Source: Arthrobacter sp. CDRTa11 (GTDB lineage Bacteria; Actinomycetota; Actinomycetes; Actinomycetales; Micrococcaceae). Taken from it: 64,000 bases of DNA. This document shows, in pieces, positions 1 through 64,000 of this stretch (position 1 is the stretch's first letter; the number at the start of each line of letters is the position of its first letter). The notes below the pieces were generated by a model. It worked only from the letters and a program-made list of their open reading frames with translations. It searched no databases and was not told where the DNA came from. The position numbers were made by a program, and so were the translations under genes. The stretch spans positions 4,774,001 through 4,838,000 of the forward strand of contig NZ_CP044532.1 in the NCBI RefSeq assembly GCF_026427775.1, given 5' to 3'.

Positions 1-1
1 T

Positions 2-457
2 GTCCTGGATCTGGAGCTCACCGTCACCGTGGAATGCCGGGGCCCACGCCAGCTGGACAACCTCGAGAAGCTGCTCCTCGCCGTCGAACGCCACAGCCAA
101 TACACCACAGCGCCGGCCGAAGCCGTCCCGACGGGCCTCGGCTTCCTGGTGCGGATCCCCGTCAGCCTCCGGGTTGATGAACAGTCTGGCCCGCCGGTCC
201 TGCAGCCGATGATCACTAAGACGGTGATCGGCCGCACCATCAGCGGCCGGCTCCTGGACAGCCACAACAACGGGATCCCCCATGCGCGGATTCGCGTTCA
301 TTCGTCCGCCAACGCCGTGGTCAGCGATGACTCGGGCGGATTCGAGGTCCTGGCCTCGGCGGACGAACTCCAGCATTTCGCCGTGCTCGTGCGCGGCACA
401 GAACGGCAAGTCACCGCTGCCACCAGCACCTTGCCAGTGACTATCCGGTGGGAATGA
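2..457 (+). CDS. CIS cap/tail-terminator-like protein, C-terminal part (5' end outside window)
   Basis: The frame is open from the first bases of the window, so the gene begins upstream and only about 151 residues are visible. The left part resembles the end of a DUF4255/Pvc16-type domain, the family that caps the sheath of contractile injection systems. From about residue 75 of the fragment (after the PMITKTVIGRTISGRLLD stretch) there is a carboxypeptidase-regulatory-like beta-sandwich, with the typical GRLLD..N.GIP.ARI..H and SDDSGGFEVLA signatures. The gene ends 13 bases before the sheath gene and is clearly in the same operon. The family is inferred from the neighbours and the domain pairing, because the diagnostic N-terminal part is missing. 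An in-frame GTG at 29 is probably internal, since coding similarity continues upstream of it. Confidence 0.6.
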   Translation, partial: VLDLELTVTVECRGPRQLDNLEKLLLAVERHSQYTTAPAEAVPTGLGFLVRIPVSLRVDEQSGPPVLQPMITKTVIGRTISGRLLDSHNNGIPHARIRVHSSANAVVSDDSGGFEVLASADELQHFAVLVRGTERQVTAATSTLPVTIRWE

Positions 458-470
458 AAGGGAGCGCACG

Positions 471-1829
471 ATGCCGAACTACCAGGCGCCAGGAGTTTAC
501 GTACAGGAGATACCCAGCGGCAGCCGTCCCATAGGACAGGTCAGCACCAGCATCGCGGCGTTCGTGGGCATCGCCCCGGACACCTCCGCCCACCTCCATG
601 AGGCCCGGGTCCTCGATAACTGGACCCAGTTCGTGGACCAGTTCGTGGGCAAGGCCACCGAGGGTTCGCCGCTGTCCAACGCAGTGTTCGGCTTCTTCTC
701 CAACGGAGGCAGCCGCTGCTATGTGGTGAATGTGGGGAAAGGTGGCAGCCTGATGGGCACCGCCGCCAAGCCCACCGGACTGACCCTTCTCGAAGCAATC
801 GATGACATTTCCATGGTGGCCGCTCCCGGATATACGGACGCCGAAGCTTACGCCGCACTGCAGGCCCATGTGGAGCATCCGCTCCGGCAGGACCGGATGG
901 CCATCCTGGACACCGTGGAGACAGTGGACGACGTCGGTGTCCTCACCCGGGCGGCCACCTCCGGAGTGCCTGACGCAGACAGTCACTCCGACGGAGACAA
1001 AACAGACCGTGATGAGACAGACGAAACAGAAGGTGACGAAACAGAAGGCGGCACAACAGATAGCGGCGCAACAGATAGCGACGCAGCCGAGCCTGCCGCC
1101 GGGCCTCCCCCTCCCGCGGCGGCTCCCACATCAGGCAGGCGCGGCAGTGAGGAAGACGCGCTGGGCGCCCCACAATCACCAGGCGGATACACGGCGCTGT
1201 ATTTTCCTTGGATTGTGATGGTTGACCCGGTGTCCGGGAAGAAGGTGACGCAGCCGCCGTCGGGCCATATTGCCGGCGTGTGGGCGAGGGTGGATGCCAC
1301 CCGGGGCGTGCATAAAGCGCCCGCCAACGAGCCCATCCAGGGTGCGCTGGATCTGGCAAGGCGCGTCAGCCGCGGTGAGCAGGAGACCCTCAACCCGGCC
1401 GGGGTGAACTGCATACGGTACTTTCCGGGCGAGGGGATCCGTATCTGGGGAGCACGCACCAGGGCGGCTGAAGCCAGCGAGTACCGGTACATCAACGTCC
1501 GCAGGCTGACCAACATGATCAAGGAATCAGTGGCCGAGGGGACGCGCTGGGTGGTATTTGAACCGAACGACCATACTCTGTGGAAGTCCATCCGCCGCGA
1601 TGTGGGGGCGTTCCTCACCAATGTCTGGCGGGACGGGGCGTTGCTGGGGACCACTCCGCAGCAGGCGTTCTATGTGAAGTGCGACGAGGAAACCAACCCT
1701 GCCAGCGTGCGCGATGCAGGCCAGGTAGTCACGGAGATAGGCATCGCACCGGTGAAACCCGCCGAGTTCGTGATTTTCAAACTCATGCAGTCAGCGGACA
1801 CGACGTCCATAGAAAACGCAGGAGCCTGA
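471..1829 (+). CDS. CIS contractile sheath protein
   Basis: This 452-residue protein forms the outer contractile sheath of the phage-tail-like particle (counterpart of Afp2-4/Pvc2-4). The start PNYQAPGVYVQEIPSGSRPI with following V..TS.AAFVG is the hallmark of tail sheath proteins. The C-terminal part carries the other usual blocks: a YFPGEGIRIWGART segment, YINVRRL, RWVVFEPND and the closing IAPVKPAEFVIFKL strand used for the handshake between subunits. Residues about 166-236 are a low-complexity insertion, acidic and threonine-rich first, then proline/alanine-rich. It lies where larger sheaths carry a surface domain, so the core is compact. The ATG at 471 has a GGGAG-type ribosome site just upstream. 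The stop is one base from the tube start. Confidence 0.95.
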   Translation: MPNYQAPGVYVQEIPSGSRPIGQVSTSIAAFVGIAPDTSAHLHEARVLDNWTQFVDQFVGKATEGSPLSNAVFGFFSNGGSRCYVVNVGKGGSLMGTAAKPTGLTLLEAIDDISMVAAPGYTDAEAYAALQAHVEHPLRQDRMAILDTVETVDDVGVLTRAATSGVPDADSHSDGDKTDRDETDETEGDETEGGTTDSGATDSDAAEPAAGPPPPAAAPTSGRRGSEEDALGAPQSPGGYTALYFPWIVMVDPVSGKKVTQPPSGHIAGVWARVDATRGVHKAPANEPIQGALDLARRVSRGEQETLNPAGVNCIRYFPGEGIRIWGARTRAAEASEYRYINVRRLTNMIKESVAEGTRWVVFEPNDHTLWKSIRRDVGAFLTNVWRDGALLGTTPQQAFYVKCDEETNPASVRDAGQVVTEIGIAPVKPAEFVIFKLMQSADTTSIENAGA

Positions 1830-1830
1830 T

Positions 1831-2310
1831 ATGACCACTCAACCGCCGTCAGCCCAGCCGGGCGTCCAGGTTACCCCCTACCGCGACTTCAACTTCAAAG
1901 TGGTCATCCAGGGCGTCGTCCAGGGGCATTTCACCAAGGTGGAGGGCCTGGGCATGTCCATCGGGCGGATCCTGTTCCGGGCCGGGGGCGAGAACAGCGC
2001 AGTCCGCGTCATTCCCGGCCAGGTGGAGTACACCCCCGTGACGCTGAAGTACGGCCTGACCGACTCGACCGAGATGCTGCAGTGGCTGTTCCGGGCAGTG
2101 GAGGGGCAGGTGGAGCGCCGCAACGTCTCCATCGCCATGCTTAACGACGCCGGCACAGCCGAGGTGCGGCGCTGGAACCTTATCGGTGCCTGGCCGTGCG
2201 ACTGGTTCGGCGCCCCGCTGGATGCCCTGGGCAAGAACCTCGCCATTGAATCGCTCAGCATCGCCTATGACCGCCTGGAGTTGGATGATGCCCGGGCCCC
2301 GGTGGCGTAG
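1831..2310 (+). CDS. CIS inner tube protein
   Basis: This 159-residue protein belongs to the T4 gp19-like tail tube family (Afp1/Pvc1 type) and should stack as hexamers inside the sheath. Evidence is the N-terminal PYRDFNFKVVIQG beta strand followed by F.KVEGLGM, the central EYTPVTLKYGLTDSTEMLQW block, and the C-terminal RRWNLIGAWPCDWFGAPLDA and ESLSIAYDRLEL blocks, which are the family pattern in order. The length matches the family. It starts one base after the sheath stop. Its end overlaps the start of the next gene by about 25 bases in another frame, so translation is probably coupled. Confidence 0.95.
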   Translation: MTTQPPSAQPGVQVTPYRDFNFKVVIQGVVQGHFTKVEGLGMSIGRILFRAGGENSAVRVIPGQVEYTPVTLKYGLTDSTEMLQWLFRAVEGQVERRNVSIAMLNDAGTAEVRRWNLIGAWPCDWFGAPLDALGKNLAIESLSIAYDRLELDDARAPVA

Positions 2311-3562
2311 TGCCGCCGCCGGCTGGCTGAGGCAGGCGGCAGACAGCCTCTCCCCCTCCCCTGAGGTATCCGCCACGGACCACCCACCTTACGACGGCGG
2401 CCATCTCGCACCGGATGCGGCGGCCGCGGGCAGCCGCCGCTTCGATCTGGGTGAAGCTCCCGAACACTGGGTGAAGCTCCTGCGTGATGCCGGCCTGGTG
2501 GCTGGCGGGCATGGAGTGGGTAAAGCAGGGCCGACGACGCCTGCGGACGACGACTCGGCAGGTCCGGCTTCTGTGCCTCTGGCGAGTTCTGCCCAGGCCG
2601 GTTCTGGAGAGGCCGGATCGCTGCGCGCCGACGCGGCTGATGCCGGCAACGCTGCGGCTTATGGGCAAGCAGCGCGCGCGGAGGGTGCAGGCGCCGGCGG
2701 ACACCACCCCCGGGCCAATGGCGGCAGACGTATTCCGCGGCTGCTCATTGGCCGTCGGACTGCCACAAGCCAGCCGGTTTTAAGGGAGCATGCAGCCAAC
2801 GGACAGGCCGCCAGCCCGCACGCTGCCGACCCGCAGGCCGCTCGCGCCGGCAGCGCTTCCGATACAGGAACTGCCCACATCAGCCGCCTGGGGGCTGAAG
2901 CAGTACCGAAGGAGGGGCAGGGGATGACGAGACCAGGTTCGCTCCCCGGCCCCACACCTCCCGGGTCAGGCGAACCCGCCCTCACGTCCGGATCCCACAG
3001 ACATTCAGCACGGCGGGCTGCTCCCACACTTGCATCGAACACCAATCAGCCGGCACGGCAGCCGTTGCCAAATGCGTCGCCGCCGGAGCCGTCCGCCCCG
3101 GAGTTACCGGGGGCGGCAGGACTGACGGTGCCCCCGGGGCTGTCGAGACAAGAAGGGCTTTCGGGAGAATTTGGGACGTCGGGACCACAAAGGCTCTCGG
3201 AACGGAGTGTGCGTTCGGGGCTCTGGAGACTGGCATGGTCCCCGGAACGATTCTCTTCAGCGGCAGCCCCCTCCGGTGAGGGAACGGTACAGACGGGTCC
3301 GGCCGCCGTCGTCGTTCCAGAGGGTCAAACTGCTCCCAAGCAACCTGCCCAGAACCGGGCACATCCGGAGCGGCCTCTCGACGGCGCCGGCGTGCAGTAC
3401 CCCGCCCTTGGGCCGGCGGCCAGGAACCTGCCATCCGCGCTGGCAGGCGAGTGGCCCGAGCTCCCAGTAATCCATGCCGCGCCTGCCACGGAAGCGGCGC
3501 CGAAGATCGAGCAGGCCCTGACCCGGAATCTCCGGCTCCGCGACGAGCAGCAGGCGGTTTAG
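2285..3562 (+). CDS. Long disordered CIS accessory protein
   Basis: This is a 425-residue protein starting at the ATG pair 2285/2288, inside the end of the tube gene. Residues about 49-70 contain a short ordered block, FDLGEAPEHWVKLLRDAGL. The last 60 residues contain a second one, around WPELPVIHAAPA and a charged helix ending RLRDEQQAV. The roughly 300 residues between are rich in Ala, Gly, Pro, Ser and Arg with no hydrophobic core, so they are likely disordered. Tightly packed CIS operons of actinobacteria often have such a gene between tube and adaptor, but its role is not established. Possibilities are a tape-measure-like, chaperone-like or cargo-holding protein. The continuous frame, the position and the terminal blocks support a real gene; the function is unknown. 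Confidence 0.75.
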   Translation: MMPGPRWRSAAAGWLRQAADSLSPSPEVSATDHPPYDGGHLAPDAAAAGSRRFDLGEAPEHWVKLLRDAGLVAGGHGVGKAGPTTPADDDSAGPASVPLASSAQAGSGEAGSLRADAADAGNAAAYGQAARAEGAGAGGHHPRANGGRRIPRLLIGRRTATSQPVLREHAANGQAASPHAADPQAARAGSASDTGTAHISRLGAEAVPKEGQGMTRPGSLPGPTPPGSGEPALTSGSHRHSARRAAPTLASNTNQPARQPLPNASPPEPSAPELPGAAGLTVPPGLSRQEGLSGEFGTSGPQRLSERSVRSGLWRLAWSPERFSSAAAPSGEGTVQTGPAAVVVPEGQTAPKQPAQNRAHPERPLDGAGVQYPALGPAARNLPSALAGEWPELPVIHAAPATEAAPKIEQALTRNLRLRDEQQAV

Positions 3563-3563
3563 C

Positions 3564-4328
3564 GTGGAACGTGTGGCATTCCTCATCGAGGACACCGGCG
3601 AACACCTTGGCTGCCTGCTCAACCCCGAAACGGTGGTGATGACCCGGACAGCGGGTGTGGAACCGCGGAGGTCCGCGGGTGGCAAACTCACCGGTTCGGG
3701 ACTGGCTGACGACCCCCTCCTGTTCACCGGCGGCGGGCATACCGAACTGCGCCTGGACCTGCTGTTCGACGTGGACCTGGCCCCCGTCAACCTTCATCTG
3801 CAGGACGTGCGGCAGATGACCCGGCCCATCTGGGCACTCGCCGAAAACTCTGCCGAAGTTGAACGCCAGCGGCGGCCGCCGTCGGTCCGCTTTGTGTGGG
3901 GGCGCGCCTGGAACGTCCCGGGCATCGTCACGGAAGTGGCCGAGCGCTTTGACCGTTTCTCGCCCGATGGCTCGCCGCTACGCTCATGGATGCGGATGGT
4001 TTTCGTCCGCGTGGGCCAAAGCGCGGACGAGGAAGGCGGCGAAAATTACGAGCTCGCCCAACGGCTGCCGGCCGTTGACCTCACAGCTCCGCCGGTGGAT
4101 ACCCTCCCGGTGTACGGGGACGGCGGCACCCCCGGCGCCGCATCAGTGGTGGAGCCCGACGGCGAAACTTCAGTTCCGGAGGTCCCGCCGGGTGAACTGG
4201 GAAGGCTTTCCCTGGCGGCCTTCGGAACGCCCCTGTTGTGGAAGCTGCTCCTGGAGTACAACAACATCGATGATCCAGCCCGCTTCGCCGGTCCCCTCGC
4301 CGTTCCGCCGCTGGGGGAAACGCCGTGA
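3564..4328 (+). CDS. CIS tube-baseplate adaptor with LysM-like domain
   Basis: This 254-residue protein is an Afp7/Pvc7-type adaptor that links the inner tube to the spike and baseplate. The N-terminal half reads RVAFLIEDTGEHLGCLLNPETVVMTRTAG, with later TELRLDLLFDVDLA and a RPIWALAENS segment, which is the pattern of the CIS tube/adaptor family. The C-terminal 45 residues (FGTPLLWKLLLEYNNIDDPARF..PLAVPPL) form the LysM-like module typical of these proteins. There it acts as a structural module, not a cell-wall binder. Translation starts at a GTG right after the preceding stop. Its end overlaps the spike gene as GTGA. Confidence 0.88.
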   Translation: MERVAFLIEDTGEHLGCLLNPETVVMTRTAGVEPRRSAGGKLTGSGLADDPLLFTGGGHTELRLDLLFDVDLAPVNLHLQDVRQMTRPIWALAENSAEVERQRRPPSVRFVWGRAWNVPGIVTEVAERFDRFSPDGSPLRSWMRMVFVRVGQSADEEGGENYELAQRLPAVDLTAPPVDTLPVYGDGGTPGAASVVEPDGETSVPEVPPGELGRLSLAAFGTPLLWKLLLEYNNIDDPARFAGPLAVPPLGETP

Positions 4329-5863
4329 GGCAACTCCAGGGCCTGCCGGAACTGATCGTCACCCTCGGGCGGCGCAGGCTCAGCGCATCTGAAACGGCCG
4401 CCATCATCTCCGTGCAGGTCCTGAGCACCTTGGCCCGGCCGGCACAGTGCCTCATCAGCTGGCGGCCCGGCCCCGGTCCGGGGCGGTCGCTCGGCGGCGG
4501 GCGGTCCCCGGCCGGGAGCGTTGATCCCGCACCGGGCGACGCCCTGCGGGTGGAGGTGGGCGGGTTCCGGGCGCCGCTCTTTGCGGGCGAAGTGACAGTG
4601 GTGGAGTACAGCTACGGCGCGGATCTGTCCCAGGAAATCCGGGTGCGTGCCTATGATGCCCTGCACCGGCTGCGGAAGCGCCAGTTCACCCGTTTCCATC
4701 CGGACACCGACCTGGCGGCGTTGGCCGGGACGCTCTGCGAAGGGACGGGGCTGCTGGTCACGGGTGGAGGGACGCCCCTGGGGGACGTCTATCAGTGCGC
4801 CCGCTCGGACCTGAGCCTGCTGGTGGAGCAAAGCGCCCGCGTGGGGGTGTATCCGGTGGTGGACGACGGCACGCTCCGGCTGCCTGGCCTGTCCGGCGAG
4901 GGCGATCCCCTGGACCTGGAGCTTGGTACCAGCCTTCATTCCGCGGAGGTGGAAATCAGCCAGGAGCCGGCGTTCGCGGGTGCCCGCACCTCCGGCTGGC
5001 GGGCCGATGACGCGTCCCCGCAAGGTGCCACCGCCGGCAGCAGTGACGCCAAGGCCGGCGTTACCGCCGATCCGGCACTGGCCTCGGTGGGCGCAGGCGG
5101 CAAGCTGCTGCGGGACAATGAGCCGCTGGCCTCGGCAGCGCTCGCGGACCACCTGGCGCAGGCGGAACTGGACGTCCGGGTGGCGGGCCAGGTCACCGCG
5201 GTTTTTGTGGCCGACGGCGATCCCCGGCTCCGGGCGGGCGGGCGGGTCCGCGTGCGGGGGATTGCCCAGCGGCTGGAAGGAACCTATGCGGTGACCTCCG
5301 TGACCCATCGGCTGGACGGCACAGGATACGAAACCACCGTCTCCACCCTCCCGCCGCCTCCTCCGCCGGAGCGCAAACCGGACGTCTTCACCTTGGGGAT
5401 AGTGTCCGACGTCGACGATCCGGAGGGCCGCGGACGCGTCCGCGTGCGGCTGCCCGCGTATCCGGAGCTGGAAACGCCGTGGGTACCGGTGATGTACGCG
5501 GCGGCCGGCGCGGACAAGGGGCTGGTAGCACCGCCTGGTCCGGACGACACCGTGCTGGTGCTGCTGCCGGCGTCCGATCCCGGCCAGGCGATTGTGTTGG
5601 GCGGGCTGTTCGGGGCCGGGCAGCCACCGGACGCGCAGGTGAGCGGTCCGCGGGACGGCCGCTTTACGTTCAGGACCCGGGACGGCCAGGAGGTGCAGCT
5701 GGACGGCCATGCCCATACTATCCGGCTCAGCAACGGCCATGGCTCCGCCGTGGAACTGGGCCCTAACAGGCTCCGAATCACGGCGGCCACGGACCTGCTG
5801 CTGGAGGCACCCGGAAGAGCCATGACCATTCGGGCAAAAACCGTGGACTTTGAGGAGGCCTGA
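4325..5863 (+). CDS. VgrG-like central spike protein of the CIS
   Basis: This 512-residue protein should trimerise into the central spike at the tip of the tube (Afp8/Pvc8 type). Residues 1 to about 345 are a gp27/phage-late-control-D-like region (VEYSYGADLSQEIRVRAYDALHRLRKRQ..F). Residues about 355-435 form a gp5-like OB fold (FTLGIVSDVDDPEGRGRVRV.LP..PELETPWVPVM and LVLLPASDPGQAIVLGGLFG). The last 70 residues are short repeating beta strands ending in a needle stem. There is no added enzymatic domain. The GTG start overlaps the upstream stop. The stop shares its final A with the ATG of the PAAR-like gene. Confidence 0.93.
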   Translation: MRQLQGLPELIVTLGRRRLSASETAAIISVQVLSTLARPAQCLISWRPGPGPGRSLGGGRSPAGSVDPAPGDALRVEVGGFRAPLFAGEVTVVEYSYGADLSQEIRVRAYDALHRLRKRQFTRFHPDTDLAALAGTLCEGTGLLVTGGGTPLGDVYQCARSDLSLLVEQSARVGVYPVVDDGTLRLPGLSGEGDPLDLELGTSLHSAEVEISQEPAFAGARTSGWRADDASPQGATAGSSDAKAGVTADPALASVGAGGKLLRDNEPLASAALADHLAQAELDVRVAGQVTAVFVADGDPRLRAGGRVRVRGIAQRLEGTYAVTSVTHRLDGTGYETTVSTLPPPPPPERKPDVFTLGIVSDVDDPEGRGRVRVRLPAYPELETPWVPVMYAAAGADKGLVAPPGPDDTVLVLLPASDPGQAIVLGGLFGAGQPPDAQVSGPRDGRFTFRTRDGQEVQLDGHAHTIRLSNGHGSAVELGPNRLRITAATDLLLEAPGRAMTIRAKTVDFEEA

Positions 5864-6201
5864 TGAAACTGCTGGTCACCGAGGCCATCCTGCGCTGCGG
5901 CCACGACGGAATCGTGGCCAACGTGCCCTCACAGGAATGGGTACGGGTAGCCGGGCTGCCGGTCCTGGTGGATCACGATCCGCAGGGCCGGGACATTGCC
6001 ATGTGCCCCAACGTGAATATCAACATCAAGCCATGCACCAAAACCCTGATGGTGCGGACCGGCTACTCCGGGTTTGTGCGGATCGGCGGCCAGTCGGTAT
6101 GCCTGGATACCGTGGAAGGCTTCACGGACGGCACACCGCCCGGAGCCGTGAAATACACGGTGCGCCGGCCCGGCCAGGTCTTTGTGGAGGCGGGATCATG
6201 A
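5863..6201 (+). CDS. PAAR-like spike tip protein of the CIS
   Basis: This small 112-residue protein is encoded directly behind the spike gene, with a one-base stop/start overlap. Its sequence starts TEAILRCGHDGIV and later has MCPNVNINIKPCTKTL, with four Cys and a few His residues that could coordinate a metal. The position and size suit a PAAR-type tip that sharpens the VgrG trimer (Afp10/Pvc10 role). The match to classical PAAR repeats is not strict, so the assignment leans on context. It overlaps the gp25-like gene by ATGA. Confidence 0.75.
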   Translation: MKLLVTEAILRCGHDGIVANVPSQEWVRVAGLPVLVDHDPQGRDIAMCPNVNINIKPCTKTLMVRTGYSGFVRIGGQSVCLDTVEGFTDGTPPGAVKYTVRRPGQVFVEAGS

Positions 6202-6632
6202 GCGCCCCCCGGTACCGTTCCATCGCCTTTATCCACCCGGATTTCGACGCCGGCGCCGGAGTTCCGGGGCTGCGCCTCACGCCAGCGGGACGGCTGGGCG
6301 TTGTCACGGATGCGGCGTCGGTCCGGCAGGCGCTGTTGCTGCTGCTGAGCACCAGGCCCGGCGAGAGGATCAACCGGCCAACCTACGGCTGCCACCTTTT
6401 CCGGCTGGTTTTCGCCCCGGCGGACGACACCACCGCCGGCCTTGCCATCCATTACGTCGCCCGCGCGGTGGAGCAGTGGGAGCCGCGGATCAATGTCCTG
6501 TCCCTGGACGCCGGACGGTCACCGGAGACCCCGGAGCTCCTGGAAGTCCGGCTGCGTTACCGGGTGCGCACCACCCAGCTTGAGGACGAAATCGCCATTG
6601 CCGTGCCCGTTGCTTCCGGAGGCGCCCCATGA
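6198..6632 (+). CDS. gp25-like baseplate protein of the CIS
   Basis: This 144-residue protein belongs to the gp25/GPW lysozyme-like family (Afp9/Pvc9), which nucleates the sheath on the baseplate. The diagnostic features are G.VTDAASVRQALLLLLSTRPGERINRPTYGC followed by LVFAPADDTT and an EPRINVLSL strand. As is usual in this family the fold is structural, and no lysozyme activity is implied. The ATG at 6198 overlaps the preceding stop as ATGA, and the stop overlaps the next ATG the same way. This tight coupling suggests fixed stoichiometry. Confidence 0.93.
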   Translation: MSAPRYRSIAFIHPDFDAGAGVPGLRLTPAGRLGVVTDAASVRQALLLLLSTRPGERINRPTYGCHLFRLVFAPADDTTAGLAIHYVARAVEQWEPRINVLSLDAGRSPETPELLEVRLRYRVRTTQLEDEIAIAVPVASGGAP

Positions 6633-9307
6633 GTATCCCCGTGCCCAATCTTGACGACCGGAACTTCGCGGACCTGGTGGCGGCAGCCCGCGAGCGCATC
6701 CGGCAGGTGGATCCAGAGTGGACGGACCTCTCGGTGCACGATCCCGGCATCGTCATCGTGGAGGCCTTCGCGTTCGTCACCGAAACCCTCCTCTACCGTG
6801 TCAACAGGGTGCCGGAAAAGCTCTATGCCGTGTTCCTGAACCTCATCGGCACCAGCCTCCACCCGCCCAGCACCGCTGAAACCCTGCTGGAGTTCAGCCG
6901 CGCCACCCCGGGCACGGAGGAGATCCAGATCCCGCGCGGCACCCAGGTGGGCTGCCCCGCCGGAGTACCCGGGGCGCCGCAGCCGGTATTTACGACGACG
7001 GCGGCGGCAGTGATCCCCGCAGGTGCGGCGAACGTACTGGTCCCCGCAGCCGACGTGACGCTGTACGACGCCGTACGGATCGGCGTCGGTACCGGGCGTC
7101 CAGGGCAAAACTTTGAGATTCCCAACGCGCCGATCGTGTCCGGAGCGGGACTGGCCATCGCGATGGAGGTTCCGGAGGGCACCCGGCTGGCCAGCGGCGC
7201 GGCTGTCCTGGTGGAAGGGAAGCGGTTCCGCTACTGCCGGGAAGTGGAGGCCTTCGCCGACGCGGAACCCGGCGAGGCGGCGGTAAAGATCGACCGCAGC
7301 GCGGGTGTGGCCATGTTCCCCTGGTGGGACGAGGCGGATGCCGGAAGTCCCGGGCTGATCGTTCCGGCTCCCGGTGCAGAGGTCCGGGCCTGGTACCGGG
7401 CCGGCGGTGGTGAGCGGGGCAATGTGGGCGCAGGTCAGCTGACTGTCCTGCGCACGCCGGTGGCGGGAGTGCGGGTAACGAACCCTGAACCGGCCACCGG
7501 CGGCCGGAACGGCGAGTCCGTGGAAAACGCGCTGCGGCGGGCCCCGCAGGACTTCCAAGCCAGGGACCGCGCTGTCACGGTGCGCGATTATGAGGTGCTG
7601 GCTGCCAGGCACGCCGGCGTGGCCCGGGCCCGGGCCTTCACACGCAAGGATTTGTGGGGTTTCGCGCGGCCGGGCGAGGTGGAAGTGGTGCTGGTGCCGT
7701 TTGTACCGGGACACGGTGCAGGGCCAGGAGCTGGGCCGGGATCCGGGCCGGGCACTGACCGGAATCCGGAACCGGTGCAGGCGGAGGACCTGCGTGCGCA
7801 TGCCCGGGACCAGGTCCGCACCGAGGTGGAGAACTATCTTCGACGCCGGTCCACGGTGGGCGCGGAGCCGGTGGTGCGGTGGGGCCTGTACAAGGAAGTG
7901 CGGGTGGATGCCCGGGTGGTAGTGCGCAGCGACGAGGACGCTGAGGCGGTCAAGGCCCGGATCATCGGCCGCTTGTCTGCCACCATCAGCCCCCTCGCCA
8001 AGGGAGGCTCCGGCTATGGATCCGGGTTTGGCCGGCCGCTGCGGGTGTCAAACCTCTACCGGGCCATGGAGGAATCCGAGCCCGGTGTGCAGTACGTGGA
8101 CCGCGTCCGGCTGGAGGTGGACAAGGTTCCGGACAGCGATGCCGTGGGTCTGGTGCAGGCGGACGGCCAGTCGCGCACCTGGTTTGTGGCGCAGCAGGGC
8201 ATCCTGTTCCGGACCACCAACGCGGCGGACGGCTGGGAGGCGTGCGCGGAGTTTGGCGGGCCGGGGGCTCCAGGGGACGCTTCTGGGGAACCATCTGAGA
8301 CTATCCGCACCATCGCCCCCTTCCGCTCCCCCGCACCCGGCCGGCTGGGTCCCGAGAAGCATCCGGGCATGGTGGCCGTCGCCACCGCCACAGCGGACGG
8401 ATCCCGGATCTACATCAGCGAGGACCTGGGCGAGTCCTGGCGGCGGGCAGCGGAACTGGGATTCGGCGTCGTGGATCTCTGCTGGGTGGACCGGCAGGGA
8501 TCTCCCGTGTTGCTCCTGGCCGGCGAGCACGGGCTGTACGAGCTGCCCATGGAATCCGGCGCCGTTCCCGTGCAGAACCTGGTGGATGCCGCCCAGCCGG
8601 ACCGCGGCTTCTATGCGGTGGAGGCGTTTGTTGACGTCCGCGGCCGCACCGCCGTGGTGGTGGCGGCGCAGGCGTCGGCGGGCATCTGGCTATCCCCCGA
8701 CGCCGGCGCAGCGGGCACCTTTACGCAGATCAAGGCCGCAGGCGAGGACATCCGGTGCATGGCCATCCAGTACGACGGCGCCTCAACCCACCTCTGGCTG
8801 GGCCGCTCCACCCCGGAGGGAAGCGGGACAGGATGCCTGCGCCTCAAGATCGACGAACTGGCCCGCACCCAGTTGGAGTCGCTGGCAGGCTCGTGGGAAG
8901 AGTACCGGGCAGGGTGGACCGGCGGGAGCTGCTGGGGAGTCCACGTCACAGGAAACGCCACCTACGCCGCCACCCAGAGCGGCGGGGTGCTGCGGCTTCA
9001 GCTCGGTGACGCCTCCGCGCAGTGGAGCGTTCCGGACGTGAACTGCGGGCTGCCGCTGCGCGACCGGACGCGCTTCGAACCGGTGCGCTCCGTCTCCGGC
9101 GCGGTCCTTACGGATACCGGATCTCCCGACGGCGGCGCAACAGTCATCCTCGCGGCCGGACCCAAGGGGATCTTCCGGAGCCTTGACCTCACTTCGTCCT
9201 GGCAGAGCTGCAGCCGGCGCGTAGTGGAGGACGTGGTGACCCTCCCGGAGACGTGGCTGTTCTGCTCCGGCCAGCACCGGATCGAGGTGGTGCGCAGCCA
9301 TGGTTGA
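6629..9307 (+). CDS. Baseplate J-like wedge protein fused to an Asp-box (BNR) propeller
   Basis: This is an 892-residue protein. Residues 1 to about 500 match baseplate J/gp6-like wedge proteins (Afp11 type): LDDRNFADLVAAARERIRQVDPEWTDLS.HDPG at the start, then NRVPEKLYAVFLNLIG, a GGRNGES.ENALRRAP block and RDRAVTVRDYE..A..H.GVARARAF. From about residue 505 to the end the sequence changes to repeated strands with Asp-box-like motifs: ILFRTTNAADGWEACAEF, IYISEDLGESWRRAAEL, IWLSPDAGAAGTFTQI and GIFRSLDLTSSWQSCS. This indicates a beta-propeller appended to the baseplate subunit. The propeller may be a peripheral recognition or sensor module. The stop overlaps the next gene by 8 bases. Confidence 0.87.
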   Translation: MSIPVPNLDDRNFADLVAAARERIRQVDPEWTDLSVHDPGIVIVEAFAFVTETLLYRVNRVPEKLYAVFLNLIGTSLHPPSTAETLLEFSRATPGTEEIQIPRGTQVGCPAGVPGAPQPVFTTTAAAVIPAGAANVLVPAADVTLYDAVRIGVGTGRPGQNFEIPNAPIVSGAGLAIAMEVPEGTRLASGAAVLVEGKRFRYCREVEAFADAEPGEAAVKIDRSAGVAMFPWWDEADAGSPGLIVPAPGAEVRAWYRAGGGERGNVGAGQLTVLRTPVAGVRVTNPEPATGGRNGESVENALRRAPQDFQARDRAVTVRDYEVLAARHAGVARARAFTRKDLWGFARPGEVEVVLVPFVPGHGAGPGAGPGSGPGTDRNPEPVQAEDLRAHARDQVRTEVENYLRRRSTVGAEPVVRWGLYKEVRVDARVVVRSDEDAEAVKARIIGRLSATISPLAKGGSGYGSGFGRPLRVSNLYRAMEESEPGVQYVDRVRLEVDKVPDSDAVGLVQADGQSRTWFVAQQGILFRTTNAADGWEACAEFGGPGAPGDASGEPSETIRTIAPFRSPAPGRLGPEKHPGMVAVATATADGSRIYISEDLGESWRRAAELGFGVVDLCWVDRQGSPVLLLAGEHGLYELPMESGAVPVQNLVDAAQPDRGFYAVEAFVDVRGRTAVVVAAQASAGIWLSPDAGAAGTFTQIKAAGEDIRCMAIQYDGASTHLWLGRSTPEGSGTGCLRLKIDELARTQLESLAGSWEEYRAGWTGGSCWGVHVTGNATYAATQSGGVLRLQLGDASAQWSVPDVNCGLPLRDRTRFEPVRSVSGAVLTDTGSPDGGATVILAAGPKGIFRSLDLTSSWQSCSRRVVEDVVTLPETWLFCSGQHRIEVVRSHG

Positions 9308-9905
9308 ACCGGATTTCAGGGCGGAAGATTCCGCAGTGGCGCGTGTGCTGCCCGAGGTCTTCCGGGTGGCCGCGGCGGCCAGCAGTGTCCACGGGGCAAG
9401 CCCTCCCCTGCGTGCGCTGCTGGCCGTCGCGGAGGACCTGCACCGGCCCGTCCGGACCATCCTCGACACGGTGGCGACGATTCCGCACCCGGGCCAGGTG
9501 CCGTCGTCGCTGGTTCCGTTTTTGTCGCGGTGGGTGGACCTGGACTGGCTGATACTGCCGGACGCGAAGGCCGCCGGATCGGCGGGCGCCGAGGTTCCCC
9601 TGGCCCGGCAGCGGGACCTGATTGCCGCGGCTTCGCAGCTCTCCGCACGCCGCGGAACCGTGGACGGGCTGGTCCGTTTCCTGCATCTGGCCACGGGAGT
9701 CCGCGGCTTCACGGTGGGCTCGGTTCCGGGCGCGTTCCACATGCTGATAGGAGTGCCGTCTGCGGCGGAGAGGCAGCTGGAGCTGGTACGGAGGATCGTG
9801 GACGGCACCAAACCGGCTCACGTCACCGCGGAGATTATGGTGCTGCCAGATGTTGGGCCTGCCGCCGGGAGTGCACCTGCCGCGGAGGGTGGTGGCGGGC
9901 CGTGA
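9300..9905 (+). CDS. Tail-protein-I-like baseplate protein of the CIS
   Basis: This 201-residue protein resembles the P2 gpI-like phage tail family. An N-terminal helical part (PEVFRVAAAASSVHGASPPLRALLAVAEDLHRPV) is followed by FLSRWVDLDW, RQRDLIAAASQLSARRGTVDGLVRFLHLATGVRGFTV and a C-terminal beta part. It lies directly behind the baseplate J gene, as in other CIS and P2-like clusters, and likely completes the wedge. The start overlaps the upstream gene by 8 bases. The end overlaps the membrane-protein gene by 4 bases (GTGA). Confidence 0.85.
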   Translation: MVEPDFRAEDSAVARVLPEVFRVAAAASSVHGASPPLRALLAVAEDLHRPVRTILDTVATIPHPGQVPSSLVPFLSRWVDLDWLILPDAKAAGSAGAEVPLARQRDLIAAASQLSARRGTVDGLVRFLHLATGVRGFTVGSVPGAFHMLIGVPSAAERQLELVRRIVDGTKPAHVTAEIMVLPDVGPAAGSAPAAEGGGGP

Positions 9906-10387
9906 GCGGAAGTGAGAGCAGGAAGCCGCTGCTGGTAGTCGGGGTGTGTGCCGTGATCGCGGTCCTGGTGCTGGTGCTGGGCGTGAGCTGCGGCAGTGGC
10001 GATGACGGCGACGGCGCTGCCGCGAAGGAGTGGCAGGAATCGTTTGGCGAAGCGGCCGGCGGGGCGGACCTCACCGCTGGGGACCTGAAAGCCGGCGGTG
10101 ACAACTGCACGGTGTCTGAATCCCGGCTCATCGTGAGCGGGTCCTGCGTGTTTGTGGTCAAAGACTTCGGCGCGGCGTTCGGTCTTGGCCCGCCCACCAA
10201 ACGCGGCACGCTGGTACCGCAGCAGGATGTGGCCATAGAACTGTTGGTCCAGGGCAGCCGGATAGAACAGGACATTGAGGCGGGAAAGGACATTCCGCTG
10301 ACATTTGGAACTTCGGGCGGGCGGCTGGGCGTCACCTGCCTGTCCGTGGGCGGCTGCACGTTGCAGCTAATGGAAGCAGGAGGATGA
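9902..10387 (+). CDS. Single-pass membrane protein coupled to the CIS operon
   Basis: This 161-residue protein has a GTG start that overlaps the upstream stop. Residues 1-7 are polar with a basic pair, and residues about 8-28 form one hydrophobic helix rich in Val/Leu. The remaining 130 residues are hydrophilic and should be outside. A Cys follows the helix (LGVSCGSG), but residue -3 is Gly, so a lipobox is not convincing and an uncleaved anchor is more likely. The outside part has paired Cys (NCTVSESRLIVSGSCVF; VTCLSVGGCTL), suggesting disulfide-held beta structure. I do not recognise a family. Its coupling to the tail gene upstream and the PASTA gene downstream (ATG two bases later) implies a role linked to the CIS. 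Confidence 0.8.
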   Translation: MSGSESRKPLLVVGVCAVIAVLVLVLGVSCGSGDDGDGAAAKEWQESFGEAAGGADLTAGDLKAGGDNCTVSESRLIVSGSCVFVVKDFGAAFGLGPPTKRGTLVPQQDVAIELLVQGSRIEQDIEAGKDIPLTFGTSGGRLGVTCLSVGGCTLQLMEAGG

Positions 10388-10388
10388 C

Positions 10389-11351
10389 ATGGGCACCATC
10401 ACCATGACGCTCAGTTCCCCGGGTGTGGAACTGAAGGACGGAAAAGGCTCCCTGGCCGCATCCGTGACCAATGCCGGGGCGGAGAAGGAACCCGTGGTGC
10501 TGGGGGCTTTTTCGGCACAAGCCGCCAGCCCGCCCGGGGCCACCTACGCCAGCATCGACAAGCCACTCCGTGTCATTCCGGCCGGCGCCACGGAGCAGTA
10601 CGTCGTGAATTTTGACACCACAGGAGCCTCGGCCGGCAACCACCAGGTGAAGCTCATTGCGTATTCAGCGGACGAGGCCCCCGAGGACTACGCGGACCAG
10701 GCGCACGTGGTCACGCTCGTGGTCCCGGCGGCCGAGGAGGAACGCAAGAAGAAGTTTCCGTGGCTGTGGGTAGTGATTGGAGCCGTCGTACTCCTGGCCC
10801 TGATCGGCGGCGTGGTCTGGTTCCTGCTGAAGGACGTCACCGTGCCGCCCGTGGAGGGGAAGCAGGTTGCCGAGGCCACCCAGCTCCTGACGGATGCCGG
10901 GTTCAGCGTGGGTACCACGGAGAAGGAGGATGCCGCTCCCAAGGGGCAGGTGCTGTCCCAGGAGCCCGACGGCGAGACCTCCGCGCCGCGCGGCTCCAAC
11001 GTCACGCTGGAAGTGGCGGTACCGGTGAAGGTGACCATGCCGGACATTCTTGGCAATTCCATCGAAACGGCCCGGGAAGCGCTGACCATGGCGAAACTGG
11101 AGCTGGTGTTTACCAGCGATTCCACCTGCACCTCATCCCCGGTACGGCCGCCGAACGTCATTTTCTATGACTACTGCGCAGTGGCCGGGGTTGAACCCAA
11201 GGCAGGCGAGCCGGTGGAAACGGGCAGCCGGGTGGCGGTGATCTCCGAAATCCGGACCACTGGATTCATCTTCCCGCCGATCAACAAGTGCGTATTGAAC
11301 CCGGAGCAATGCGTGAAGATGGTTGAGCCCGGGCCGATCCTGGGCGGGTAG
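10389..11351 (+). CDS. Membrane protein with cytoplasmic Ig-like domain and two extracellular PASTA domains
   Basis: This 320-residue protein closes the CIS operon. Residues 1-113 form a beta-rich Ig-like domain without a signal peptide (ITMTLSSPGVELKDG, SLAASVTNAG, VIPAGATEQYVVNF). Residues 114-123 are charged and end in KKK. Residues 124-147 are a single membrane helix, and by the positive-inside rule the N-terminal domain is cytoplasmic. Residues about 149-212 and 213-287 are two PASTA domains (VPPVEGKQVAEATQLLTDAGF; MPDILGNSIETAREALTMAKLEL). The second has a Cys-containing insertion, and the tail adds two more Cys. PASTA domains bind uncrosslinked peptidoglycan or related cell-wall ligands in Ser/Thr kinases and PBPs. 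The kinase is absent here, so this looks like a wall-bound tether or sensor for the particle. Confidence 0.88.
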   Translation: MGTITMTLSSPGVELKDGKGSLAASVTNAGAEKEPVVLGAFSAQAASPPGATYASIDKPLRVIPAGATEQYVVNFDTTGASAGNHQVKLIAYSADEAPEDYADQAHVVTLVVPAAEEERKKKFPWLWVVIGAVVLLALIGGVVWFLLKDVTVPPVEGKQVAEATQLLTDAGFSVGTTEKEDAAPKGQVLSQEPDGETSAPRGSNVTLEVAVPVKVTMPDILGNSIETAREALTMAKLELVFTSDSTCTSSPVRPPNVIFYDYCAVAGVEPKAGEPVETGSRVAVISEIRTTGFIFPPINKCVLNPEQCVKMVEPGPILGG

Positions 11352-11354
11352 CGC

Positions 11355-12113
11355 TCAGTCCGCCAGCGACCCGCTGACCCGCACGGCGTTGACGATTGCC
11401 GGGATGGACGCGATCAGCATCACCAGTGCCCAGACCAGGGCAACGACGACGGTAATGAGCGCCCAGAACTGGTCGCCGATCGACACTAGCGGGCCGGGCA
11501 GGAATCCGTGGATCAGGCCAAGGACCAGCTGCAGGACCACCGAGACCACAATAAGCAGCACCAGTCCCACGATCTTCAGGAAGGCCGGCTGGCTCAGGAC
11601 CAGCAGCACCACAAACACGATCTTGAGCATCAGTATCAGCCCCAGGATCACCGCCGCCTCGTCCACCGGAAAACTGCCCCACAAGGCGAGGTAGGCGATG
11701 GTGCCGAATGGCGTGGCCACCAGCAGGCCGAACATCAGGAAGAGCTTGGCCAGCGCAATCATTGCTGCGAAGAACGCGCCCACCACCCAGAGGAAGGTGA
11801 CAACCAGCGTCACGATCCCTTGGACCCTGCCGTAAACCCGAAGGTTCATGATGAGGCTCAGGCCCAGCATCACCACAGTGAACAGGAGTAACCCGTCCAG
11901 GAACGCGAGGTAACCGATCCCGCTTCCGGGTGGTTCGGCGTCGGCCTTCTCCGTCTGGAGCAGCACCTCCGGCGGGACTCCCATCCCGTTGGCTGTGGAC
12001 GGCGCGACGGGGTCCACTGCAGTGTTCCCCAGCAGCAGCGCCAAACCGATCTCGGCCAGCACTGCGATGGCAAAAACCACCACAGCGGCGATGAAAAAGG
12101 GGCGCCGCAACAT
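11355..12113 (-). CDS. Polytopic membrane protein of unknown function
   Basis: This 252-residue protein has about six or seven hydrophobic helices. The first spans residues 5-29, a polar loop around residues 30-68 follows, and then the helices come close together. No transporter signature or catalytic motif is visible. It points towards the CIS operon and its stop is only 3 bases from the stop of the PASTA gene, so the two ends share a terminator or read into each other. Whether it belongs functionally to the CIS cannot be decided from sequence. Confidence 0.75.
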   Translation of the reverse strand: MLRRPFFIAAVVVFAIAVLAEIGLALLLGNTAVDPVAPSTANGMGVPPEVLLQTEKADAEPPGSGIGYLAFLDGLLLFTVVMLGLSLIMNLRVYGRVQGIVTLVVTFLWVVGAFFAAMIALAKLFLMFGLLVATPFGTIAYLALWGSFPVDEAAVILGLILMLKIVFVVLLVLSQPAFLKIVGLVLLIVVSVVLQLVLGLIHGFLPGPLVSIGDQFWALITVVVALVWALVMLIASIPAIVNAVRVSGSLAD

Positions 12114-12196
12114 TGCTCAATTCTGGCAGAGCAGCGGCAGGAAAGCGCCTGTGCCGGCGCCCCGATTCCGGCGCGGCCCGGGTGTAGTTTTTATCC

Positions 12197-13015
12197 ATGA
12201 GTGCGCAAGAGCCTGAAGACGACGTCTACACCCACGGCCACCACGAGTCAGTGATCCGCGCCCACGCCGCCCGTACGGCCGAGAATTCCGCCGCGTTTGT
12301 TATTCCGCACCTGACCCCTGGCGTGGGCGTGCTCGATGTCGGCTGCGGACCGGGCAGCATCACCTGCGATTTCGCCGTCCTGGTGTCACCCGGCAAGGTG
12401 ACGGGCCTGGACCGGTCCCCTGACATCATCGCCCAGGCGACGGCCCTCGCCGCCGAGCGGGGCGTCGACAATGTGGAGTTCGTGGCGGGCAACATCTATG
12501 ACCTCGATTTTGAGGATGAAACCTTCGATCTGGTCCACGCACACCAGGTTCTCCAGCACCTCACCGATCCGGTGGAGGCGCTGAGGGAAATGCGGCGCGT
12601 CGCCAAGCCGGGCGGCATTGTTGCTGTCCGCGACGCCGATTTCCATGGCATGAGCTGGTATCCCGCCATCCCCGAACTGGATGAGTGGATGGACCTGTAT
12701 CAGCGGATCGCCCGGCGCAACGGAGCCGAGCCGGATGCCGGACGCCGCCTGGTCTCCTGGGCGCAGTCCGCAGGATTCACGGACGTTGCACCCACCAGCA
12801 GCAACTGGCTCTACGCCACCGGCCAGCAGCGGCGCTGGCAGGCCCGCGTGTGGAGCGAACGGGTGCTGCATTCGGCCTTCGCGGAGCAGGCGTTGGAGTA
12901 CGGCTTCGCCAACCCCGCGGACCTGGCCCGGATTTCAGCAGGTTGGCACCGCTGGGGCTCCACAGACGACGGCTGGTTCCTGATCCCCAACGGGGAAATC
13001 ATCGCGAGGGCCTGA
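12197..13015 (+). CDS. Class I SAM-dependent methyltransferase
   Basis: This 272-residue protein is of the UbiE/MenG-like type. Motif I is VLDVGCGPGSITCDFA (residues about 38-53). The acidic residue ending motif II is in VTGLDRSPDIIAQA. Motif post-II is VEFVAGNIYDLDFEDETFDLVHAHQVLQHL, and motif III is LREMRRVAKPGGIVAVRDADF. The C-terminal third is helical and substrate-specific. The ATG at 12197 lies behind a TGTAGTTTT stretch and the gene is transcribed away from the membrane protein. The substrate cannot be told. Confidence 0.88.
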   Translation: MSAQEPEDDVYTHGHHESVIRAHAARTAENSAAFVIPHLTPGVGVLDVGCGPGSITCDFAVLVSPGKVTGLDRSPDIIAQATALAAERGVDNVEFVAGNIYDLDFEDETFDLVHAHQVLQHLTDPVEALREMRRVAKPGGIVAVRDADFHGMSWYPAIPELDEWMDLYQRIARRNGAEPDAGRRLVSWAQSAGFTDVAPTSSNWLYATGQQRRWQARVWSERVLHSAFAEQALEYGFANPADLARISAGWHRWGSTDDGWFLIPNGEIIARA

Positions 13016-13078
13016 CAGCCCACCTGGCGAGCCGTTCTGCCGTGAACCTGCGCCTCCTTTCACGCGCACTAAGATCGG

Positions 13079-13705
13079 ATGGTGCAACTCTCACTCTGGC
13101 TGGCTCTCGCCGGTACCGGTGCCCTGATCAGCTTTACTCCCGGTGCAGGCGCCATTAACACCATGAGCAATTCCCTGACGGCGGGCTTCCGGCGCTCCAT
13201 CTGGGGGATCCTGGGCCAGCAGGCGGCACTGGTGCTCCATGTGGTCATCGTGGCCCTGGGGGTGGGAGTCCTCGTCGCCAGCTCCCCGATTGCCTTTAAC
13301 GCCATCCGCTATTTGGGTGCCGCCTACCTGGTTTATCTCGGCATCCGGCAGTTCCTGGCCAAGCCGGGCCTGGACCAGGGGCAGGCTGTGGCCCTCCGGA
13401 ACGAGCCGGCCTGGTCCATGTTCCGGCGCGGCCTCTGGGTGAATCTGCTCAATCCGAAGGCCGTGGTTTTCTTCCTGGCATTCATGCCCCAGTTCATCCG
13501 TCCGGGACGGCCACTGCTGGGGCAGTACGCCGTCCTCACGGCAACTGTTGTGGTGATCGACATCCTTGTCATGTGGTTCTTTTTTGCCCTCGCCGCCAAA
13601 TCCTTCCAGCGGTTCACACACGATGTTCGGGGACAACTGATCCTCAACCGGATTTTTGGGGTCCTCTTCGTTGCAGTGGGAATCCTGCTCGCCCTGATTC
13701 ACTGA
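13079..13705 (+). CDS. LysE/RhtB-family amino-acid exporter
   Basis: This 208-residue protein has six predicted membrane helices. The N-terminal signature SFTPGAGAINTMSNSLTAGFRRSIWGILGQQ is the RhtB/LysE pattern, and the central LGAAYLVYLGIRQF and WVNLLNPKAVVFFLAFMPQFI blocks are also typical. The family exports amino acids such as homoserine, threonine or leucine; the substrate here is unknown. It stands alone, 63 bases after the methyltransferase. Confidence 0.88.
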   Translation: MVQLSLWLALAGTGALISFTPGAGAINTMSNSLTAGFRRSIWGILGQQAALVLHVVIVALGVGVLVASSPIAFNAIRYLGAAYLVYLGIRQFLAKPGLDQGQAVALRNEPAWSMFRRGLWVNLLNPKAVVFFLAFMPQFIRPGRPLLGQYAVLTATVVVIDILVMWFFFALAAKSFQRFTHDVRGQLILNRIFGVLFVAVGILLALIH

Positions 13706-13831
13706 GGTTTCGCCCGCTGCGCCGCTAAAGCGACAGCGTATGACGAAATCTGAAAGTCTCTTTACGCAACAGTAAAGCCGTGAGTAATTCCGGCTAGCCA
13801 AGATGGTCCGGCATCCCGCATGCTTAGCTCC

Positions 13832-14371
13832 ATGAACTCACCGTCGAGCCCATACCGGATCATTGCCGTGTGCACCGGAAACATCTGCCGGTCCCCCATG
13901 GCCGAACTGATGTTGGCCGCGGCCCTTGCTGCGGATGGGCTGGACGGCGTAGTGGAGGTGGACTCGGCCGGAACCACGGGTTACGAGGCCGGACGCCCCA
14001 TCGATCCCAGGGCGGCACGGCGGCTTACCGCCACCCGCCTCGCGTCAGACCGGCACATCGCCAGGGAATGGCGGGCTGACTGGTTCCGGGAGCGCGATCT
14101 GATCCTGGCCTTGGACGTGGACCATTACGCCTGGCTGCGCGAATCGGCGCCGGACCAGGAATCCATGGACAAGGTGCGCATGCTCCGCAGCTTTGACCCT
14201 GCCATCGCCGCCAGGGACCTGCTGGACCAGGGTATCGAGGACCCCTGGTACGGCGGACAGTCCGACTTTGACGCCGTCTGGCACCAAATCAACGCCGCCG
14301 TGCCGGGAATCATCCGGCACGTCCGGGCGGCCCTTAGGGAATCCAGGCAGCTTCAGCGGCAGCAGCACTAG
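13832..14371 (+). CDS. Low-molecular-weight protein tyrosine phosphatase
   Basis: This 179-residue protein has the P-loop VCTGNICRSPMAE near its N-terminus (nucleophile Cys and Arg of the C-x5-R-S motif). The general-acid loop is DPWYGG near residue 136. The family removes phosphate from protein tyrosines or small phospho-compounds. ATG 13832 is chosen over 13820 because the family usually begins 8-12 residues before the P-loop strand. No kinase is nearby. Confidence 0.93.
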   Translation: MNSPSSPYRIIAVCTGNICRSPMAELMLAAALAADGLDGVVEVDSAGTTGYEAGRPIDPRAARRLTATRLASDRHIAREWRADWFRERDLILALDVDHYAWLRESAPDQESMDKVRMLRSFDPAIAARDLLDQGIEDPWYGGQSDFDAVWHQINAAVPGIIRHVRAALRESRQLQRQQH

Positions 14372-14419
14372 AACCTCCGACGGCGTCAGCCGCCACTACG
14401 GCCAACAACAGTTTGTAAT

Positions 14420-14434
14420 TGCGAACCATTCTCA
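14420..14434 (-). promoter_or_regulatory. Zur-box-like operator
   Basis: On the minus strand the 15 bases read TGAGAATGGTTCGCA. This fits the actinobacterial Zur pattern TGAnAATGnTTnnCA in the core positions. It lies about 15 bases upstream of the CobW-like gene, which is followed by a cysteine-free L36 gene, and both are classical members of zinc-limitation regulons. The call rests on this combination. Confidence 0.6.
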
Positions 14435-14448
14435 TTTAGACTGGCCGC

Positions 14449-15564
14449 ATGCATCTCACTGTTGTCAGTTCGATCGATTCCCTGTGCCGGCAGCAGGCGT
14501 GCCAGGACCTGGCCGCCGGCGAGCCCGAAAGCGTAGTGGTCCTGCACGACCTGCTCGAGAACGGCGTGGTCATTCGGCGGGTCTTTAGCGCCGACCAGCT
14601 TCTGGAACGGGTGGAGACGCAGCTCGAACACGGCTGCCTGAGCTGCACGGTGCGCCTGGACCTGGTTCCCACCATCGAGGGGCTGCTCTCCGGCGGCGCC
14701 ACCCGCATTATTGTTGGCCTGCCCTCCGCAGTGCCTGCGGCCGCCGCGATTGCCGCCCTTGACCGTGGGCTGTCCAGTCCCTTCACCATTGATTCGGCCG
14801 TCCTGGCTTGCGCTCCGGACGCCCTGGAAGACCACATCTGGGACCACCACACGCTGTTCGAGTCCGGCTTCACACCCATCCATGAAGACCAACGCACTCC
14901 CGGGGAGTTCCTCCTCGGCGAGCTGTGCTTCAACGACACCGTCCTCCTGGCAGCACCGGACATCGTTCCGGCCGATCAGCAAGGACACGAGCGGGGCGTT
15001 CACCTGATCCGCGAACTGGCCCCGCACGCCCACGTGGCGCCGCGTGCGGCCGATGTCCGCCCCGGCCTCCACCACTACTCTGACGCCGTTGCCCGAACCG
15101 TTCCCGGGACCGTTCATGATCCGGCTCCTTGCGGAACCGTGCCGGCCTCGCCGTTCGCCACCGTTTTCCACAGCGTGGAGCGCCCACTGCACCCGGAGCG
15201 GTTCCGGCACGCCCTGGCAACCCTCGCCGAAGGCTGCTGCGTTCTGCGCGGCCGGTTATGGATTGCTTCGGCGCCTGAATGCCGGATCGCCATCCAGGGC
15301 ATCGGGCCGCGCGTCTGGCTTGAAAACACCGGCGCCTGGGGCACCCGGACCGACTCGACGCCGTCGGGCTCCAGCTCCGTGACCGCTGGGAAACTAAACC
15401 GGCAGCCGGAGCGCCGGGGCACCCTGCTGGCGGCAACCGGCGAGGACGTTGACCCGGCGGAGATTGAACAGCTGCTCAGAAGCTGTGAACTGACCGACGC
15501 GGAGATGCTGGCCGGCTTTGACGGCCTGCACGACCCGTTCGGTCTGCAGTCCGAAGAACCCTAG
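14449..15564 (+). CDS. CobW/COG0523-like putative zinc metallochaperone lacking a clear P-loop
   Basis: This is a 371-residue protein. The metal-site region reads LEHGCLSCTVRLDLVPTIEGLL, corresponding to the GCxCC..R motif of COG0523 proteins but with CxxC instead of CxCC. The C-terminal CobW_C domain is visible as FHSVERPLHPERFRHALATLAEGCCVLRGRLWIAS followed by VWLENTGAW. The N-terminus (LTVVSSIDSLCRQQACQDL) lacks a GxxGxGKT Walker A, so GTPase activity is doubtful. His-rich segments (DHIWDHH) could bind zinc. A Zur-type site lies upstream and a cysteine-free L36 gene downstream, which supports a role in zinc starvation. Confidence 0.8.
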   Translation: MHLTVVSSIDSLCRQQACQDLAAGEPESVVVLHDLLENGVVIRRVFSADQLLERVETQLEHGCLSCTVRLDLVPTIEGLLSGGATRIIVGLPSAVPAAAAIAALDRGLSSPFTIDSAVLACAPDALEDHIWDHHTLFESGFTPIHEDQRTPGEFLLGELCFNDTVLLAAPDIVPADQQGHERGVHLIRELAPHAHVAPRAADVRPGLHHYSDAVARTVPGTVHDPAPCGTVPASPFATVFHSVERPLHPERFRHALATLAEGCCVLRGRLWIASAPECRIAIQGIGPRVWLENTGAWGTRTDSTPSGSSSVTAGKLNRQPERRGTLLAATGEDVDPAEIEQLLRSCELTDAEMLAGFDGLHDPFGLQSEEP

Positions 15565-15623
15565 CCAGCCGGCATTAGCCAACCTGAACAAGCAACCTGA
15601 ACAAGCAAACAAAGGAGCACATC

Positions 15624-15746
15624 ATGAAGGTACGGAACTCCCTGCGGGCATTGAAAAAGATGCCGGGTGCGCAGGTGGTGCGCCGCCGCGGCAGGACGTT
15701 TGTCATCAACAAGAAGAACCCCAGGATGAAGGCCCGGCAGGGCTGA
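15624..15746 (+). CDS. rpmJ: Ribosomal protein L36, cysteine-free (zinc-independent) paralogue
   Basis: This 40-residue protein starts [19 protein letters not shown] and ends NPRMKARQG. It matches the L36 fold, but all zinc-binding Cys and His positions are replaced, as in the C-minus YkgO-type paralogues. These take the place of the zinc-containing L36 under zinc limitation. An AAAGGAG ribosome site lies 8 bases before the ATG. The gene follows the CobW-like gene by 59 bases, which include two tandem copies of AACCTGAACAAGC. The pair is presumably a Zur-controlled operon. Confidence 0.93.
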
Positions 15747-15808
15747 AATGGAGGGTTGAATTCAAGGGCTGCCGTCGGGAATGCAGCCGGGCAGGTACGC
15801 TCTATTTC

Positions 15809-17911
15809 ATGACCCCCGCACCTGTGATCATCGCCATCGACGGTCGATCCGGCGCAGGAAAGACCACTCTGGCCATCGAACTGGCCGCTCGCCTCAGGAA
15901 CCATCACAAGGTTTCGCTGTTCCACCTTGAGGACATCTACCCGGGGTGGAACGGGCTGAGGGCTGGTGTGGAGCGCTACGTTTCAACCGTGCTCACGCCC
16001 CTGAGCCGCGGAGAACAGGCCACGTGGATCAGTTGGGACTGGGAAAAACACTACGACGGCGACACCCGGGTCACCCTGCCCGCGGAGATTGTCATCATCG
16101 AGGGCGTGGGAGCTGCCGCCGCCGAAGCGCGCCCGCTGCTCAGTGCCGTTATTTGGGCCGATTCCCCGGCGGACGTCCGCCGGACGCGCGCCCTGGACCG
16201 GGACGGCGGCACCTACGAGCCGTTCTGGGACGAGTGGGCTACGCAGGAGGACGACTGGCTCGCCGGGGATGACGTACCCGGGCAGGCGGACGTTCGCGTG
16301 CTCAATCCAGCGGACGGGTCCGCCCCCGCCGATGTCCTGCAGCTCCTCCCCTGCCTCCCCGCCCTGGCGCAGGTCCTCGTGCCCGAACTTTTCACCCGCC
16401 GCGCCCACAGGCTCCGGGCCGAACGCCTCCACTCCAGCCCGGACGCCGCAACCCTCTTCAACAAGCTCTACGGAAGCTCACCAAATGCCGTCTGGCTCGA
16501 CTCCTCCAATGCGCCGTCCGCTCATGGGGCTGAGAAGTCCCCTGCCACGGAACGCAGCCGCTTCAGCATCCTGGCCGACGACGGCGGGACGTTCGGCCAG
16601 TCCCTCACCCACCGTTCCGGCGAGAGCCTGATAACCGCCGGCTGCGCCACCACCAAGGTGGCAGGCCCGTTCTTCCGCTGGCTCGACACCGCCTGGGGCG
16701 GCAGCACCGTCCGGGCACCCGAGGGCTACTCCGGCGAATTTACGCTGGGCTGGCTCGGCTGCCTGGGCTATGAGCTCAAGCGCGAAACCGGTGGGACTGA
16801 CGTTTCCGCCCCTACCCCAGACGCTGCGCTCATCTTCGCCGGCCGGGCCGTGGTCCTGGACCATGCCGAGGAAACGGCCTGGCTCCTCGCGCTCGAGTCG
16901 CCAGACGCTGACGAGTGGCTGGCGAGCGCCCGGCTGGCGGTAACAGAAGCAGCTCCATCCGGTCCGGGGACGGCGCCCGACGGCGGGAGCAACGCCGTCG
17001 TACCTTCCACGGTGCCGGAGCCTTCAACGGTGCCCGCGTTCAGCAGCCGCGACAGCGAATTGGCCTACAAACACAAGATCGCCGCGGCGCAGCACGAAAT
17101 CGGCGAAGGAAATTCCTACGAGGTGTGCCTGACCACCACTCTCTCTGCCCTGGTTCCGGCCGAATCACTGTCCCCGTGGGAGGCGTACCTGGCGCTGCGG
17201 CGACGGAACCCGGCACCTTTTGCCAGCTATCTCCGATTCGGCGCGCTGACAGTTGCAAGCACCTCGCCTGAGCGGTTCCTGAAGATAACCTCCGACGGGG
17301 GCATGCGTGCCGAGCCGATCAAGGGCACCCGCCGCCGGGCTGCCGATCCGGTCCGGGACGCCGAGCTGCGGCGGGAGCTGGCCACGTCGCTCAAGGACCG
17401 TGCCGAGAACATCATGATCGTGGACCTGCTGCGGAACGATCTCAGCCACTTCGCGGAGCCGGGATCGGTCACCGTCAGCCGGCTGTGCGAGATTGAAAGC
17501 TACGCCACGGTGCACCAGATGGTGAGCACCATCGATGCCCGGCTGCTGCCAGGCTCGCCGCGGGCCGAGGCCGTGGCCGCCTGCTTCCCGGCGGGGTCCA
17601 TGACGGGGGCGCCCAAGATCAGCACCATGGCCATCCTGGACCAGCTGGAAGGGGAGCCTCGAGGGATCTACTCCGGCGCGATCGGCTACTTCTCGCTCAA
17701 CGGCGCCACTGACCTGGCGGTGGCCATCCGCACCCTAGTGATCAGGGCTGATGCCGGGGAGGGCAGCGACGGCAAGGCAACGGCTGAACTGACCCTCGGC
17801 GTCGGCGGTGCCATCACCTCCGACTCGGCGCCAGACGAGGAGTATGAGGAGATAAGGGTCAAGGCCTTCGGTGTGCTCTCGGCTCTGGGGGCCGTGTTTC
17901 CGGACTCCTGA
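15809..17911 (+). CDS. pabB: P-loop nucleoside-kinase-like domain fused to aminodeoxychorismate synthase component I (PabB)
   Basis: This is a 700-residue fusion. Residues 6-22 hold a Walker A (IAIDGRSGAGKTTLA), and the first 200 residues resemble uridine-kinase-like P-loop proteins (FHLEDIYPGW, IVIIEGVGAA, lid-like ADVRRTRALDRD). From about residue 230 the PabB chorismate-binding enzyme follows. Its key blocks are AEPIKGTRRRAADP (Lys of PIKGT, typical of PabB rather than TrpE), DLLRNDLS, AVAACFPAGSMTGAPK and LTLGVGGAITSDS. PabB adds ammonia to chorismate for folate synthesis. The glutaminase PabA is not in the window, while a PabC-like gene lies 1.6 kb downstream. ATG 15809 is taken because the P-loop strand begins 6 residues later. 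Confidence 0.9.
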   Translation: MTPAPVIIAIDGRSGAGKTTLAIELAARLRNHHKVSLFHLEDIYPGWNGLRAGVERYVSTVLTPLSRGEQATWISWDWEKHYDGDTRVTLPAEIVIIEGVGAAAAEARPLLSAVIWADSPADVRRTRALDRDGGTYEPFWDEWATQEDDWLAGDDVPGQADVRVLNPADGSAPADVLQLLPCLPALAQVLVPELFTRRAHRLRAERLHSSPDAATLFNKLYGSSPNAVWLDSSNAPSAHGAEKSPATERSRFSILADDGGTFGQSLTHRSGESLITAGCATTKVAGPFFRWLDTAWGGSTVRAPEGYSGEFTLGWLGCLGYELKRETGGTDVSAPTPDAALIFAGRAVVLDHAEETAWLLALESPDADEWLASARLAVTEAAPSGPGTAPDGGSNAVVPSTVPEPSTVPAFSSRDSELAYKHKIAAAQHEIGEGNSYEVCLTTTLSALVPAESLSPWEAYLALRRRNPAPFASYLRFGALTVASTSPERFLKITSDGGMRAEPIKGTRRRAADPVRDAELRRELATSLKDRAENIMIVDLLRNDLSHFAEPGSVTVSRLCEIESYATVHQMVSTIDARLLPGSPRAEAVAACFPAGSMTGAPKISTMAILDQLEGEPRGIYSGAIGYFSLNGATDLAVAIRTLVIRADAGEGSDGKATAELTLGVGGAITSDSAPDEEYEEIRVKAFGVLSALGAVFPDS

Positions 17912-17918
17912 CTCCCAC

Positions 17919-17981
17919 GAGTTTTTGTCCAGATCGGGCGGGTTGAACCCACCGGAAGTCGCCGCAAATGGACAAAAACTC
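17919..17981. repeat. Intergenic palindromic repeat (family 1, copy 1)
   Basis: Perfect 13-base inverted arms GAGTTTTTGTCCA / TGGACAAAAACTC (17919-17931 and 17969-17981) enclose a G+C-rich centre. The element fills the space between the convergent pabB and cardiolipin synthase genes. Its reverse complement matches the element at 44325-44389 over most of its length. It could act as a bidirectional terminator, but the repeat nature suggests a dispersed family. Confidence 0.8.
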
Positions 17982-17986
17982 CGGGG

Positions 17987-19471
17987 CTATTGCACGGTGG
18001 CGGTCAGCCGCGCCACGTTGTCCACGTACCTGGCCGCGAGCGGGCGCTTCAGCCAGTCCTCCAGCCTGAGTTCGTGCGAGATGTCCCGGTAGGTATTTTC
18101 CACCGCGCGCATGTTGTTCACGATCTCAGCGCCCAGGAGCATCACCGAGACCTCCATGTTCAGCGAGAAGGAGCGCATGTCCATGTTGCTGGACCCCAGG
18201 ACCGCCACTTCGTCGTCGATGGTGAAGTGCTTGGCATGGAGCACGAACGGGGCCTTGTACAGATAGATCCTGACACCGGCCTCCAGCAGGGCCTCGTAGT
18301 AGGAACGCTGGGCATGGTGGACCAGGAACTGGTCGCCCTTCTCCGAAACGAAAAGTTCCACGTCCACCCCGCGCTGGGCTGCCGTGGTGATGGCGTAGAG
18401 CAGGGAATCGTCCGGCACAAAATACGGGCTGCAGATGGAGATGCGGTGCTGGGCGGAGTAGATCAGGGTGTTGAACAGCCGCAGGTTGTTTTCGGTGATG
18501 AACCCGGGGCCGCTGGGCACCACCTGCGCCGTCACCGTGCCGGGTTCGGGGTTGGACGGAAGCTGAAGCTGGTGCTCCAGGGACTCATCGGTTTCGCTGA
18601 GCCAGTCGGTGGCGAACACCACGTTGAGGGTGGTCACAATGGGGCCCCGCAGGCAGGCCATCAGTTCCACCCATTCGCGGCCGGCTTTGCGGTGCCTGGG
18701 GTTGTTGTAGGAGGGCTCGATCAGGTTCTGGGACCCGGTAAAGGCCAGTTCGCCGTCGATCACCATGATCTTGCGGTGGTTGCGCAGGTCCGGACGGCGC
18801 CACTGGCCGTGGATGGGCAGCAGCGGGAGCATACGCTTCCATTGGATCTTGCCGGCCCGGAGCCGCTTGAGCAGGCCACGGTAGCCCTTGATCCGGAGGG
18901 TGCCGATGTGGTCGAACAGGAGCCGGACTTCGACGCCGCGTTCGGTGGCCTCTTCGAGAGCGGTGAGCAGGTCATCGGTGATGTGGTCCGTGCTCATGAT
19001 GTAGAACTCGGCATTGACGAACTTCTTCGCTTTCCGCACCGCCTGGGTCATGGCCAGGATCGAATCCGGGTAGCCGGGGATGAGCTCGACGGAGTTCCCA
19101 TCCACCATGGGGAGCGAGCCAAGCCTCCGGTTCAGTTCCGCAGCTGAGGAAACCCATTCCGGCCCGGGGTAGTGGCTTTCGACGTCGGCCAGGGAGGAGA
19201 TGCCGGCGCGCACCCTGTCGTTGACCTGCTCCTGCTGCTGGCGCCGACGGCTGGAGAGCTTGAAATTGCCGAACAGCAGAAACAGCACCAGGCCCACGAA
19301 GGGTACAAAGAAGATGACCAGCAGCCAGGCCATGGCCGTAGTGGGACGCCTGTTGCCGGGAATGATGCCCACCGCCAGCACCCTGATGACCAGGTCCGCA
19401 ACGCTCAGCAGCACCACAAGCCACGTTGGCGAGGTACCCGCAAGCGACAACGGCCACAACACTCGAACCAC
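17987..19471 (-). CDS. cls: Cardiolipin synthase (phospholipase D family)
   Basis: This 494-residue protein has two N-terminal membrane helices (residues about 5-60) and then two PLD catalytic motifs. The first is HRKIMVIDGELAFTGSQN (HxKx4D) in the middle; the second is HAKHFTIDDEVAVLGSSNMDMRSF near the C-terminus. The spacing and the PLD-nuclease-N-like membrane part fit Cls, which condenses phosphatidylglycerol to cardiolipin at the membrane. It lies between pabB and pabC on the opposite strand and has no evident link to them. Confidence 0.93.
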   Translation of the reverse strand: MVRVLWPLSLAGTSPTWLVVLLSVADLVIRVLAVGIIPGNRRPTTAMAWLLVIFFVPFVGLVLFLLFGNFKLSSRRRQQQEQVNDRVRAGISSLADVESHYPGPEWVSSAAELNRRLGSLPMVDGNSVELIPGYPDSILAMTQAVRKAKKFVNAEFYIMSTDHITDDLLTALEEATERGVEVRLLFDHIGTLRIKGYRGLLKRLRAGKIQWKRMLPLLPIHGQWRRPDLRNHRKIMVIDGELAFTGSQNLIEPSYNNPRHRKAGREWVELMACLRGPIVTTLNVVFATDWLSETDESLEHQLQLPSNPEPGTVTAQVVPSGPGFITENNLRLFNTLIYSAQHRISICSPYFVPDDSLLYAITTAAQRGVDVELFVSEKGDQFLVHHAQRSYYEALLEAGVRIYLYKAPFVLHAKHFTIDDEVAVLGSSNMDMRSFSLNMEVSVMLLGAEIVNNMRAVENTYRDISHELRLEDWLKRPLAARYVDNVARLTATVQ

Positions 19472-19557
19472 CCCCAGGACTGTCTATGCCCTCCGGACGG
19501 ATTCCGGCCAGGCAATGACCACAGCTTATCCGCGGCGGGCCGGACTAAGCTGAAGCC

Positions 19558-20499
19558 ATGACTTCTCCTGCTTCCGTGGTGCTCGTTTTTCTTGACCCTG
19601 CCTTCCCGAACGGCCGGCTGGCGGACGCGTCCCAACCCCAGCTGATGGCCACGGACCAGGGTGCCACCCGCGGCGACGGAGTCTTCGAATCCATGCTGGC
19701 GGTGGGCGGCAAAGTACGTAAAGTCCAGGCGCACCTGAACCGGCTGGACAGCTCGGCCGTGGCCCTGGACCTGGACATTCCCGGGCAGGACCAGTGGCGG
19801 CGTGCCATCGAAACTGGTGTGGCTGAGCATCGTTCCCAGCATCCGGCAAGCACCCCGGCGGAGGACGAACTGGTGGTGAAGCTCGTTGTCTCGCGCGGCG
19901 TTGAAGGCGCATCCGGCCCAACATGCTGGGTACAGGTGTCACCGGTGGGTTCCCTCGGACGGCGCCAGCGTGAGACGGGCATCGACGTTATCCTCCTTGA
20001 CCGGGGCTATGACAGTGACGCTGCCGAGCGCGCGCCGTGGCTCCTGCTGGGTGCCAAGACACTGTCCTATGCCGTGAACATGGCTGCGCTGCGGCACGCC
20101 CATAAGCAAGGCGCTGACGACGTCATTTTTACGTCCTCGGACGGACGTGTCCTGGAGGGACCTACGTCCACTGTCCTGCTGGCCCACCTGCAAACGTCCG
20201 ACGACGGTGCCGGCGGCACCCGTACGGTGCGCCGGCTAATCACACCCCAGTTGGACAGCGGCATCCTCCCCGGGACATCGCAGGAAGCCCTTTTCAAGAC
20301 CGCAGCAGCGGCAGGCTGGGAGCTCGGGTACGGCCCCCTGCAGCCGCAGGACCTGCTGGACGCCGACGCCGTCTGGCTGATTTCCAGCATCCGGCTGCTG
20401 GCGCCCGTCAACCACATCGACGGCCAGGAGATCGGCACGCCTGCCATCCAAAAGCAGCTGACCGCCGAGCTGAACGAACTGTTCGCCCGAATTCAGTAG
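19558..20499 (+). CDS. pabC: Aminodeoxychorismate lyase-like PLP enzyme (class IV aminotransferase fold)
   Basis: This 313-residue protein is of the branched-chain-aminotransferase/ADC-lyase fold. Signatures are DQGATRGDGVFESM near residue 38, the PLP lysine in LLGAKTLSYAVNMAALRHA, and DDVIFTSSDGRVLEGPTSTVLL with LDSGILPGTSQEALF after it. ADC lyase releases pyruvate to give p-aminobenzoate for folate synthesis, consistent with the nearby PabB fusion. A D-amino-acid aminotransferase activity is the main alternative. It starts divergently from cls. Confidence 0.85.
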   Translation: MTSPASVVLVFLDPAFPNGRLADASQPQLMATDQGATRGDGVFESMLAVGGKVRKVQAHLNRLDSSAVALDLDIPGQDQWRRAIETGVAEHRSQHPASTPAEDELVVKLVVSRGVEGASGPTCWVQVSPVGSLGRRQRETGIDVILLDRGYDSDAAERAPWLLLGAKTLSYAVNMAALRHAHKQGADDVIFTSSDGRVLEGPTSTVLLAHLQTSDDGAGGTRTVRRLITPQLDSGILPGTSQEALFKTAAAAGWELGYGPLQPQDLLDADAVWLISSIRLLAPVNHIDGQEIGTPAIQKQLTAELNELFARIQ

Positions 20500-20530
20500 C
20501 CGGATTTTCCTGAGGCCAAATGCGGGCCGG

Positions 20531-20734
20531 CTATGCGCCAGGGGATGCTCTCCAGCTGTACGGGTTTTCTGCCGGGCCGCCTCTTCGATGCTGGTCATAG
20601 CCCTGCTGCCAGGCTGTTCCAACGGCGGAGACCAGGCCTGCGAGGATCGGATAGTAGGGATGGTCCGGTCCGATGAAAAGCATCTCCTCCCGGGCCTGGT
20701 CGATCAGTGCTGGGATGGAATTCTCCGCGGTCAT
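20531..20734 (-). CDS. Small hypothetical protein
   Basis: This 67-residue acidic-to-neutral protein starts with ATG at 20734. The central segment (EEMLFIGPDHPYYPILAGLVSAVGTAWQQGYDQ) looks like an ordered helical protein with moderately hydrophobic faces but no membrane helix. No family is recognised. It is opposite to and between pabC and the Nudix gene. The reading frame looks protein-like in composition, which is the only support. Confidence 0.5.
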   Translation of the reverse strand: MTAENSIPALIDQAREEMLFIGPDHPYYPILAGLVSAVGTAWQQGYDQHRRGGPAENPYSWRASPGA

Positions 20735-20778
20735 GCTGGGATGGTCGCACGAACTTTCGAATTTGGCACGTCCCCGCC

Positions 20779-20829
20779 GCAGGCGGGAAGACAGCGCAGG
20801 CGGGAAGACAGCGCAGGCCGGAAGATAGC
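20779..20829. repeat. Three tandem 17-base repeats upstream of the Nudix gene
   Basis: Units GCAGGCGGGAAGACAGC start at 20779 and 20796. A third, degenerate copy starts at 20813. They lie about 50 bases before the Nudix start, so they could affect its promoter or be a simple variable-number repeat. Confidence 0.85.
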
Positions 20830-20880
20830 AGGCGGAGTATGGCGCGGCCCGCAGGTATAGCCTGTGGGAGGGGAGGACAG

Positions 20881-21390
20881 ATGGCAGTTCACAGCGCAGG
20901 AATCATGTTGTACCGGTGGAGCACCACAGGCCAGCCGGAGGTTTGGATTGCCCACATGGGCGGACCATTCTGGGCGCGCAAGGATGCCCGCGGCTGGTCC
21001 ATTCCCAAGGGCGAATTTCCTGAAGATGAGGATCCGCTCACTGCCGCGTTGCGCGAGTTTGCCGAGGAAATGGGCGCTCCGGCACCGGACGCAGACTACC
21101 GCGAACTGGGCACCTTCCGGCAACCGTCAGGAAAGATCATCACGGCGTTCGCGGCAGAAGCGGACTTCCAGCCCGATCAGATCCTCAGCAATACCTTTCC
21201 GCTGGAATGGCCGAAGGGCTCCGGCGTTATCCAGGACTTCCCGGAGATTGACCACGCTGCATGGTTTCCCGAGACGGACGCCCGCGTGAAACTGGTCAAG
21301 GGCCAACTCCCCATCCTTGATGCCCTCCTCCGTGTCTTAGGCGAATCTGGAGGCCGCAAAGGGCGGCCGGTTGACCCGCCCGCCCTTTGA
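20881..21390 (+). CDS. Nudix hydrolase
   Basis: This 169-residue protein carries a full Nudix box: G-EFPED-E-DPLTAAL-REFAEEMG fits Gx5Ex7REUxEExG. The upstream SAGIMLYR and IAHMGGPFWARKD strands and the WSIPKGEF phrase are typical of MutT-like proteins acting on nucleoside diphosphate-X compounds. ATG 20881 has a GGAGGGGAGG ribosome site. The substrate is not deducible. Confidence 0.92.
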   Translation: MAVHSAGIMLYRWSTTGQPEVWIAHMGGPFWARKDARGWSIPKGEFPEDEDPLTAALREFAEEMGAPAPDADYRELGTFRQPSGKIITAFAAEADFQPDQILSNTFPLEWPKGSGVIQDFPEIDHAAWFPETDARVKLVKGQLPILDALLRVLGESGGRKGRPVDPPAL

Positions 21391-21413
21391 TTCCCGCACG
21401 TTGACCAGAAACG

Positions 21414-21785
21414 CTACCGCGCCTGGAGGACGTTCCAGAGGATCAGGTCGTGGGCGTGCTTGGCTTTGTCGTCGCCGCGGAAATCGGCTTCCTTGACGCT
21501 GCCGCCGGTGTCGATGCCAATGCTTGAGGACGACGCGAAGCGGCCGAGCATCGATTTATTCGACAGCATCGAAACCGAGCGGATGTTCTTGTAAGGCACG
21601 GAAACGATGGCAACTTTGTTGCCCACGAAACTCTTGTCCTGCAGGATGATCCGCATGTTGGTGATGCCAACAAAACCGGTCCCCACACCGATGCAGTCGT
21701 ACACGGCATAAACTGTCTCGCCCTGTAGCAGCCCGGCCCTGATCTGCTCCAGCTGTTCAGGCCGGTCATAGATAATTTGTGTCAT
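21414..21785 (-). CDS. Bacterial PH-domain protein
   Basis: This 123-residue protein consists of one bacterial pleckstrin-homology (YvlB/bPH-like) domain. The pattern is LLQGETVYAVYDCIG.GTGFVGITNMRIILQDKSFVGNKVAIVSVPYKNIRSVSM, followed by SSSSIGIDTG, and ends with an amphipathic helix (AHDLILWNVL). The start at 21785 is preceded by AGGAAG and begins MTQIIYDRPEQ. Membrane or polymer binding is possible, but no direct role is known. Confidence 0.85.
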   Translation of the reverse strand: MTQIIYDRPEQLEQIRAGLLQGETVYAVYDCIGVGTGFVGITNMRIILQDKSFVGNKVAIVSVPYKNIRSVSMLSNKSMLGRFASSSSIGIDTGGSVKEADFRGDDKAKHAHDLILWNVLQAR

Positions 21786-21816
21786 TTGTGGATACTTCCT
21801 GAGACTTGGAGGCCGG

Positions 21817-22389
21817 CTATTCGCGCAGCGGGATGCCCCTGGCGTCCCGCTGGAAGTAGGTGGCACCTGCGAGGATCATGATTCCCTCCACCAGGCCCCA
21901 GACCGCGACGAGTCCAAGCGTGAAGATACCCAGAACGACTGTCAGCACCAGCTGAATAACGCCGATGGTGGTGTAGCCGAGGTAGAAGCGGTGGATCCCC
22001 AGTCCGCCGAGGAAGATGCCCAGCAGGCCTGCGGCGATCTTGGACTTCGGTTGCGGATAGCCGTAGGCCGGGTTGGGCATGGGAGGCTGCTGCGACATCT
22101 GCGGATACTGGCCCTGGTACTGCTGCGGCGCCGTTGGGGCCTGGTACTGGGGTGCCTGGTACTGCGGAGCCTGGTTCTGGTACTGCTGCGGCGCCGTTGG
22201 GGCCTGGTACTGGGGTGCCTGGTACTGCTGGGGTGCCGGCGGGAAATTCTGGTACTGCTGCGGAGCTGGCGCCTGCTCGGGGTATGCGCCGGCAGCAGGA
22301 GGGGCACCCACGTACGGGGCAGGCTGGTCCGGCGAGGGAAGTTCCGGCATGGACGGAACTGCGGGTTGTTCGGCGGGGGGCTGGGTCAT
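21817..22389 (-). CDS. TM2-domain protein with repetitive Gln/Tyr/Pro-rich N-terminus
   Basis: This is a 190-residue protein. Residues 1-118 are low-complexity with repeated QYQAPQYQAPTAPQQYQ units. Residues about 122-185 form a TM2 domain: a basic residue pair, then AAGLLGIFLGGLGIHRFYLGY, and a second helix LVLTVVLGIFTLGLVAVWGLVEG. The GxHxFYLG turn between the helices is the family signature. The ATG at 22389 is preceded by a GAAAGG site. The repeats are also visible at DNA level (22124-22250), so length may vary between strains. The TM2 role is unknown. Confidence 0.9.
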   Translation of the reverse strand: MTQPPAEQPAVPSMPELPSPDQPAPYVGAPPAAGAYPEQAPAPQQYQNFPPAPQQYQAPQYQAPTAPQQYQNQAPQYQAPQYQAPTAPQQYQGQYPQMSQQPPMPNPAYGYPQPKSKIAAGLLGIFLGGLGIHRFYLGYTTIGVIQLVLTVVLGIFTLGLVAVWGLVEGIMILAGATYFQRDARGIPLRE

Positions 22390-22727
22390 GGTGGTGCCTT
22401 TCGATGGAGTGATGATGCAGCCCAGGGCTTCAGGGCAGCAGCTCACCGTCGGAAAACGGCATCCCCAAGAAAATCCATGTGCCGACATCATTCTGACCGA
22501 TTGCCACGACATTTTGCCTGTATGTCAAGAAACGCCTGACCGCGCCAGCGTTGCTACCCGGCCGAGCGTCCCTGCCCGCGAAGACGAACGTGCTCTCACT
22601 GCATTTACAGGGCGCGGTGACGGGGATAAATTGTTAGTCCGGTGAGTGGCCGGATCTGGGCCGGCATATTTTCCGGGATGTCCCTATCCCTGCGATATGC
22701 CGGCGGCCAGCCGGCAAAGGACCAGCC
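22390..22727. other. Non-coding divergent intergenic region
   Basis: These 338 bases lie between the TM2 gene and the following plus-strand gene. They should hold both promoters. I see no RNA gene or strong dyad, except a modest GCCGGCATAT/ATATGCCGGC pair around 22661-22703 that could form a hairpin before the 22728 start. Confidence 0.5.
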
Positions 22728-23000
22728 ATGAATCCCACCCCAAAACAGCCCGTAACTGACGACAGCATCAAAGTACGTCAGGTCAGCCATTATCAGTTCA
22801 GCTGGGTGGCAGGTGAGGCCACCAAACCAGGCACATGGACCCTCCAGCTGGTACTGGACCAAGGCGCCTGGGAGGAAGTGCTCACCCTGAGCGCTGACGA
22901 CGCAGACAACCTCCAGGACCTGTTGACGTCGGCTGGAACTGTTTTTTATGACGTCAGCCGAAGGACCCTCATGTTTGGGACCACCGCTGTGGGTCAGTGA
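22728..23000 (+). CDS. Hypothetical protein
   Basis: This 90-residue soluble protein starts at an ATG shortly after GGCAAAGGA. It contains strand-like segments (YQFSWVAGEATKPGTWTLQLVLDQG; VFYDVSRRTLMFG) around an acidic helix (LSADDADNLQDLLTSAG). It looks like a small beta-sheet domain. No family is recognised. It stands upstream of an SnoaL-like gene with a 54-base gap. Confidence 0.7.
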   Translation: MNPTPKQPVTDDSIKVRQVSHYQFSWVAGEATKPGTWTLQLVLDQGAWEEVLTLSADDADNLQDLLTSAGTVFYDVSRRTLMFGTTAVGQ

Positions 23001-23054
23001 CCGTTCCGAAAAATTCCATGGCCGCCGGTGCCGCTGACGCGTAGCATCGGCGGC

Positions 23055-23462
23055 ATGGAACGTGTTCCTGAAAATACGGAATCAATCGAGGATTTTTTTG
23101 CCCGCTACATGCGGTACCTCACCGAGGGCAATATTGAAGGCCTCGTAAACATCTATAACTACCCTGCCCTGGCAGTAACGGCCGCAGGATGCCTGGCGGT
23201 GACCGAACCGCCACAAACCCGCGAGTTTTTCAGTCAAGGCCAGGAGTTCTACCGCTCCCGCGGAATACAGGGTGTGAGGGTCCGGGAGATCGTCACCGAC
23301 GTTGAAGTTCCGGGCATCTGGATAGGGCACCTGGTCATGGAAAACCTTGACGACGGCGGCTCCCCCGTGAGCCTGGAACGGAACGCCTACCAGGTGGTGA
23401 CGGCGCCGGACGGCGGCCGGCGGATCGCGGTGTCCACCCCGCTGGATCCAGTCCCCTCATAG
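23055..23462 (+). CDS. SnoaL/NTF2-like protein
   Basis: This 135-residue protein has the size and strand/helix order of the NTF2-like superfamily. The N-terminal helix SIEDFFARYMRYLTEGNIEGLVNIYNYPALAV resembles the usual cone opening, followed by a REFFSQGQEFYRSRGIQ helix and three long strands. The start at 23055 (MERVPENTE) is preferred over the upstream in-frame ATG because helix 1 begins just after it. The ligand is unknown. Confidence 0.7.
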   Translation: MERVPENTESIEDFFARYMRYLTEGNIEGLVNIYNYPALAVTAAGCLAVTEPPQTREFFSQGQEFYRSRGIQGVRVREIVTDVEVPGIWIGHLVMENLDDGGSPVSLERNAYQVVTAPDGGRRIAVSTPLDPVPS

Positions 23463-23595
23463 GCCCGGCCCTCATGGGCAGGCCTTGCATAAGCCCGGCC
23501 TCGCAGGCGGGTCTGCCACGCAGACCTCGTTAAGAGCCCACCGCGTTACGATGAAGCTCAGGCGTGCAGGAACACTGCCTCCCCTTAAGGCAACA

Positions 23596-24177
23596 ATGTT
23601 TCGACGCAGGAGCTACCCCCGAAGAGGTACGTTGCACCACATCGAGTCCTCGCAGTTACTGGGCAACATCCAGGTCCGGCTGCTCCACCGGGATGATGCG
23701 CCATTGCTGAGCCTGGCCTATGCCCGGAACCGGGCACACCTGGCGCCCTGGGAGCCGGCCCGTGCGGATGAGTTCTTCACCCCCGCACACCAGCTCGGAC
23801 TCATCCACAGCAAGCTCGCCCAGCATTCAGTGGGGCAGGAAATTCCCTGGGTCCTGCTGGATGGCGGCCGGATCATCGGCGCCGTCACTTTGACGGGCAT
23901 TGTCCGGGGGCCGTTCCTCAACGCCCATCTGGGGTACTGGGTGGACAAAGACTACAACGGCCAGGGGATAGGTTCCGCTGCCGTGATGTTCGCCGTGAAC
24001 CATGCCCGCGCGGAGCTCGGCCTCCACCGGGTCCAGGCAGCCACCCTGGTCCACAACGGTGCATCACGGAAGATCCTGCGGCGGGCCGGCTTCCAGGAGA
24101 TTGGCGTGGCCCCAGAGTATCTGCACATCGCCGGCAGCTGGCAGGACCACCTCCTCCACCAGTTGCTCCTGAACTAG
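23596..24177 (+). CDS. GNAT N-acetyltransferase, RimJ-like
   Basis: About 193 residues. The acetyl-CoA-binding segment is NAHLGYWVDKDYNGQGIGSAAVMFAVNHARAELGLHRVQAATLVHNGASRKILRRAGFQEIG, a clear RimJ/RimL GNAT pattern (Q/RxxGxG plus N..S...L...GF). The N-terminal QVRLLHRDDAPLLSLAYARNRAHLAPWEP is the usual first strand. Alternative starts exist at 23551 and 23485. The ATG at 23596 follows AAGG and still leaves a basic leader. The substrate, a protein N-terminus or a small amine, is not known. Confidence 0.87.
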   Translation: MFRRRSYPRRGTLHHIESSQLLGNIQVRLLHRDDAPLLSLAYARNRAHLAPWEPARADEFFTPAHQLGLIHSKLAQHSVGQEIPWVLLDGGRIIGAVTLTGIVRGPFLNAHLGYWVDKDYNGQGIGSAAVMFAVNHARAELGLHRVQAATLVHNGASRKILRRAGFQEIGVAPEYLHIAGSWQDHLLHQLLLN

Positions 24178-24232
24178 CCCCGGCCATTTCCGGCACCAGA
24201 TCCGAGAACCAAACCAGCGGAAGGCACCCATC

Positions 24233-25474
24233 ATGAGCAACGAGGCCGTGAGCAGCGAAACTATGAGTAACGAGGCCCTGAAAGCTGACGCCCGTACCGC
24301 CGTCATCCTCGGCGGCGCCCGCACTCCCTTTGGACGTTTCCGGGGCAGCCTGGCCGCGCTGTCAGCCAGTGAACTGGGCGCACACGCCATCCGCAGCGCC
24401 CTGGAACGCACAGGCGTAGATCCCGGGCAGGTCCAGGCCGTGATCGTGGGCCAGGTCATCCAGGCAGGAGCAGGGCAAGGACCCGCCCGGCAGGCAAGCC
24501 TGGCGGCCGGCATTGGCTGGGACGTTCCCACGGTAACCATTAACAAGCTCTGCCTGTCCGGACTCACAGCAGTGATCGACGCTGCCAGGATGATCCGGGC
24601 CGGCGAGGCAGACTTCATCGTGGCCGGTGGCCAGGAATCCATGAGCAACGCCCCGCACCTATTTCAGGGCCTGCGCCACGGCGTGGCCATCGGCGACGCC
24701 CCGCTGGTTGATGCACTGAATTTCGATGCCCTGCAGGATCCCGTTTCCGGTGTTTTGCAGGGCGCCGCCACCGATGCAGGCAACGCCGAACGCGGAATCA
24801 GCCGGGCGGACCAGGACGAGGTTGCCGCCACGTCCCATCAGCGCTCGGAGGCGGCCAGGTCCGCCGGCCTGTTTGCTGCAGAGATCGCGCCCGTCAAAGT
24901 ACCGCAGCGCCGCGGTCCCGCACTGATGGTGGATTCCGATGAAGGCATCCGTCCGGGTACGACGACGGAGGCACTGGCGGCGCTGAAGCCCGCCTTCTCC
25001 GCGGCGGCGTCAGCCACTATCACCGCCGGATCCGCCTCTCCACTCTCCGACGGCGCGGCCGCCGTCGTGGTTGCCAGCAAAGCCGCCGCGGAACGTGCCG
25101 GGCTCAGCTGGATCGCCGAGATCCGAAGCCACGGCCAGACCGCAGGCCCGGACGCTTCCCTGCATTCCCAGCCGTCGCGCGCCATCGAACGCGCCCTGGC
25201 AGCGGAAGGACTCGGCGTAGCTGACCTGGACCTCATCGAAATCAATGAAGCCTTCGCGTCCGTGATCATCCAGTCGGCCCGGGACCTGGGCGTCAGCACG
25301 GAGCGGATCAACGCCGAGGGCGGCGCCATCGCCTTGGGCCACCCCGTAGGCGCCTCAGGCGCACGGCTGGTGCTGCACCAGGCATTGGCTCTGCAGCGGC
25401 GTGGCGGCGGCACTGGGGTTGTGTCCCTCTGCGGCGGCGGAGGCCAGGGCGAGGCGCTCATCCTCAAGGCCTGA
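24233..25474 (+). CDS. Acetyl-CoA C-acyltransferase (thiolase)
   Basis: This 413-residue protein has all thiolase motifs: nucleophile Cys in INKLCLSGLTAVIDAARMI, NEAFAS with the catalytic Asn/Glu block, the active-site His in GGAIALGHPVGASGARL, and the second Cys in VVSLCGGGGQGEA. It catalyses reversible thiolytic condensation of acyl-CoAs in fatty-acid breakdown or acetoacetyl-CoA formation. No other beta-oxidation gene is next to it. Confidence 0.95.
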   Translation: MSNEAVSSETMSNEALKADARTAVILGGARTPFGRFRGSLAALSASELGAHAIRSALERTGVDPGQVQAVIVGQVIQAGAGQGPARQASLAAGIGWDVPTVTINKLCLSGLTAVIDAARMIRAGEADFIVAGGQESMSNAPHLFQGLRHGVAIGDAPLVDALNFDALQDPVSGVLQGAATDAGNAERGISRADQDEVAATSHQRSEAARSAGLFAAEIAPVKVPQRRGPALMVDSDEGIRPGTTTEALAALKPAFSAAASATITAGSASPLSDGAAAVVVASKAAAERAGLSWIAEIRSHGQTAGPDASLHSQPSRAIERALAAEGLGVADLDLIEINEAFASVIIQSARDLGVSTERINAEGGAIALGHPVGASGARLVLHQALALQRRGGGTGVVSLCGGGGQGEALILKA

Positions 25475-25535
25475 AAACTGCGGCGCGCCAGGCGCAAGGA
25501 ACCCGGGAGGGACCCAGACGAACCGCGTTGATGGG

Positions 25536-25736
25536 TCAGCGCTTGCCGTACTTCCGGTGAACTGCCTGCTTGCTCACACCCAGGCACAGGGCGATCGCTT
25601 CCCAGGAGAGCCCGGCCTGGCGGGCGTTCCTGACCAGTGCAGCTTCGGCCCGCCCTACTTCCTTCTGCAGCTCCGCCACGGCATAGAGTGCCTCGGCAGG
25701 GCCCTTTCCATCCATCGATCCAACGAGTGTCTTCAT
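25536..25736 (-). CDS. Small helix-turn-helix regulator
   Basis: This 66-residue protein has a C-terminal HTH (AGLSWEAIALCLGVSKQAVHRKYGKR), with the sigma-70 region 4-like pattern WxxIAxxLGVSKQAVHRKY. The N-terminal half is a helix (PAEALYAVAELQKEVGRAEAALVRNARQ), probably for dimerisation. The start is fixed by a strong GGAGGTGG ribosome site 6 bases before the ATG at 25736. A longer frame reaches 25787, but it would run through the palindromic operators, so it is less likely. Confidence 0.87.
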   Translation of the reverse strand: MKTLVGSMDGKGPAEALYAVAELQKEVGRAEAALVRNARQAGLSWEAIALCLGVSKQAVHRKYGKR

Positions 25737-25753
25737 TCGGTCCACCTCCACGG

Positions 25754-25799
25754 CGTCAACATTAGTTGACGATGCTCTGGCCGTCAACCTACGTTGACG
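25754..25799. promoter_or_regulatory. Twin palindromic operators upstream of the HTH gene
   Basis: There are two 18-base dyads of the form CGTCAAC-n4-GTTGACG, at 25754-25771 (spacer ATTA) and 25782-25799 (spacer CTAC). Their centres are 28 bases apart and they lie directly before the ribosome site of the HTH gene. Both have perfect 7-base arms. This is strong evidence for autoregulation by the adjacent dimeric HTH protein, inferred from position. Confidence 0.8.
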
Positions 25800-25817
25800 C
25801 CTCAGGCTGGAGGAGCC

Positions 25818-26294
25818 TCAGGCTGGAGGAGCCGCGTGCACTGTGAGCGGGACCAGGCGGTGGGCGCAGGAGGCACGTTCCAGGCTCAGGGTGCCCGGGT
25901 CGGCCCTGTTGTTAACGCCGGTGTCATCACACCAGTCCACGCCGTACGGGACAGCGCTGACGCCGCCCTCTCCGGCAGCCATGGTGTCCGGAACGGTGAA
26001 GACAAAGGTGAAGGCGCCGTCGTCGGTCATGGGAGCGAGCTCCTCCAGGACCGTCTGCCCCGCAGCGTCCGTCACCGTAACCTGGATGCGCGCATCCGCG
26101 CCGTATAGCGCGTCGCAGGTAGTGTCCTGCGCGGAGACCGTCACCTGCCCGCCGGCCTGAACGGCCGACGGCGAGACAAAGTATTCCGGCGGCCCGCACG
26201 GCGGCGGGGCGAAGGGGTCCCGGCAGCCTGCCAGTGCAAAGGCAAGGGAGGCAACAGCCATCACGCCCGCGGTCAGGCGCTGCGCGCTCAGCAC
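25818..26294 (-). CDS. Putative lipoprotein
   Basis: This 158-residue secreted protein has a lipobox (signal segment VMAVASLAFALAGC). The mature part is beta-rich with an Ig-like pattern (VSPSAVQAGGQVTVSAQ, ARIQVTVTDAAGQTVLEEL, GAFTFVFTVPDT) and Cys pairs. The fold resembles adhesive or periplasmic-like binding domains, but no function is assigned. The start is GTG at 26294. Confidence 0.8.
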   Translation of the reverse strand: MLSAQRLTAGVMAVASLAFALAGCRDPFAPPPCGPPEYFVSPSAVQAGGQVTVSAQDTTCDALYGADARIQVTVTDAAGQTVLEELAPMTDDGAFTFVFTVPDTMAAGEGGVSAVPYGVDWCDDTGVNNRADPGTLSLERASCAHRLVPLTVHAAPPA

Positions 26295-26451
26295 TGACGG
26301 CCTTCCCGCTGTTTCCCCACACAGTGTTTCCGTACAGAGCGTTTAGCCATATCCTGCTGTTTCCCCATACCGTGATTGTCCGGCATGGCGTTGGTTACGC
26401 AACATGACGACGGCGGCGGTGCGGGGCGGCGGGGCAGGTGTTACGTTTTTG

Positions 26452-26566
26452 GGCAGTAATGAGTACCGGCGCCAAGCCCTGACTGGCCGGTCGGCAACCC
26501 TCCTTTCGCGGCGGGGTGCCTCAGGTGAATACTCGGCATATCGAAAAATTCGAGCTGCAAGCGTGA
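26452..26566 (+). ncRNA. SAM-IV riboswitch
   Basis: The leader contains the diagnostic SAM-IV order: ATGAGTACCGGCGCCAAGCC, GGTCGGCAACCCTCC, the GGGGTGCC return strand, CAGGTGA, then closing TACT and a downstream hairpin (TCGAA/TTCGA) followed by TGCAAGCGTG. The P1 arms AGTA (26455) and TACT (26530) enclose the core. It ends a few bases before the AAGGAG ribosome site of the DUF1737 gene, so control is probably translational. SAM would repress the sulfhydrylase operon. Confidence 0.9.
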
Positions 26567-26582
26567 GAGAAGGAGATCCGTC

Positions 26583-26861
26583 GTGACAGACGCACCTGCC
26601 ACAGAAGAAAAGCTGTCCTACCGACTGATCACGGGGCCGGATGACCGCTCCTTCTGTGAGCGGATTTCAACCGCATTGGAGGAGGGCTACGTCCTGCACG
26701 GCAGCCCGGCCGCAACTTTTAACGGCAGCAGCGTGATCGTGGCGCAGGCCCTGGTCCTCCCGGCTGCGATCGCCTCCGCGGATGCCGCCGTCGCCACTGC
26801 CGTGGACGATCTCGAAACTGCCGGGGAAGAGCTCGAATTCGACGGCGAGGGCCACGCATGA
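26583..26861 (+). CDS. DUF1737 protein
   Basis: This 92-residue protein has a central domain reading YRLITGPDDRSFCERISTALEEGYVLHGSPAATFNG, a DUF1737 pattern, followed by an acidic helical C-terminus. It starts with GTG and is the first gene after the SAM-IV riboswitch. The stop overlaps the rhodanese start as ATGA. The biochemical role is unknown; the context suggests sulfur amino-acid metabolism. Confidence 0.82.
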   Translation: MTDAPATEEKLSYRLITGPDDRSFCERISTALEEGYVLHGSPAATFNGSSVIVAQALVLPAAIASADAAVATAVDDLETAGEELEFDGEGHA

Positions 26862-27268
26862 GCTACGCAGGAGACCTCACCCCGCAGGAAGCTTGGACCA
26901 AGCTGGAGCAGGGCGCCATCCTGGTGGATGTGCGCACTGAGGGCGAATGGGCGCATATTGGCATCCCGGACACCAAGGCAACGGACAACGATCCCCTCTT
27001 CATCCAGTGGACGTTCCCGGGCGGCATCCCCAACCCCGATTTCATCACTGACCTGACACAACAGGCACCCGAGGACGCCGGCACCGAACTGGTGTTCCTG
27101 TGCCGCTCCGGGGCCCGGTCCATAGCTGCAGCCATCGCCGCCACCCAGGCAGGCTACACGTCCTACAACGTCCTTGAGGGCTTTGAAGGCGAGCCGGACC
27201 GCTACGGCGAACGCACCGTCAATGGCTGGAAGAACCGCGGCCTGCCTACGAATCTGGGAACGAACTAA
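26858..27268 (+). CDS. Rhodanese-like sulfurtransferase
   Basis: This 136-residue single rhodanese domain opens with AWTKLEQGAILVDVRTEGEWAHIGIPD, the usual CH2A region. The active-site loop is FLCRSGARSIAAA, with the nucleophilic Cys that carries persulfide. It is translationally coupled to the DUF1737 gene and directly followed by metZ with no gap. It may deliver or handle sulfide for homocysteine formation. Confidence 0.92.
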   Translation: MSYAGDLTPQEAWTKLEQGAILVDVRTEGEWAHIGIPDTKATDNDPLFIQWTFPGGIPNPDFITDLTQQAPEDAGTELVFLCRSGARSIAAAIAATQAGYTSYNVLEGFEGEPDRYGERTVNGWKNRGLPTNLGTN

Positions 27269-28477
27269 GTGACATTCAACGAAGATGCCGCCGGCTGGAG
27301 CCCTGACACCCAGGCAGTCCGCGGCGGGCTGGACCGCACCAATTTCCAGGAGACCGCCGAGCCGGTCTTCCTGAACTCCGGGTTCGTCTACGAATCGGCC
27401 GCCGCCGCCGAACGCGCCTTCACCGGCGAGGACGAACGCTTTGTCTACTCACGCTACGGCAACCCCTCCGTAGCCACCTTCCAGGAACGGCTCCGCCTCC
27501 TCGAGGGCACCGAGGCATGCTTTGCGACGGCGTCGGGAATGTCCGCCGTTTTCACCGCCCTGGGTGCCCTGCTGGCTGCCGGTGACCGCGTGGTTGCGGC
27601 CCGCTCGCTGTTCGGTTCCTGTTTCGTGATTTTGAACGAGATCCTGCCGCGCTGGGGCGTGGAGACCGTCTTTGTGGATGGCCCGGACCTGGACCAGTGG
27701 CGTGACGCGTTGTCCCAGCCCACCACCGCCGTCTTCTTCGAGTCGCCGTCCAACCCGATGCAGGAAATCGTGGACATCGCGGCAGTCAGCGAACTGGCGC
27801 ATGCGGCCGGTGCCACCGTCGTCGTCGACAATGTCTTTGCCACTCCCCTGCTGCAGCGCTGCGGCCAGCTGGGCGCGGACGTCATTGTCTACTCCGGCAC
27901 CAAGCACATCGACGGCCAGGGCCGTGTCATGGGCGGGGCGATCCTGGGCACCAAGGAATTCATCGACGGCCCCGTGAAGCAGCTCATGCGCCACACCGGA
28001 CCCTCGCTGTCCGCCTTCAACGCCTGGGTCCTCACCAAGGGGCTGGAGACCATGGCGCTGCGCGTCAACCACTCCTCCGCCACCGCCCTGAGGCTGGCCG
28101 AATGGCTGGAGCAGCAGCCTGCGGTCAGCTGGGTCAAATACCCGCTGCTGAAGTCCCACCCACAGTATGAGCTGGCCGCCAAGCAGATGAAGGCCGGCGG
28201 CACCGTGCTGACCCTTGAATTGGCGACGACGGCCGGCCGCTCGGGCAAGGAGGCCGCCTTTGCGCTGCTGGACGGGCTGCGGATCATCGACATCTCCAAC
28301 AACCTCGGCGACGCCAAGTCCCTTATCACCCACCCGGCCACCACCACGCACCGCGCCATGGGTCCCGAAGGCCGTGCCGCCATTGGCCTGAGCGACGGCG
28401 TGGTGCGGCTGTCCGTGGGCCTCGAAGACGCGGATGACCTGATCGGCGACCTGGAGCGGGCGCTCAAGCAGATCTGA
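27269..28477 (+). CDS. metZ: O-succinylhomoserine sulfhydrylase
   Basis: This 402-residue protein is of the Cys/Met-metabolism PLP family. The PLP lysine lies in DVIVYSGTKHIDGQGRVMGGAI. Other family blocks are RYGNPSVATFQERL.LLEG and FFESPSNPMQEIVDIAAVSELAHAAGATVVVDNVFATPLLQ. It makes homocysteine from O-succinylhomoserine (possibly O-acetylhomoserine) and sulfide. The HIDGQGR variant after the PLP Lys is typical of MetZ. The GTG start is directly after the rhodanese stop. It is the last gene of the SAM-IV-regulated operon. Confidence 0.93.
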   Translation: MTFNEDAAGWSPDTQAVRGGLDRTNFQETAEPVFLNSGFVYESAAAAERAFTGEDERFVYSRYGNPSVATFQERLRLLEGTEACFATASGMSAVFTALGALLAAGDRVVAARSLFGSCFVILNEILPRWGVETVFVDGPDLDQWRDALSQPTTAVFFESPSNPMQEIVDIAAVSELAHAAGATVVVDNVFATPLLQRCGQLGADVIVYSGTKHIDGQGRVMGGAILGTKEFIDGPVKQLMRHTGPSLSAFNAWVLTKGLETMALRVNHSSATALRLAEWLEQQPAVSWVKYPLLKSHPQYELAAKQMKAGGTVLTLELATTAGRSGKEAAFALLDGLRIIDISNNLGDAKSLITHPATTTHRAMGPEGRAAIGLSDGVVRLSVGLEDADDLIGDLERALKQI

Positions 28478-28486
28478 CGTTGCCCT

Positions 28487-28792
28487 CTAATCCACGCCGT
28501 GGACTTCGAACCGCACCGCCACGTCGTCACCGGCGCTGATCCGGGCTGCGTCCCTCACGGCTTTCTTGACGGGCAGCAGGTAAGAACCGCTTTTGCTGTC
28601 CGGGAAGAGCGACGTCTGCCAGGTGTGGCCGGAGATTTCGGCGCTGACCCTGATGGATCCGAAGCCTTTGCTGAGCGAGCCCGCGTCATCGCGGACGTCC
28701 TCTGCAATGTCCACGGGGAGAGTCAGGAAGTGCCAACCCGCTTCTTCCGGGATATGCCACAGTTTGGCGTGAAAAGAGTACGACGACGTCAC
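28487..28792 (-). CDS. DUF1905 family protein
   Basis: About 101 residues: YSFHAKLWHIPEEAGWHFLTLPVDIAEDVR followed by GSIRVSAEISGHTWQTSLFPDSKSGSYLLPVKKAVRDAARISAGDDVAVRFEV, a clear DUF1905 beta-barrel pattern. The GTG at 28792 is preferred; an ATG at 28828 would add 12 basic residues. It is convergent with metZ (9-base gap). The function is unknown. Confidence 0.87.
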   Translation of the reverse strand: MTSSYSFHAKLWHIPEEAGWHFLTLPVDIAEDVRDDAGSLSKGFGSIRVSAEISGHTWQTSLFPDSKSGSYLLPVKKAVRDAARISAGDDVAVRFEVHGVD

Positions 28793-28834
28793 GCGCCTGA
28801 GTATTCCATGCCGGCCTGGCGGCCGCACTCCTCC

Positions 28835-28925
28835 GCGCGAACGGACACTTCAGGCCCTCCCCACGAGCGAACTGGCAGATAATGCCCCCAAAGGGCGATT
28901 ATTGCGTCATTATCTGCCTGTTCGC
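28835..28925. repeat. Compound intergenic repeat (families 2 and 3)
   Basis: GCGCGAACGGACACTTCAGG (28835) is a member of the same family as the units near 32680 and 52413. It is followed by a palindrome with arms 28867-28884 (GCGAACTGGCAGATAATG) and 28908-28925 (CATTATCTGCCTGTTCGC), with 17 of 18 positions paired. The palindrome matches the element at 31271. The stretch lies upstream of the DUF1905 gene and just after the lysG 3' end. Confidence 0.8.
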
Positions 28926-28944
28926 GATCTGCCTGGGACTGGCG

Positions 28945-29847
28945 TCAGGATTGTGGCTGGCGGAGCTGTCGGGTCGCGGCCTCGCGGACCGCGGCAGTTA
29001 GCTGGTTGAGCATCAGGGAGTCTATCTTCCAGCGCTGCCAGTACAGCGAGACATCCACAGGATGCGCAGGCGCCAATTCCACCAGTTCGCCGTTCCGGAT
29101 ATCAGCCAGGCAGTGCTGCTCGGGCAACAATCCCCATCCCAGCCCCAGCCGGATGGCCTGGGCGAACTCGGCCGACGACGGCACGTAGTGCCGCGGCGCG
29201 GTCAGTTCAGCGCCGGTCAGCGCCCGGAAGAAGCCACCCTGCAACTCGTCCTTGCGGTCAAAATCCATCACCGGTGCCGCACTTCCGGCGGTAAGGTCCG
29301 GCCCGTCCGGCCACCAGCGCCGGACATAACCGGAGCTGGCCACGGCCCGGTATCTCATGGCCCCCAGCGGCTCCACTTTGCAGCCCTGGACCGGCTCCGG
29401 CGTAGCCGTCACAGCTGCCATCACGGCCCCGGTGCGCAGGAGCTGCGCGGAGTGCTGTTCATCCTCCCGGTGAAGTTCAAAAAAGGCCCCGACGTCGGCG
29501 GGAAGGCTTGCCAGCGCCGCCAGGAACCACGTGGACAGCGAGTCTGCATTCACCACCAGGGGAATCGGCGCGCCCGCGCTGTCACTGCTGTCGCCGAGCT
29601 CGCGCCGGGCGTCCCATTCCAGTTGCCGTACCTGGCGGGCGAAGCGCAGGACCGCCGCACCTGCCGCCGTGGGCAGGACGGGGTTGGTCCGCTGAAGCAG
29701 GATTTGCCCTGCCGCATCCTCCATCGCTTTCAGCCGCTGGGAAACGGCAGACGGCGTGACAATCAGGCTCCGCGCAGCGGCCTCAAGCGTCCCCTCATCC
29801 ACCACGGCAGCAAAGGTCCGCAACTGCTCCAACTGGAAGCTTCTCAT
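28945..29847 (-). CDS. lysG: LysR-type regulator, LysG/ArgP-like
   Basis: This 300-residue protein has an N-terminal winged HTH (LEQLRTFAAVVDEGTLEAAARSLIVTPSAVSQRLKAMEDAAGQILLQRTNPVLPTAAG), the ArgP/LysG pattern. The remainder is an effector-binding domain. It is divergent from the adjacent lysE-type exporter, the standard arrangement in which LysG plus lysine or arginine activates lysE. Confidence 0.93.
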   Translation of the reverse strand: MRSFQLEQLRTFAAVVDEGTLEAAARSLIVTPSAVSQRLKAMEDAAGQILLQRTNPVLPTAAGAAVLRFARQVRQLEWDARRELGDSSDSAGAPIPLVVNADSLSTWFLAALASLPADVGAFFELHREDEQHSAQLLRTGAVMAAVTATPEPVQGCKVEPLGAMRYRAVASSGYVRRWWPDGPDLTAGSAAPVMDFDRKDELQGGFFRALTGAELTAPRHYVPSSAEFAQAIRLGLGWGLLPEQHCLADIRNGELVELAPAHPVDVSLYWQRWKIDSLMLNQLTAAVREAATRQLRQPQS

Positions 29848-29916
29848 TAGCTTTCCTTACTATTCCTAAGAATGTTTAGCTGGATTAACTGTAAGGGTCA
29901 CTTTACGTTGGAGCAT
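29848..29916. promoter_or_regulatory. Divergent lysG-lysE promoter region
   Basis: This 69-base A+T-rich spacer (TTTCCTTACTATTCCTAAGA then GTTTAGCTGGATTAACTGTA) lies between the divergent start codons. Imperfect dyads such as CTTACTATTCCTAAG are plausible LysG sites. Positions are inferred from layout only. Confidence 0.5.
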
Positions 29917-30540
29917 ATGTATCTGACTGAACTTCTGACCACCACAGCGCTCGGCTTCGGCACGGGGCTGGCCCTCATCGTTGCCATCGGCAGCCAGAAC
30001 GCGTTTGTCCTCCGGCAGGGCATCCGGGGCGAGCATGTGGCGGCCGTCGTCCTGGTCTGCGGCGTCTCGGACGCCCTGCTCATCGCCGCCGGCATCGCGG
30101 GAATCGGAGCTCTTGTGGAGGCGAGTCCGGTGGTGGTTGAGGTTGCACGGTACGCGGGAGCGGCGTTTCTGGTCGCTTATGGCGCCCTGGCAGCCAAGCG
30201 GGCCATCCGCCCTGGAGCCCTGACGGCGTCGGGTCAACAGAATGCCCTCGGTGCCGGGGCGGCAATTTCCACAGTGCTGGCCCTGACGTGGCTCAACCCG
30301 CACGTCTACCTGGATACAGTCCTGCTGCTGGGGTCGGTGGCCAATCAGCAGGCGCAGGACCTGCGGTGGTGGTTTGGGGCCGGGGCCATCGCCGCCAGCA
30401 TCGCCTGGTTCAGCGCCTTGGGCTTCGGGGCACGGGGCCTGCGTCCGTTCTTTGCCCGGCCGTCGTCGTGGCGTGTCCTCGACGGCCTCATCGCCGTGGT
30501 GATGCTGTCGCTCGGAGTGCGCCTGGCGGTGGGCTCTTGA
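29917..30540 (+). CDS. lysE: LysE/ArgO-type basic amino-acid exporter
   Basis: This 207-residue protein has six hydrophobic helices. The signature GFGTGLALIVAIGSQNAFVLRQGIRGEH is the LysE/ArgO start, and LTWLNPHVYLDTVLLLGSVA is the second conserved block. The ATG at 29917 has TTGGAG 6 bases upstream; an in-frame ATG at 29872 would fall in the promoter region. It exports lysine and arginine under LysG control, inferred from the divergent pair. Confidence 0.93.
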   Translation: MYLTELLTTTALGFGTGLALIVAIGSQNAFVLRQGIRGEHVAAVVLVCGVSDALLIAAGIAGIGALVEASPVVVEVARYAGAAFLVAYGALAAKRAIRPGALTASGQQNALGAGAAISTVLALTWLNPHVYLDTVLLLGSVANQQAQDLRWWFGAGAIAASIAWFSALGFGARGLRPFFARPSSWRVLDGLIAVVMLSLGVRLAVGS

Positions 30541-30634
30541 CGGTCCCTGTTGACCGCGGCGGGGCTGCGGCGTAGCTTCATGGTCACCACCGCGATGTAG
30601 CTGGGCCACGCATCCGCCGGACCGGGAGCCAGCC

Positions 30635-31288
30635 ATGACCGCGAAAAAGACAACCAAGGGCAACAGGCCTTACCAGAAGGCGGGGGCCGTCATTGTTGCG
30701 GCAAGCTGCTGCTGGGGAGTGGGGATCTCCTTCGTGGGTATGGTGCACGCCACCAAGGACCCGGCGGCCAGGCTGGCGATGCTCCAGCGCAGCCCCGGCC
30801 TCTGGGTTGCCGGGCAGTTCCTGGCCGCGGCCGGCACCGCCGCGGTTCCCGTCGGATTCGTCCGCTTCGCCCAGGCCGTCCGATCCGGCCCGTCCAGAAG
30901 CCTTGCCTCCGCGGCGGCAGCTGCCCTAATGGCGGGTGCGCCGCTGTTCGTTGTTGCCCTCGCTGACCGCGCTTCGGACCTGGAGAAGTTCGCCTACCGG
31001 CGCGGCGCGAACTGGCCATTCCTGACATACTCCGGCCTGCACATCGGCGCCCTGGCGGCACTGGGCGCCGGGCTCATGCTTTCACCAGTGAAATCCTGGA
31101 CGGGCATTGCGGCAGCTGCCAGCGCTCCCGTGTTCGGCGCAATCCTGGCAGGAACCAAGGACATTCCGCCCTTTGTCTTCTACATGGTGGAGTCCGCGGT
31201 GGGCGTGCACTTGATGCGCTACGAAGAACCCGTGATGCCTGCCGCCAGCAGCCAGGACCCCTCGGCTCAGGCGCGAACAGGCAGATAA
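30635..31288 (+). CDS. Hypothetical membrane protein
   Basis: This 217-residue protein has about five hydrophobic segments (around residues 13-33, 52-74, 86-106, 126-148 and 152-172). No family is recognised; the pattern resembles small actinobacterial DoxX-like or integral membrane proteins of unknown role. The last codons (ARTGR) and the TAA stop lie inside the left arm of the palindromic repeat at 31271, so the repeat insertion appears to have set the present C-terminus. Confidence 0.75.
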   Translation: MTAKKTTKGNRPYQKAGAVIVAASCCWGVGISFVGMVHATKDPAARLAMLQRSPGLWVAGQFLAAAGTAAVPVGFVRFAQAVRSGPSRSLASAAAAALMAGAPLFVVALADRASDLEKFAYRRGANWPFLTYSGLHIGALAALGAGLMLSPVKSWTGIAAAASAPVFGAILAGTKDIPPFVFYMVESAVGVHLMRYEEPVMPAASSQDPSAQARTGR

Positions 31289-31333
31289 TGCCCTGTTTTT
31301 CGCTTTTTGTGGGCATTATCTGCCTGTTCGCGC
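31271..31333. repeat. Intergenic palindromic repeat (family 2, copy 2)
   Basis: Perfect 23-base arms (31271-31293 and 31311-31333; the left arm begins GCGCGAACAGGCAGATAATG) flank a 17-base T-rich loop. It lies between convergent genes and overlaps the 3' end of the upstream one. It matches the palindrome at 28867-28925. It could end transcription in both directions. Confidence 0.85.
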
Positions 31334-31369
31334 TGACTGTCGCGCTTCCAGTTCCCGGGGGCAGCCTGG

Positions 31370-32632
31370 CTAGGACAGGCGGACCCGCAGGAGCTCCGGC
31401 GCATCGTCCTCCTCTGGGGAGCCGGAGGCTCCGCGCATGGTGATCGCCACGGCCTTTGCGACGACGGCGGCCAGCCCGCCGTCGTCGGCTGCTGTTTTGT
31501 CTGTCATTGCCTTTTCCAGCACCGCGTCGCGCACCCTGCGCTGTTCGGCGGCGCCGGTGCCGCGGGAGATGACGTCCTCCACGCCCTGGCGTGCCAGCCC
31601 CAGCTCACCCTGTTCCGTGAGTACGGGAGCAAGATAATCCACGAGGGAACGGACAACGTCGTGGGCGGGGGCAGGCCGGAAAGTGCCGAAGTCCAGCAGT
31701 TCGCCGCCCAGGCCGCTGCTGCTTGCCTGCCACGCGGCCATTCGCAGCAGGACAGTAGGGACAGGGGCGGGTTCGACGCCGGCGTGCCACTCCCGGCTGG
31801 CTGACTCCACCATGGCCCGCACCAGCACGGCGATCAGGGCCGCGTCCTCGGCCCGCAGGCAGACATCGGCCACCCGGACCTCCACCGTGGGATGGTTCCT
31901 GGACAGCCGGGCATCGAAGTAGATCATGCCTTCATCCAGCATCACTCCGCTGTCCAGCAGTCGGACCACCAGCCGCCGGTACGCCGAATAGGTTCCGAAG
32001 ATGCCGGACGGGCCGGACGTCGGCCACCGGTTCCAGGCCTGCGTACGGTAGCTTTCGAACCCGGTGGGCATGCCGTTCCAGAAGGGAGAGTTAGCACTCA
32101 GCGCGGTGAGTACCGCCAGCTTGTCCCGGATCCTGTCCAGCACGGCCACGCCTTCCTCGGGGGACTCGATGAAGGTGTGGACGTGGAAGCCACAGGTCAG
32201 CTGTTCCTGGGCGGTCAGGCCAAAACGCTCCAGCATCCGGGCGTACCGCGGATCCGGGGTGGTGTGGGTGGTGGAGGCAAGCGGCGATGTGGCCAGGGCC
32301 GCTACCCTGGCCCCGTTCTTTCGGGCAGCCTGGTCCGCCAGCCGGCGCCCGGCGCGTATCTGCCGCAACAGCTCGCCGTATTCCAGGCAAGGCCGGGTCT
32401 GGGTCTCGATCTGTTCAAGCTTCAGCTCGGCGCTCAAACCCATGTCCTCGTCGTCGAAGGCGGTCTTGTCTTCGGTTTCCAGGGCATGCGGATCACGCGG
32501 GGAATCATCTGCTGCGAGCCTGCGCCCGGACAGCAGGGCGTCGGCGAGCGCAAGGGGTTCCCCCGTCTCCGGATCAACGATCAGGAGTTCTTCCTCGACG
32601 CCGAATGTGCGCATGTCTATATTCTGCTGCAA
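31370..32632 (-). CDS. Carboxylate-amine ligase, YbdK-type glutamate-cysteine ligase 2
   Basis: This 420-residue protein starts [21 protein letters not shown] after six extra residues. It contains the GCS2 patterns [64 protein letters not shown] and [17 protein letters not shown]2 proteins ligate glutamate and cysteine weakly or make related gamma-glutamyl bonds. Actinobacteria use mycothiol, so the physiological substrate is open. The start could be 32614 (MRTFG). Confidence 0.92.
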
Positions 32633-32679
32633 CCCGCCGGAGTTGGACCTCGGACACAGGCATCATGACGAAACGCGAA

Positions 32680-32770
32680 CGAGTGCTTATGTGTCCGCTT
32701 GGGCCCGCCAAGGGGTGCTTAAGTGCCCGCTCGCGCCCGCCAAGGGGTGCTTAAGTGCCCGCTCGCGCCT
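32680..32770. repeat. About three tandem 32-base repeats (family 3)
   Basis: Units of the form GGGTGCTTAAGTGCCCGCTC followed by GCGCCCGCCAAG recur from about 32680 (degenerate), 32712 and 32744. Related single units lie at 28835 and 52413. They fill the gap between two minus-strand genes, upstream of the YbdK gene. Confidence 0.8.
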
Positions 32771-32778
32771 AGGACCTG

Positions 32779-34302
32779 TCAGTCCTGGAAGTATTCAATC
32801 TTGGCGCCGATGGTGTTGAGCCGTTCGGCAAGGTCCTCGTAGCCACGCTCAATCACGTAAATGTTGCGCAGCTCGGAGACGCCGCGCGCCGCGAGCATAG
32901 CGAGCAGCAGGCAGGCAGCCGGGCGGAGCGCGGGCGGGCAGCCAACCTCGGCCGCGCGCCACCTGGTAGGACCGGTGACGTAGATCCGGTGCGGGTCCAG
33001 GAGTTGTACCTGGGCGCCGAGCCTGTTGAGTTCGGTGAGATAAATGGCCCGGTTCTCATACACCCAGTCGTGAATCAGGGTCTGGCCATTGGCGTTGGCT
33101 GCGATCACCGCGAAGAACGGCAGATTGTCGATGTTCAGGCCCGGGAAGGGCATCGGGTGGATCTTGTCCTCGGGGGCGTGGAGTTCGGAGGGTTTGGTGG
33201 TGACGTCCACCAGCCGGGTACGGCCGTTGCGGGCCATGTACTCCCCGGAGATCTCCAACTGCTGGCCCATGTGCTCCAGCGTGGCCAGCTCGATTTCCAT
33301 AAACTCGATGGGGACGCGGCAGATGGTCACCTCCGAGTTGGTCACAATGCCGGCGGTGATAAGGCTCATCGCCTCGATGGGGTCCTCGGACGGAAAGTAT
33401 TCGATGTCGACGTCTACCTGCTCCTGGCCGGTGATCCTCAACGTAGTGGTCCCCACGCCGTCGATCTCCACTCCCAGCATCTGCAGGTAGAAGCAAAGAT
33501 CCTGCACCATGTAATTCGGGCTGGCGTTACGGATGACGGTGGTGCCACGCCGGTGGGCAGCGGCCATGATGGCGTTTTCCGTGACGGTATCGCCGCGCTC
33601 GGTCAGCACAAAGGAACGGGAGAGCTCATCCGGGGCCGGTGCCTTGACTGCATAGAAGCCCGAAGTCGCCTCCACCGAGAGCCCGAACTGACGAAGGGCC
33701 TGCATGTGGGGCTCCACGGTCCGGGTCCCCAGGTCACAGCCACCGGCGTAGGGAAGCCGGTATTCAGACGTTTCGTCCAGGAGCGGCCCAAGGAGCATAA
33801 TCACGCTCCGGGTGCGGCGCGCCGCCTCCACGTCCATCTCAGCCAGATCCAGCACGGCGGGGCGGCGGAGCCGGAGGTCAGTGTCGTTGAGCCAGGTGCA
33901 TTCGACGCCAATACTGCTGAGCACTTCAACGATGCGGTTGACTTCCTCGATCCGGGCCAGCCGCCGAAGGATGGTGGTGCCGCGGTTGATCAGGCTGGCG
34001 CAGAGAAGGGCCACACCGGCGTTCTTGCTACTGTTGACGTCAACTGCCCCCGAGAGGGTGTGGCCGCCCTCAACCCTCAGGTGGGTCATCTGGGGTTTTC
34101 CGATGTTGACGATGCTGCGGCCGAAGATGACCTCCAGCCGCTGGATCATTTTGAGGCTGAGGTTCTGCTTGCCCTGTTCCATCCGTGCGATGGCACTTTG
34201 GCTTGTTCCGAGCTCTGCGGCAAGCTGGCCTTGGGTCCAGCCTTTCTCGTTGCGGGCATCGCGAAGGGTGGCAGCGACGTGGTCAGCAGTTTCCTGAGTC
34301 AT
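32779..34302 (-). CDS. XRE-type HTH fused to UDP-GlcNAc 1-carboxyvinyltransferase (MurA-like)
   Basis: This 507-residue protein has an XRE HTH in residues about 8-62 (LRDARNEKGWTQGQLAAELGTSQSAIARMEQGKQNLSLKMIQRL). A full EPSP/MurA fold follows: VNSSKNAGVALLCASLI with the substrate Lys and Asn, the active-site loop YAGGCDLGTRTVEPHMQALRQFG retaining the catalytic Cys, and the C-terminal LTELNRLGAQVQ and GVSELRNIYVIERGYEDLAERL. MurA transfers enolpyruvate to UDP-GlcNAc at the start of peptidoglycan synthesis. The HTH suggests DNA-binding control or moonlighting. ATG 34302 is preferred to a TTG two codons upstream. Confidence 0.9.
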   Translation of the reverse strand: MTQETADHVAATLRDARNEKGWTQGQLAAELGTSQSAIARMEQGKQNLSLKMIQRLEVIFGRSIVNIGKPQMTHLRVEGGHTLSGAVDVNSSKNAGVALLCASLINRGTTILRRLARIEEVNRIVEVLSSIGVECTWLNDTDLRLRRPAVLDLAEMDVEAARRTRSVIMLLGPLLDETSEYRLPYAGGCDLGTRTVEPHMQALRQFGLSVEATSGFYAVKAPAPDELSRSFVLTERGDTVTENAIMAAAHRRGTTVIRNASPNYMVQDLCFYLQMLGVEIDGVGTTTLRITGQEQVDVDIEYFPSEDPIEAMSLITAGIVTNSEVTICRVPIEFMEIELATLEHMGQQLEISGEYMARNGRTRLVDVTTKPSELHAPEDKIHPMPFPGLNIDNLPFFAVIAANANGQTLIHDWVYENRAIYLTELNRLGAQVQLLDPHRIYVTGPTRWRAAEVGCPPALRPAACLLLAMLAARGVSELRNIYVIERGYEDLAERLNTIGAKIEYFQD

Positions 34303-34496
34303 GACCAAAATATATCACAAATGAGTTATTTTGCCAGATATCCCCGGCGAGCAGATACAATCCGTGATACAAAACGTTGGATATACCCGCCTCGTGCGAT
34401 AATTGCATTCACGCCCCGGTCCGGCCTTGACCCCTTACAAGTCTGCGGAGCACACTAAAACCTACGGACTTCCAGGTCCAGAGGTTGGTGTCATCC
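34303..34496. promoter_or_regulatory. A+T-rich divergent promoter region
   Basis: This 194-base spacer is far more A+T-rich than its surroundings and lies between the XRE-MurA fusion and the secreted GH25-like protein. TATCAC (34311) and GTGATA (34364) are separated inverted motifs, and GATAT steps recur. It is a reasonable place for autoregulation by the XRE domain. No defined site can be proven. Confidence 0.4.
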
Positions 34497-35357
34497 ATGC
34501 ACAGAAGCACAAAAGCAGCACGCGCTCCGACGCACGTACCGTCGCTGCTGTCATTGCTGCTGTCGCTGGGCTTGGCCCTCTGCCTGCCTGCCGTCATGAT
34601 GCTGGCGTGGGCCCCGCCGGCCGGTGCAGCGCCTTCGCCGGGAGAGGGTGTCCATCAGTCCTTGGGCAATGACGTGTCATGGCCCCAATGCAACAGGCCC
34701 CTTCCCAAGGGGCAGGCGTTCGCGATCGTCGGCGTCAACAATGGACGGGCGAACACCACCAACCCCTGCCTGGCCGAACAGCTCGAATGGGCCAGGACGT
34801 CGTCGTGGCATCCGGACCAGCCCGCCGTGGCCCTCTACGTGAACACCGCCAATCCGGCGCTTGCGGGCTCCTGGTGGCCTTTGAACAACGACTATCCTGA
34901 GGGTTCGGCTGTCCGGAACCCCTACGGCGCATGCGAGAGCGGGAAAGTTTCCGAGGCCTGCTCCTATATGTACGGCTACGCCAAGGCCTATGACGACGCG
35001 TACATCCGCGGCATCGATGATCCTGAGTCATACCGGTGGTGGCTGGACGTGGAAACCGAAAACAGCTGGTCCACCAACAGGGCAGCCAACCGGGCCGTCC
35101 TGGAGGGAATGACAGACTTCTTCCGCAGCATCGGCGCGGAGGTGGGCATCTACTCCAGCAGCGTGCAGTGGAACCAGATTGTTGGTCCAGTCAGCAGCTC
35201 CAGCAGCCTGTACTCCCTGCCCAGCTGGCTGGCCGGAGCAAGCACGGAACGCGGAGCAAAGGCCAATTGTTCGCGGCCCCCGCTCACGGCCGGCGGCAAA
35301 GTCACCCTGACCCAGTTCGTGTACGGCGGCTACGACTACAACTATTCCTGCACCTGA
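34497..35357 (+). CDS. Secreted GH25-like/DUF1906-like protein
   Basis: This 286-residue protein has a basic start and a hydrophobic signal segment ending near PAGAA. The mature part reads GNDVSWPQCNRPLPKGQAFAIVGVNNGRANTTNPCLAEQLEWA, a TIM-barrel opening, followed by YRWWLDVETENSW with the Asp/Glu pair and GAEVGIYSSSVQWNQIVG. This pattern is common in actinobacterial secreted proteins related to GH25 lysozymes. Several Cys may form disulfides. ATG 34497 was chosen over the upstream TTG at 34485. Confidence 0.83.
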   Translation: MHRSTKAARAPTHVPSLLSLLLSLGLALCLPAVMMLAWAPPAGAAPSPGEGVHQSLGNDVSWPQCNRPLPKGQAFAIVGVNNGRANTTNPCLAEQLEWARTSSWHPDQPAVALYVNTANPALAGSWWPLNNDYPEGSAVRNPYGACESGKVSEACSYMYGYAKAYDDAYIRGIDDPESYRWWLDVETENSWSTNRAANRAVLEGMTDFFRSIGAEVGIYSSSVQWNQIVGPVSSSSSLYSLPSWLAGASTERGAKANCSRPPLTAGGKVTLTQFVYGGYDYNYSCT

Positions 35358-35397
35358 GGCGGGCCTGCCATTCGGCTGCGGGCCCCGATAGCCCAGG

Positions 35398-36192
35398 CTA
35401 GCGCCAGACAAAGCTCCAAGTCCCCAAGGCCGCCGCGGCCAGCACAGCACCCGCGGCAATGAGAACTCCGCCCAGCAGCACCCAGACATCCAGGCGGGAG
35501 TAGGTGGATTCACGGGCCCAGGTCCGCTGCCCGCCGCCGAAGCCGCGGGCTTCCATGGTGACCGCCAGCCGGGAAGCGCGCCGGATTGCCTGGACCAGCA
35601 GGCCAAAACTCTGGCCCAATGTGGCACGCAGCCTTTGGAGGGGACTTCCCTGCGAGCCGACACCGCGCGCACGCCGCGCCATGCCAATGGTCTGCCATTC
35701 CTCCGCCATGAGCCCCACGAGGCGCATGGCGGCCAGCGTGCCCAGGACAAAACGGTGCGGCAGCTTCGCCTTCTGGGCCAACGCATCGGCGAGGTCGGTC
35801 GGATCCGTGCAGGTCATCAGCAAGATGGCCGGCAGCGCAATGGCCAGGCCGCGCAGCATAAATCCGATCCCCAACTGAAGTGAACCCTCGCTGATGGACC
35901 AGATCCCAACGTCGAGCAGTACAGCACCGCTGTCCGCTGCCACGATCGATGTGCTCCAGCCGCCCACGGCCGCGGCGAGAATCAGGGGCCAGGCCCGCTG
36001 CCACAGGACGCGCAGCGTCAGTCCGGCCAAGGGAAAGAGCGCAAGCTCGGCAACCAGCGCCGTGGTGGCGGAAACCCAGTCAATGGACAGCGCCAGCACG
36101 AGCGTGATCAGGAAGACGGCCGCAAACTTCGCCAGTGGATTGGCGCGGGTCAGGAGAGCGTGGTTGCCGCGGAGGTTCAGGGCCGTCCTCAT
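35398..36192 (-). CDS. ecfT: ECF transporter transmembrane component (EcfT)
   Basis: This 264-residue protein has several membrane helices and the two coupling-helix signatures of EcfT/CbiQ: ALAQKAKLPHRFVLGTLAAMRLVGLMAEEWQTIGMARRARG and ASRLAVTMEARGFGG. It links the S component to the ATPases. It overlaps the ATPase gene by 4 bases and is the third gene of the TPP-riboswitch operon. Confidence 0.92.
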   Translation of the reverse strand: MRTALNLRGNHALLTRANPLAKFAAVFLITLVLALSIDWVSATTALVAELALFPLAGLTLRVLWQRAWPLILAAAVGGWSTSIVAADSGAVLLDVGIWSISEGSLQLGIGFMLRGLAIALPAILLMTCTDPTDLADALAQKAKLPHRFVLGTLAAMRLVGLMAEEWQTIGMARRARGVGSQGSPLQRLRATLGQSFGLLVQAIRRASRLAVTMEARGFGGGQRTWARESTYSRLDVWVLLGGVLIAAGAVLAAAALGTWSFVWR

Positions 36193-37772
36193 GCGGCACC
36201 CGCTTCCAGCCGCGCGTCGCCTTGGGAGGCAGGGCCAAGCCGCAGCTCTGTTCCGCCCAGGACCGCGCTGAACTCCTGGTCATGGGTCACAGAGACAACT
36301 GCCGTTCCCGCGTCCAGCAGTTCGGAAAGGAACGAGGCCAGTTCCGCCCACGTGTTGGCGTCCTGGCCGAACGTTGGCTCGTCCAGCACCAGGACCTTGG
36401 GGTGGGCTGCCAGCACCGTTGCCACGGAGAGCCGGCGCTTTTCACCGCCGGAGAGGGTGTACGGATTGGCCTCAACGAGGTGGGTCAGGCGCAGCCGTTC
36501 GATCAGGTCGTCGACGCGCTCCTCGCCGTGTCCCAGGTGGCGGGGACCGAACATCAGCTCGTCCAGGACGCGCCCGGTGACGAACTGGTGTTCGGGCTCC
36601 TGGAACACGGTGCCCACGCGGGAAATCAGCTGATTGGCCTTCCAGCGGAACGGATCGATCCCCGCGCCGCGGCTCAGCTCCACAGTGGCAGAAACTTTTC
36701 CGCGGACAGGGGCCAACAGCCCGGCGAGCGTCAGCGCGAACGTGGATTTCCCGGAGCCGTTGGGGCCCGTCACGGTCAGCGCGCGCCCCTCGCGGACCTG
36801 CGCGGAAATCCCCTGCTGGACCGGCACCGGCGCAATGGTCGTGAAGCCGCGGCGGCGGGGCCGTTCGCGGGACACTGCCAGTTCCTCGGCGGCCAGCAGA
36901 AGTCCGCCCGAACCCGGCGAACTACGGGCCCGCGTGGCAGGGACGTAGCCGGGCACCCAGACGCCGGCGCCGGCCAGCATGTCCCGGGCATCTGCAAGCA
37001 CCTGGTCCGGAGGCCCGTCCAGCAGGACTGCGGACGCCGAGTCAGATCCCGGCTGCAGCACCACAATCCGGTCCACCAGGTCTTTCCAGACGGAAACGCG
37101 GTGCTCCACCACCACCAGGGTGGCGCCGGTCTTATCCAGGCAGCGGCCCACCGCGTCCCGGACCTCCAGTACCCCGTCGGGATCCAGGTTTGCGGTCGGT
37201 TCGTCCAGCAGGATCAGCCCCGGCCGCATAGCCAGGATGCCGGCCAGCGCGAGGCGCTGCTTCTGCCCGCCGGACAGGGCCGACGTCGGGTGGTCCAGCG
37301 GCAGCCCGCCGGAAGCCTGCCCGGCTGAATCCTGCCCGCCGGAACCCCGGAGCCCCACGTCCTCAAGTGCTTCATGGACGCGCCGCCAGATCTCTTTCCG
37401 GGGCACCGCCAGGTTCTCGGCGCCAAAGGCGACGTCGTCACCAAGCCGGGAGAGCACCACCTGCGTTTCCGGATCCTGCTGCATCAGCCCGGCCCGGCCC
37501 CGCCGCTCCCGCGGAGCCGAACCGTCAATGAGCAGCGAACCCGACTCGTCGGCGTCGTCCTCTTCATCCCCCAGCACACCGGCGAGGGCGTGCAGGAGCG
37601 TGGACTTGCCTGCGCCGGAGGGGCCCAGGAGCAGGACCCGCTCGCCGGGGCCGATCTCCAGATCGAGTCCCCGGACGGCGGGTGTGGAGCGGCCGGCGTG
37701 CCGCCAGCCCCAGCCCCGGGCGGAAACTGAAGCGGGCCGCGCAGCTGAAGCGCCGGCGTCGGGAGCTGTCAT
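36189..37772 (-). CDS. ecfA: ECF transporter ATPase with two fused ABC domains
   Basis: This 527-residue protein consists of two ABC ATPase domains in one chain. The first has LLGPSGAGKSTLLHALAG, LSGGQKQRLALAGILA and LILLDEPTANLD. The second has TGPNGSGKSTFALTLAGLL, LSGGEKRRLSVATVLA and VLVLDEPTFGQD. It powers uptake with EcfT and YkoE. It overlaps the S-component gene by one base. Confidence 0.95.
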   Translation of the reverse strand: MTAPDAGASAARPASVSARGWGWRHAGRSTPAVRGLDLEIGPGERVLLLGPSGAGKSTLLHALAGVLGDEEDDADESGSLLIDGSAPRERRGRAGLMQQDPETQVVLSRLGDDVAFGAENLAVPRKEIWRRVHEALEDVGLRGSGGQDSAGQASGGLPLDHPTSALSGGQKQRLALAGILAMRPGLILLDEPTANLDPDGVLEVRDAVGRCLDKTGATLVVVEHRVSVWKDLVDRIVVLQPGSDSASAVLLDGPPDQVLADARDMLAGAGVWVPGYVPATRARSSPGSGGLLLAAEELAVSRERPRRRGFTTIAPVPVQQGISAQVREGRALTVTGPNGSGKSTFALTLAGLLAPVRGKVSATVELSRGAGIDPFRWKANQLISRVGTVFQEPEHQFVTGRVLDELMFGPRHLGHGEERVDDLIERLRLTHLVEANPYTLSGGEKRRLSVATVLAAHPKVLVLDEPTFGQDANTWAELASFLSELLDAGTAVVSVTHDQEFSAVLGGTELRLGPASQGDARLEAGAA

Positions 37773-38422
37773 TAGTTGAAGACGGGCTCCGAAGCGGCCT
37801 TGCGGGAGGCGAAGGAGCTCAGGACGCCGGTCTTGGCCAGGCCGCGGGTGGCGATCCAGGACAGGGCGCCGGCGATGATGGCGCCGGAGAGGGTGCAGAA
37901 CAGGATGTAGGCCAGCTTGTCGCCGGCTTCATAGGTGACGTTCCAGCCCCACGGCATAAAGGAGTCGTTGAGGCCGCAGAAGAGCCCGGCGGCGGCACCG
38001 GCCAGCAGCGCGGCGATGAGGTTGAACTTCTGGTGCAGGAACGACTTGAACTTGAAGTTGCCGTAGACGAGCAGGAAGAACACCAGTTCGGCGCCCAGGC
38101 CCTGCAGGAGTCCGGAGATCAGCACCGTGGCGCCGTACTGCGATCCCATGATGAGCTCGCCCGTGGCGGCCACGGTTTCGCAGAAGATGGCAGCGCCCGG
38201 TTTGCGGATAATGAGCATGCCGAGTACAGCCGGGATCATCCAGCCACCGGCGATCAGGCCGGTCAGCGGCGGGTAGACGGCGTTCATGGGGGCGGAGACA
38301 ATTCCGGCGCCCTGGGACCAGGCCCAGAAGATCACGCCGCCGGTGATGGCGATGAGGGCGGCCACCACGATGTCCACCACACGCCAGGTGTTGCCGGTCT
38401 TCTTGATTGTTGCAGTTGTCAT
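37772..38422 (-). CDS. ykoE: ECF transporter S component, YkoE family (thiamin precursor uptake)
   Basis: This 216-residue protein has six hydrophobic helices and the YkoE pattern RVVDIVVAALIAITGGVIFWAWSQGA, GLIAGGWMIPAVLGMLIIRKPGAAIFCET and a middle GLLQGLGAELVFFL. It is the first gene of the operon, preceded by AGGAGG at 38431 and by a TPP riboswitch, so the substrate should be hydroxymethylpyrimidine or a thiamin precursor. ATG 38422 is chosen because of this ribosome site; a longer frame to 38473 lacks one. Confidence 0.92.
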   Translation of the reverse strand: MTTATIKKTGNTWRVVDIVVAALIAITGGVIFWAWSQGAGIVSAPMNAVYPPLTGLIAGGWMIPAVLGMLIIRKPGAAIFCETVAATGELIMGSQYGATVLISGLLQGLGAELVFFLLVYGNFKFKSFLHQKFNLIAALLAGAAAGLFCGLNDSFMPWGWNVTYEAGDKLAYILFCTLSGAIIAGALSWIATRGLAKTGVLSSFASRKAASEPVFN

Positions 38423-38502
38423 AATGGTCCTCCTGAGGAACAGGAGGGGAAAGTGCACCCCGGCGCGCGGCATCGGCCGCCCTGCCGGACACTTCGAGAA
38501 CT

Positions 38503-38624
38503 CGACTCCCTTGCGCCGGTACTAACCGGATCAGGTTCGAGGGTCTGCGGCTGTCCGCACTCTCAGCGCCCACCTGCGGTTCCCTGGCAAAGCCAGTGAT
38601 GCCCGACGGCGGCGCTCCCCTGTC
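38503..38624 (-). ncRNA. TPP riboswitch (THI element)
   Basis: Minus-strand order: GGGGAGC, a hairpin (CACTGGCTTTGCCAG), GGGCGCTGAGAGTGCGG, a second stem, GACCCTCGAACCTGATCCGG, TTAGTACCGGCGCAAGGGA. The CTGAGA and ACCTGATC signatures with the CAAGGGA closing strand are the conserved TPP core. It is placed before ykoE and should shut the transporter operon down when TPP is high. Confidence 0.95.
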
Positions 38625-38688
38625 GTAAATAAATCTGCCCTTGTGGGCGTGGTCCAGTTTACACCGCGGGCGGGGTAGATTGTGGGCC

Positions 38689-39231
38689 ATGACTGCCGAA
38701 TCCTCCCCTGTGACAGTGTTTGATCCCGACTCCGCCGTTAGCCAGCCGGAAGGATCGCTCGAGGCGCTGATTTCCCGGATCGAGGCCGAGATCAGTGAGC
38801 TGCAGTTCCCGCGATTCACCAGGGACGATTCCCTCAACCTCGGACTGCTCCTGGTGGAACTGGGCAAGGGCCGGCGGTTGCCCATCGCCATCGATATCAC
38901 CAAGGGCGAACAGGTCCTTTTCCACGTGGCCCTGGACGGGGCCACACCCGACAACGAACATTGGATCCGGGCGAAGCAGCGCACGGCCGCCCGCTATGAG
39001 GTCCCGTCCCTGCTGGTGGGGCTCCGCGGACGGCGGCACGGCGGCCGGATCGAGGACCAGGGCTGGTTCGACGAGTCCCGGTACGCCGCGCACGGCGGCT
39101 CCTTCCCGCTGTATGTGGCCGGTGTGGGCGCGGTGGCCACCGTCACGGTGTCCGGGTTGCCCCAGCAGCAGGACCACGACCTGGTGGTCGAGGCTCTGCG
39201 GGAAATCCTTGCGTCGATGCAGCCGAAGTAG
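38689..39231 (+). CDS. UPF0303 family protein
   Basis: This 180-residue protein contains FTRDDSLNLGLLLVELGKGRRLPIAIDITKGEQVLFHVALDGATPDNEHWIRAKQRTAARYEVPSLLVGL, the UPF0303 (YBR137W-like) pattern, with the VSGLPQQQDHDLVVEAL helix at the end. It belongs to the GlcG/HbpS-like fold. The start at 38689 gives a normal length. It is divergent from the TPP riboswitch operon, and the function is not established. Confidence 0.9.
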   Translation: MTAESSPVTVFDPDSAVSQPEGSLEALISRIEAEISELQFPRFTRDDSLNLGLLLVELGKGRRLPIAIDITKGEQVLFHVALDGATPDNEHWIRAKQRTAARYEVPSLLVGLRGRRHGGRIEDQGWFDESRYAAHGGSFPLYVAGVGAVATVTVSGLPQQQDHDLVVEALREILASMQPK

Positions 39232-39252
39232 CCTCGGGGCAGTTCCGCACTC

Positions 39253-39756
39253 CTAATATTCCTCGCCAAATGACTCTTTGAGCAGGTCATTCATGTCAAA
39301 CAGGTCTTCAAGGGGTGCCGTCGTTTCCCTCAACGGCTGGTCTGATCCGCCACCGCAGTTCTCTACCGACTTTGAGTACTGCTCCCGGCCGGAGTCCCGG
39401 ACCATGATCCTTGAACCAGTGCCGCCCGCGCAGCCCGGTTTTGGTGTGCGCATGTTGTGGGTGCGCCGGGGCAGGGTTTCCGCCGACTCAAGGACCTTGG
39501 CCCATGTTTCAGCCGGCATCGCGGCTGTTTCCTGGCGAAGCACGTCCCCGTAGGAGTCAACAGTGATGCTGGCTTCCGTCTCCGAAGCTTTGATGACGTA
39601 GCTGCGGTGATAAGGGGGCGGGACGGAACTATCGCGGAAGCTGTACTCCACGGTGGTCTGCGCCGCGTCCAGGTCGAGGCTGGCGGGTTCTGCGCATCCC
39701 GTGGCAGCTCCAATGAAGATGGCAGCAACAACAATGAATGTCATACGGCGACGCAT
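39253..39756 (-). CDS. Putative lipoprotein
   Basis: This 167-residue protein has a basic start, a hydrophobic segment and a lipobox-like IGAATGC. The mature domain is predicted beta (TTVEYSFRDSS.PPPYHRSYVIKASETEASITVDSYGD) with Cys residues near the end. It is convergent with the UPF0303 gene (21-base gap). No family is recognised. Confidence 0.78.
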   Translation of the reverse strand: MRRRMTFIVVAAIFIGAATGCAEPASLDLDAAQTTVEYSFRDSSVPPPYHRSYVIKASETEASITVDSYGDVLRQETAAMPAETWAKVLESAETLPRRTHNMRTPKPGCAGGTGSRIMVRDSGREQYSKSVENCGGGSDQPLRETTAPLEDLFDMNDLLKESFGEEY

Positions 39757-39944
39757 GAATCCCCCTTCGGTGGCCGTGCCATCAGCTTAGCGTCCGGCAC
39801 ACGGGGGCTGAGCCCTGCCATGGCTTTGCGGGTATGGCGCACTCCCTCCATTTCCAATGTATCGCCCGGGGTGGGGCTTGCCGCAAGGCCTGGTCGGGGC
39901 AGGATAATCGCAGAGGCTTCGACAAGGAGAACGGGAGTACGGCT

Positions 39945-41477
39945 ATGAGTGAGCATGAGGTCCTGATCGTGGGCGGGGGCCCGACGGGGTTGATGCTGGC
40001 AGGGGAGCTGGCGTTGGCTGGAGTTGATGCGGCCATTGTGGAACGGCGCTCCAGCCAGTACCTTGCGGGGGCACGGGCGGGCGGCCTACACGCCCGGACC
40101 ATCGAAGTCCTGGATCAGCGTGGCATCGCCGAACGGTTCATCTCCGCGGGGCAAGTGGCCCAGGTGGCCGGGTTCGCGGCTACGCGGCTGGATATCAGCG
40201 ATTTTCCCACCCGCCATCCCTACGGACTTGGCCTGTGGCAGAACCATATCGAACGCCTGCTGGCAGCCTGGGTGGAGGAGCTGGCTGTGACCGTGTACCG
40301 CGGCGAAGAGGTGACAGGCCTCGCGCAGGATGACTCCGGCGTCGACCTCCACCTCGCAGACGGCCGGATCCGGCGCGGAAACTATGTGGTGGGGTGCGAC
40401 GGCGGCCGGAGCCTGGTCCGTAAAGCGGCCGGCATCGATTTCCCGGGCTGGGATCCAACCACCAGCGCCCTCATTGCCGAGGTGGAGATGACCGGAAAGC
40501 CGGAGTTCGGCGTCCACCAGAATGCTTTTGGCATCCACTCCTTTGGCCGGCGGGAGTACGAAATCGTGGACGGCAAAGTTGTCTACCCGGACACCGGACC
40601 GGTGGGAGTCATGGTGACAGAGGAACACGTGGGCCCGGCAACGGAACCAAAACTGGCGGATCTCAAAACGGCGCTGAAAGCCGCCTGCGGCACCGATTAC
40701 GGGGCCCACAGCCCGATCTGGATTTCCCGGTTCACAGACATGACCCGGCAGGCCGCTGCCTACCGCGCCGGGCGGGTCCTGCTGGCCGGCGATGCCGCGC
40801 ACGTGCATGCACCCGACGGCGGACAGGGCCTTAATCTCGGGGTACAGGACGCGGTGAATCTCGGGTGGAAGCTGGGACTGGTGGTCAAGGGGCGGGCGCC
40901 AGAAACGCTCCTGGACACCTACCACGCAGAGCGCCACCCCGTGGCTGCCCGGGTGCTGCGCAACACCATGGCCCAGACCGCGCTCCGCCGCCCGGACCCG
41001 CGGATCAAGGCAGCAGGCGAGGTTATTTCTGAGCTCCTCGCAATGGAGGAGCCTCGCAAGCGGTTCGCCGGGATGCAGTCCGGCCTGGACGTCCATTACA
41101 GCCTCGGCGAGGGACATGCGCTTCTAGGACGTCGGATCCCGGACGTCGACCTTTCCACTCAGGATGGGCCACTGACGGTCTATTCGCTGCTGCACGACGC
41201 GCGGCCTCTGTTGCTGAATCTCGGTGTGCCGGGCGCCTTTGACACTGTCCCCCGGCCGGATTGGCTGAAGTTGGTTGATGCCCGGTACAACGGCTCCTGG
41301 GAGCTGCCGGTGCTCGGGGAGATCCCTGCCCCGTCGGCCGTTCTGATCCGGCCGGACGGGCACGTGGCCTGGGTGGGTAACGGAACAGAATCTGGCCTTG
41401 GGGATGCAACGGCCAGATGGTTCGGGACGGCTGGGGAAAGGGGTTTTGGTCCGCACGGTGACCAACGCCATCAATAG
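39945..41477 (+). CDS. FAD-dependent aromatic monooxygenase (PHBH/Rox-like)
   Basis: This 510-residue protein has an N-terminal Rossmann GXGXXG segment VLIVGGGPTGLMLAGELALAG. The middle DG motif is YVVGCDGGRSLVRKAAGIDFPG, and the GD motif is GRVLLAGDAAHVHAPDGGQGLNLGVQDAVNLGWKL. The C-terminal thioredoxin-like domain reads PLTVYSLLHDARPLLLNLGVPGAFD. The family hydroxylates aromatic rings. Similarity in outline to rifampicin monooxygenases is visible, but the substrate is not predictable. ATG 39945 is preceded by GGGAG. Confidence 0.92.
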   Translation: MSEHEVLIVGGGPTGLMLAGELALAGVDAAIVERRSSQYLAGARAGGLHARTIEVLDQRGIAERFISAGQVAQVAGFAATRLDISDFPTRHPYGLGLWQNHIERLLAAWVEELAVTVYRGEEVTGLAQDDSGVDLHLADGRIRRGNYVVGCDGGRSLVRKAAGIDFPGWDPTTSALIAEVEMTGKPEFGVHQNAFGIHSFGRREYEIVDGKVVYPDTGPVGVMVTEEHVGPATEPKLADLKTALKAACGTDYGAHSPIWISRFTDMTRQAAAYRAGRVLLAGDAAHVHAPDGGQGLNLGVQDAVNLGWKLGLVVKGRAPETLLDTYHAERHPVAARVLRNTMAQTALRRPDPRIKAAGEVISELLAMEEPRKRFAGMQSGLDVHYSLGEGHALLGRRIPDVDLSTQDGPLTVYSLLHDARPLLLNLGVPGAFDTVPRPDWLKLVDARYNGSWELPVLGEIPAPSAVLIRPDGHVAWVGNGTESGLGDATARWFGTAGERGFGPHGDQRHQ

Positions 41478-41713
41478 CCGGCTGGGCACCACTTTTCGGT
41501 GTTTGTCAGACCCCTCCCCCATACTCTCCAGAGCGTTGTTTACGCCGTTTCCTATGGTTGATGTCCGTTTACCTCCCAAGGCCTTGGGGTCACCTGTCCG
41601 CGCGGTAAAACCGCAGGTCACGGGGAGGACGCATTGGAAACTAATACGAATATATGTTCTAGGATTCCTTTATGGGATCCTGAGCAACCGGGAATTGGGA
41701 GAGTACGTAAGCC

Positions 41714-41989
41714 GTGACAGTTACAGCTGATGAAACAGCCGTGGACACCGCCGTTGATGTCAGGTTCAACCTTGCAGGCGAGCCTCTGGCCGTGCGGTAC
41801 CAAGGCAATATCTGGCCGGTAGGAGGCGAACCCGTGCAGTGGTTTGGCGGCAGCGACGGTCTCGAGGAGATCGAGTACTGGCGTGTCCAGGTGCGCCTGG
41901 GATCAACCTCTGCCGTCCGCATTTTCACCCTGCGCCGCGAACACCCTTCCAGGCAGTGGTTCCTGGAGTCCACAGCCGAGGGCTGTTAG
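41714..41989 (+). CDS. DUF6504-like small protein
   Basis: This 91-residue protein with a GTG start reads VDVRFNLAGEPLAVRYQGNIWPV followed by IEYWRVQVRLG, RIFTLRREHPSRQWFLE. The order of strands and the YWRV and W.LE positions recall the DUF6504 family of actinobacteria. The role is unknown. The next gene begins 5 bases downstream. Confidence 0.65.
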   Translation: MTVTADETAVDTAVDVRFNLAGEPLAVRYQGNIWPVGGEPVQWFGGSDGLEEIEYWRVQVRLGSTSAVRIFTLRREHPSRQWFLESTAEGC

Positions 41990-41994
41990 GCGGA

Positions 41995-42375
41995 GTGCGA
42001 TCCAACTGGCCGCCGATTAGCAGCCAGACATGGGCCGCAATCAGAACGGAATTCACGCTGCCCTCCTTGGAACAGGTCCAGCGCCGGCTCTCTGAGCTTA
42101 TGGAGGACCCTGAACCAGTGATGCAGCAGGTGGTCCGCGTCTTCATCGGGGAGGGTACCTACTGCCCGGGATTCCAGTTCCTCGCCGGCGGCCTTGTCCA
42201 CCCCACCGTCCTGGACCTTTTTCAGCGGGCCATGGCCCTAAAGATTCCGCACAACCACTTCACGGCCTGGATGGTCTCCCCTTCGGCCGTCCTCTCAGGC
42301 GCCCGCCCCGTTGATCTTCTGGAGGGCGGGTCCGCGGCCTTGTTCAAGGCACTGGAAGCGCTCGGCCGGAAATAG
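41995..42375 (+). CDS. MbcA/ParS/Xre-type toxin-binding-domain protein (orphan)
   Basis: This 126-residue protein starts with GTG 41995. The second half reads EGTYCPGFQFLAGGLVHPTVLDLF, then HFTAWMVSPSAVLSGARPVDLLEGG. This matches the common actinobacterial variant of the DUF2384 antitoxin/toxin-binding domain. No RES-domain toxin is adjacent, so this copy is probably not a toxin-antitoxin module. The start is uncertain; TTG at 42066 is an alternative. Confidence 0.65.
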   Translation: MRSNWPPISSQTWAAIRTEFTLPSLEQVQRRLSELMEDPEPVMQQVVRVFIGEGTYCPGFQFLAGGLVHPTVLDLFQRAMALKIPHNHFTAWMVSPSAVLSGARPVDLLEGGSAALFKALEALGRK

Positions 42376-42470
42376 GCGCAACGTTCGCTATGTCACGGCG
42401 AAAGCGCGATGGCCAAATCTACCGTTTATCGATAGACTTTCATTGTTACTCGATACTGAAGGAGATTCCG

Positions 42471-42965
42471 ATGGGAAAACTGACCATCCTTGCGCTGCGC
42501 ATAGTCCTCGCCCTGGCGCTCGCCGGCTCGCTGTTCGTGCAGGTGAGGATGGTGCCGCTGCTGGCGGTTGACCTGGAGGAGGCCGGAGCGGACTTGGTCG
42601 GCGTTCGGATTCCACTCCTCGCCATTGTGGTCCTGGGCATCATGACCGTACAGGTCACCCTTGTCTGCGTGTGGCGCCTGCTGACCATGGTGCGGCGGGG
42701 AACAGTGTTCTCCCATGGTGCCTTCCGGTACGTGGACATCATTTTTGCTGCCGTCGCGGCGGCATCCGTCCTGGTGTTCGGGATTGCCGTCCTTCTCGCG
42801 CCGGGGGACGCGGCGCCGGGCATCGTTCTGCTGATCTGCGGGGCGTCCCTGCTGATTGCGGGTGCGGCACTCATCGTCCTGGTACTTCGGACGCTGCTCG
42901 CCCAGGCGGTGGCCCGGGATGTGGAGGCGCAGCACCTGCGGACAGAGCTGGACGAGGTCATCTGA
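42471..42965 (+). CDS. DUF2975 membrane protein
   Basis: This 164-residue protein has four membrane helices (residues about 3-25, 44-66, 84-110 and 115-140) with the DUF2975 pattern in LLTMVRRGTVFSHGAFRYVDIIFAAVAAAS. It is coupled to the XRE gene by TGATG. This DUF2975-XRE pairing resembles the YoaS-YozG pair of Bacillus and suggests a membrane protein controlled with its regulator. ATG 42471 has GAAGGAG before it. Confidence 0.87.
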   Translation: MGKLTILALRIVLALALAGSLFVQVRMVPLLAVDLEEAGADLVGVRIPLLAIVVLGIMTVQVTLVCVWRLLTMVRRGTVFSHGAFRYVDIIFAAVAAASVLVFGIAVLLAPGDAAPGIVLLICGASLLIAGAALIVLVLRTLLAQAVARDVEAQHLRTELDEVI

Positions 42966-43210
42966 TGCCCATCATCGTGGATATTGATGTGATGCTCGCT
43001 AAACGCAAAATGCCTGTTGGTGTGCTCGCGGAACGGGTCGGGATCACGCCCGCCAACCTGGCTGTGCTCAAGAACGGCCGGGCCAAGGCGGTGCGCTTCA
43101 CAACCCTGGAGGCACTGTGCGAGGTACTCTCCTGCCAGCCCGGAGACCTGCTCCGTTGGGAGCCCGATAACCAGCAACAGCTGGAAGACCGGCTTGTCAG
43201 CGGGCAATGA
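42965..43210 (+). CDS. Cro/C1-type HTH regulator (YozG-like)
   Basis: This 81-residue protein has the HTH pattern VMLAKRKMPVGVLAERVGITPANLAVLKNGRAKAVRFTTLEALCEVLSCQPGDLLRWEPD, which is the YozG/HipB-like single-domain form. It shares an A between its ATG and the DUF2975 stop. The 3' end overlaps the convergent SGNH gene by 14 bases. Confidence 0.92.
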   Translation: MPIIVDIDVMLAKRKMPVGVLAERVGITPANLAVLKNGRAKAVRFTTLEALCEVLSCQPGDLLRWEPDNQQQLEDRLVSGQ

Positions 43211-43853
43211 CCCTGCATTCAACGGAACCACCCTGAAGACCCACGACGGCGGCAACCGCCCGGGCGATTTTCGCGCCTCCCTGGGAGGACGGTTCGATAG
43301 GGTTTGCGTAGTCGCCCTCCTCGTTGCAGATCAGCCGCAGGTCTATCAGCGACATTCCCCGAGAGAATGCCGTGCGGCTGATGCAGTCGTTGAAAAACGC
43401 CAAGGCGGTCTTGATGATGCGGTGCTGTGGAGTGGAGGCGGGAGTGTCATAGATGGTGCAGAGCGCAGCGGGGATTCCAGTGGCTGAGACGGCTTCAGCC
43501 ATCAGGTCGTAGTCCGCGGCAAACCGCTCTTGGGCGCTGCTGAAAAGGCTCAGGGCTTCTGCGACGGAGCTGGCCGGCGATTCGAGCAGGTAGGCAAAGC
43601 CCAGTGCATCGTTGCCGCCGACGCTGACCACCAGATGGGTGGCATTGCGGGGCAGGGAACTGAGCTGTCGCAGGACTCCGGAAATCACATCCCCGTCCAC
43701 CGCCAGCAGGGTGGCTTTCCAGCCGGGAGGAAATTCAGCCCGGACCTGCGTGAGGACGTCGGGACCGCCGTCGACGTATGCCTTGTTGTCCAGGATGGAG
43801 TCACCCAGCAGAACGACGTGTCCGGCCGAAGCCTGAGGATTCCCAGCAGCCAT
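43197..43853 (-). CDS. SGNH/GDSL-like hydrolase
   Basis: This 218-residue protein shows the block I GDSILDNKAYV (catalytic Ser), the block III VSVGGNDALGF (oxyanion Asn) and a late DLRLICNEEGDYANPIEPS region in the usual place of the catalytic Asp/His block, but with a Tyr/Ala-Asn substitution where DxxH is expected. It has no signal peptide. The family includes esterases and lipases. Its 3' end overlaps the XRE gene. Confidence 0.82.
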   Translation of the reverse strand: MAAGNPQASAGHVVLLGDSILDNKAYVDGGPDVLTQVRAEFPPGWKATLLAVDGDVISGVLRQLSSLPRNATHLVVSVGGNDALGFAYLLESPASSVAEALSLFSSAQERFAADYDLMAEAVSATGIPAALCTIYDTPASTPQHRIIKTALAFFNDCISRTAFSRGMSLIDLRLICNEEGDYANPIEPSSQGGAKIARAVAAVVGLQGGSVECRVIAR

Positions 43854-44044
43854 TTTTTGATCGCCTGTCTTTCAGCGGCACCATTGCCGGAACGGGTTTT
43901 TCCCAAGATAACCTGACAATCAGCCTGTTTCACTGCTTGGCCATACCCATGCTGAGAGCGAACCGCCGCGTGATCCAGGAGCCTCCCGGTCAGCTGACGC
44001 TAGGCTAGGGGCAGTCCCTTTTCCGCCCGCAAGGAGTCTCCAGA

Positions 44045-44308
44045 ATGAACCTCTTCATCAAGCTGATTGGCACCGCCGTTAGCCTCGGCGCCGGATTTGT
44101 CGGCACCAAGGTGGTCAACGCCGTATGGGAAAAGTCCACAGGCAGGAAGGCACCCACGGGCAGGCACGAAGATACTCCTACCAGCCTTCGCTCCGCCCTG
44201 ACGTTTGCGCTCATCTCCGCTTCGGTCAGCACCATCATCCAGGTGCTCGCCAACCGAGGCACCCAGCGCGCCATCACCCGTTTCGCGAAGAGCAAGGACA
44301 TCGTCTAA
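44045..44308 (+). CDS. DUF4235 membrane protein
   Basis: This 87-residue protein has an N-terminal helix LFIKLIGTAVSLGAGFVGTKVVNAVWEKSTGRKAP and a second helix ALTFALISASVSTIIQVLANRG, with the DUF4235 pattern. It likely spans the membrane twice. The ribosome site is AAGGAG at 44030. The gene is single, ending in repeat family 1. Confidence 0.88.
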   Translation: MNLFIKLIGTAVSLGAGFVGTKVVNAVWEKSTGRKAPTGRHEDTPTSLRSALTFALISASVSTIIQVLANRGTQRAITRFAKSKDIV

Positions 44309-44324
44309 CAGCCCTCCACCCCCT

Positions 44325-44389
44325 GGAGTTTTTGTCCATTTGCGGCGACTTCGCCAGTCGTGAACCCGCCGTAAATGGACAATAACTCC
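44325..44389. repeat. Intergenic palindromic repeat (family 1, copy 2)
   Basis: Arms 44325-44341 (GGAGTTTTTGTCCATTT) and 44373-44389 pair over 16 of 17 positions (one A/A mismatch). It is the reverse complement of the 17919 copy over most of the length, including the GCGGCGACTTC centre. It lies between the convergent DUF4235 and mnhG genes and touches the mnhG stop. Confidence 0.85.
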
Positions 44390-44799
44390 TAGTCCCGGGG
44401 GGCGTCGTCGGAAGCGTCCTCGTGGGCGGCTTTGGCGGCGGCTCGCTGCACCACAGCCTCCAGTTCATCCGAACTGAGCAGTTCCCTGTGCAGGTGCTTG
44501 GTGCGGTACCCGGCGCGTCCCACCATATGCGCGGACACCGGCACGGTCAGCAGCTGGAAAATCCACGCCACCAGCAGGACGGGCCACACCCACCACGTCC
44601 GCAGCTGCAGCCCGATGGCCGCCAGCAGCAGGAACAGGCCCAGCACCTGCGGTTTGGTGGCCGCGTGCATCCTGCTCATCAGGTCCGGGAAGCGCAAGAG
44701 CCCGACGGCGGCGGCCAGGGACATCAGTGCGCCCACCACCATAAACACCGCGGAAACTGCGTCGATAATGCTATCCAGCATGCTGGGGTCAGGAGTCAT
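44389..44799 (-). CDS. mnhG: Mrp Na+/H+ antiporter subunit G
   Basis: This 136-residue protein has three membrane helices and the MnhG/MrpG pattern: FMVVGALMSLAAAVGLLRFPDLMSRMHAATKPQVLGLFLLLAAIGL. The C-terminal 25 residues form an acidic helix (DELEAVVQRAAAKAAHEDASDD). The ATG at 44799 overlaps the mnhF 3' end. It is the last gene of the Mrp operon. Confidence 0.92.
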   Translation of the reverse strand: MTPDPSMLDSIIDAVSAVFMVVGALMSLAAAVGLLRFPDLMSRMHAATKPQVLGLFLLLAAIGLQLRTWWVWPVLLVAWIFQLLTVPVSAHMVGRAGYRTKHLHRELLSSDELEAVVQRAAAKAAHEDASDDAPRD

Positions 44800-45067
44800 G
44801 GGGCTGCTCCCTCCGGTCCGCCACGAACCGGGCAACGGTCACCGAGCCGATGAAGCCGATGATGGACAGGGCCACCAACAGCATGAGGTTGTTCAGGTGC
44901 CGGTTCACCGCCATGTCAATGCACAGCGCTGCCCCGATGATGGCAAGCAGGACGTCGGACGCCAGCACCCGGTCCAGGAGCGACGGGCCGCGGGCGATCC
45001 TGATGATGGCGCCGGCCGCGGCCAGCGAAAGGATAACTGCCGTGACGGCCAGGACGGTCTGCATCAT
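44789..45067 (-). CDS. mnhF: Mrp Na+/H+ antiporter subunit F
   Basis: This 92-residue protein has three membrane helices and the MrpF pattern AAGAIIRIARGPSLLDRVLASDVLLAIIGAALC. Overlaps with both neighbours show tight translational coupling. It is an essential structural subunit of the hetero-oligomeric antiporter. Confidence 0.92.
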   Translation of the reverse strand: MMQTVLAVTAVILSLAAAGAIIRIARGPSLLDRVLASDVLLAIIGAALCIDMAVNRHLNNLMLLVALSIIGFIGSVTVARFVADRREQPHDS

Positions 45068-45606
45068 GCTGCCTCCAGCCGGACGGCGTCGAGTTCTTCC
45101 CTGGTTCCCATGACGCGGATCAGCCCCGCCTCGATGGCCCGCACTTCGCGGCGCAGGTTCTCCACATCCTCGGCGTTTTTCACGTTGAGCCCGTGGATGT
45201 ACAAAGTTGACGTTGAACGGTCCACCTCCACCACCAGCGACCCCGGGATGAGGGAGATCACGTGTCCCGTGGCAGTCATCATCAGGTCCTGGTGGCTGCG
45301 CAACGGGACGGCCACCACGGCGTTGGTGACGTTGGGCCCGCGGACCACGGCCAGGTACATGACCTGGAAGCTTGCTGCCACTACTTTGCCAAGGAAAGCC
45401 AGGGCGAACGGAATGGCGTAGAGGAGATTAAAGCGGCCGCTGAGTTCAACGGGCGGCAGGTAGAACATCCGTGCCACCACCACCGCCAACAAGGCGCCGA
45501 AGAGGAGATTGCCCGGGCTGAAGTCCTGCCAAAGGGCACCCCAGACAACAACAAGCCAGACAAGGAGCGGCAGCTCCTGGCGCAGTGAGACCCGGCGCCT
45601 GCTCAT
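45064..45606 (-). CDS. mnhE: Mrp Na+/H+ antiporter subunit E
   Basis: This 180-residue protein has N-terminal membrane helices and the MrpE pattern ARMFYLPPVELSGRFNLLYAIPFALAFLGKVVAASFQVMYLAVVRGP, then ISLIPGSLVVEVDRSTSTLYIHGL. It overlaps mnhD by 4 bases. Confidence 0.92.
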   Translation of the reverse strand: MSRRRVSLRQELPLLVWLVVVWGALWQDFSPGNLLFGALLAVVVARMFYLPPVELSGRFNLLYAIPFALAFLGKVVAASFQVMYLAVVRGPNVTNAVVAVPLRSHQDLMMTATGHVISLIPGSLVVEVDRSTSTLYIHGLNVKNAEDVENLRREVRAIEAGLIRVMGTREELDAVRLEAA

Positions 45607-47207
45607 TTGGCACCCCCGGGGCCCAGGACAAGAGGCACCGGAGCGTTATCGCCCAGCACCGCCTGGATATAGGAGGACCGGTCCAGCATGTCCTCTGCCG
45701 CCTGGTCCGAGACTTTGAACAGCGGGCCTGCGAAGACGGTCAGCGCAACGCCCAGCAGGACCAGGCCAAGAGTGGAGCCCACCATGGTGCGTGGCAGCAG
45801 CGTGACGTTGTTGCGGCCGGCGCGGCGTCCTGTGTCGGAGTCCTCGGGGGCGGCCAGGAGCACCGGGTCCGGATGCTCCGCATCGGAGGGCTTCCGCCAG
45901 AACGCACGGTTCCAGACCCTGGCCACGGCCAGGAGGGTCAGGAGGCTGGTGACCACACCGCCAATGACCAGGGTGAAGGCCAGGGGTGTTCCCAGCTCAA
46001 TACCGGCCTGCATCAGCCCCACCTTGCCCAGGAATCCGGAGAACGGAGGGATGCCTGCCAGGTTCATGGCGGGCACAAAGAACAGGAGCGCCAGCAACGG
46101 AGACAGCTTGGCGAGTCCGGCCAGCCGGTCCACCGAGGAACTTCCACCGCGGCGTTCGATCAGCCCTGTGACCAGGAACAGGCTGGTCTGGATGGTGATG
46201 TGGTGGGCCACGTAGAAGACGGCCGCGCCGAGGCCTGCCACCGAGGACATCGCCAGGCCAAACACCATGTAGCCGATGTGGCTGACCAGGGTGAAGGACA
46301 GCAGACGTTTGATGTCACTCTGGGCCAGGGCACCAAGAATTCCCACAATCATGGTCAGCAGCGCGGCCACCATCAGCGGAGTGTTGAGCGTGTCCCCGGG
46401 AAAGAGCAGCGTCTCGGTCCGGACCATCGCATAGACGCCCACTTTTGTCAGCAGGCCGGCGAACACCGCCGTGACGGGCGCGGGGGCCGTCGGGTACGAG
46501 TCAGGAAGCCAGAAGGACAGCGGGAACACTGCCGCCTTGATCCCGAAAGCCACCAGGAGCATCACGTGCAGCAGCGTTTGGGTCCCCTGGTCCAGCTGCG
46601 CGAGCTTGATGGCGAGGTCCGCCATGTTCACCGTTCCCGTGGCCCCGTAGACCATCGCGATGGAGATCAGGAACAGGACCGAGGACACCACGGACACCAC
46701 CACGTACGTCACGCCGGCCCTGATCCGGGGCCCGGTGCCGCCCAGGGTCATCAGGACGTAGCTTGCCGTCAGCAGGATCTCGAAGCCCACGTAAAGGTTG
46801 AAGAGGTCCCCCGACAGGAACGCGTTGGAGACGCCGGCCACCAGGATCAGGTACGTGGGGTGGAAGATCGAGACGGGCGCGTCCTGGTCGCCGTCGGCCA
46901 TGCCCTGGCCTGTGGCGTACACCAGCACCGCCAGGCTCACGGCGGAGGAAACCACCAGCATCAGCGAGGAGAACTGGTCCACCACCATCACGATGCCCCA
47001 GGGCGGCAGCCAGCCGCCGATGTTCACGGCCGCGGTTCCGCCCTCCCAGACAGAAGCCAGCAGGATGCACTCCAGCAGCAGCGTGATGGACAGCAGCGAG
47101 ATGCTCACAGTCCGCTGTGCCCGGGAGTGCCGGATTAAAAGAAAGGTCAGGGCGGCACCCAGGATGGGAAGGACGACGGCGAGCGGGGCAAAGCTTGCGA
47201 TGTTCAC
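45603..47207 (-). CDS. mnhD: Mrp Na+/H+ antiporter subunit D
   Basis: This 534-residue protein has about 14 membrane helices of the NuoN/MrpD proton-channel family. It includes the conserved helix with Glu in LYVGFEILLTASYVLMTLGG and the Lys in AVFAGLLTKVGVYAMVR. ALAQSDIKRLLSFTLVSHIGYMVFGLA is the complex-I-like helix-breaker region. Confidence 0.95.
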   Translation of the reverse strand: MNIASFAPLAVVLPILGAALTFLLIRHSRAQRTVSISLLSITLLLECILLASVWEGGTAAVNIGGWLPPWGIVMVVDQFSSLMLVVSSAVSLAVLVYATGQGMADGDQDAPVSIFHPTYLILVAGVSNAFLSGDLFNLYVGFEILLTASYVLMTLGGTGPRIRAGVTYVVVSVVSSVLFLISIAMVYGATGTVNMADLAIKLAQLDQGTQTLLHVMLLVAFGIKAAVFPLSFWLPDSYPTAPAPVTAVFAGLLTKVGVYAMVRTETLLFPGDTLNTPLMVAALLTMIVGILGALAQSDIKRLLSFTLVSHIGYMVFGLAMSSVAGLGAAVFYVAHHITIQTSLFLVTGLIERRGGSSSVDRLAGLAKLSPLLALLFFVPAMNLAGIPPFSGFLGKVGLMQAGIELGTPLAFTLVIGGVVTSLLTLLAVARVWNRAFWRKPSDAEHPDPVLLAAPEDSDTGRRAGRNNVTLLPRTMVGSTLGLVLLGVALTVFAGPLFKVSDQAAEDMLDRSSYIQAVLGDNAPVPLVLGPGGAK

Positions 47208-47782
47208 TTCACACCTCCTTGGGGGCCGGGGGTGACATTTTGGGATCCGGGCTGTTCTTCCGCTGCGGCGTCGGTGGCGGTGATCTGTGTTCCGCCGGCC
47301 TGGATGGTTGGCTCGGCACCGTCAGTGGCGTGGTCCGAGACAGAACGTCCGTCGCTGCCGAGCATAGTGAGCGGGAATTCTGAGGTCTCCACCGGGATCT
47401 CGGCGTCGTCCTCGGCGTCGAAGCTGGGGGTTTCCGCCACGCGGAGGTCCTCGACGTCGAACTGGATTTCGTCCTGCCGTGCAAGTACCCAGGTGCGGTA
47501 GATGATGCCGAGCATAAAGGCCGTCACGGCGAACGAGATGACGATCGAGGTCAGAATCAGTGCCTGGGGAAGGGGGTCGTTGTAGTCCTGGGCAGGGGTG
47601 TCCTTGTTGTACAGCGGCGCCAGCCCTGCGTACCCGCCGGTGGCAAGGATCAGCAGGTTGGTGGCGTTGGCCAGAAGCATCAGTCCCAGCAGCACCCGGG
47701 TGAGGCTGCGTTCCAGGATCAGGTAGATGCCGCAGGCATACAGGGCGCCCATGACGATGAGCAGGGTCAGGTTAACGCTCAT
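47204..47782 (-). CDS. mnhC: Mrp Na+/H+ antiporter subunit C with extended C-terminus
   Basis: This is a 192-residue protein. Residues 1-112 are a normal NuoK-like MrpC with three helices (LYACGIYLILERSLTRVLLGLMLLANATNLLIL). Residues about 115-192 are an additional acidic, polar tail (VEDLRVAETPSFDAEDDAEIPVE and further). MrpC is normally about 115 residues, so the tail is unusual and presumably cytoplasmic. Confidence 0.93.
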   Translation of the reverse strand: MSVNLTLLIVMGALYACGIYLILERSLTRVLLGLMLLANATNLLILATGGYAGLAPLYNKDTPAQDYNDPLPQALILTSIVISFAVTAFMLGIIYRTWVLARQDEIQFDVEDLRVAETPSFDAEDDAEIPVETSEFPLTMLGSDGRSVSDHATDGAEPTIQAGGTQITATDAAAEEQPGSQNVTPGPQGGVK

Positions 47783-50700
47783 GCCTTACCCTTCCCGGCT
47801 GTTCCCGCGGCGACATCCACCGGTTCCCCGTCCTCGGCAGGCGCCGCCGCCTGCTCTTCGAAGTGTTCATCGATCTCGGCGCCCAGGCTGCGCAGCACGT
47901 CCAGCACCAGTCCAATCACCACGATGTAAACGCCAATGTCGAAGATGGTGGAGGTGACGAATTTGATGTCACCGAACACCGGCAGCCACAGCTCGATAAT
48001 TGCCGTCTGGAACGCCTGGCCACCCAGCAATAGGGGCACGACGCCGGACGCGGCGGCCGTCGCGAGCCCGATCCCCAGAAGCGTCCCTGCGCTGATGGGG
48101 GTAGCCTCGCGCAGCTCGAAGCGGCCACCGGCAAGATAGCGGATGGTGAGCGCAAGGCCCGCAGTAAGGCCCCCGGCGAAACCGCCACCCGGGAAGTTGT
48201 GGCCCGCCAGAAGGAGGTAGAGCGAGAAAATGATCATGGAGTGGAAGATCAGCCGGGTTACCACTTCAAAGATGATGGACCGACGCTCCGGTGCCAGCGT
48301 CCGCCCTGCCACGATCCAGGCATCCCGGGTGGACGCGGCAAACTTCCGGCTGATGGCCAGCGCCGCAGCGTCGCGTGATCCGGGATCCACTCCCGTGCGG
48401 CGGCCCACGGAGCCCGCCGCCACGGTGGAAGAGATCCGGATGCCGTCGCCGCGGCCGCGGACAAAAATGAGGCTGGCCACCCCGGTGGCGGCCAGGGCAA
48501 GGACGGAAATCTCACCGAAGGTGTCCCAAACGCGGATATCGACAAGGGTCACGTTGACGATGTTCAGCCCGCCGCCGCCCTCGTAGGCCAGCCGCGGAAA
48601 TTCCAGGGATACGGGGGTGGCCACCCGCGCGCCCATGGCGTAGATGGCGGCGAAAACCATGGTGGTTCCGAATGCGAGCCCGATGATGACACGCACCACG
48701 CGGTATTTGCCGCCGGTCCGGTCCCTCAGCTCGGCCGGAAGGCTGCGCATGGCGAGCACAAACGCCACCAGGATGATGGTTTCCACCAGCATCTGGGTGA
48801 GCGCCAGGTCCGGCGCGCCCTGGAGCGCGAACATCAGCGCAATCCCGTAGCCGGTCACCGAAACCATCAGCACTGCCAGGAAGCGTTTGTTGGCCTTCAC
48901 CGCTGCCAGGGCGCCGATCACGATGCCCGCGCCTGCCACGATTTGCAGGGGCGAGTTGGGGTCAATGAAGTACAGGCCCTCCGGAAGCGGCTTGTTGGCC
49001 AGGACCAGTGCTGTCATCGGAAGCGCAAAAGCCACAGTGAGGATGACGGCCAGATAAAAGTAGAGCGAACCACGCTGGGTGCGCCCGGTGATCCAGACGG
49101 CCACGTCATCGAGTGCCCCGACGGTGTGCTGGTAGGCACGGTCACCGTCTATCCAGCCGGGGACAAAGGACTGGGCCCGTGCCACCAGGTCCCGGCCGTA
49201 GTACATGGCCAGACCCAGGACAAACGTGACAGCCGTGAGCCCCAGGGCAGGAGTAAAGCCATGCCACAGCGCCAGGTGACCTGCCTCCGCGGCCGGTATG
49301 CCGGCGTCGGGCGTGGCCGTGGCGAACAGCGCGGCGTAGGGCTGGATCCAGCCATCGACGGGCGCCGGCCAGACACCGTAAGCGATGGTGAGGAGGCTGA
49401 GCAGGGCAGGCGCCGCTATGAAAGAAGGCCGGATGGCCTTGAACGGTGTCGGCTCGACGCCCGGTTTGGTGGCGAACGCACCCCACATAAAGCGGGCGCT
49501 GTAAGCGAACGTGAGGACCGAGCCCAGCACAATTCCGGCCAGCACCAGCATCCCCCACGGGTCCCCGCCGCCTGCATGGTGAACGAAGGCCTCAAGCACC
49601 GATTCCTTGGCCACGAACCCTGCCAGCAGCGGGACTCCGGCCATAGACGCGGCGCCGATTCCAGCGACGATGCCCAGGGCCCGAGAGGAGCTGAACACGC
49701 CCGAGAGTTTGCGTACATCGCGGGTGCCGGACTGGTGGTCGATGATCCCCACCACCAGGAACAGGGTGGCCTTGAACAGCCCATGGGCCAGCAGCATCGC
49801 GAGGCCGGCCAGCGCGGCGTCGGGGGTGCCCAGCCCCACCACCATGGTGAGGAATCCCAACTGGCTGACGGTGCCGTAAGCAAGGATGAGCTTGATGTCG
49901 GTCTGGCGGAGCGCACGGTATCCCCCCACCAGCATGGTGGCCAGGCCCAGTCCCAGCACGATTGGCGGCCAATACGCGGTCTCGGCAAACCCGGGGGCAA
50001 GCCGGGCCACCAGGTAGACGCCCGCTTTCACCATGGCAGCCGCGTGCAGGTAGGCGCTCACCGGCGTGGGGGCGGCCATGGCGCCCGGCAGCCAGAAATG
50101 GAACGGCACCAGGGCCGATTTGGTGATGGCACCCACCAGGATCAGTACGACGGCGGCCGCCACCGCCGCGCTGGAAGGCCCGGAAACCAGGGCGGGGGCC
50201 TGCTCCAGGATGGCGGAGATCCGGTAGGTTCCAGCGCTGAAGCCCAGCATGATCAGGCCCACCAGCATGGCCAGCCCGCCCGCCGTCGTCACCATCAGCG
50301 CCTGCAGCGCCGAGCGCCGCGCCGCAAGCCTGGTGCGGGCGAAGCCGATCAGCAGGTACGACAGGATGGTGGTGAGTTCCCAGAAGATAAACATCAGCAG
50401 CAGATCGTCCGCCACCACCAGCCCAAACATGGCGCCCGCGAATGCCAGGAGCTGCGCGCCGAAACCGCCCAGGTCCTGGTCCTTCTTCTTGAAATACCTC
50501 GCACAGTAAACAAGGACCAGGGCGCCAACGCCCAGCACCAGCAACGACATCACCCAGGCAAGGGCATCCATCCGGAACGCGAATTCAAGCTTGAGCCCTG
50601 GAATCCATGGGAAGACTTCGGCGACCGCCCCGGCACCCGATGACCCGGCACCTGAGTAAACAGCACCGTGCTGGAACAGCAGCCAGACGAACGATAAGCC

Positions 50701-50826
50701 CGGCACAGCCGCCAGTGCGTAAAAGGCGTTCCGGCCCCACCGCCTGAAGAGGAAGGGCGTCACAGCAGCCACCGTGAAATGCACGGCAAGAACTGTGATC
50801 ACTGGTATCTCCGCAACGTCAGGCAT
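47779..50826 (-). CDS. mnhA: Mrp Na+/H+ antiporter fused subunit A/B
   Basis: This is a 1015-residue protein. Residues 1 to about 790 are MrpA: an NuoL-like channel with MFIFWELTTILSYLLIGFARTR, ITKSALVPFHFWLPGAMAAPTPVSAYLHAA and YRALRQTDIKLILAYGTVSQLG, and the MrpA C-terminal extension. Residues about 850-1015 are an MnhB domain (TRLIFHSMIIFSLYLLLAGHNFPGGGFAGGL). The fusion is normal in actinobacteria. It is the first gene of the operon; the promoter lies in 50827-51009. Confidence 0.95.
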   Translation of the reverse strand: MPDVAEIPVITVLAVHFTVAAVTPFLFRRWGRNAFYALAAVPGLSFVWLLFQHGAVYSGAGSSGAGAVAEVFPWIPGLKLEFAFRMDALAWVMSLLVLGVGALVLVYCARYFKKKDQDLGGFGAQLLAFAGAMFGLVVADDLLLMFIFWELTTILSYLLIGFARTRLAARRSALQALMVTTAGGLAMLVGLIMLGFSAGTYRISAILEQAPALVSGPSSAAVAAAVVLILVGAITKSALVPFHFWLPGAMAAPTPVSAYLHAAAMVKAGVYLVARLAPGFAETAYWPPIVLGLGLATMLVGGYRALRQTDIKLILAYGTVSQLGFLTMVVGLGTPDAALAGLAMLLAHGLFKATLFLVVGIIDHQSGTRDVRKLSGVFSSSRALGIVAGIGAASMAGVPLLAGFVAKESVLEAFVHHAGGGDPWGMLVLAGIVLGSVLTFAYSARFMWGAFATKPGVEPTPFKAIRPSFIAAPALLSLLTIAYGVWPAPVDGWIQPYAALFATATPDAGIPAAEAGHLALWHGFTPALGLTAVTFVLGLAMYYGRDLVARAQSFVPGWIDGDRAYQHTVGALDDVAVWITGRTQRGSLYFYLAVILTVAFALPMTALVLANKPLPEGLYFIDPNSPLQIVAGAGIVIGALAAVKANKRFLAVLMVSVTGYGIALMFALQGAPDLALTQMLVETIILVAFVLAMRSLPAELRDRTGGKYRVVRVIIGLAFGTTMVFAAIYAMGARVATPVSLEFPRLAYEGGGGLNIVNVTLVDIRVWDTFGEISVLALAATGVASLIFVRGRGDGIRISSTVAAGSVGRRTGVDPGSRDAAALAISRKFAASTRDAWIVAGRTLAPERRSIIFEVVTRLIFHSMIIFSLYLLLAGHNFPGGGFAGGLTAGLALTIRYLAGGRFELREATPISAGTLLGIGLATAAASGVVPLLLGGQAFQTAIIELWLPVFGDIKFVTSTIFDIGVYIVVIGLVLDVLRSLGAEIDEHFEEQAAAPAEDGEPVDVAAGTAGKGKA

Positions 50827-51009
50827 TCGATTATCAAAAGTCAGGGCAGGCGGTCATGGGTGAGGGCGGCATCGGTAAGATTCGGTGCCCACAGTTTATC
50901 AAGACGCACCTGGCAGTTTTTCCCGCGGCCGCCGCTGCCGGCATCCCAAAGCCGGGTGTCCGGGATATCCTCCGCCTGATGTTCGCCACGGGCGGATACG
51001 ATTCAGCCT
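50827..51009. promoter_or_regulatory. Divergent promoter region of the Mrp operon and UMF1-type gene
   Basis: This 183-base non-coding spacer lies between divergent start codons. No riboswitch-like or strongly palindromic element is seen. Both promoters should lie here. Confidence 0.45.
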
Positions 51010-52413
51010 ATGAACAGCGCCAGCGCTCCCGAGGCCATGCAGCCGCCATCGGAACTCGAGTCCGGGAACCACGCCACAGGCAAGGGCCGCGTGCTCGCCT
51101 GGGCATCGTGGGACTGGGGATCTGCTGCCTTCAACGCTGTGATGACCACCTTCGTTTTCACTGTGTATCTGACGTCGAATGCGTTCGGCGGCGAAGACCG
51201 GGCCTCGGCTGTTCTTGGCGGCGCGCTGGCTGTGGCCGGAGTTGCCATCGCCCTTCTGGCTCCTGTTACTGGGCAGCGTTCTGACATCGGCGGACGCCGG
51301 AAGCTGTGGCTGGGGGTCAACACTGCCGCCGTCGCGATTCTGACCGCGCTGTGCTTCTTTGTGTTTCCCCGGCCGGAGTTCCTGCTGCTGGGCGTTTCAC
51401 TCATCGCGCTAGGCAACGTGTTCTTCGAGTTCGCAGGCGTGAACTACAACGCCATGCTGGCGCAGATCTCCACCCCGAAGAACATTGGCAAGGTCAGCGG
51501 ATTCGGCTGGGGCATGGGGTACCTGGGTGGCATCGTGGCGCTGCTCATCGTCCTGCAGCTGTTCGTCCAGCCCAGCTTCGACTGGTTCGGTGCCTCCACG
51601 GAGAACAGCCTGAACATCCGGCTGGTGGCGGTCTTCTCCGCACTCTGGTTCTTCATCTTCGCCCTGCCTGTCCTTTTCGCGGTTCCCGAACTGCCGCGGC
51701 CCAAACAGGCCAAGCCGCTGGGATTCATCGCTTCCTACCGCCTGCTCTTCCGCCGGATCAAGGCCATTTACGCCACGAGCCCGCACACCATCTACTTCCT
51801 GCTCGCCAGCGCCGTGTTTCGCGACGGGCTGGCAGCAGTCTTCACCTTCGGCGGAATCATCGCTGCGGGGACATTCGGCTTTGAACTGCCCCAGGTCATC
51901 TTTTTCGCGATCTTCGGCAACGTTGTGGCCGCCATCGGAGCAGTCATTGGCGGGTTCCTGGATGACCGGGCAGGGCCCAAAGCTGTCATCGTCGGCTCGC
52001 TGGTGGGACTCCTCATCGCAGGCACCATGATCCTGGTCCTGGGTAACGGCGACTACGTGTTCTTTGGCCTGGCCTGGGCCGGCAGCACCACGTTCTGGGT
52101 GTTCGGGCTGTTCCTGTGCCTCTTCGTGGGCCCTGCGCAGTCCTCGTCCCGGGCCTATCTGGCCCGGCTGGCTCCGCACGGCGAGTCGGGCGAACTCTTT
52201 GGCCTGTATGCCACCACCGGGCGTGCCGTCAGCTTCCTCGCCCCCGCCCTGTTCACCCTCTGCATCGCAGTGGCCACGCCCCTGGTGGCCCCCGGCGAGG
52301 CGCAGCGGTGGGGAATCCTGGGCATCATGGTGGTTCTCCTTGCAGGGCTTCTGGTCCTGCTGCCGGTGAAGTCTCCGGACAAAGCCCCTATCGCAGTGGT
52401 CCCCGCAGCCTAG
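51010..52413 (+). CDS. MFS transporter, UMF1 (Atg22-like) family
   Basis: This 467-residue protein has 12 likely membrane helices. The start SWDWGSAAFNAVMTTFVFTVYLTSNAF is the UMF1 hallmark (YDWANSAY-like). GFGWGMGYLGGIVALLIVL and a second GPAQSSSRAYLARLAPHGESGELFGLYATTGRAVSFLAPALF match the C-terminal repeat of the family. The substrate is unknown; some members export amino acids. The stop is directly followed by a family 3 repeat. Confidence 0.92.
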   Translation: MNSASAPEAMQPPSELESGNHATGKGRVLAWASWDWGSAAFNAVMTTFVFTVYLTSNAFGGEDRASAVLGGALAVAGVAIALLAPVTGQRSDIGGRRKLWLGVNTAAVAILTALCFFVFPRPEFLLLGVSLIALGNVFFEFAGVNYNAMLAQISTPKNIGKVSGFGWGMGYLGGIVALLIVLQLFVQPSFDWFGASTENSLNIRLVAVFSALWFFIFALPVLFAVPELPRPKQAKPLGFIASYRLLFRRIKAIYATSPHTIYFLLASAVFRDGLAAVFTFGGIIAAGTFGFELPQVIFFAIFGNVVAAIGAVIGGFLDDRAGPKAVIVGSLVGLLIAGTMILVLGNGDYVFFGLAWAGSTTFWVFGLFLCLFVGPAQSSSRAYLARLAPHGESGELFGLYATTGRAVSFLAPALFTLCIAVATPLVAPGEAQRWGILGIMVVLLAGLLVLLPVKSPDKAPIAVVPAA

Positions 52414-52440
52414 CGCGAACGAACACTTAAGCCCCCGCTG
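52413..52440. repeat. Single family 3 repeat unit
   Basis: GCGCGAACGAACACTTAAGC and the following CCCCGCT match the units at 28835 and 32680. The first base is the last base of the UMF1-type stop codon, another case of a repeat abutting a gene end. Confidence 0.65.
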
Positions 52441-52505
52441 AGACCTGCCGCCCGCCTGCCCCGCGGCGCCGCCATAAATGCCGGCCGGCGGACTAGGCTT
52501 AGTGT

Positions 52506-52988
52506 ATGAACGTGGACGAGACGGACCTCCCCGGCCTGGGCCGGCGGAAGGATTTCATGACGGCTTCCGGCCGCCGTATCGGCGTGGTGGAATTCCGGGA
52601 AGGCCAGACGGAACTCATTGTTTCCACCTGGGACGATCCCGATACCTGCCAGGCGTCAATCCCCCTGACCGGAGATGAGGCAGCCACCCTGGGCAACCTC
52701 CTGGGCGGGCAGCACCTTGTCTTGAAACTGACAGAGGAACACAAGGACGTCCCTGGCATCGTGACCCGCCAGTTCTCCATTGCACCGGACTCCCCGTTCC
52801 AAAACCAGCCCATGGGAAAGGCGTGTATCCGGACGCGCTGCGGGGTCTCGATAGTGGCGATCATGCGCGAAGGCGAGGTGCTCCCGTCGCCGGGGCCCGA
52901 CGTCGTACTTCATTCGGGTGACCTGCTCGTCGCAGTAGGTACGCAAGAAGGCCTGGACCAAGCAGCCGATATCCTGCGCAACGGCTGA
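52506..52988 (+). CDS. Cation:proton antiporter regulatory subunit (KhtT-like, TrkA-C domain)
   Basis: This 160-residue protein has an N-terminal alpha/beta part related to KhtT, and a TrkA_C domain in residues about 90-155 (CGVSIVAIMREGEVLPSPGPDVVLHSGDLLVAVGTQEGLDQAADIL). It should sense a ligand (nucleotide or cation) and gate the antiporter. The antiporter gene starts 5 bases downstream. Confidence 0.9.
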   Translation: MNVDETDLPGLGRRKDFMTASGRRIGVVEFREGQTELIVSTWDDPDTCQASIPLTGDEAATLGNLLGGQHLVLKLTEEHKDVPGIVTRQFSIAPDSPFQNQPMGKACIRTRCGVSIVAIMREGEVLPSPGPDVVLHSGDLLVAVGTQEGLDQAADILRNG

Positions 52989-52993
52989 GCGCT

Positions 52994-54175
52994 ATGGACC
53001 CGCTGGCCCTGACCCTCATTGAACTGGGGGCCGTTGTGTTCTGCCTTGGCCTGTTGGCCAGGCTGGCCGGACGGATCGGAATGTCCCCTATCCCCCTCTA
53101 CCTCGTGGGCGGCCTCGCCTTCGGCGCCGGGGGAATTGTTGAGCTCGAAGGAATGAAGGAGTTCTCGCACCTTTCGGGCGAGATCGGCGTGATTCTGCTG
53201 CTGCTTATGCTGGGCTTGGAATATACGGCAGCGGAATTGTTTACAGGCCTCCGACGTTCGTGGCAGGCCGGTGTTCTGGACCTCGTACTGAATTTCGCAC
53301 CCGGGGCAGGACTCGCTCTGCTATTGGGCTGGGGCGTGGTGGGGGCAATGGTGATGGGCGGCGTCACGTATATTTCCTCCTCCGGGATCGCCGCGAAGGT
53401 CATCACGGACCTGGGCCGGATCGGTAACCGCGAAACGCCGGTGGTGCTGTCCATCCTGGTGTTCGAAGACCTGGCCATGGCGGTCTACCTCCCCATTCTC
53501 ACGGCCACGCTGGCCGGGGTGAGTTTTTGGGGCGGGCTGACCACGGTGGGCATCTCCCTGGCGGTGGTCACGGTGGTTCTGATGGTGGCACTGCGGCACA
53601 GTCACCGGGTCTCCCAGGCGGTGCACAGTGAGAACTCAGAGGTGTTTCTGCTCAACCTCCTGGGTTTGGCGCTGCTGGTTGCCGGGCTTGCCTCCGCCAT
53701 GCAGGTTTCGGCGGCGGTGGGGGCGTTTATGCTCGGCATCGCCATTTCCGGGGCCACCGCGCACAGCGCCACCAGGATCCTTGAGCCGCTGCGGGACCTT
53801 TTCGCGGCCATCTTTTTTGTGGCATTCGGGCTGAATACAGATCCTAACTCCATCCCTCCCGTGCTCGGCTGGGCGCTGATCCTTGCTTTGGTCACGGCCA
53901 TCACCAAGATGGTCACCGGAGTCTGGGCAGCCAAACGCGCAGGGATCGCCCGTCCCGGCCAGTACCGTGCCGGCGCCGCCCTCATTGCGCGCGGCGAATT
54001 CTCTATTGTCATTGCCGGGCTGGCTGTGGCGTCCGGGGTAGTCACTGGTGAACTGGCCGCCCTTGCCACTGCCTACGTGCTGCTTATGGCGATCATCGGT
54101 CCGCTGGCGGCCCGTTACGTGGAGCCCCTGGTCAGGCCGTTCCTCCGCCCGTTGCCCGTGCCTGCCCAGGCCTAA
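52994..54175 (+). CDS. K+/H+ antiporter, KefB/KhtU-type (CPA2)
   Basis: This 393-residue protein has 11-13 membrane helices. CPA2 motifs are visible: EIGVILLLLMLGLEYTAAELFTGLRRSWQAG, the dual segment SILVFEDLAMAVYLPIL with the ion-binding Asp, and ARGEFSIVIAGLAVASGVV in the last third. The soluble RCK domain is absent; its role is served by the separate upstream TrkA-C protein. It likely exports K+ in exchange for H+. Confidence 0.93.
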   Translation: MDPLALTLIELGAVVFCLGLLARLAGRIGMSPIPLYLVGGLAFGAGGIVELEGMKEFSHLSGEIGVILLLLMLGLEYTAAELFTGLRRSWQAGVLDLVLNFAPGAGLALLLGWGVVGAMVMGGVTYISSSGIAAKVITDLGRIGNRETPVVLSILVFEDLAMAVYLPILTATLAGVSFWGGLTTVGISLAVVTVVLMVALRHSHRVSQAVHSENSEVFLLNLLGLALLVAGLASAMQVSAAVGAFMLGIAISGATAHSATRILEPLRDLFAAIFFVAFGLNTDPNSIPPVLGWALILALVTAITKMVTGVWAAKRAGIARPGQYRAGAALIARGEFSIVIAGLAVASGVVTGELAALATAYVLLMAIIGPLAARYVEPLVRPFLRPLPVPAQA

Positions 54176-54297
54176 CGGCGCACGCAAGCTACTCGCGCCT
54201 CTCCGAGCCTCGCACTTTCGCCGTCCCTTCCGTTCCGAACCTCGCCTTGACGCCCCCTGCCCGCAGCGAGGAGTGACATCTCGGCGGTAAGAGCGAG

Positions 54298-55677
54298 TGT
54301 CATGTCTCAGCACCTCGTGGACACTTCATGTCTCAGGAGATCGTGGGCAGTTGATGTCTCAGGACTTCGTTGACGATTGGGTGGCCATGAATCCGCGGGG
54401 TTTGTTGTTGCCGACGTAGTTCGTGAGTCTTGGCGGGCGCTGGTGGGTGATGATTTCTGTTCCGCGGGAGTCGAAGAACATGATGGTTTCGTCGTCGTAG
54501 AGGACGTGAACTTCCTGGCCGATGTATTCGTTGCCGAGCCTGAAGCGGGTGCCCACAACGGTTGCTTCCCCTCTGAGATTGGCGATTCGGCGGACACTGC
54601 GGCGCGCTGAGGCCGTGATGGCTTCCGGTGCCGGAGGCTGTGGCGGCTCGGCTTTCGCGGTCGCGTTCCAGGCCTCGATCGGAGTGGTCCCGGGAGCCAG
54701 AGCCTGGTGTTCGCGTTCGATGTTGTAATAGCGGTCGTACACGTCGATCTGGGCCTGGAGCACCTCCATCGTGGCAGCCGGAGGTCTCTTGTTCAGGAAG
54801 AGGTGCAGGGTCCGGTGGAAACGTTCGTTCTTCCCCTGTGTGGTGGGCTTGTACGGCTTGCCGGTGATCGGCTCGACACCGGGGGACTTCAGGTATTCCA
54901 CCAGGGCGCCGGTCCGTCCCATCCGTGTGGGATTGAATGCTGCGCCGTTGTCGGACAGGAATTTCCGAGGGACTCCGTGGCGTGCGATGGCAGTTTTCAC
55001 GACCCGGATGGCCGCTTCGGACGTCTCACCGCTGGCGACGAGGGAAGCCAGCGCCAGACGTGAGTGGTCATCGACAATCTGGAAGATTGCGACCTTCCTG
55101 CCGCTGGCCAGAAGCCACTCGGTCGAGTCAATCTGCCAGCACCCGTTGGGCTCCGGATAGACGAATCTGCGGTAGGCGCTGCGTGGCTTCTTCCGTGGCT
55201 CCGGGACCACCACCCCTGCCCTGGTGAAGATCCGGGCCAGGGTCGCGCGAGAGGGAGGTACGAACCCTTGACGGCGTAATTTCGCTGCCACACTCAAGGG
55301 TCCGTGGTCATAGCCGGACTGCTTCAGGATTTCCCTCGTCAACAGGACCAATTCAACCGTTCCGGGACCGACCTGAGACGGGCTCGTCCTGGGCTTGGTG
55401 GAGTCCGTTTCCATGGCCTTGATCGGCCCTGCATCCACGGCCGCGGCCCTGACCTTGTAGAACCAAGCCCTGGAAACCCCATGGGGCCGGCAGAACAGCG
55501 TCACCGCACCCCGCGGGGCGTCCTCGGGCCAAGTCGCCACCAAGTGCCGGATCTTGATATCCGGGTTGAATTTGCTCATAACGCGAGCAAACCTCGCCCC
55601 CGTGTCCACGAAGTCCTGAGACACACTGTCCACGATGTCCTGAGACAGAAGTGTCCATTAAGTCATGAGACTCCACA
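54298..55677. mobile_element. IS481-family insertion sequence
   Basis: The element is about 1.38 kb. The left end reads TGTCATGTCTCAGCACCTCG and the right end, on the other strand, TGTGGAGTCTCATGACTTAA. After an imperfect outer part both ends share TGGACACTTC and TGTCTCAGGA and contain repeated TGTCTCAGGAnnTCGTGGAC units in two or three copies. No convincing exact target duplication abuts these ends. A direct 9-base GGCGGTAAG lies at 54283 and at 55678, so the left boundary may be six bases further out. It carries one transposase gene. Confidence 0.8.
54359..55579 (-). CDS. IS481-family DDE transposase
   Basis: About 406 residues. The N-terminal helical/HTH part (RGAVTLFCRPHGVSRAWFYKVRAAA) is followed by an rve integrase core: WQIDSTEWLLASGRKVAIFQIVDDHSRLALASLVA (first D), GVPRKFLSDNGAAF (second D) and GKNERFHRTLHLFLNKRP (E). 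The frame is complete and the DDE residues are present, so the copy may be active. The ATG at 55579 is favoured; the upstream ATG at 55633 lies in the terminal repeats. Confidence 0.93.
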   Translation of the reverse strand: MSKFNPDIKIRHLVATWPEDAPRGAVTLFCRPHGVSRAWFYKVRAAAVDAGPIKAMETDSTKPRTSPSQVGPGTVELVLLTREILKQSGYDHGPLSVAAKLRRQGFVPPSRATLARIFTRAGVVVPEPRKKPRSAYRRFVYPEPNGCWQIDSTEWLLASGRKVAIFQIVDDHSRLALASLVASGETSEAAIRVVKTAIARHGVPRKFLSDNGAAFNPTRMGRTGALVEYLKSPGVEPITGKPYKPTTQGKNERFHRTLHLFLNKRPPAATMEVLQAQIDVYDRYYNIEREHQALAPGTTPIEAWNATAKAEPPQPPAPEAITASARRSVRRIANLRGEATVVGTRFRLGNEYIGQEVHVLYDDETIMFFDSRGTEIITHQRPPRLTNYVGNNKPRGFMATQSSTKS

Positions 55678-55739
55678 GGCGGTAAGCGGGAACCTAAGCG
55701 CCGGGATCTCACCCCTCGCGAACGAGAGAGCCGGGAGCC

Positions 55740-56315
55740 CTAAATCGAGGTGCGGTGGAAGTTCTGGTGGCTGCGGCTGGCGGTGGGTCCGCGCTGGCCC
55801 TGGTAGCGGTTGCCGTACTGGCCCGAGCCATAGGGGTGCTCGGCGGCCGAGGTCAGCCGGAAGAAGCACAGCTGGCCGATCTTCATTCCCGGCCACAGCT
55901 TGATAGGCAGGGTGGCCATGTTGGACAGCTCCAGCGTCACGTGGCCGGAGAAGCCGGGATCGATAAACCCGGCCGTGGAGTGAGTCAGCAGCCCCAGCCT
56001 GCCGAGCGAGGACTTTCCTTCGAGCCGGGCGGCGATGTCATCGGGCAGCGTGACTGTCTCGTAGGTGGAGCCCAGGACAAACTCACCGGGGTGCAGGATA
56101 AAGGGCTCGCCCGTTTCGACCTCCACCAGGCGGGTCAGTTCGGGCTGCTCTTCCGCGGGGTCGATGTGCGCGTACTTGTGGTTGTCGAAAAGCCGAAAGA
56201 ACCGGTCGATCCGGACGTCCACCGACGACGGCTGGACCATCGCGGAATCGTACGGTTCAAGGACAATCCGTTGGGAGTCTATTTCGGCACGAATATCGCG
56301 GTCAGAGATCAGCAC
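55740..56315 (-). CDS. dcd: dCTP deaminase
   Basis: This 191-residue protein starts as [43 protein letters not shown]. The active-site region is [34 protein letters not shown] and GQLCFFRL. The end ([17 protein letters not shown]) is also normal. It converts dCTP to dUTP, or to dUMP in the bifunctional form found in actinobacteria. The GTG start at 56315 is fixed by GGGAGG 7 bases upstream. Confidence 0.95.
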
Positions 56316-56449
56316 GCCTCCCAAAGTACCGCATGCGTTATCCACACTTATATTTTTTCGTTGTTGCTGTCGCCTAGTGGGGCTAATGTGGCCTCAGATA
56401 CAGAGGCGCCGGATGGTCTCCCGGATGGCCCAACAGAGCTGGGGATGTT

Positions 56450-58192
56450 GTGAATAGATTTTTGGCGCCATCTCTTGTTGGTGCTCTCTGCGCACTCCTG
56501 CTGGTCTCCTCATCAGCGGTGCTGCCGTCCGCACCTTTACCGGCGGGTGACCCGGCAGGGGCGGCGGGCCAGTTGGGCGCCCCGCCCAAGCCCGGCATGA
56601 ACGACGCCGGCGCCTCCCTTGCCGGGGACAGTTCAGTCGGGTCCGCACTCCCCCCGGCTGTGGAACCGGCCGTGGAACCTGCCGTGGCACCGGGCATTCG
56701 GCCCGCAGCGCCGGTAGAGGTTCCTGTAACGGGGACTGCAACGAAAGCACCCACCGGCCAGGCACCCACGGGGGAAACTGCACCGCTCCCTGCTTCTACC
56801 CAGGAGCCAGCCCCGGACGTTCCCTGGATCCCACCGCTCTGGGCGCCGGACGCTGAGCTCGCCTCACCAACGGCCCCGGCAACAGCTCCGGCGGCGCCTC
56901 CCGTGCCGGGAGCAGAGTCCGCCACAACTCCGCCGGGCGCTGAGGCACTGGTGCCTGACAACAACGCCGCGGCCATCCTCACAGTGTTCAACAGAATCAA
57001 TGAATACCGGGCGTCCAGGGGCCTAGCGCCGGTGAAGTACCACGCCACGGTGGCCGGGATGGCCCAGGAATGGTCCGACAGCATTGCCTCACGCGAGGTC
57101 ATTGAGCACCGTGCGAGTTTCTGGACCGACCCCCGTGCACTGAACCCGAACAACGGTGCCGGCGAGGTCATCGCCATCCGCACAGACCGTGACGCAGCTA
57201 TGCTTGTGGAGTGGTGGAAGGGTTCCCCCGGCCACAACGCCATGCTGCTCGATCCTCGGTTCAATGTCATGGGCGCCGGGATTACCTACACTGACCGCAC
57301 GTACAAAATCTGGGGTGTGGTGAACTTCTTCGGCTACACCACATTGCCGGCAGGCACCACCAACTCCCCCGGCGGCGCCCCGGCGCAACCTACTCTTCCC
57401 CCCACCGTCTGCGATCCTGCCGTCAAGCACATGCCGCCAACCTTGGACCTGGCCAGCGCCGCCATCAACAGCCCGGCGGACCTGATCTCGATCAACTCTT
57501 CGGGGCAACTCCTCAACCGGCCGGCCGCCGGGAACCGGGCCTTTGGAGCGGCCAAGGTCATTGGTTCCGGCTTCGGGACTGCCAAGGAAGTGTTCATTAC
57601 AGACTGGGAGCGTGACGGCACCTATGACCTCCTCACTCAATGGCAGGACGGGCGGCTGACGCTGCATGCCGGAGTGGCCGGCGGAGGCTTCCAGGCTCCG
57701 GTGACACTAGGGCAGTCCGGCTGGGCACCGTTGACGCTGGCAGTCGGCGGCTGGTGCGCCAACAACCGTCTGCCGCAGGTCCTGGCCCTGGACGCCGAAG
57801 GAAATCTCTTCCTCTATCCAAACAGGGGCCTAGCCGATATGGCGGCCCGGACACTCATCGCCAGCGGGGTCGTGGCCAGGCGTCTGGCCATGGTGGACTA
57901 CGACGCCGACGGCTTCCAGGACCTGCTGGCCCTGCGGACGGACGGTGCGGTCCAGCTCTATCGTGGTGGAGGGATACCGACTCCCAAAGCCGAGGGCCGT
58001 CCCACGGTGGCCACAGGCTGGCAGGATGTTACCGGGATGCGGCCCCTGAAGGATGCCACCGGCTTGAACTCCACAGGGGTGGCGCTGCGGCGGGCTAACG
58101 ACGTTGTGCAGTACTGGGACCTCAGCACCGGAAGCCTCGCGGCGCCGTCGAACATCACCGGGAGCTGGACGGGGCAGCGGCTCGCGCAATAG
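56450..58192 (+). CDS. Secreted CAP-domain protein with Pro/Ala-rich linker and FG-GAP-like repeats
   Basis: This is a 580-residue protein. A GTG start and a signal peptide (residues about 4-28) are followed by a long Pro/Ala-rich segment (to about residue 170). The CAP/SCP domain then spans about residues 175-300 (FNRINEYRASRGLAPVKYHATVAGMAQEWSDSIASR, EHRASFWTDPRALNPNNGAGEVIAI, WKGSPGHNAMLLDPRFNVMGAGITYTDRTYKIWGVVNFFGY). The C-terminal part has FG-GAP/VCBS-like units (ITDWERDGTYDLLTQWQDGRL, MVDYDADGFQDLLALRTDGAVQLYRGG). CAP domains act outside the cell with varied roles; the exact role is unknown. Confidence 0.9.
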   Translation: MNRFLAPSLVGALCALLLVSSSAVLPSAPLPAGDPAGAAGQLGAPPKPGMNDAGASLAGDSSVGSALPPAVEPAVEPAVAPGIRPAAPVEVPVTGTATKAPTGQAPTGETAPLPASTQEPAPDVPWIPPLWAPDAELASPTAPATAPAAPPVPGAESATTPPGAEALVPDNNAAAILTVFNRINEYRASRGLAPVKYHATVAGMAQEWSDSIASREVIEHRASFWTDPRALNPNNGAGEVIAIRTDRDAAMLVEWWKGSPGHNAMLLDPRFNVMGAGITYTDRTYKIWGVVNFFGYTTLPAGTTNSPGGAPAQPTLPPTVCDPAVKHMPPTLDLASAAINSPADLISINSSGQLLNRPAAGNRAFGAAKVIGSGFGTAKEVFITDWERDGTYDLLTQWQDGRLTLHAGVAGGGFQAPVTLGQSGWAPLTLAVGGWCANNRLPQVLALDAEGNLFLYPNRGLADMAARTLIASGVVARRLAMVDYDADGFQDLLALRTDGAVQLYRGGGIPTPKAEGRPTVATGWQDVTGMRPLKDATGLNSTGVALRRANDVVQYWDLSTGSLAAPSNITGSWTGQRLAQ

Positions 58193-58215
58193 CGGAATCC
58201 GCGCACCCTGAAAGC

Positions 58216-58659
58216 CTAGGCGGCGGCCTGGAGTTCCAGGACGTCCCTTAGGCGCTCCAGCTGGGTGACTTCTGCTTTCATGGTCCGCTGGATCATGGCA
58301 CTCATCAGGCCCATGAGGCCTTTGGGCTGGAACTCCAGGGCGAACCTCACCCTGGTTCCCTCGGGTTCGGTGCTGAGGTAGTAACCGCCCGCGGGCCGGG
58401 CCTGTCCGCTGATGACCTGGAACTGAATCTCTGCGCCGGGGCGGGCCTGGGTGATCTCGAAGTCACTCGCCACAAGCCGTCCGGAGCGGCTGGAGATGGT
58501 CTGCTGGTAGACGGCGCCTTTGGTGCCGGCCGCCCCGGAGGCCAGGCTGATGGTGCGGATCCCCTCGCGCCACTGGGGCAGGTTCATTCCGTCAATCAGG
58601 TAGGTGTAAACGGCCATCGCGTCACGCCGGATGAAAACCTCGTGCTCTGCAAATGCCAT
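58216..58659 (-). CDS. SRPBCC-fold protein
   Basis: This 147-residue protein has the START/Bet v 1-like order: FIRRDAMAVYTYLIDGMNLPQWREGIRTISLASG, YQQTISSRSGRLVASDFEITQARPGAEIQFQVISG, then GTRVRFALEFQPKG and a long C-terminal helix (IQRTMKAEVTQLERLRDVL). The ligand is unknown. A related protein lies 340 bases further on, beyond the tRNA. Confidence 0.85.
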   Translation of the reverse strand: MAFAEHEVFIRRDAMAVYTYLIDGMNLPQWREGIRTISLASGAAGTKGAVYQQTISSRSGRLVASDFEITQARPGAEIQFQVISGQARPAGGYYLSTEPEGTRVRFALEFQPKGLMGLMSAMIQRTMKAEVTQLERLRDVLELQAAA

Positions 58660-58918
58660 GGGAATCCTTCGTTTGACGTCGGGCCAGCCGTTGTAGCCCG
58701 CTCCACCCCCCTGACGCCGCAGCTATCCGGTTCAGACTAGCCAGTGCTTTCGGGCCCGACCTAGCCACATGCCGGGACGTTATTGAAGAGTTACTGGATG
58801 ACGCGGCCCATGAAGCTGACGTCCATCCATGCGGACGCCGAACACCGGATACAGGGTTGGCTGATGCAGCCGTCCATGTGCGCTAAGCTAAGTTCTGCCC
58901 CGCGCAAATCGGGGCCAC

Positions 58919-58992
58919 GCGGCTGTAGCTCAATGGTAGAGCGCTAGCTTCCCAAGCTTGATACGCGGGTTCGATTCCCGTCAGCCGCTCCA
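58919..58992 (+). tRNA. tRNA-Gly (anticodon CCC)
   Basis: The acceptor arm is GCGGCTG pairing with CAGCCGC, followed by T and an encoded CCA. The D-arm is GCTC/GAGC and the anticodon loop is TTCCCAA. The T-arm is GCGGG-TTCGATT-CCCGT. The anticodon stem has one T-T mismatch. A short hairpin GCCCC/GGGGC lies just upstream (58897-58915). Confidence 0.95.
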
Positions 58993-58999
58993 ATGCTTC

Positions 59000-59377
59000 C
59001 TAGGATTTCCTCTCCTGCCTGACCCTCCGCTCCATTGCCTTTTTGAGCGCGGCTAGCCTGGCCTCCTCCTGTTTGCGGTAGCTGCCTTCCTTTGCCCCGG
59101 GCAGCAGGCGGCCCAGCCCCTTGGGCGTGTACTCAGCGCTCACCGTCATCCTGGTACTGTCCGCCACGGGATAAACCACGTACGAGCAGGTGATGGTTTC
59201 GTTCCGACCATCCAGCTTTTCCGTCCACGAACGCTCAGGGTCCAGATCCACGAACTCCGGCACGAGGTTCTCCTGCCCCGGGACTTCCGAGCGCGCCCCG
59301 GCGTCGACGCAGAAGGCGTAGACCGCGGCGCGGCTGCAGGGGATGAGAAGGGTGTTTTCAATGACGATGGATCCCAT
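59000..59377 (-). CDS. SRPBCC-fold protein
   Basis: This 125-residue protein reads IVIENTLLIPCSRAAVYAFCVDAGARSEVPGQENLVPEFVDL, then ERSWTEKLDGRNETITCSYVVYPVADSTRMTVSAEYTPKGLGRLLPGAKEGSYRKQEEARLAALKKAMERR. The order is a small START-like domain with a basic C-terminal helix. It is shorter than usual. The ligand is unknown. Confidence 0.8.
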   Translation of the reverse strand: MGSIVIENTLLIPCSRAAVYAFCVDAGARSEVPGQENLVPEFVDLDPERSWTEKLDGRNETITCSYVVYPVADSTRMTVSAEYTPKGLGRLLPGAKEGSYRKQEEARLAALKKAMERRVRQERKS

Positions 59378-59570
59378 ACTGCTGTTCCCGTACTTTTAGA
59401 AGGCCTGCCCCACACAGTGCCCAGAGCGCCATTTTCACACCGGAAACGGGGGTCGGCAAGAGACGCAGCCCCGCGCGAGCATGGAAACTCGCCCGGCCAG
59501 CCGAGTCGTTAGGTACCGCGGTGTATCGTTCGAAGTCAGGAACCCCTTCGGTTCCGCTACAGGAGCAATC

Positions 59571-59708
59571 ATGGCTGACAAGTCCCCGCGTCAAGCAGCA
59601 TCCAAAAAAGCCGGCAAGTCCATCAAGGAAAAGCGAGCAGACAAGAGGGCCGCAGCCGCGCCGGCCAGCTCCCTGGACATCACGTCGAAGGCCGCCAAAA
59701 AGAAGTGA
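59571..59708 (+). CDS. Small basic protein
   Basis: This 45-residue protein is very rich in Lys, Arg, Ala and Ser and ends in AAKKK. An AGGAGC ribosome site lies before the ATG. The stop overlaps the GTG of the next gene (GTGA), so they are co-translated. It resembles short lysine/alanine-rich proteins of actinobacteria. The function is unknown. Confidence 0.82.
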   Translation: MADKSPRQAASKKAGKSIKEKRADKRAAAAPASSLDITSKAAKKK

Positions 59709-60859
59709 CCGGACAACAAAACCAACTGACCCTGGGCGTTCTGGCTTCGACCCGAAAACCGGACGAACGCCGCCTGCCCATCCATCCACTGCACTTTGAG
59801 CGGATCGCGCCCGAGTTGCGCCAGCGGATCATGGTGGAGCACGGTTACGGCGAGCGCTTCGGCGTCTCGGATGACCACATCTCCACCCTCGTGGGCAGCA
59901 TGGTGAGCCGGGAAACCCTCGTGGCAGAGGCCGACGTCGTTCTCCTGCCCAAACCGCAGCCGGCGGACCTGGCGGAGCTGCGCGACGGCCAGGTCCTCTG
60001 GGGCTGGCCGCATTGCGTCCAGGACCGCGCCGTCACGCAGCTTGCCATCGACAAGAAGCTCACGCTGATTGCGTTTGAGGCCATGAACCATTGGGCCAGC
60101 GACGGCGGTTTTGGCCTCCATGTTTTCCACAAGAACAACGAGCTGGCGGGCTACTGCTCCGTCCTGCACGCCCTCGCGCTCACGGGTTCCACAGGCGACT
60201 ACGGCCGGCGGCTCAATGCCGTGGTGATCGGTTTTGGCGCCACGGCCCGGGGCGCCGTCACGGCTTTGAACGCCCATGGCATCCACGATGTCCAGGTGCT
60301 GACCAACCGCGGAGTTGCCGCGGTGGGCGCGCCTATCCACTCGGTCAACATTGTGCAGTTTGATCACGACGACGAAGCCCCCTTCCTAAGCCAAGTCATC
60401 ACCGAGCGGGGACGGGTTCCGCTGGCCCCCTTCCTGGCCGAGAGCGACATCGTGGTCAACTGCACGCTGCAGGACCCCAACAACCCGCTCACCTACCTTC
60501 GGACAGAGGACCTTGGCGCATTCAGCCCCGGAAGCCTGATCATTGACGTTTCCTGCGACGAGGGCATGGGTTTCAGCTGGGCACGCTCCACCACGTTCGC
60601 CGAACCCATGTTTACGGTGGGCGATCACATCGACTACTACGCCGTGGACCACAGCCCGTCCTACCTCTGGAACTCCTCCAGCTGGGAGATCAGCCAAGCG
60701 CTGCTGCCCTTCCTGGAGACCGTCACCGCCGGTCCCGAAGCATGGGACGGGAACGAAACCATTTCGCGCGCCATCGAAATACGCGACGGCGTGATCCTCA
60801 ACAAGGACATTTTGGATTTCCAGCGACGCCAGGCGGAGTACCCACACCTGCCGGCGTAG
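59705..60859 (+). CDS. N5-(carboxyethyl)ornithine synthase-like dehydrogenase (alanine dehydrogenase fold)
   Basis: This 384-residue protein opens TLGVLASTRKPDERRLPIHPLHFERI with an alanine-dehydrogenase/PNT-like pattern. The NAD(P) Rossmann part is LNAVVIGFGATARGAVTALNAHGIHDVQVLTNRG. Residues such as MNHWASDGGFGLHVFHKNNELAGYCSVLHAL and later IDVSCDEGMGFSWARSTTFAEP match CEOS-like enzymes, which join pyruvate with ornithine or another amine. Substrate specificity is uncertain. Confidence 0.85.
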   Translation: MTGQQNQLTLGVLASTRKPDERRLPIHPLHFERIAPELRQRIMVEHGYGERFGVSDDHISTLVGSMVSRETLVAEADVVLLPKPQPADLAELRDGQVLWGWPHCVQDRAVTQLAIDKKLTLIAFEAMNHWASDGGFGLHVFHKNNELAGYCSVLHALALTGSTGDYGRRLNAVVIGFGATARGAVTALNAHGIHDVQVLTNRGVAAVGAPIHSVNIVQFDHDDEAPFLSQVITERGRVPLAPFLAESDIVVNCTLQDPNNPLTYLRTEDLGAFSPGSLIIDVSCDEGMGFSWARSTTFAEPMFTVGDHIDYYAVDHSPSYLWNSSSWEISQALLPFLETVTAGPEAWDGNETISRAIEIRDGVILNKDILDFQRRQAEYPHLPA

Positions 60860-60870
60860 CCCACCGGCAG
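60848..60870. terminator. Putative terminator hairpin between convergent genes
   Basis: CTGCCGG/CCGGCAG form a 7-base stem around a 9-base loop containing the CEOS-like stop codon. There is no clear T run, so it is a modest candidate. Confidence 0.35.
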
Positions 60871-60883
60871 CCGGGGCCCCCAA

Positions 60884-62251
60884 CTAGGCCGCAGCAGGCC
60901 GGCTGACTATCTGCACCGGGTGGCGGCGGTCTTTCAGGTCCACCCGCAGCTTCAATGCGCCTTTCCGGGCAAGGACAACACCAACTGTGAGTGCCGCGAG
61001 CGCCGGCACACCGCCAGAAACGAGCAGCGCCACATGCGGGTCTGCATGTTCGGCGATCCAGCCCAGCATGGGACCGCCAATGGCCTGGCCGCCAATCAGC
61101 ACCATGATGTACAGGCTCACGACGCGGCCGCGGATGCCCATGTTGGAGCTGATCTGGACCAGCTGGTTGGAGCCGGTCAGGAACATCAGGCACCAGAAGC
61201 CGGAGAGCACCATCACCACGCTGAACCACAGCATCGACGGGGCCAGGGCAGCCAGGCACAGCATCAGGCCGTACATGCCGGCGCAGAACACCACTGACCG
61301 GAGCCGAAGCTGCCGGCGGCGGGTGGAGGTAATGGCACCGCAGAGGGCACCCAGCGCCACCAGTGCATTCAGCAGGCCGTAGCCCCCGGCGCCGACGTCG
61401 AACACGTGGTCAGCGAAAGCTGCCAGCAGCACCGGCAGGCTCATGGCGAAGACGGCGATGAACCCTGCCATCAGCCACGGCCAGTAAATGGTTGGCTTGC
61501 TCAGCGCGTACTTCAGGCCTTCCCGGAGCATCCCTTTACGCTTTGGCGCCGGAGTGCTGACATACAGCTGGTCCTTCCGAAGGAGCAGCAGCATGGTCAC
61601 GGTGGAGCAGCATGCCACGGCGTTCGCCGCGAAGGCCCAGCCTGCGCCGACGGCGGTGAGCAGGATTCCGGCCAGCGCAGGGCCGATCAGTCCACCCAGC
61701 TGGAACGTGGTGGAGTTGACGCTGATGGCGTTGCGTAGATACTTGGGGCCCACCAGCTCGTTCACGAAGACCTGCCGCGCGGGCTGGTCCAGCACCGTGA
61801 CCAGGCCCAGCACCAGTGCGATGACATAGACGTGCCAGACCTCCACCACGCCGCTGAGGGCCAGGGCAGCGAGCGCAGCGGCCAGGACTGCGGCCATGCA
61901 CTGGCACACGATCAGGATCTTTCGCTTGGCGAACCTGTCCGCCATCATCCCGGCCCACGGCCCCAGGAAAAGTGACGGCATGAACTGCAGGGCAACGGTG
62001 ATGCCGACGGCGGTGACCGAGCCGGAGAGCTCAAGGACCATCCAGTCCTGCGCGATGCGCTGCATCCAGACAGCGATGACGGCCACGAAGTGCCCGATGG
62101 CGAAGATGCGGAAGTTCGGAACCCTCAGGGAGATGAACGTGTGCTTCCAGGGCAGGCGTTCGCTGACGACGGCGATGGGCTGGGTCTGGGCGGAAGCGGA
62201 GTCGATGATGGGCTGGCTGACTGTTGCCGACGACGGCGGTGGGGGTGCCAC
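60884..62251 (-). CDS. MFS transporter, EntS-like
   Basis: This 455-residue protein has 12 predicted helices. FAIGHFVAVIAVWMQRIAQDWMVLELSGSVTAVGITVALQFMPSLFLGPWAGMMADRFAKRKILIVCQ is the MFS_3 (EntS/enterobactin-exporter-like) start, with the loop 2-3 motif DRFAKRK. It probably exports a small molecule. It is convergent with the CEOS-like gene and divergent from a LysR regulator. Confidence 0.9.
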   Translation of the reverse strand: MAPPPPSSATVSQPIIDSASAQTQPIAVVSERLPWKHTFISLRVPNFRIFAIGHFVAVIAVWMQRIAQDWMVLELSGSVTAVGITVALQFMPSLFLGPWAGMMADRFAKRKILIVCQCMAAVLAAALAALALSGVVEVWHVYVIALVLGLVTVLDQPARQVFVNELVGPKYLRNAISVNSTTFQLGGLIGPALAGILLTAVGAGWAFAANAVACCSTVTMLLLLRKDQLYVSTPAPKRKGMLREGLKYALSKPTIYWPWLMAGFIAVFAMSLPVLLAAFADHVFDVGAGGYGLLNALVALGALCGAITSTRRRQLRLRSVVFCAGMYGLMLCLAALAPSMLWFSVVMVLSGFWCLMFLTGSNQLVQISSNMGIRGRVVSLYIMVLIGGQAIGGPMLGWIAEHADPHVALLVSGGVPALAALTVGVVLARKGALKLRVDLKDRRHPVQIVSRPAAA

Positions 62252-62411
62252 AGGGGTGTCCTCAAAGGAAGTGGGCGGGCTGGGATGCCCTTAACGCTAA
62301 GCTGGTCCAGCGTGATTATGCAGCCTTATGGCGCCTATAACTCGCATAGTGAAACGTAATGCCACTGCTTTGACGCCCAGCTCCAGACCCCTTCGCCGAA
62401 CGGAGTCCACC
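62252..62411. promoter_or_regulatory. Divergent MFS-LysR promoter region
   Basis: These 160 bases lie between divergent starts. TATGCAGCCTTATGG and ATAACTCGCATAGTGAAAC contain imperfect dyads of LysR type. No operator is assigned. Confidence 0.4.
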
Positions 62412-63266
62412 GTGTTTGAACCCGCCCAGCTCCGCTCTTTCCTCGCCGTCGCAGAGACCCTGAGCTTCACCAAAGCAGCGGAACGGCTTGGCCTTGCCCA
62501 GCCAACCATCAGCCAGCACGTGCGGAAGTTGGAGGCGGCTGCCAAGCGCGTCCTGGTCACCCGGGATACCCGCGATGTGCGGCTCACGGACAATGGCGAC
62601 GCCATGGCCGGCTTCGCCCGAAACATCCTCTCCGCCCATGACGCCGCGTCGCGGTACTTCTCCGGCTCAGCCATGCGCGGCCGCCTGCGCTTTGGCACCG
62701 CCGACGACCTTGCCATCACCGGGCTGCCCCGGATCCTGCGCGAGTTCCGGCAGATCTATCCGCAGATCAACCTGGAGCTGACGGTGGGCCAGAGCGATCA
62801 GCTCTACAAAAAACTCAACGCCGGCCAGCTGGATCTGGTGTTCGTGAAATGGGTGGCCGGGGCCAAGGACGGCACAGTTGTCCAGCACGATTCGTTCTCC
62901 TGGGTGGGGCTGGAGCAGACGTTGCTGGAGCCAGGCAGCCCGGTGCCCCTGATTGCCTACCCGTCCCCCAGCCTCAGCCGGAAGCTGGCCATCGACGCCT
63001 TGGAATCGCACGGCAGGACCTGGCGGATCACGTGCACCACCCGGCAGATCAGCGGTGTCCTGGCGGCAGTTCGTGCAGGCATTGGCGTTGCCGTCATGCC
63101 GTCGTCGCTGGTCCCGGAGGACCTGAAAATTATCACCCGCCGCTTCGACCTTCCGCCCGTAGGCGACGTCGACTTCACCCTGATCCGCAACCCGCTGGCC
63201 AACGCCGAGGTGATTGACGCCCTGACGCAGGCCATCGTTGGCCGGACCCTGAAAAAGTCCGCCTGA
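62412..63266 (+). CDS. LysR-type regulator divergent from the MFS gene
   Basis: This 284-residue protein has the HTH pattern FEPAQLRSFLAVAETLSFTKAAERLGLAQPTISQHVRKLEAAAKRVLVTRDTRDVRLTDNGDAMAGF, and an effector domain with GRLRFGTADDLAITGLPRIL and AGIGVAVMPSSLV. The GTG at 62412 places the HTH 4 residues from the start; upstream in-frame starts would add a long basic leader. It probably regulates the divergent exporter. Confidence 0.92.
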   Translation: MFEPAQLRSFLAVAETLSFTKAAERLGLAQPTISQHVRKLEAAAKRVLVTRDTRDVRLTDNGDAMAGFARNILSAHDAASRYFSGSAMRGRLRFGTADDLAITGLPRILREFRQIYPQINLELTVGQSDQLYKKLNAGQLDLVFVKWVAGAKDGTVVQHDSFSWVGLEQTLLEPGSPVPLIAYPSPSLSRKLAIDALESHGRTWRITCTTRQISGVLAAVRAGIGVAVMPSSLVPEDLKIITRRFDLPPVGDVDFTLIRNPLANAEVIDALTQAIVGRTLKKSA

Positions 63267-63426
63267 AACCGTGCTCCTCGGCGGGCCGGCCGCGGGGGTC
63301 AGCAAAACCATTGAACAAGAAGCCCGCATAATCTATGCTGGTTTTCCATGGTCAAGCAGAGGGCCGGTTCAACAACACGAGCACGCCCTCCGCCCATGGG
63401 CTGGCTGTGCTCGAGATAGGCAGCCA

Positions 63427-63741
63427 ATGACGACAGCCAAGAACACCCAATTCCACACAGCACACGCACGCCCCCTCAACTCGGCGCGCCCGCTGACTAC
63501 CCGCTATTCAAGCCTCGGCTCCGGCATCGCCGTTGAGTCCGAATATGTCGGCAAGCCCACCTGCGAAAAGTGCGGAACCGACGAATTTATCTACCTTGAG
63601 TCCTACGTCCCGCCTGTCTTCCGGCGCGACGGAGCAGTAAGGACACTCGGCGAGGTTGCCTACACGTGCACCCGCTGCGAAGACTTCTCCGCCCATAGCG
63701 TTCCCGCGTCGTGGACACCCCCAGGCTGGTACCTGGGCTAA
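63427..63741 (+). CDS. Small zinc-ribbon-like protein
   Basis: This 104-residue protein has the paired Cys pattern KPTCEKCGTDEFIYLESYVP and EVAYTCTRCEDFSAHSVP. The two CxxC knuckles are spaced 39 residues apart, as in a zinc ribbon. ATG 63427 is preceded by GGCAGC, not a strong site. The function is unknown, possibly a nucleic-acid-binding or protein-interaction ribbon. Confidence 0.8.
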   Translation: MTTAKNTQFHTAHARPLNSARPLTTRYSSLGSGIAVESEYVGKPTCEKCGTDEFIYLESYVPPVFRRDGAVRTLGEVAYTCTRCEDFSAHSVPASWTPPGWYLG

Positions 63742-63792
63742 TTTCCACAGTTTCCTGAGCCCGGCGCATCCGGCGCGGGCCAGCTGCTAAGA

Positions 63793-63822
63793 CAACAAGT
63801 GCATCAGCAACAAGTGCATCAG
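63793..63822. repeat. Two tandem 15-base repeats
   Basis: CAACAAGTGCATCAG occurs twice in a row at 63793 and 63808, directly before the palindromic terminator. No function is evident. Confidence 0.85.
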
Positions 63823-63826
63823 CAAT

Positions 63827-63864
63827 AAGGCCGGGCGGCCACCATATGGTGGCCGCCCGGCCTT
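63827..63864. terminator. Perfect palindrome, bidirectional terminator candidate
   Basis: A 38-base perfect palindrome, AAGGCCGGGCGGCCACCAT and its reverse complement, lies between the convergent zinc-ribbon gene and the gene ending at 63908. TTGTTG follows on the plus side. In RNA it forms a long G+C-rich hairpin, good for termination in both directions. Confidence 0.8.
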
Positions 63865-63907
63865 GTTGTGCGCTGACTCTTTCTGCTGATCGGCTAGATG
63901 AGTGCGG

Positions 63908-64000
63908 CTAGATGAGCGCGTCCGAGAGGTGATTCGGGGTTCCGAAGCGGTGTGCGGTGATGCTGACGGCCTGCTCATGGAGGAACGGCAGCAGCTCCAC
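63908..64000 (-). CDS. C-terminal end of a gene that begins outside the window
   Basis: The last 30 codons before a TAG stop read VELLPFLHEQAVSITAHRF followed by GTPNHLSDALI. The LREQ/HEQ-AVSITAHRFG phrase recalls the extreme C-terminus of actinobacterial proline dehydrogenase/P5C dehydrogenase (PutA). So short a fragment cannot prove this. The palindromic terminator lies just downstream of the stop. Confidence 0.5.
   Translation of the reverse strand: MELLPFLHEQAVSITAHRFGTPNHLSDALI

Follow-up and report, generated by a model that had tools for sequence, protein, structure and literature searches.

A candidate membrane-anchored docking receptor with a PASTA head in an actinobacterial contractile injection system operon

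The gene and its operon

The window, by which we mean the whole 64,000-nucleotide stretch of DNA that was analyzed, starts within a contractile injection system (CIS) operon, with CIS structural genes from position 471 onward (Table 1). Judged by eye, the ORFs of at least 130 amino acids over 12 kb preceding the start of the window included no recognizable CIS gene, and were of DnaK, GrpE, sugar transport, MMPL and MarR types. The best solved relative of the sheath protein is the S. coelicolor CIS sheath (8bky/9gtp, E 1e-113) and that of J is a 9gtp baseplate protein (E 5e-51, J residues 108-496). The cluster also has genes for tube, spike, gp25 and Tail_P2_I, and by its gene content it is an actinobacterial CIS related to that of S. 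coelicolor (CISSc).

Relatives of the first small protein of the operon precede the sheath in many loci. The low-complexity frame, whose true start is probably downstream of 2186 and whose product might serve as cargo or cap, matched none of the families in Pfam, PHROG and NCBIfam, and neither did the short protein labeled PAAR-like. For the Tail_P2_I protein, the match to the CIS12 family was far below that family's cut-off. The beta-propeller appended to J occupies about residues 500-865 (about 8126-9223 of the window). For the small bitopic protein we chose a GTG start at 9902, which gives 161 codons, overlaps the Tail_P2_I stop and leaves one hydrophobic segment (19-residue mean 3.28). Only 1 nt separates this CIS-linked gene from the next, which encodes the candidate receptor.

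Table 1. Features of the CIS operon and domains of the candidate receptor, in window coordinates.
Feature	Coordinates	Strand	Evidence
Small CIS-linked protein, weak carboxypeptidase-regulatory-like domain	29..457	+	Pfam PF13620 E 2e-4, below cut-off
Contractile sheath protein	471..1829	+	PF04984, PF17482
Inner tube protein, gp19-like	1831..2310	+	PF06841 E 4e-35
Low-complexity Pro/Gly-rich frame between tube and CIS_tube	2186..3562	+	ORF
CIS_tube protein (tube initiator)	3564..4328	+	PF19266 E 5e-15
VgrG/gp5-like spike	4325..5863	+	PF04717 E 6e-18
Short protein, PAAR-like label by position only	5863..6201	+	kept in CIS loci
gp25-like baseplate protein	6201..6632	+	PF04965 E 1e-23
Baseplate J (Cis11-type) with C-terminal beta-propeller appended	6629..9307	+	
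Tail_P2_I baseplate protein	9300..9905	+	PF09684 E 3e-7
Small bitopic protein: N-terminal helix, cysteine-containing C-terminal domain	9902..10387	+	
Candidate CIS docking receptor, 320 aa	10389..11351	+	ORF, Pfam, AF2 model
Constant N-domain, residues 1-114, PapD/MSP-like Ig fold	10389..10730	+	
Transmembrane helix, residues 125-147, KKK just before	10761..10829	+	AF2 helix, hydrophobicity
PASTA domain 1	10836..11018	+	PF03793, 52.5 bits
PASTA domain 2	11031..11240	+	PF03793, 27.8 bits
Convergent polytopic membrane protein	11355..12113	-	7 hydrophobic segments (6-7 helices)

Anatomy and predicted topology of the candidate receptor

Pfam, the AF2 model and the ORF coordinates confirm what the original prediction had read from the sequence: a beta-rich N-terminal domain, one helix and two PASTA domains, encoded next to CIS genes. 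A chance PASTA-like ORF is ruled out by the E value of 1.6e-20 together with the high-confidence fold, and also by its closest relatives, which are 81-91% identical to it over the full length. No kinase domain was matched in the protein at E 1, and the N-domain has an Ig-like fold. Two other identities were tried and rejected. As a candidate phage receptor-binding protein, it gave a single match in a PHROG scan (E 0.067); the top named match in a search of viral folds was a PASTA/PknB-type phage protein, many of the matches there being unnamed. As a candidate defense-system protein, it matched PD-T4-6 models in PADLOC over residues 108-253, which are mostly helix and PASTA, and these matches were therefore taken as similarity to kinase ectodomains.

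For comparison we used 40 homologues carrying the same N-domain (the window protein, those of the 28 loci described below and that of L074). All 40 have a strong hydrophobic segment between the two halves (19-residue mean 2.3-3.4). None has a cysteine before the helix, and after it 39 of them have 0, 2 or 4 and the remaining one has 5. That pattern, the absence of any signal-like segment from the window protein and the location of PASTA on the far side favor the cytoplasmic N-domain of the original prediction: the N-domain is probably inside and the PASTA head outside. The argument from charge, on the other hand, fails over the family. Around the helix the window protein has 4 K/R residues on one side vs 2 on the other, but the means over the 40 homologues are equal (1.93 vs 1.93), and charge therefore does not prove the topology.

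The position after Tail_P2_I, the constant N-domain, the variable C-termini and the multiple copies are all features of extracellular CIS (eCIS) fibers as described in PMC12923769, and would also fit a tail fiber of a released particle that recognizes other cells, with the hydrophobic segment being no real anchor in the producer's membrane. We regard such a fiber as very improbable, given that the segment is kept at the hydrophobicity stated above in every homologue, that the AF2 model contains no fiber shaft and that DUF6519 (eBAP5, the only eBAP compared) was not among the families matched by the 40 homologues at E 0.01.

A constant N-domain joined to exchanged heads

In two protein database searches, residues 1-146 recurred joined to other C-terminal halves, which precomputed Pfam annotation assigns to PASTA, TIG, Big_2, META and CARDB. 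Pfam matches at E 0.01 gave 27 PASTA, 4 TIG, 1 Big_2 and 1 META head among the 40 homologues. Thirteen of the 40 have no Pfam PASTA match, and for that reason wall reading through PASTA cannot be general to the family. Two distant loci add further heads: L098 encodes Laminin_G_3 plus PASTA and also three PASTA stretches, and L099 three PASTA stretches. The L074 head found no match in Pfam, and its likeness to a carbohydrate-binding module was judged only by eye. Mean pairwise identity falls from 0.587 in the N-domain, which includes a conserved YSAD..PE stretch at residues 92-99, through 0.455 in the helix to 0.314 in the outer part. At least two receptor copies are present in 10 of the 27 distinct contigs (L028 and L029 share one), and in nine pairs of copies from the same locus the N-domains are 60-77% identical vs 24-54% outside. 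On a tree of 113 N-domains, head type needs 16 changes where the minimum possible is 10; this is a quick tree, with head labels from precomputed Pfam and partly by eye, and 45 of its 107 inner branches are weak. At the level of sequence, then, PASTA is one among several interchangeable heads on a constant N-domain.

The heads in seven loci (L023, L025, L032, L034, L035, L036 and L038) have in common a cysteine motif without a name, approximately C..GYVWR...D..CVT...R...EN, which sometimes replaces PASTA and sometimes follows it.

Linkage to one CIS lineage

The original prediction had named in advance a finding that would speak against it, namely homologues situated mainly away from CIS operons, and looking for it gave the opposite result. 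A scan of genome contigs with two peptide patterns gave 100 stretches, 30 of them confirmed, in 28 loci on 27 distinct contigs, and CIS genes lie beside the N-domain gene in 28/28 loci, a count that covers the relatives with a readable neighborhood (108 database proteins came without context). J and Tail_P2_I are usually directly upstream; the copy in L028 is found before the sheath gene. Decay or an assembly error has split a number of the CIS genes of L012 (Arthrobacter sp. Hiyo8) into frames.

Scans of genomes sampled from the family, the class and the phylum, which overlap and all include the window's genome, gave the same picture. Among the matches listed for the 197 family genomes, those beginning at the N-domain come from 6 genomes, and all the others listed start no earlier than model position 99, i.e. 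cover helix and PASTA (a search with the whole alignment counted 189/197 genomes); with 11 candidates scored in each genome, some weak N-domain may have escaped. In five of the six, J, Tail_P2_I and the small bitopic and polytopic genes adjoin the N-domain gene, and the sixth (G105), which is near a contig end, has the same neighbors except J. CIS_tube was found in 11 of the 197 genomes, 5 with the N-domain and 6 with CIS genes but without it. Among the 345 class genomes, two of the five N-domain matches were clear (G000 and G391), both at CIS; the other three, at about 23 bits, were free of CIS genes within the 19 kb fetched (one of them, G532, has CIS_tube on another contig), and we treated them as chance Ig similarity. 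The scan of 346 phylum genomes gave three matches, all at CIS. The clear matches listed by the three scans (6, 2 and 3) are thus all at CIS, every one of the distant ones (G391, G661, G800) lies inside a CIS locus, and the gene that the original prediction had proposed to seek beside CIS operons of other actinobacteria was found across families of the phylum.

Seventeen other CIS loci contained no N-domain at E 1. This absence is partly one of selection, since apart from the second cluster of G098 they were picked from CIS_tube genomes in which no N-domain match was clear; in addition, contig ends leave three of them shorter than 12 kb. With these loci partly preselected, the fair figure is that of the class scan: CIS_tube in 51/345 genomes vs a clear N-domain in 2/345. 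The N-domain thus appears specific to one CIS subtype, with other CIS types lacking it. Genome G098 has two CIS clusters of different types (L094 and L043), and a receptor with the N-domain in only one of them.

These counts rule out coincidence, resting as they do on 28/28 loci and on distant matches that are likewise at CIS. They also bear on whether the gene could be a passenger, a kinase-less PASTA receptor for envelope signaling that sits in the operon and makes no contact with the particle. PASTA plus one helix does resemble a PknB without its kinase (NF033483 over residues 110-284, far below cut-off), yet the linkage persists across families of the phylum despite different heads, and no other part of the protein is as well conserved as the N-domain; we consider a passenger improbable.

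The J propeller and two further membrane proteins

The C-terminal propeller of J comes and goes with the N-domain: it is present in 28/28 distinct N-domain loci with a J-core match and in 0/13 J proteins elsewhere (30 distinct N-domain loci were compared, 2 of them cut by contig ends, with the 17 other loci, 4 of which had no J-core match). This makes the propeller the best candidate, and most likely the partner, for a predicted contact of the N-domain; the co-occurrence may also reflect shared descent instead of contact, both being markers of the lineage. By fold the propeller (in J 6629-9307) is WD40/GH74-like, and among the loci compared it occurs only in the CIS lineage with the N-domain.

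Two further membrane proteins follow the same distribution; like the propeller, they had no part in the original prediction. Relatives of 9902-10387 were found in 28 of the 30 distinct N-domain loci and relatives of the polytopic 11355-12113 in 29 of the 30, with none of either in the other CIS loci; a search for the polytopic gene in the 197 family genomes gave exactly the 6 genomes that have a listed N-domain match. In most relatives of 9902-10387 the helix is followed by 4-6 cysteines, and a C-terminal stretch is conserved. The polytopic gene is convergent in the Arthrobacter relatives, and in L034, L035, L036, L038 and L074 it shares the strand of the CIS genes. In 16 loci we also looked at the interval between the receptor and polytopic genes: the same gene, aminotransferase-like by eye, recurs in 12. 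A neighboring effector was rejected here, none of the likely ORFs in these intervals looking toxin-like by eye.

A possible role in docking

On balance we favor, as probable, a docking role for the protein: anchored in the membrane, it would serve as the receptor of a cytoplasmic CIS. The original prediction, of particle recruitment through the cytoplasmic domain and a read-out of wall damage or growth through PASTA, finds partial support here. The constant N-domain would stay in the cytoplasm and dock the baseplate, most likely through the propeller of J (Cis11); the helix would span the membrane, and the outer head with its two PASTA domains would contact the cell wall. Docking would carry the CIS particle to the membrane, where engagement of the head may position the particle or free the baseplate to fire.

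PASTA proteins are known to be located at growth sites. The head may serve as a positioning scaffold rather than as a sensor, only keeping the particle where wall is being made (poles, septa), with the trigger elsewhere, e.g. in the polytopic protein 11355-12113 or in membrane damage. The two further linked membrane proteins in the locus could supply such a trigger, and swapped heads would fit if any wall anchor serves. However, the loci with two or more receptor genes, whose outer halves are far less alike than their N-domains, suggest that head specificity matters, and we think a pure scaffold rather unlikely.

If the heads do sense, the docking receptor may belong to a receptor-gated CIS lineage, an extension that we put forward tentatively. 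Firing would be licensed by swappable transmembrane receptors, each head (PASTA, TIG, Big_2, META, CARDB, LamG, CBM-like) reading its own envelope cue, while one PapD-like module common to the receptors docks the baseplate propeller. Such receptors would amount to tail fibers reversed into the producer's own membrane, plus two dedicated partner membrane proteins.

Novelty and meaning

The original prediction held that a PASTA module in this position had not been described, and our survey agrees with it. In the open-access literature of published papers we found none joining a contractile injection system or phage tail-like baseplate with a PASTA domain and none linking contractile injection with Cryobacterium; the papers on Arthrobacter and contractile injection, by their titles and the start of their abstracts, do not concern a PASTA receptor. 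Neither 'PASTA' nor 'transmembrane' occurs in the main text of PMC12923769, and 'PASTA' does not occur in PMC12210884.

A CIS membrane adaptor is a known kind of protein, and what we did not find described in that literature is the architecture of N-domain, helix and exchanged head. This architecture is real and conserved and goes with a single CIS lineage; its function as a receptor is predicted. It bears on the way in which cytoplasmic CIS in Gram-positive bacteria get to the membrane and time their firing, for which CisA is the described adaptor in Streptomyces. The inner domain of the candidate adaptor is folded, the J propeller can be named as its putative partner and the ligands of the heads are open to guessing, which makes the trigger directly testable; the adaptor is accompanied by two conserved membrane proteins (9902-10387 and 11355-12113).

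Comparison with known systems

The closest parallel is CisA (SCO4242) of S. coelicolor, as presented in PMC12237407: it is bitopic, with its N-terminus inside and an envelope-facing C-terminal domain, contraction and stress-induced death depend on it, and it was not found in the structure of the purified particle. For its cytosolic part, described there as largely unstructured, a contact with the J-type protein Cis11 is predicted. The dedicated membrane protein of a cytoplasmic Streptomyces CIS, on which the original prediction had drawn, is thus a real parallel. According to the same source, 75 of 120 genomes with a type IId locus, from Streptomyces and other actinomycetes, have a CisA match, which leaves room for other adaptors.

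Ten other CIS loci were inspected, and in 6 of them the slot after Tail_P2_I holds a CisA-type zinc-ribbon gene. The six proteins, which are proxies chosen by position, all have zinc ribbons, four have an F5/8-type C domain and five have a helix over threshold (L091 is the exception). The N-domain profile showed no detectable relation to them (hhalign probability 7.5%, 16 columns); neither zinc ribbon nor F5/8-type C was matched in the window protein or was among the 10 families matched by the 40 homologues. Judged against these positional proxies, the idea of a CisA homologue was rejected. The window receptor resembles CisA in its predicted bitopic layout and in being encoded just after the baseplate genes, with one small bitopic gene intervening, and differs in its folded PapD/MSP-like inner domain and its PASTA head; the simplest reading would make it a functional counterpart.

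The eCIS fiber catalogue of 2026 (PMC12923769) describes five N-terminal anchor domains with swapped C-terminal binding modules; about 90% of the fibers are encoded downstream of genes of the Tail_P2_I/J type, and 23.4% of loci have more than one fiber; loci without fiber candidates were set aside. The receptor family likewise combines a fixed N-domain and swapped C-modules with several copies and the slot after Tail_P2_I, but it has a transmembrane helix between the halves and a PapD-like N-domain of 114 residues.

With the receptor kinases PknB, PrkC and StkP the window receptor shares a PASTA ectodomain, but a small Ig-like domain takes the kinase's place, there are two PASTA domains and the gene belongs to a CIS operon. 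The PASTA domains of PknB and PrkC are reported to bind lipid II or muropeptides (PMC6428115, PMC5786024), and it is plausible that the PASTA head, though not the N-domain family as a whole, takes its cue from damage to the wall or from its growth. The thylakoid CIS of Anabaena is intracellular and attached to the membrane through its baseplate, as PMC12237407 describes; there, attachment is described as by a baseplate extension or membrane-bound fibers and not by a PASTA receptor. By analogy, the receptor would work like a membrane-tethered fiber and like CisA, and we file it as a member of neither.
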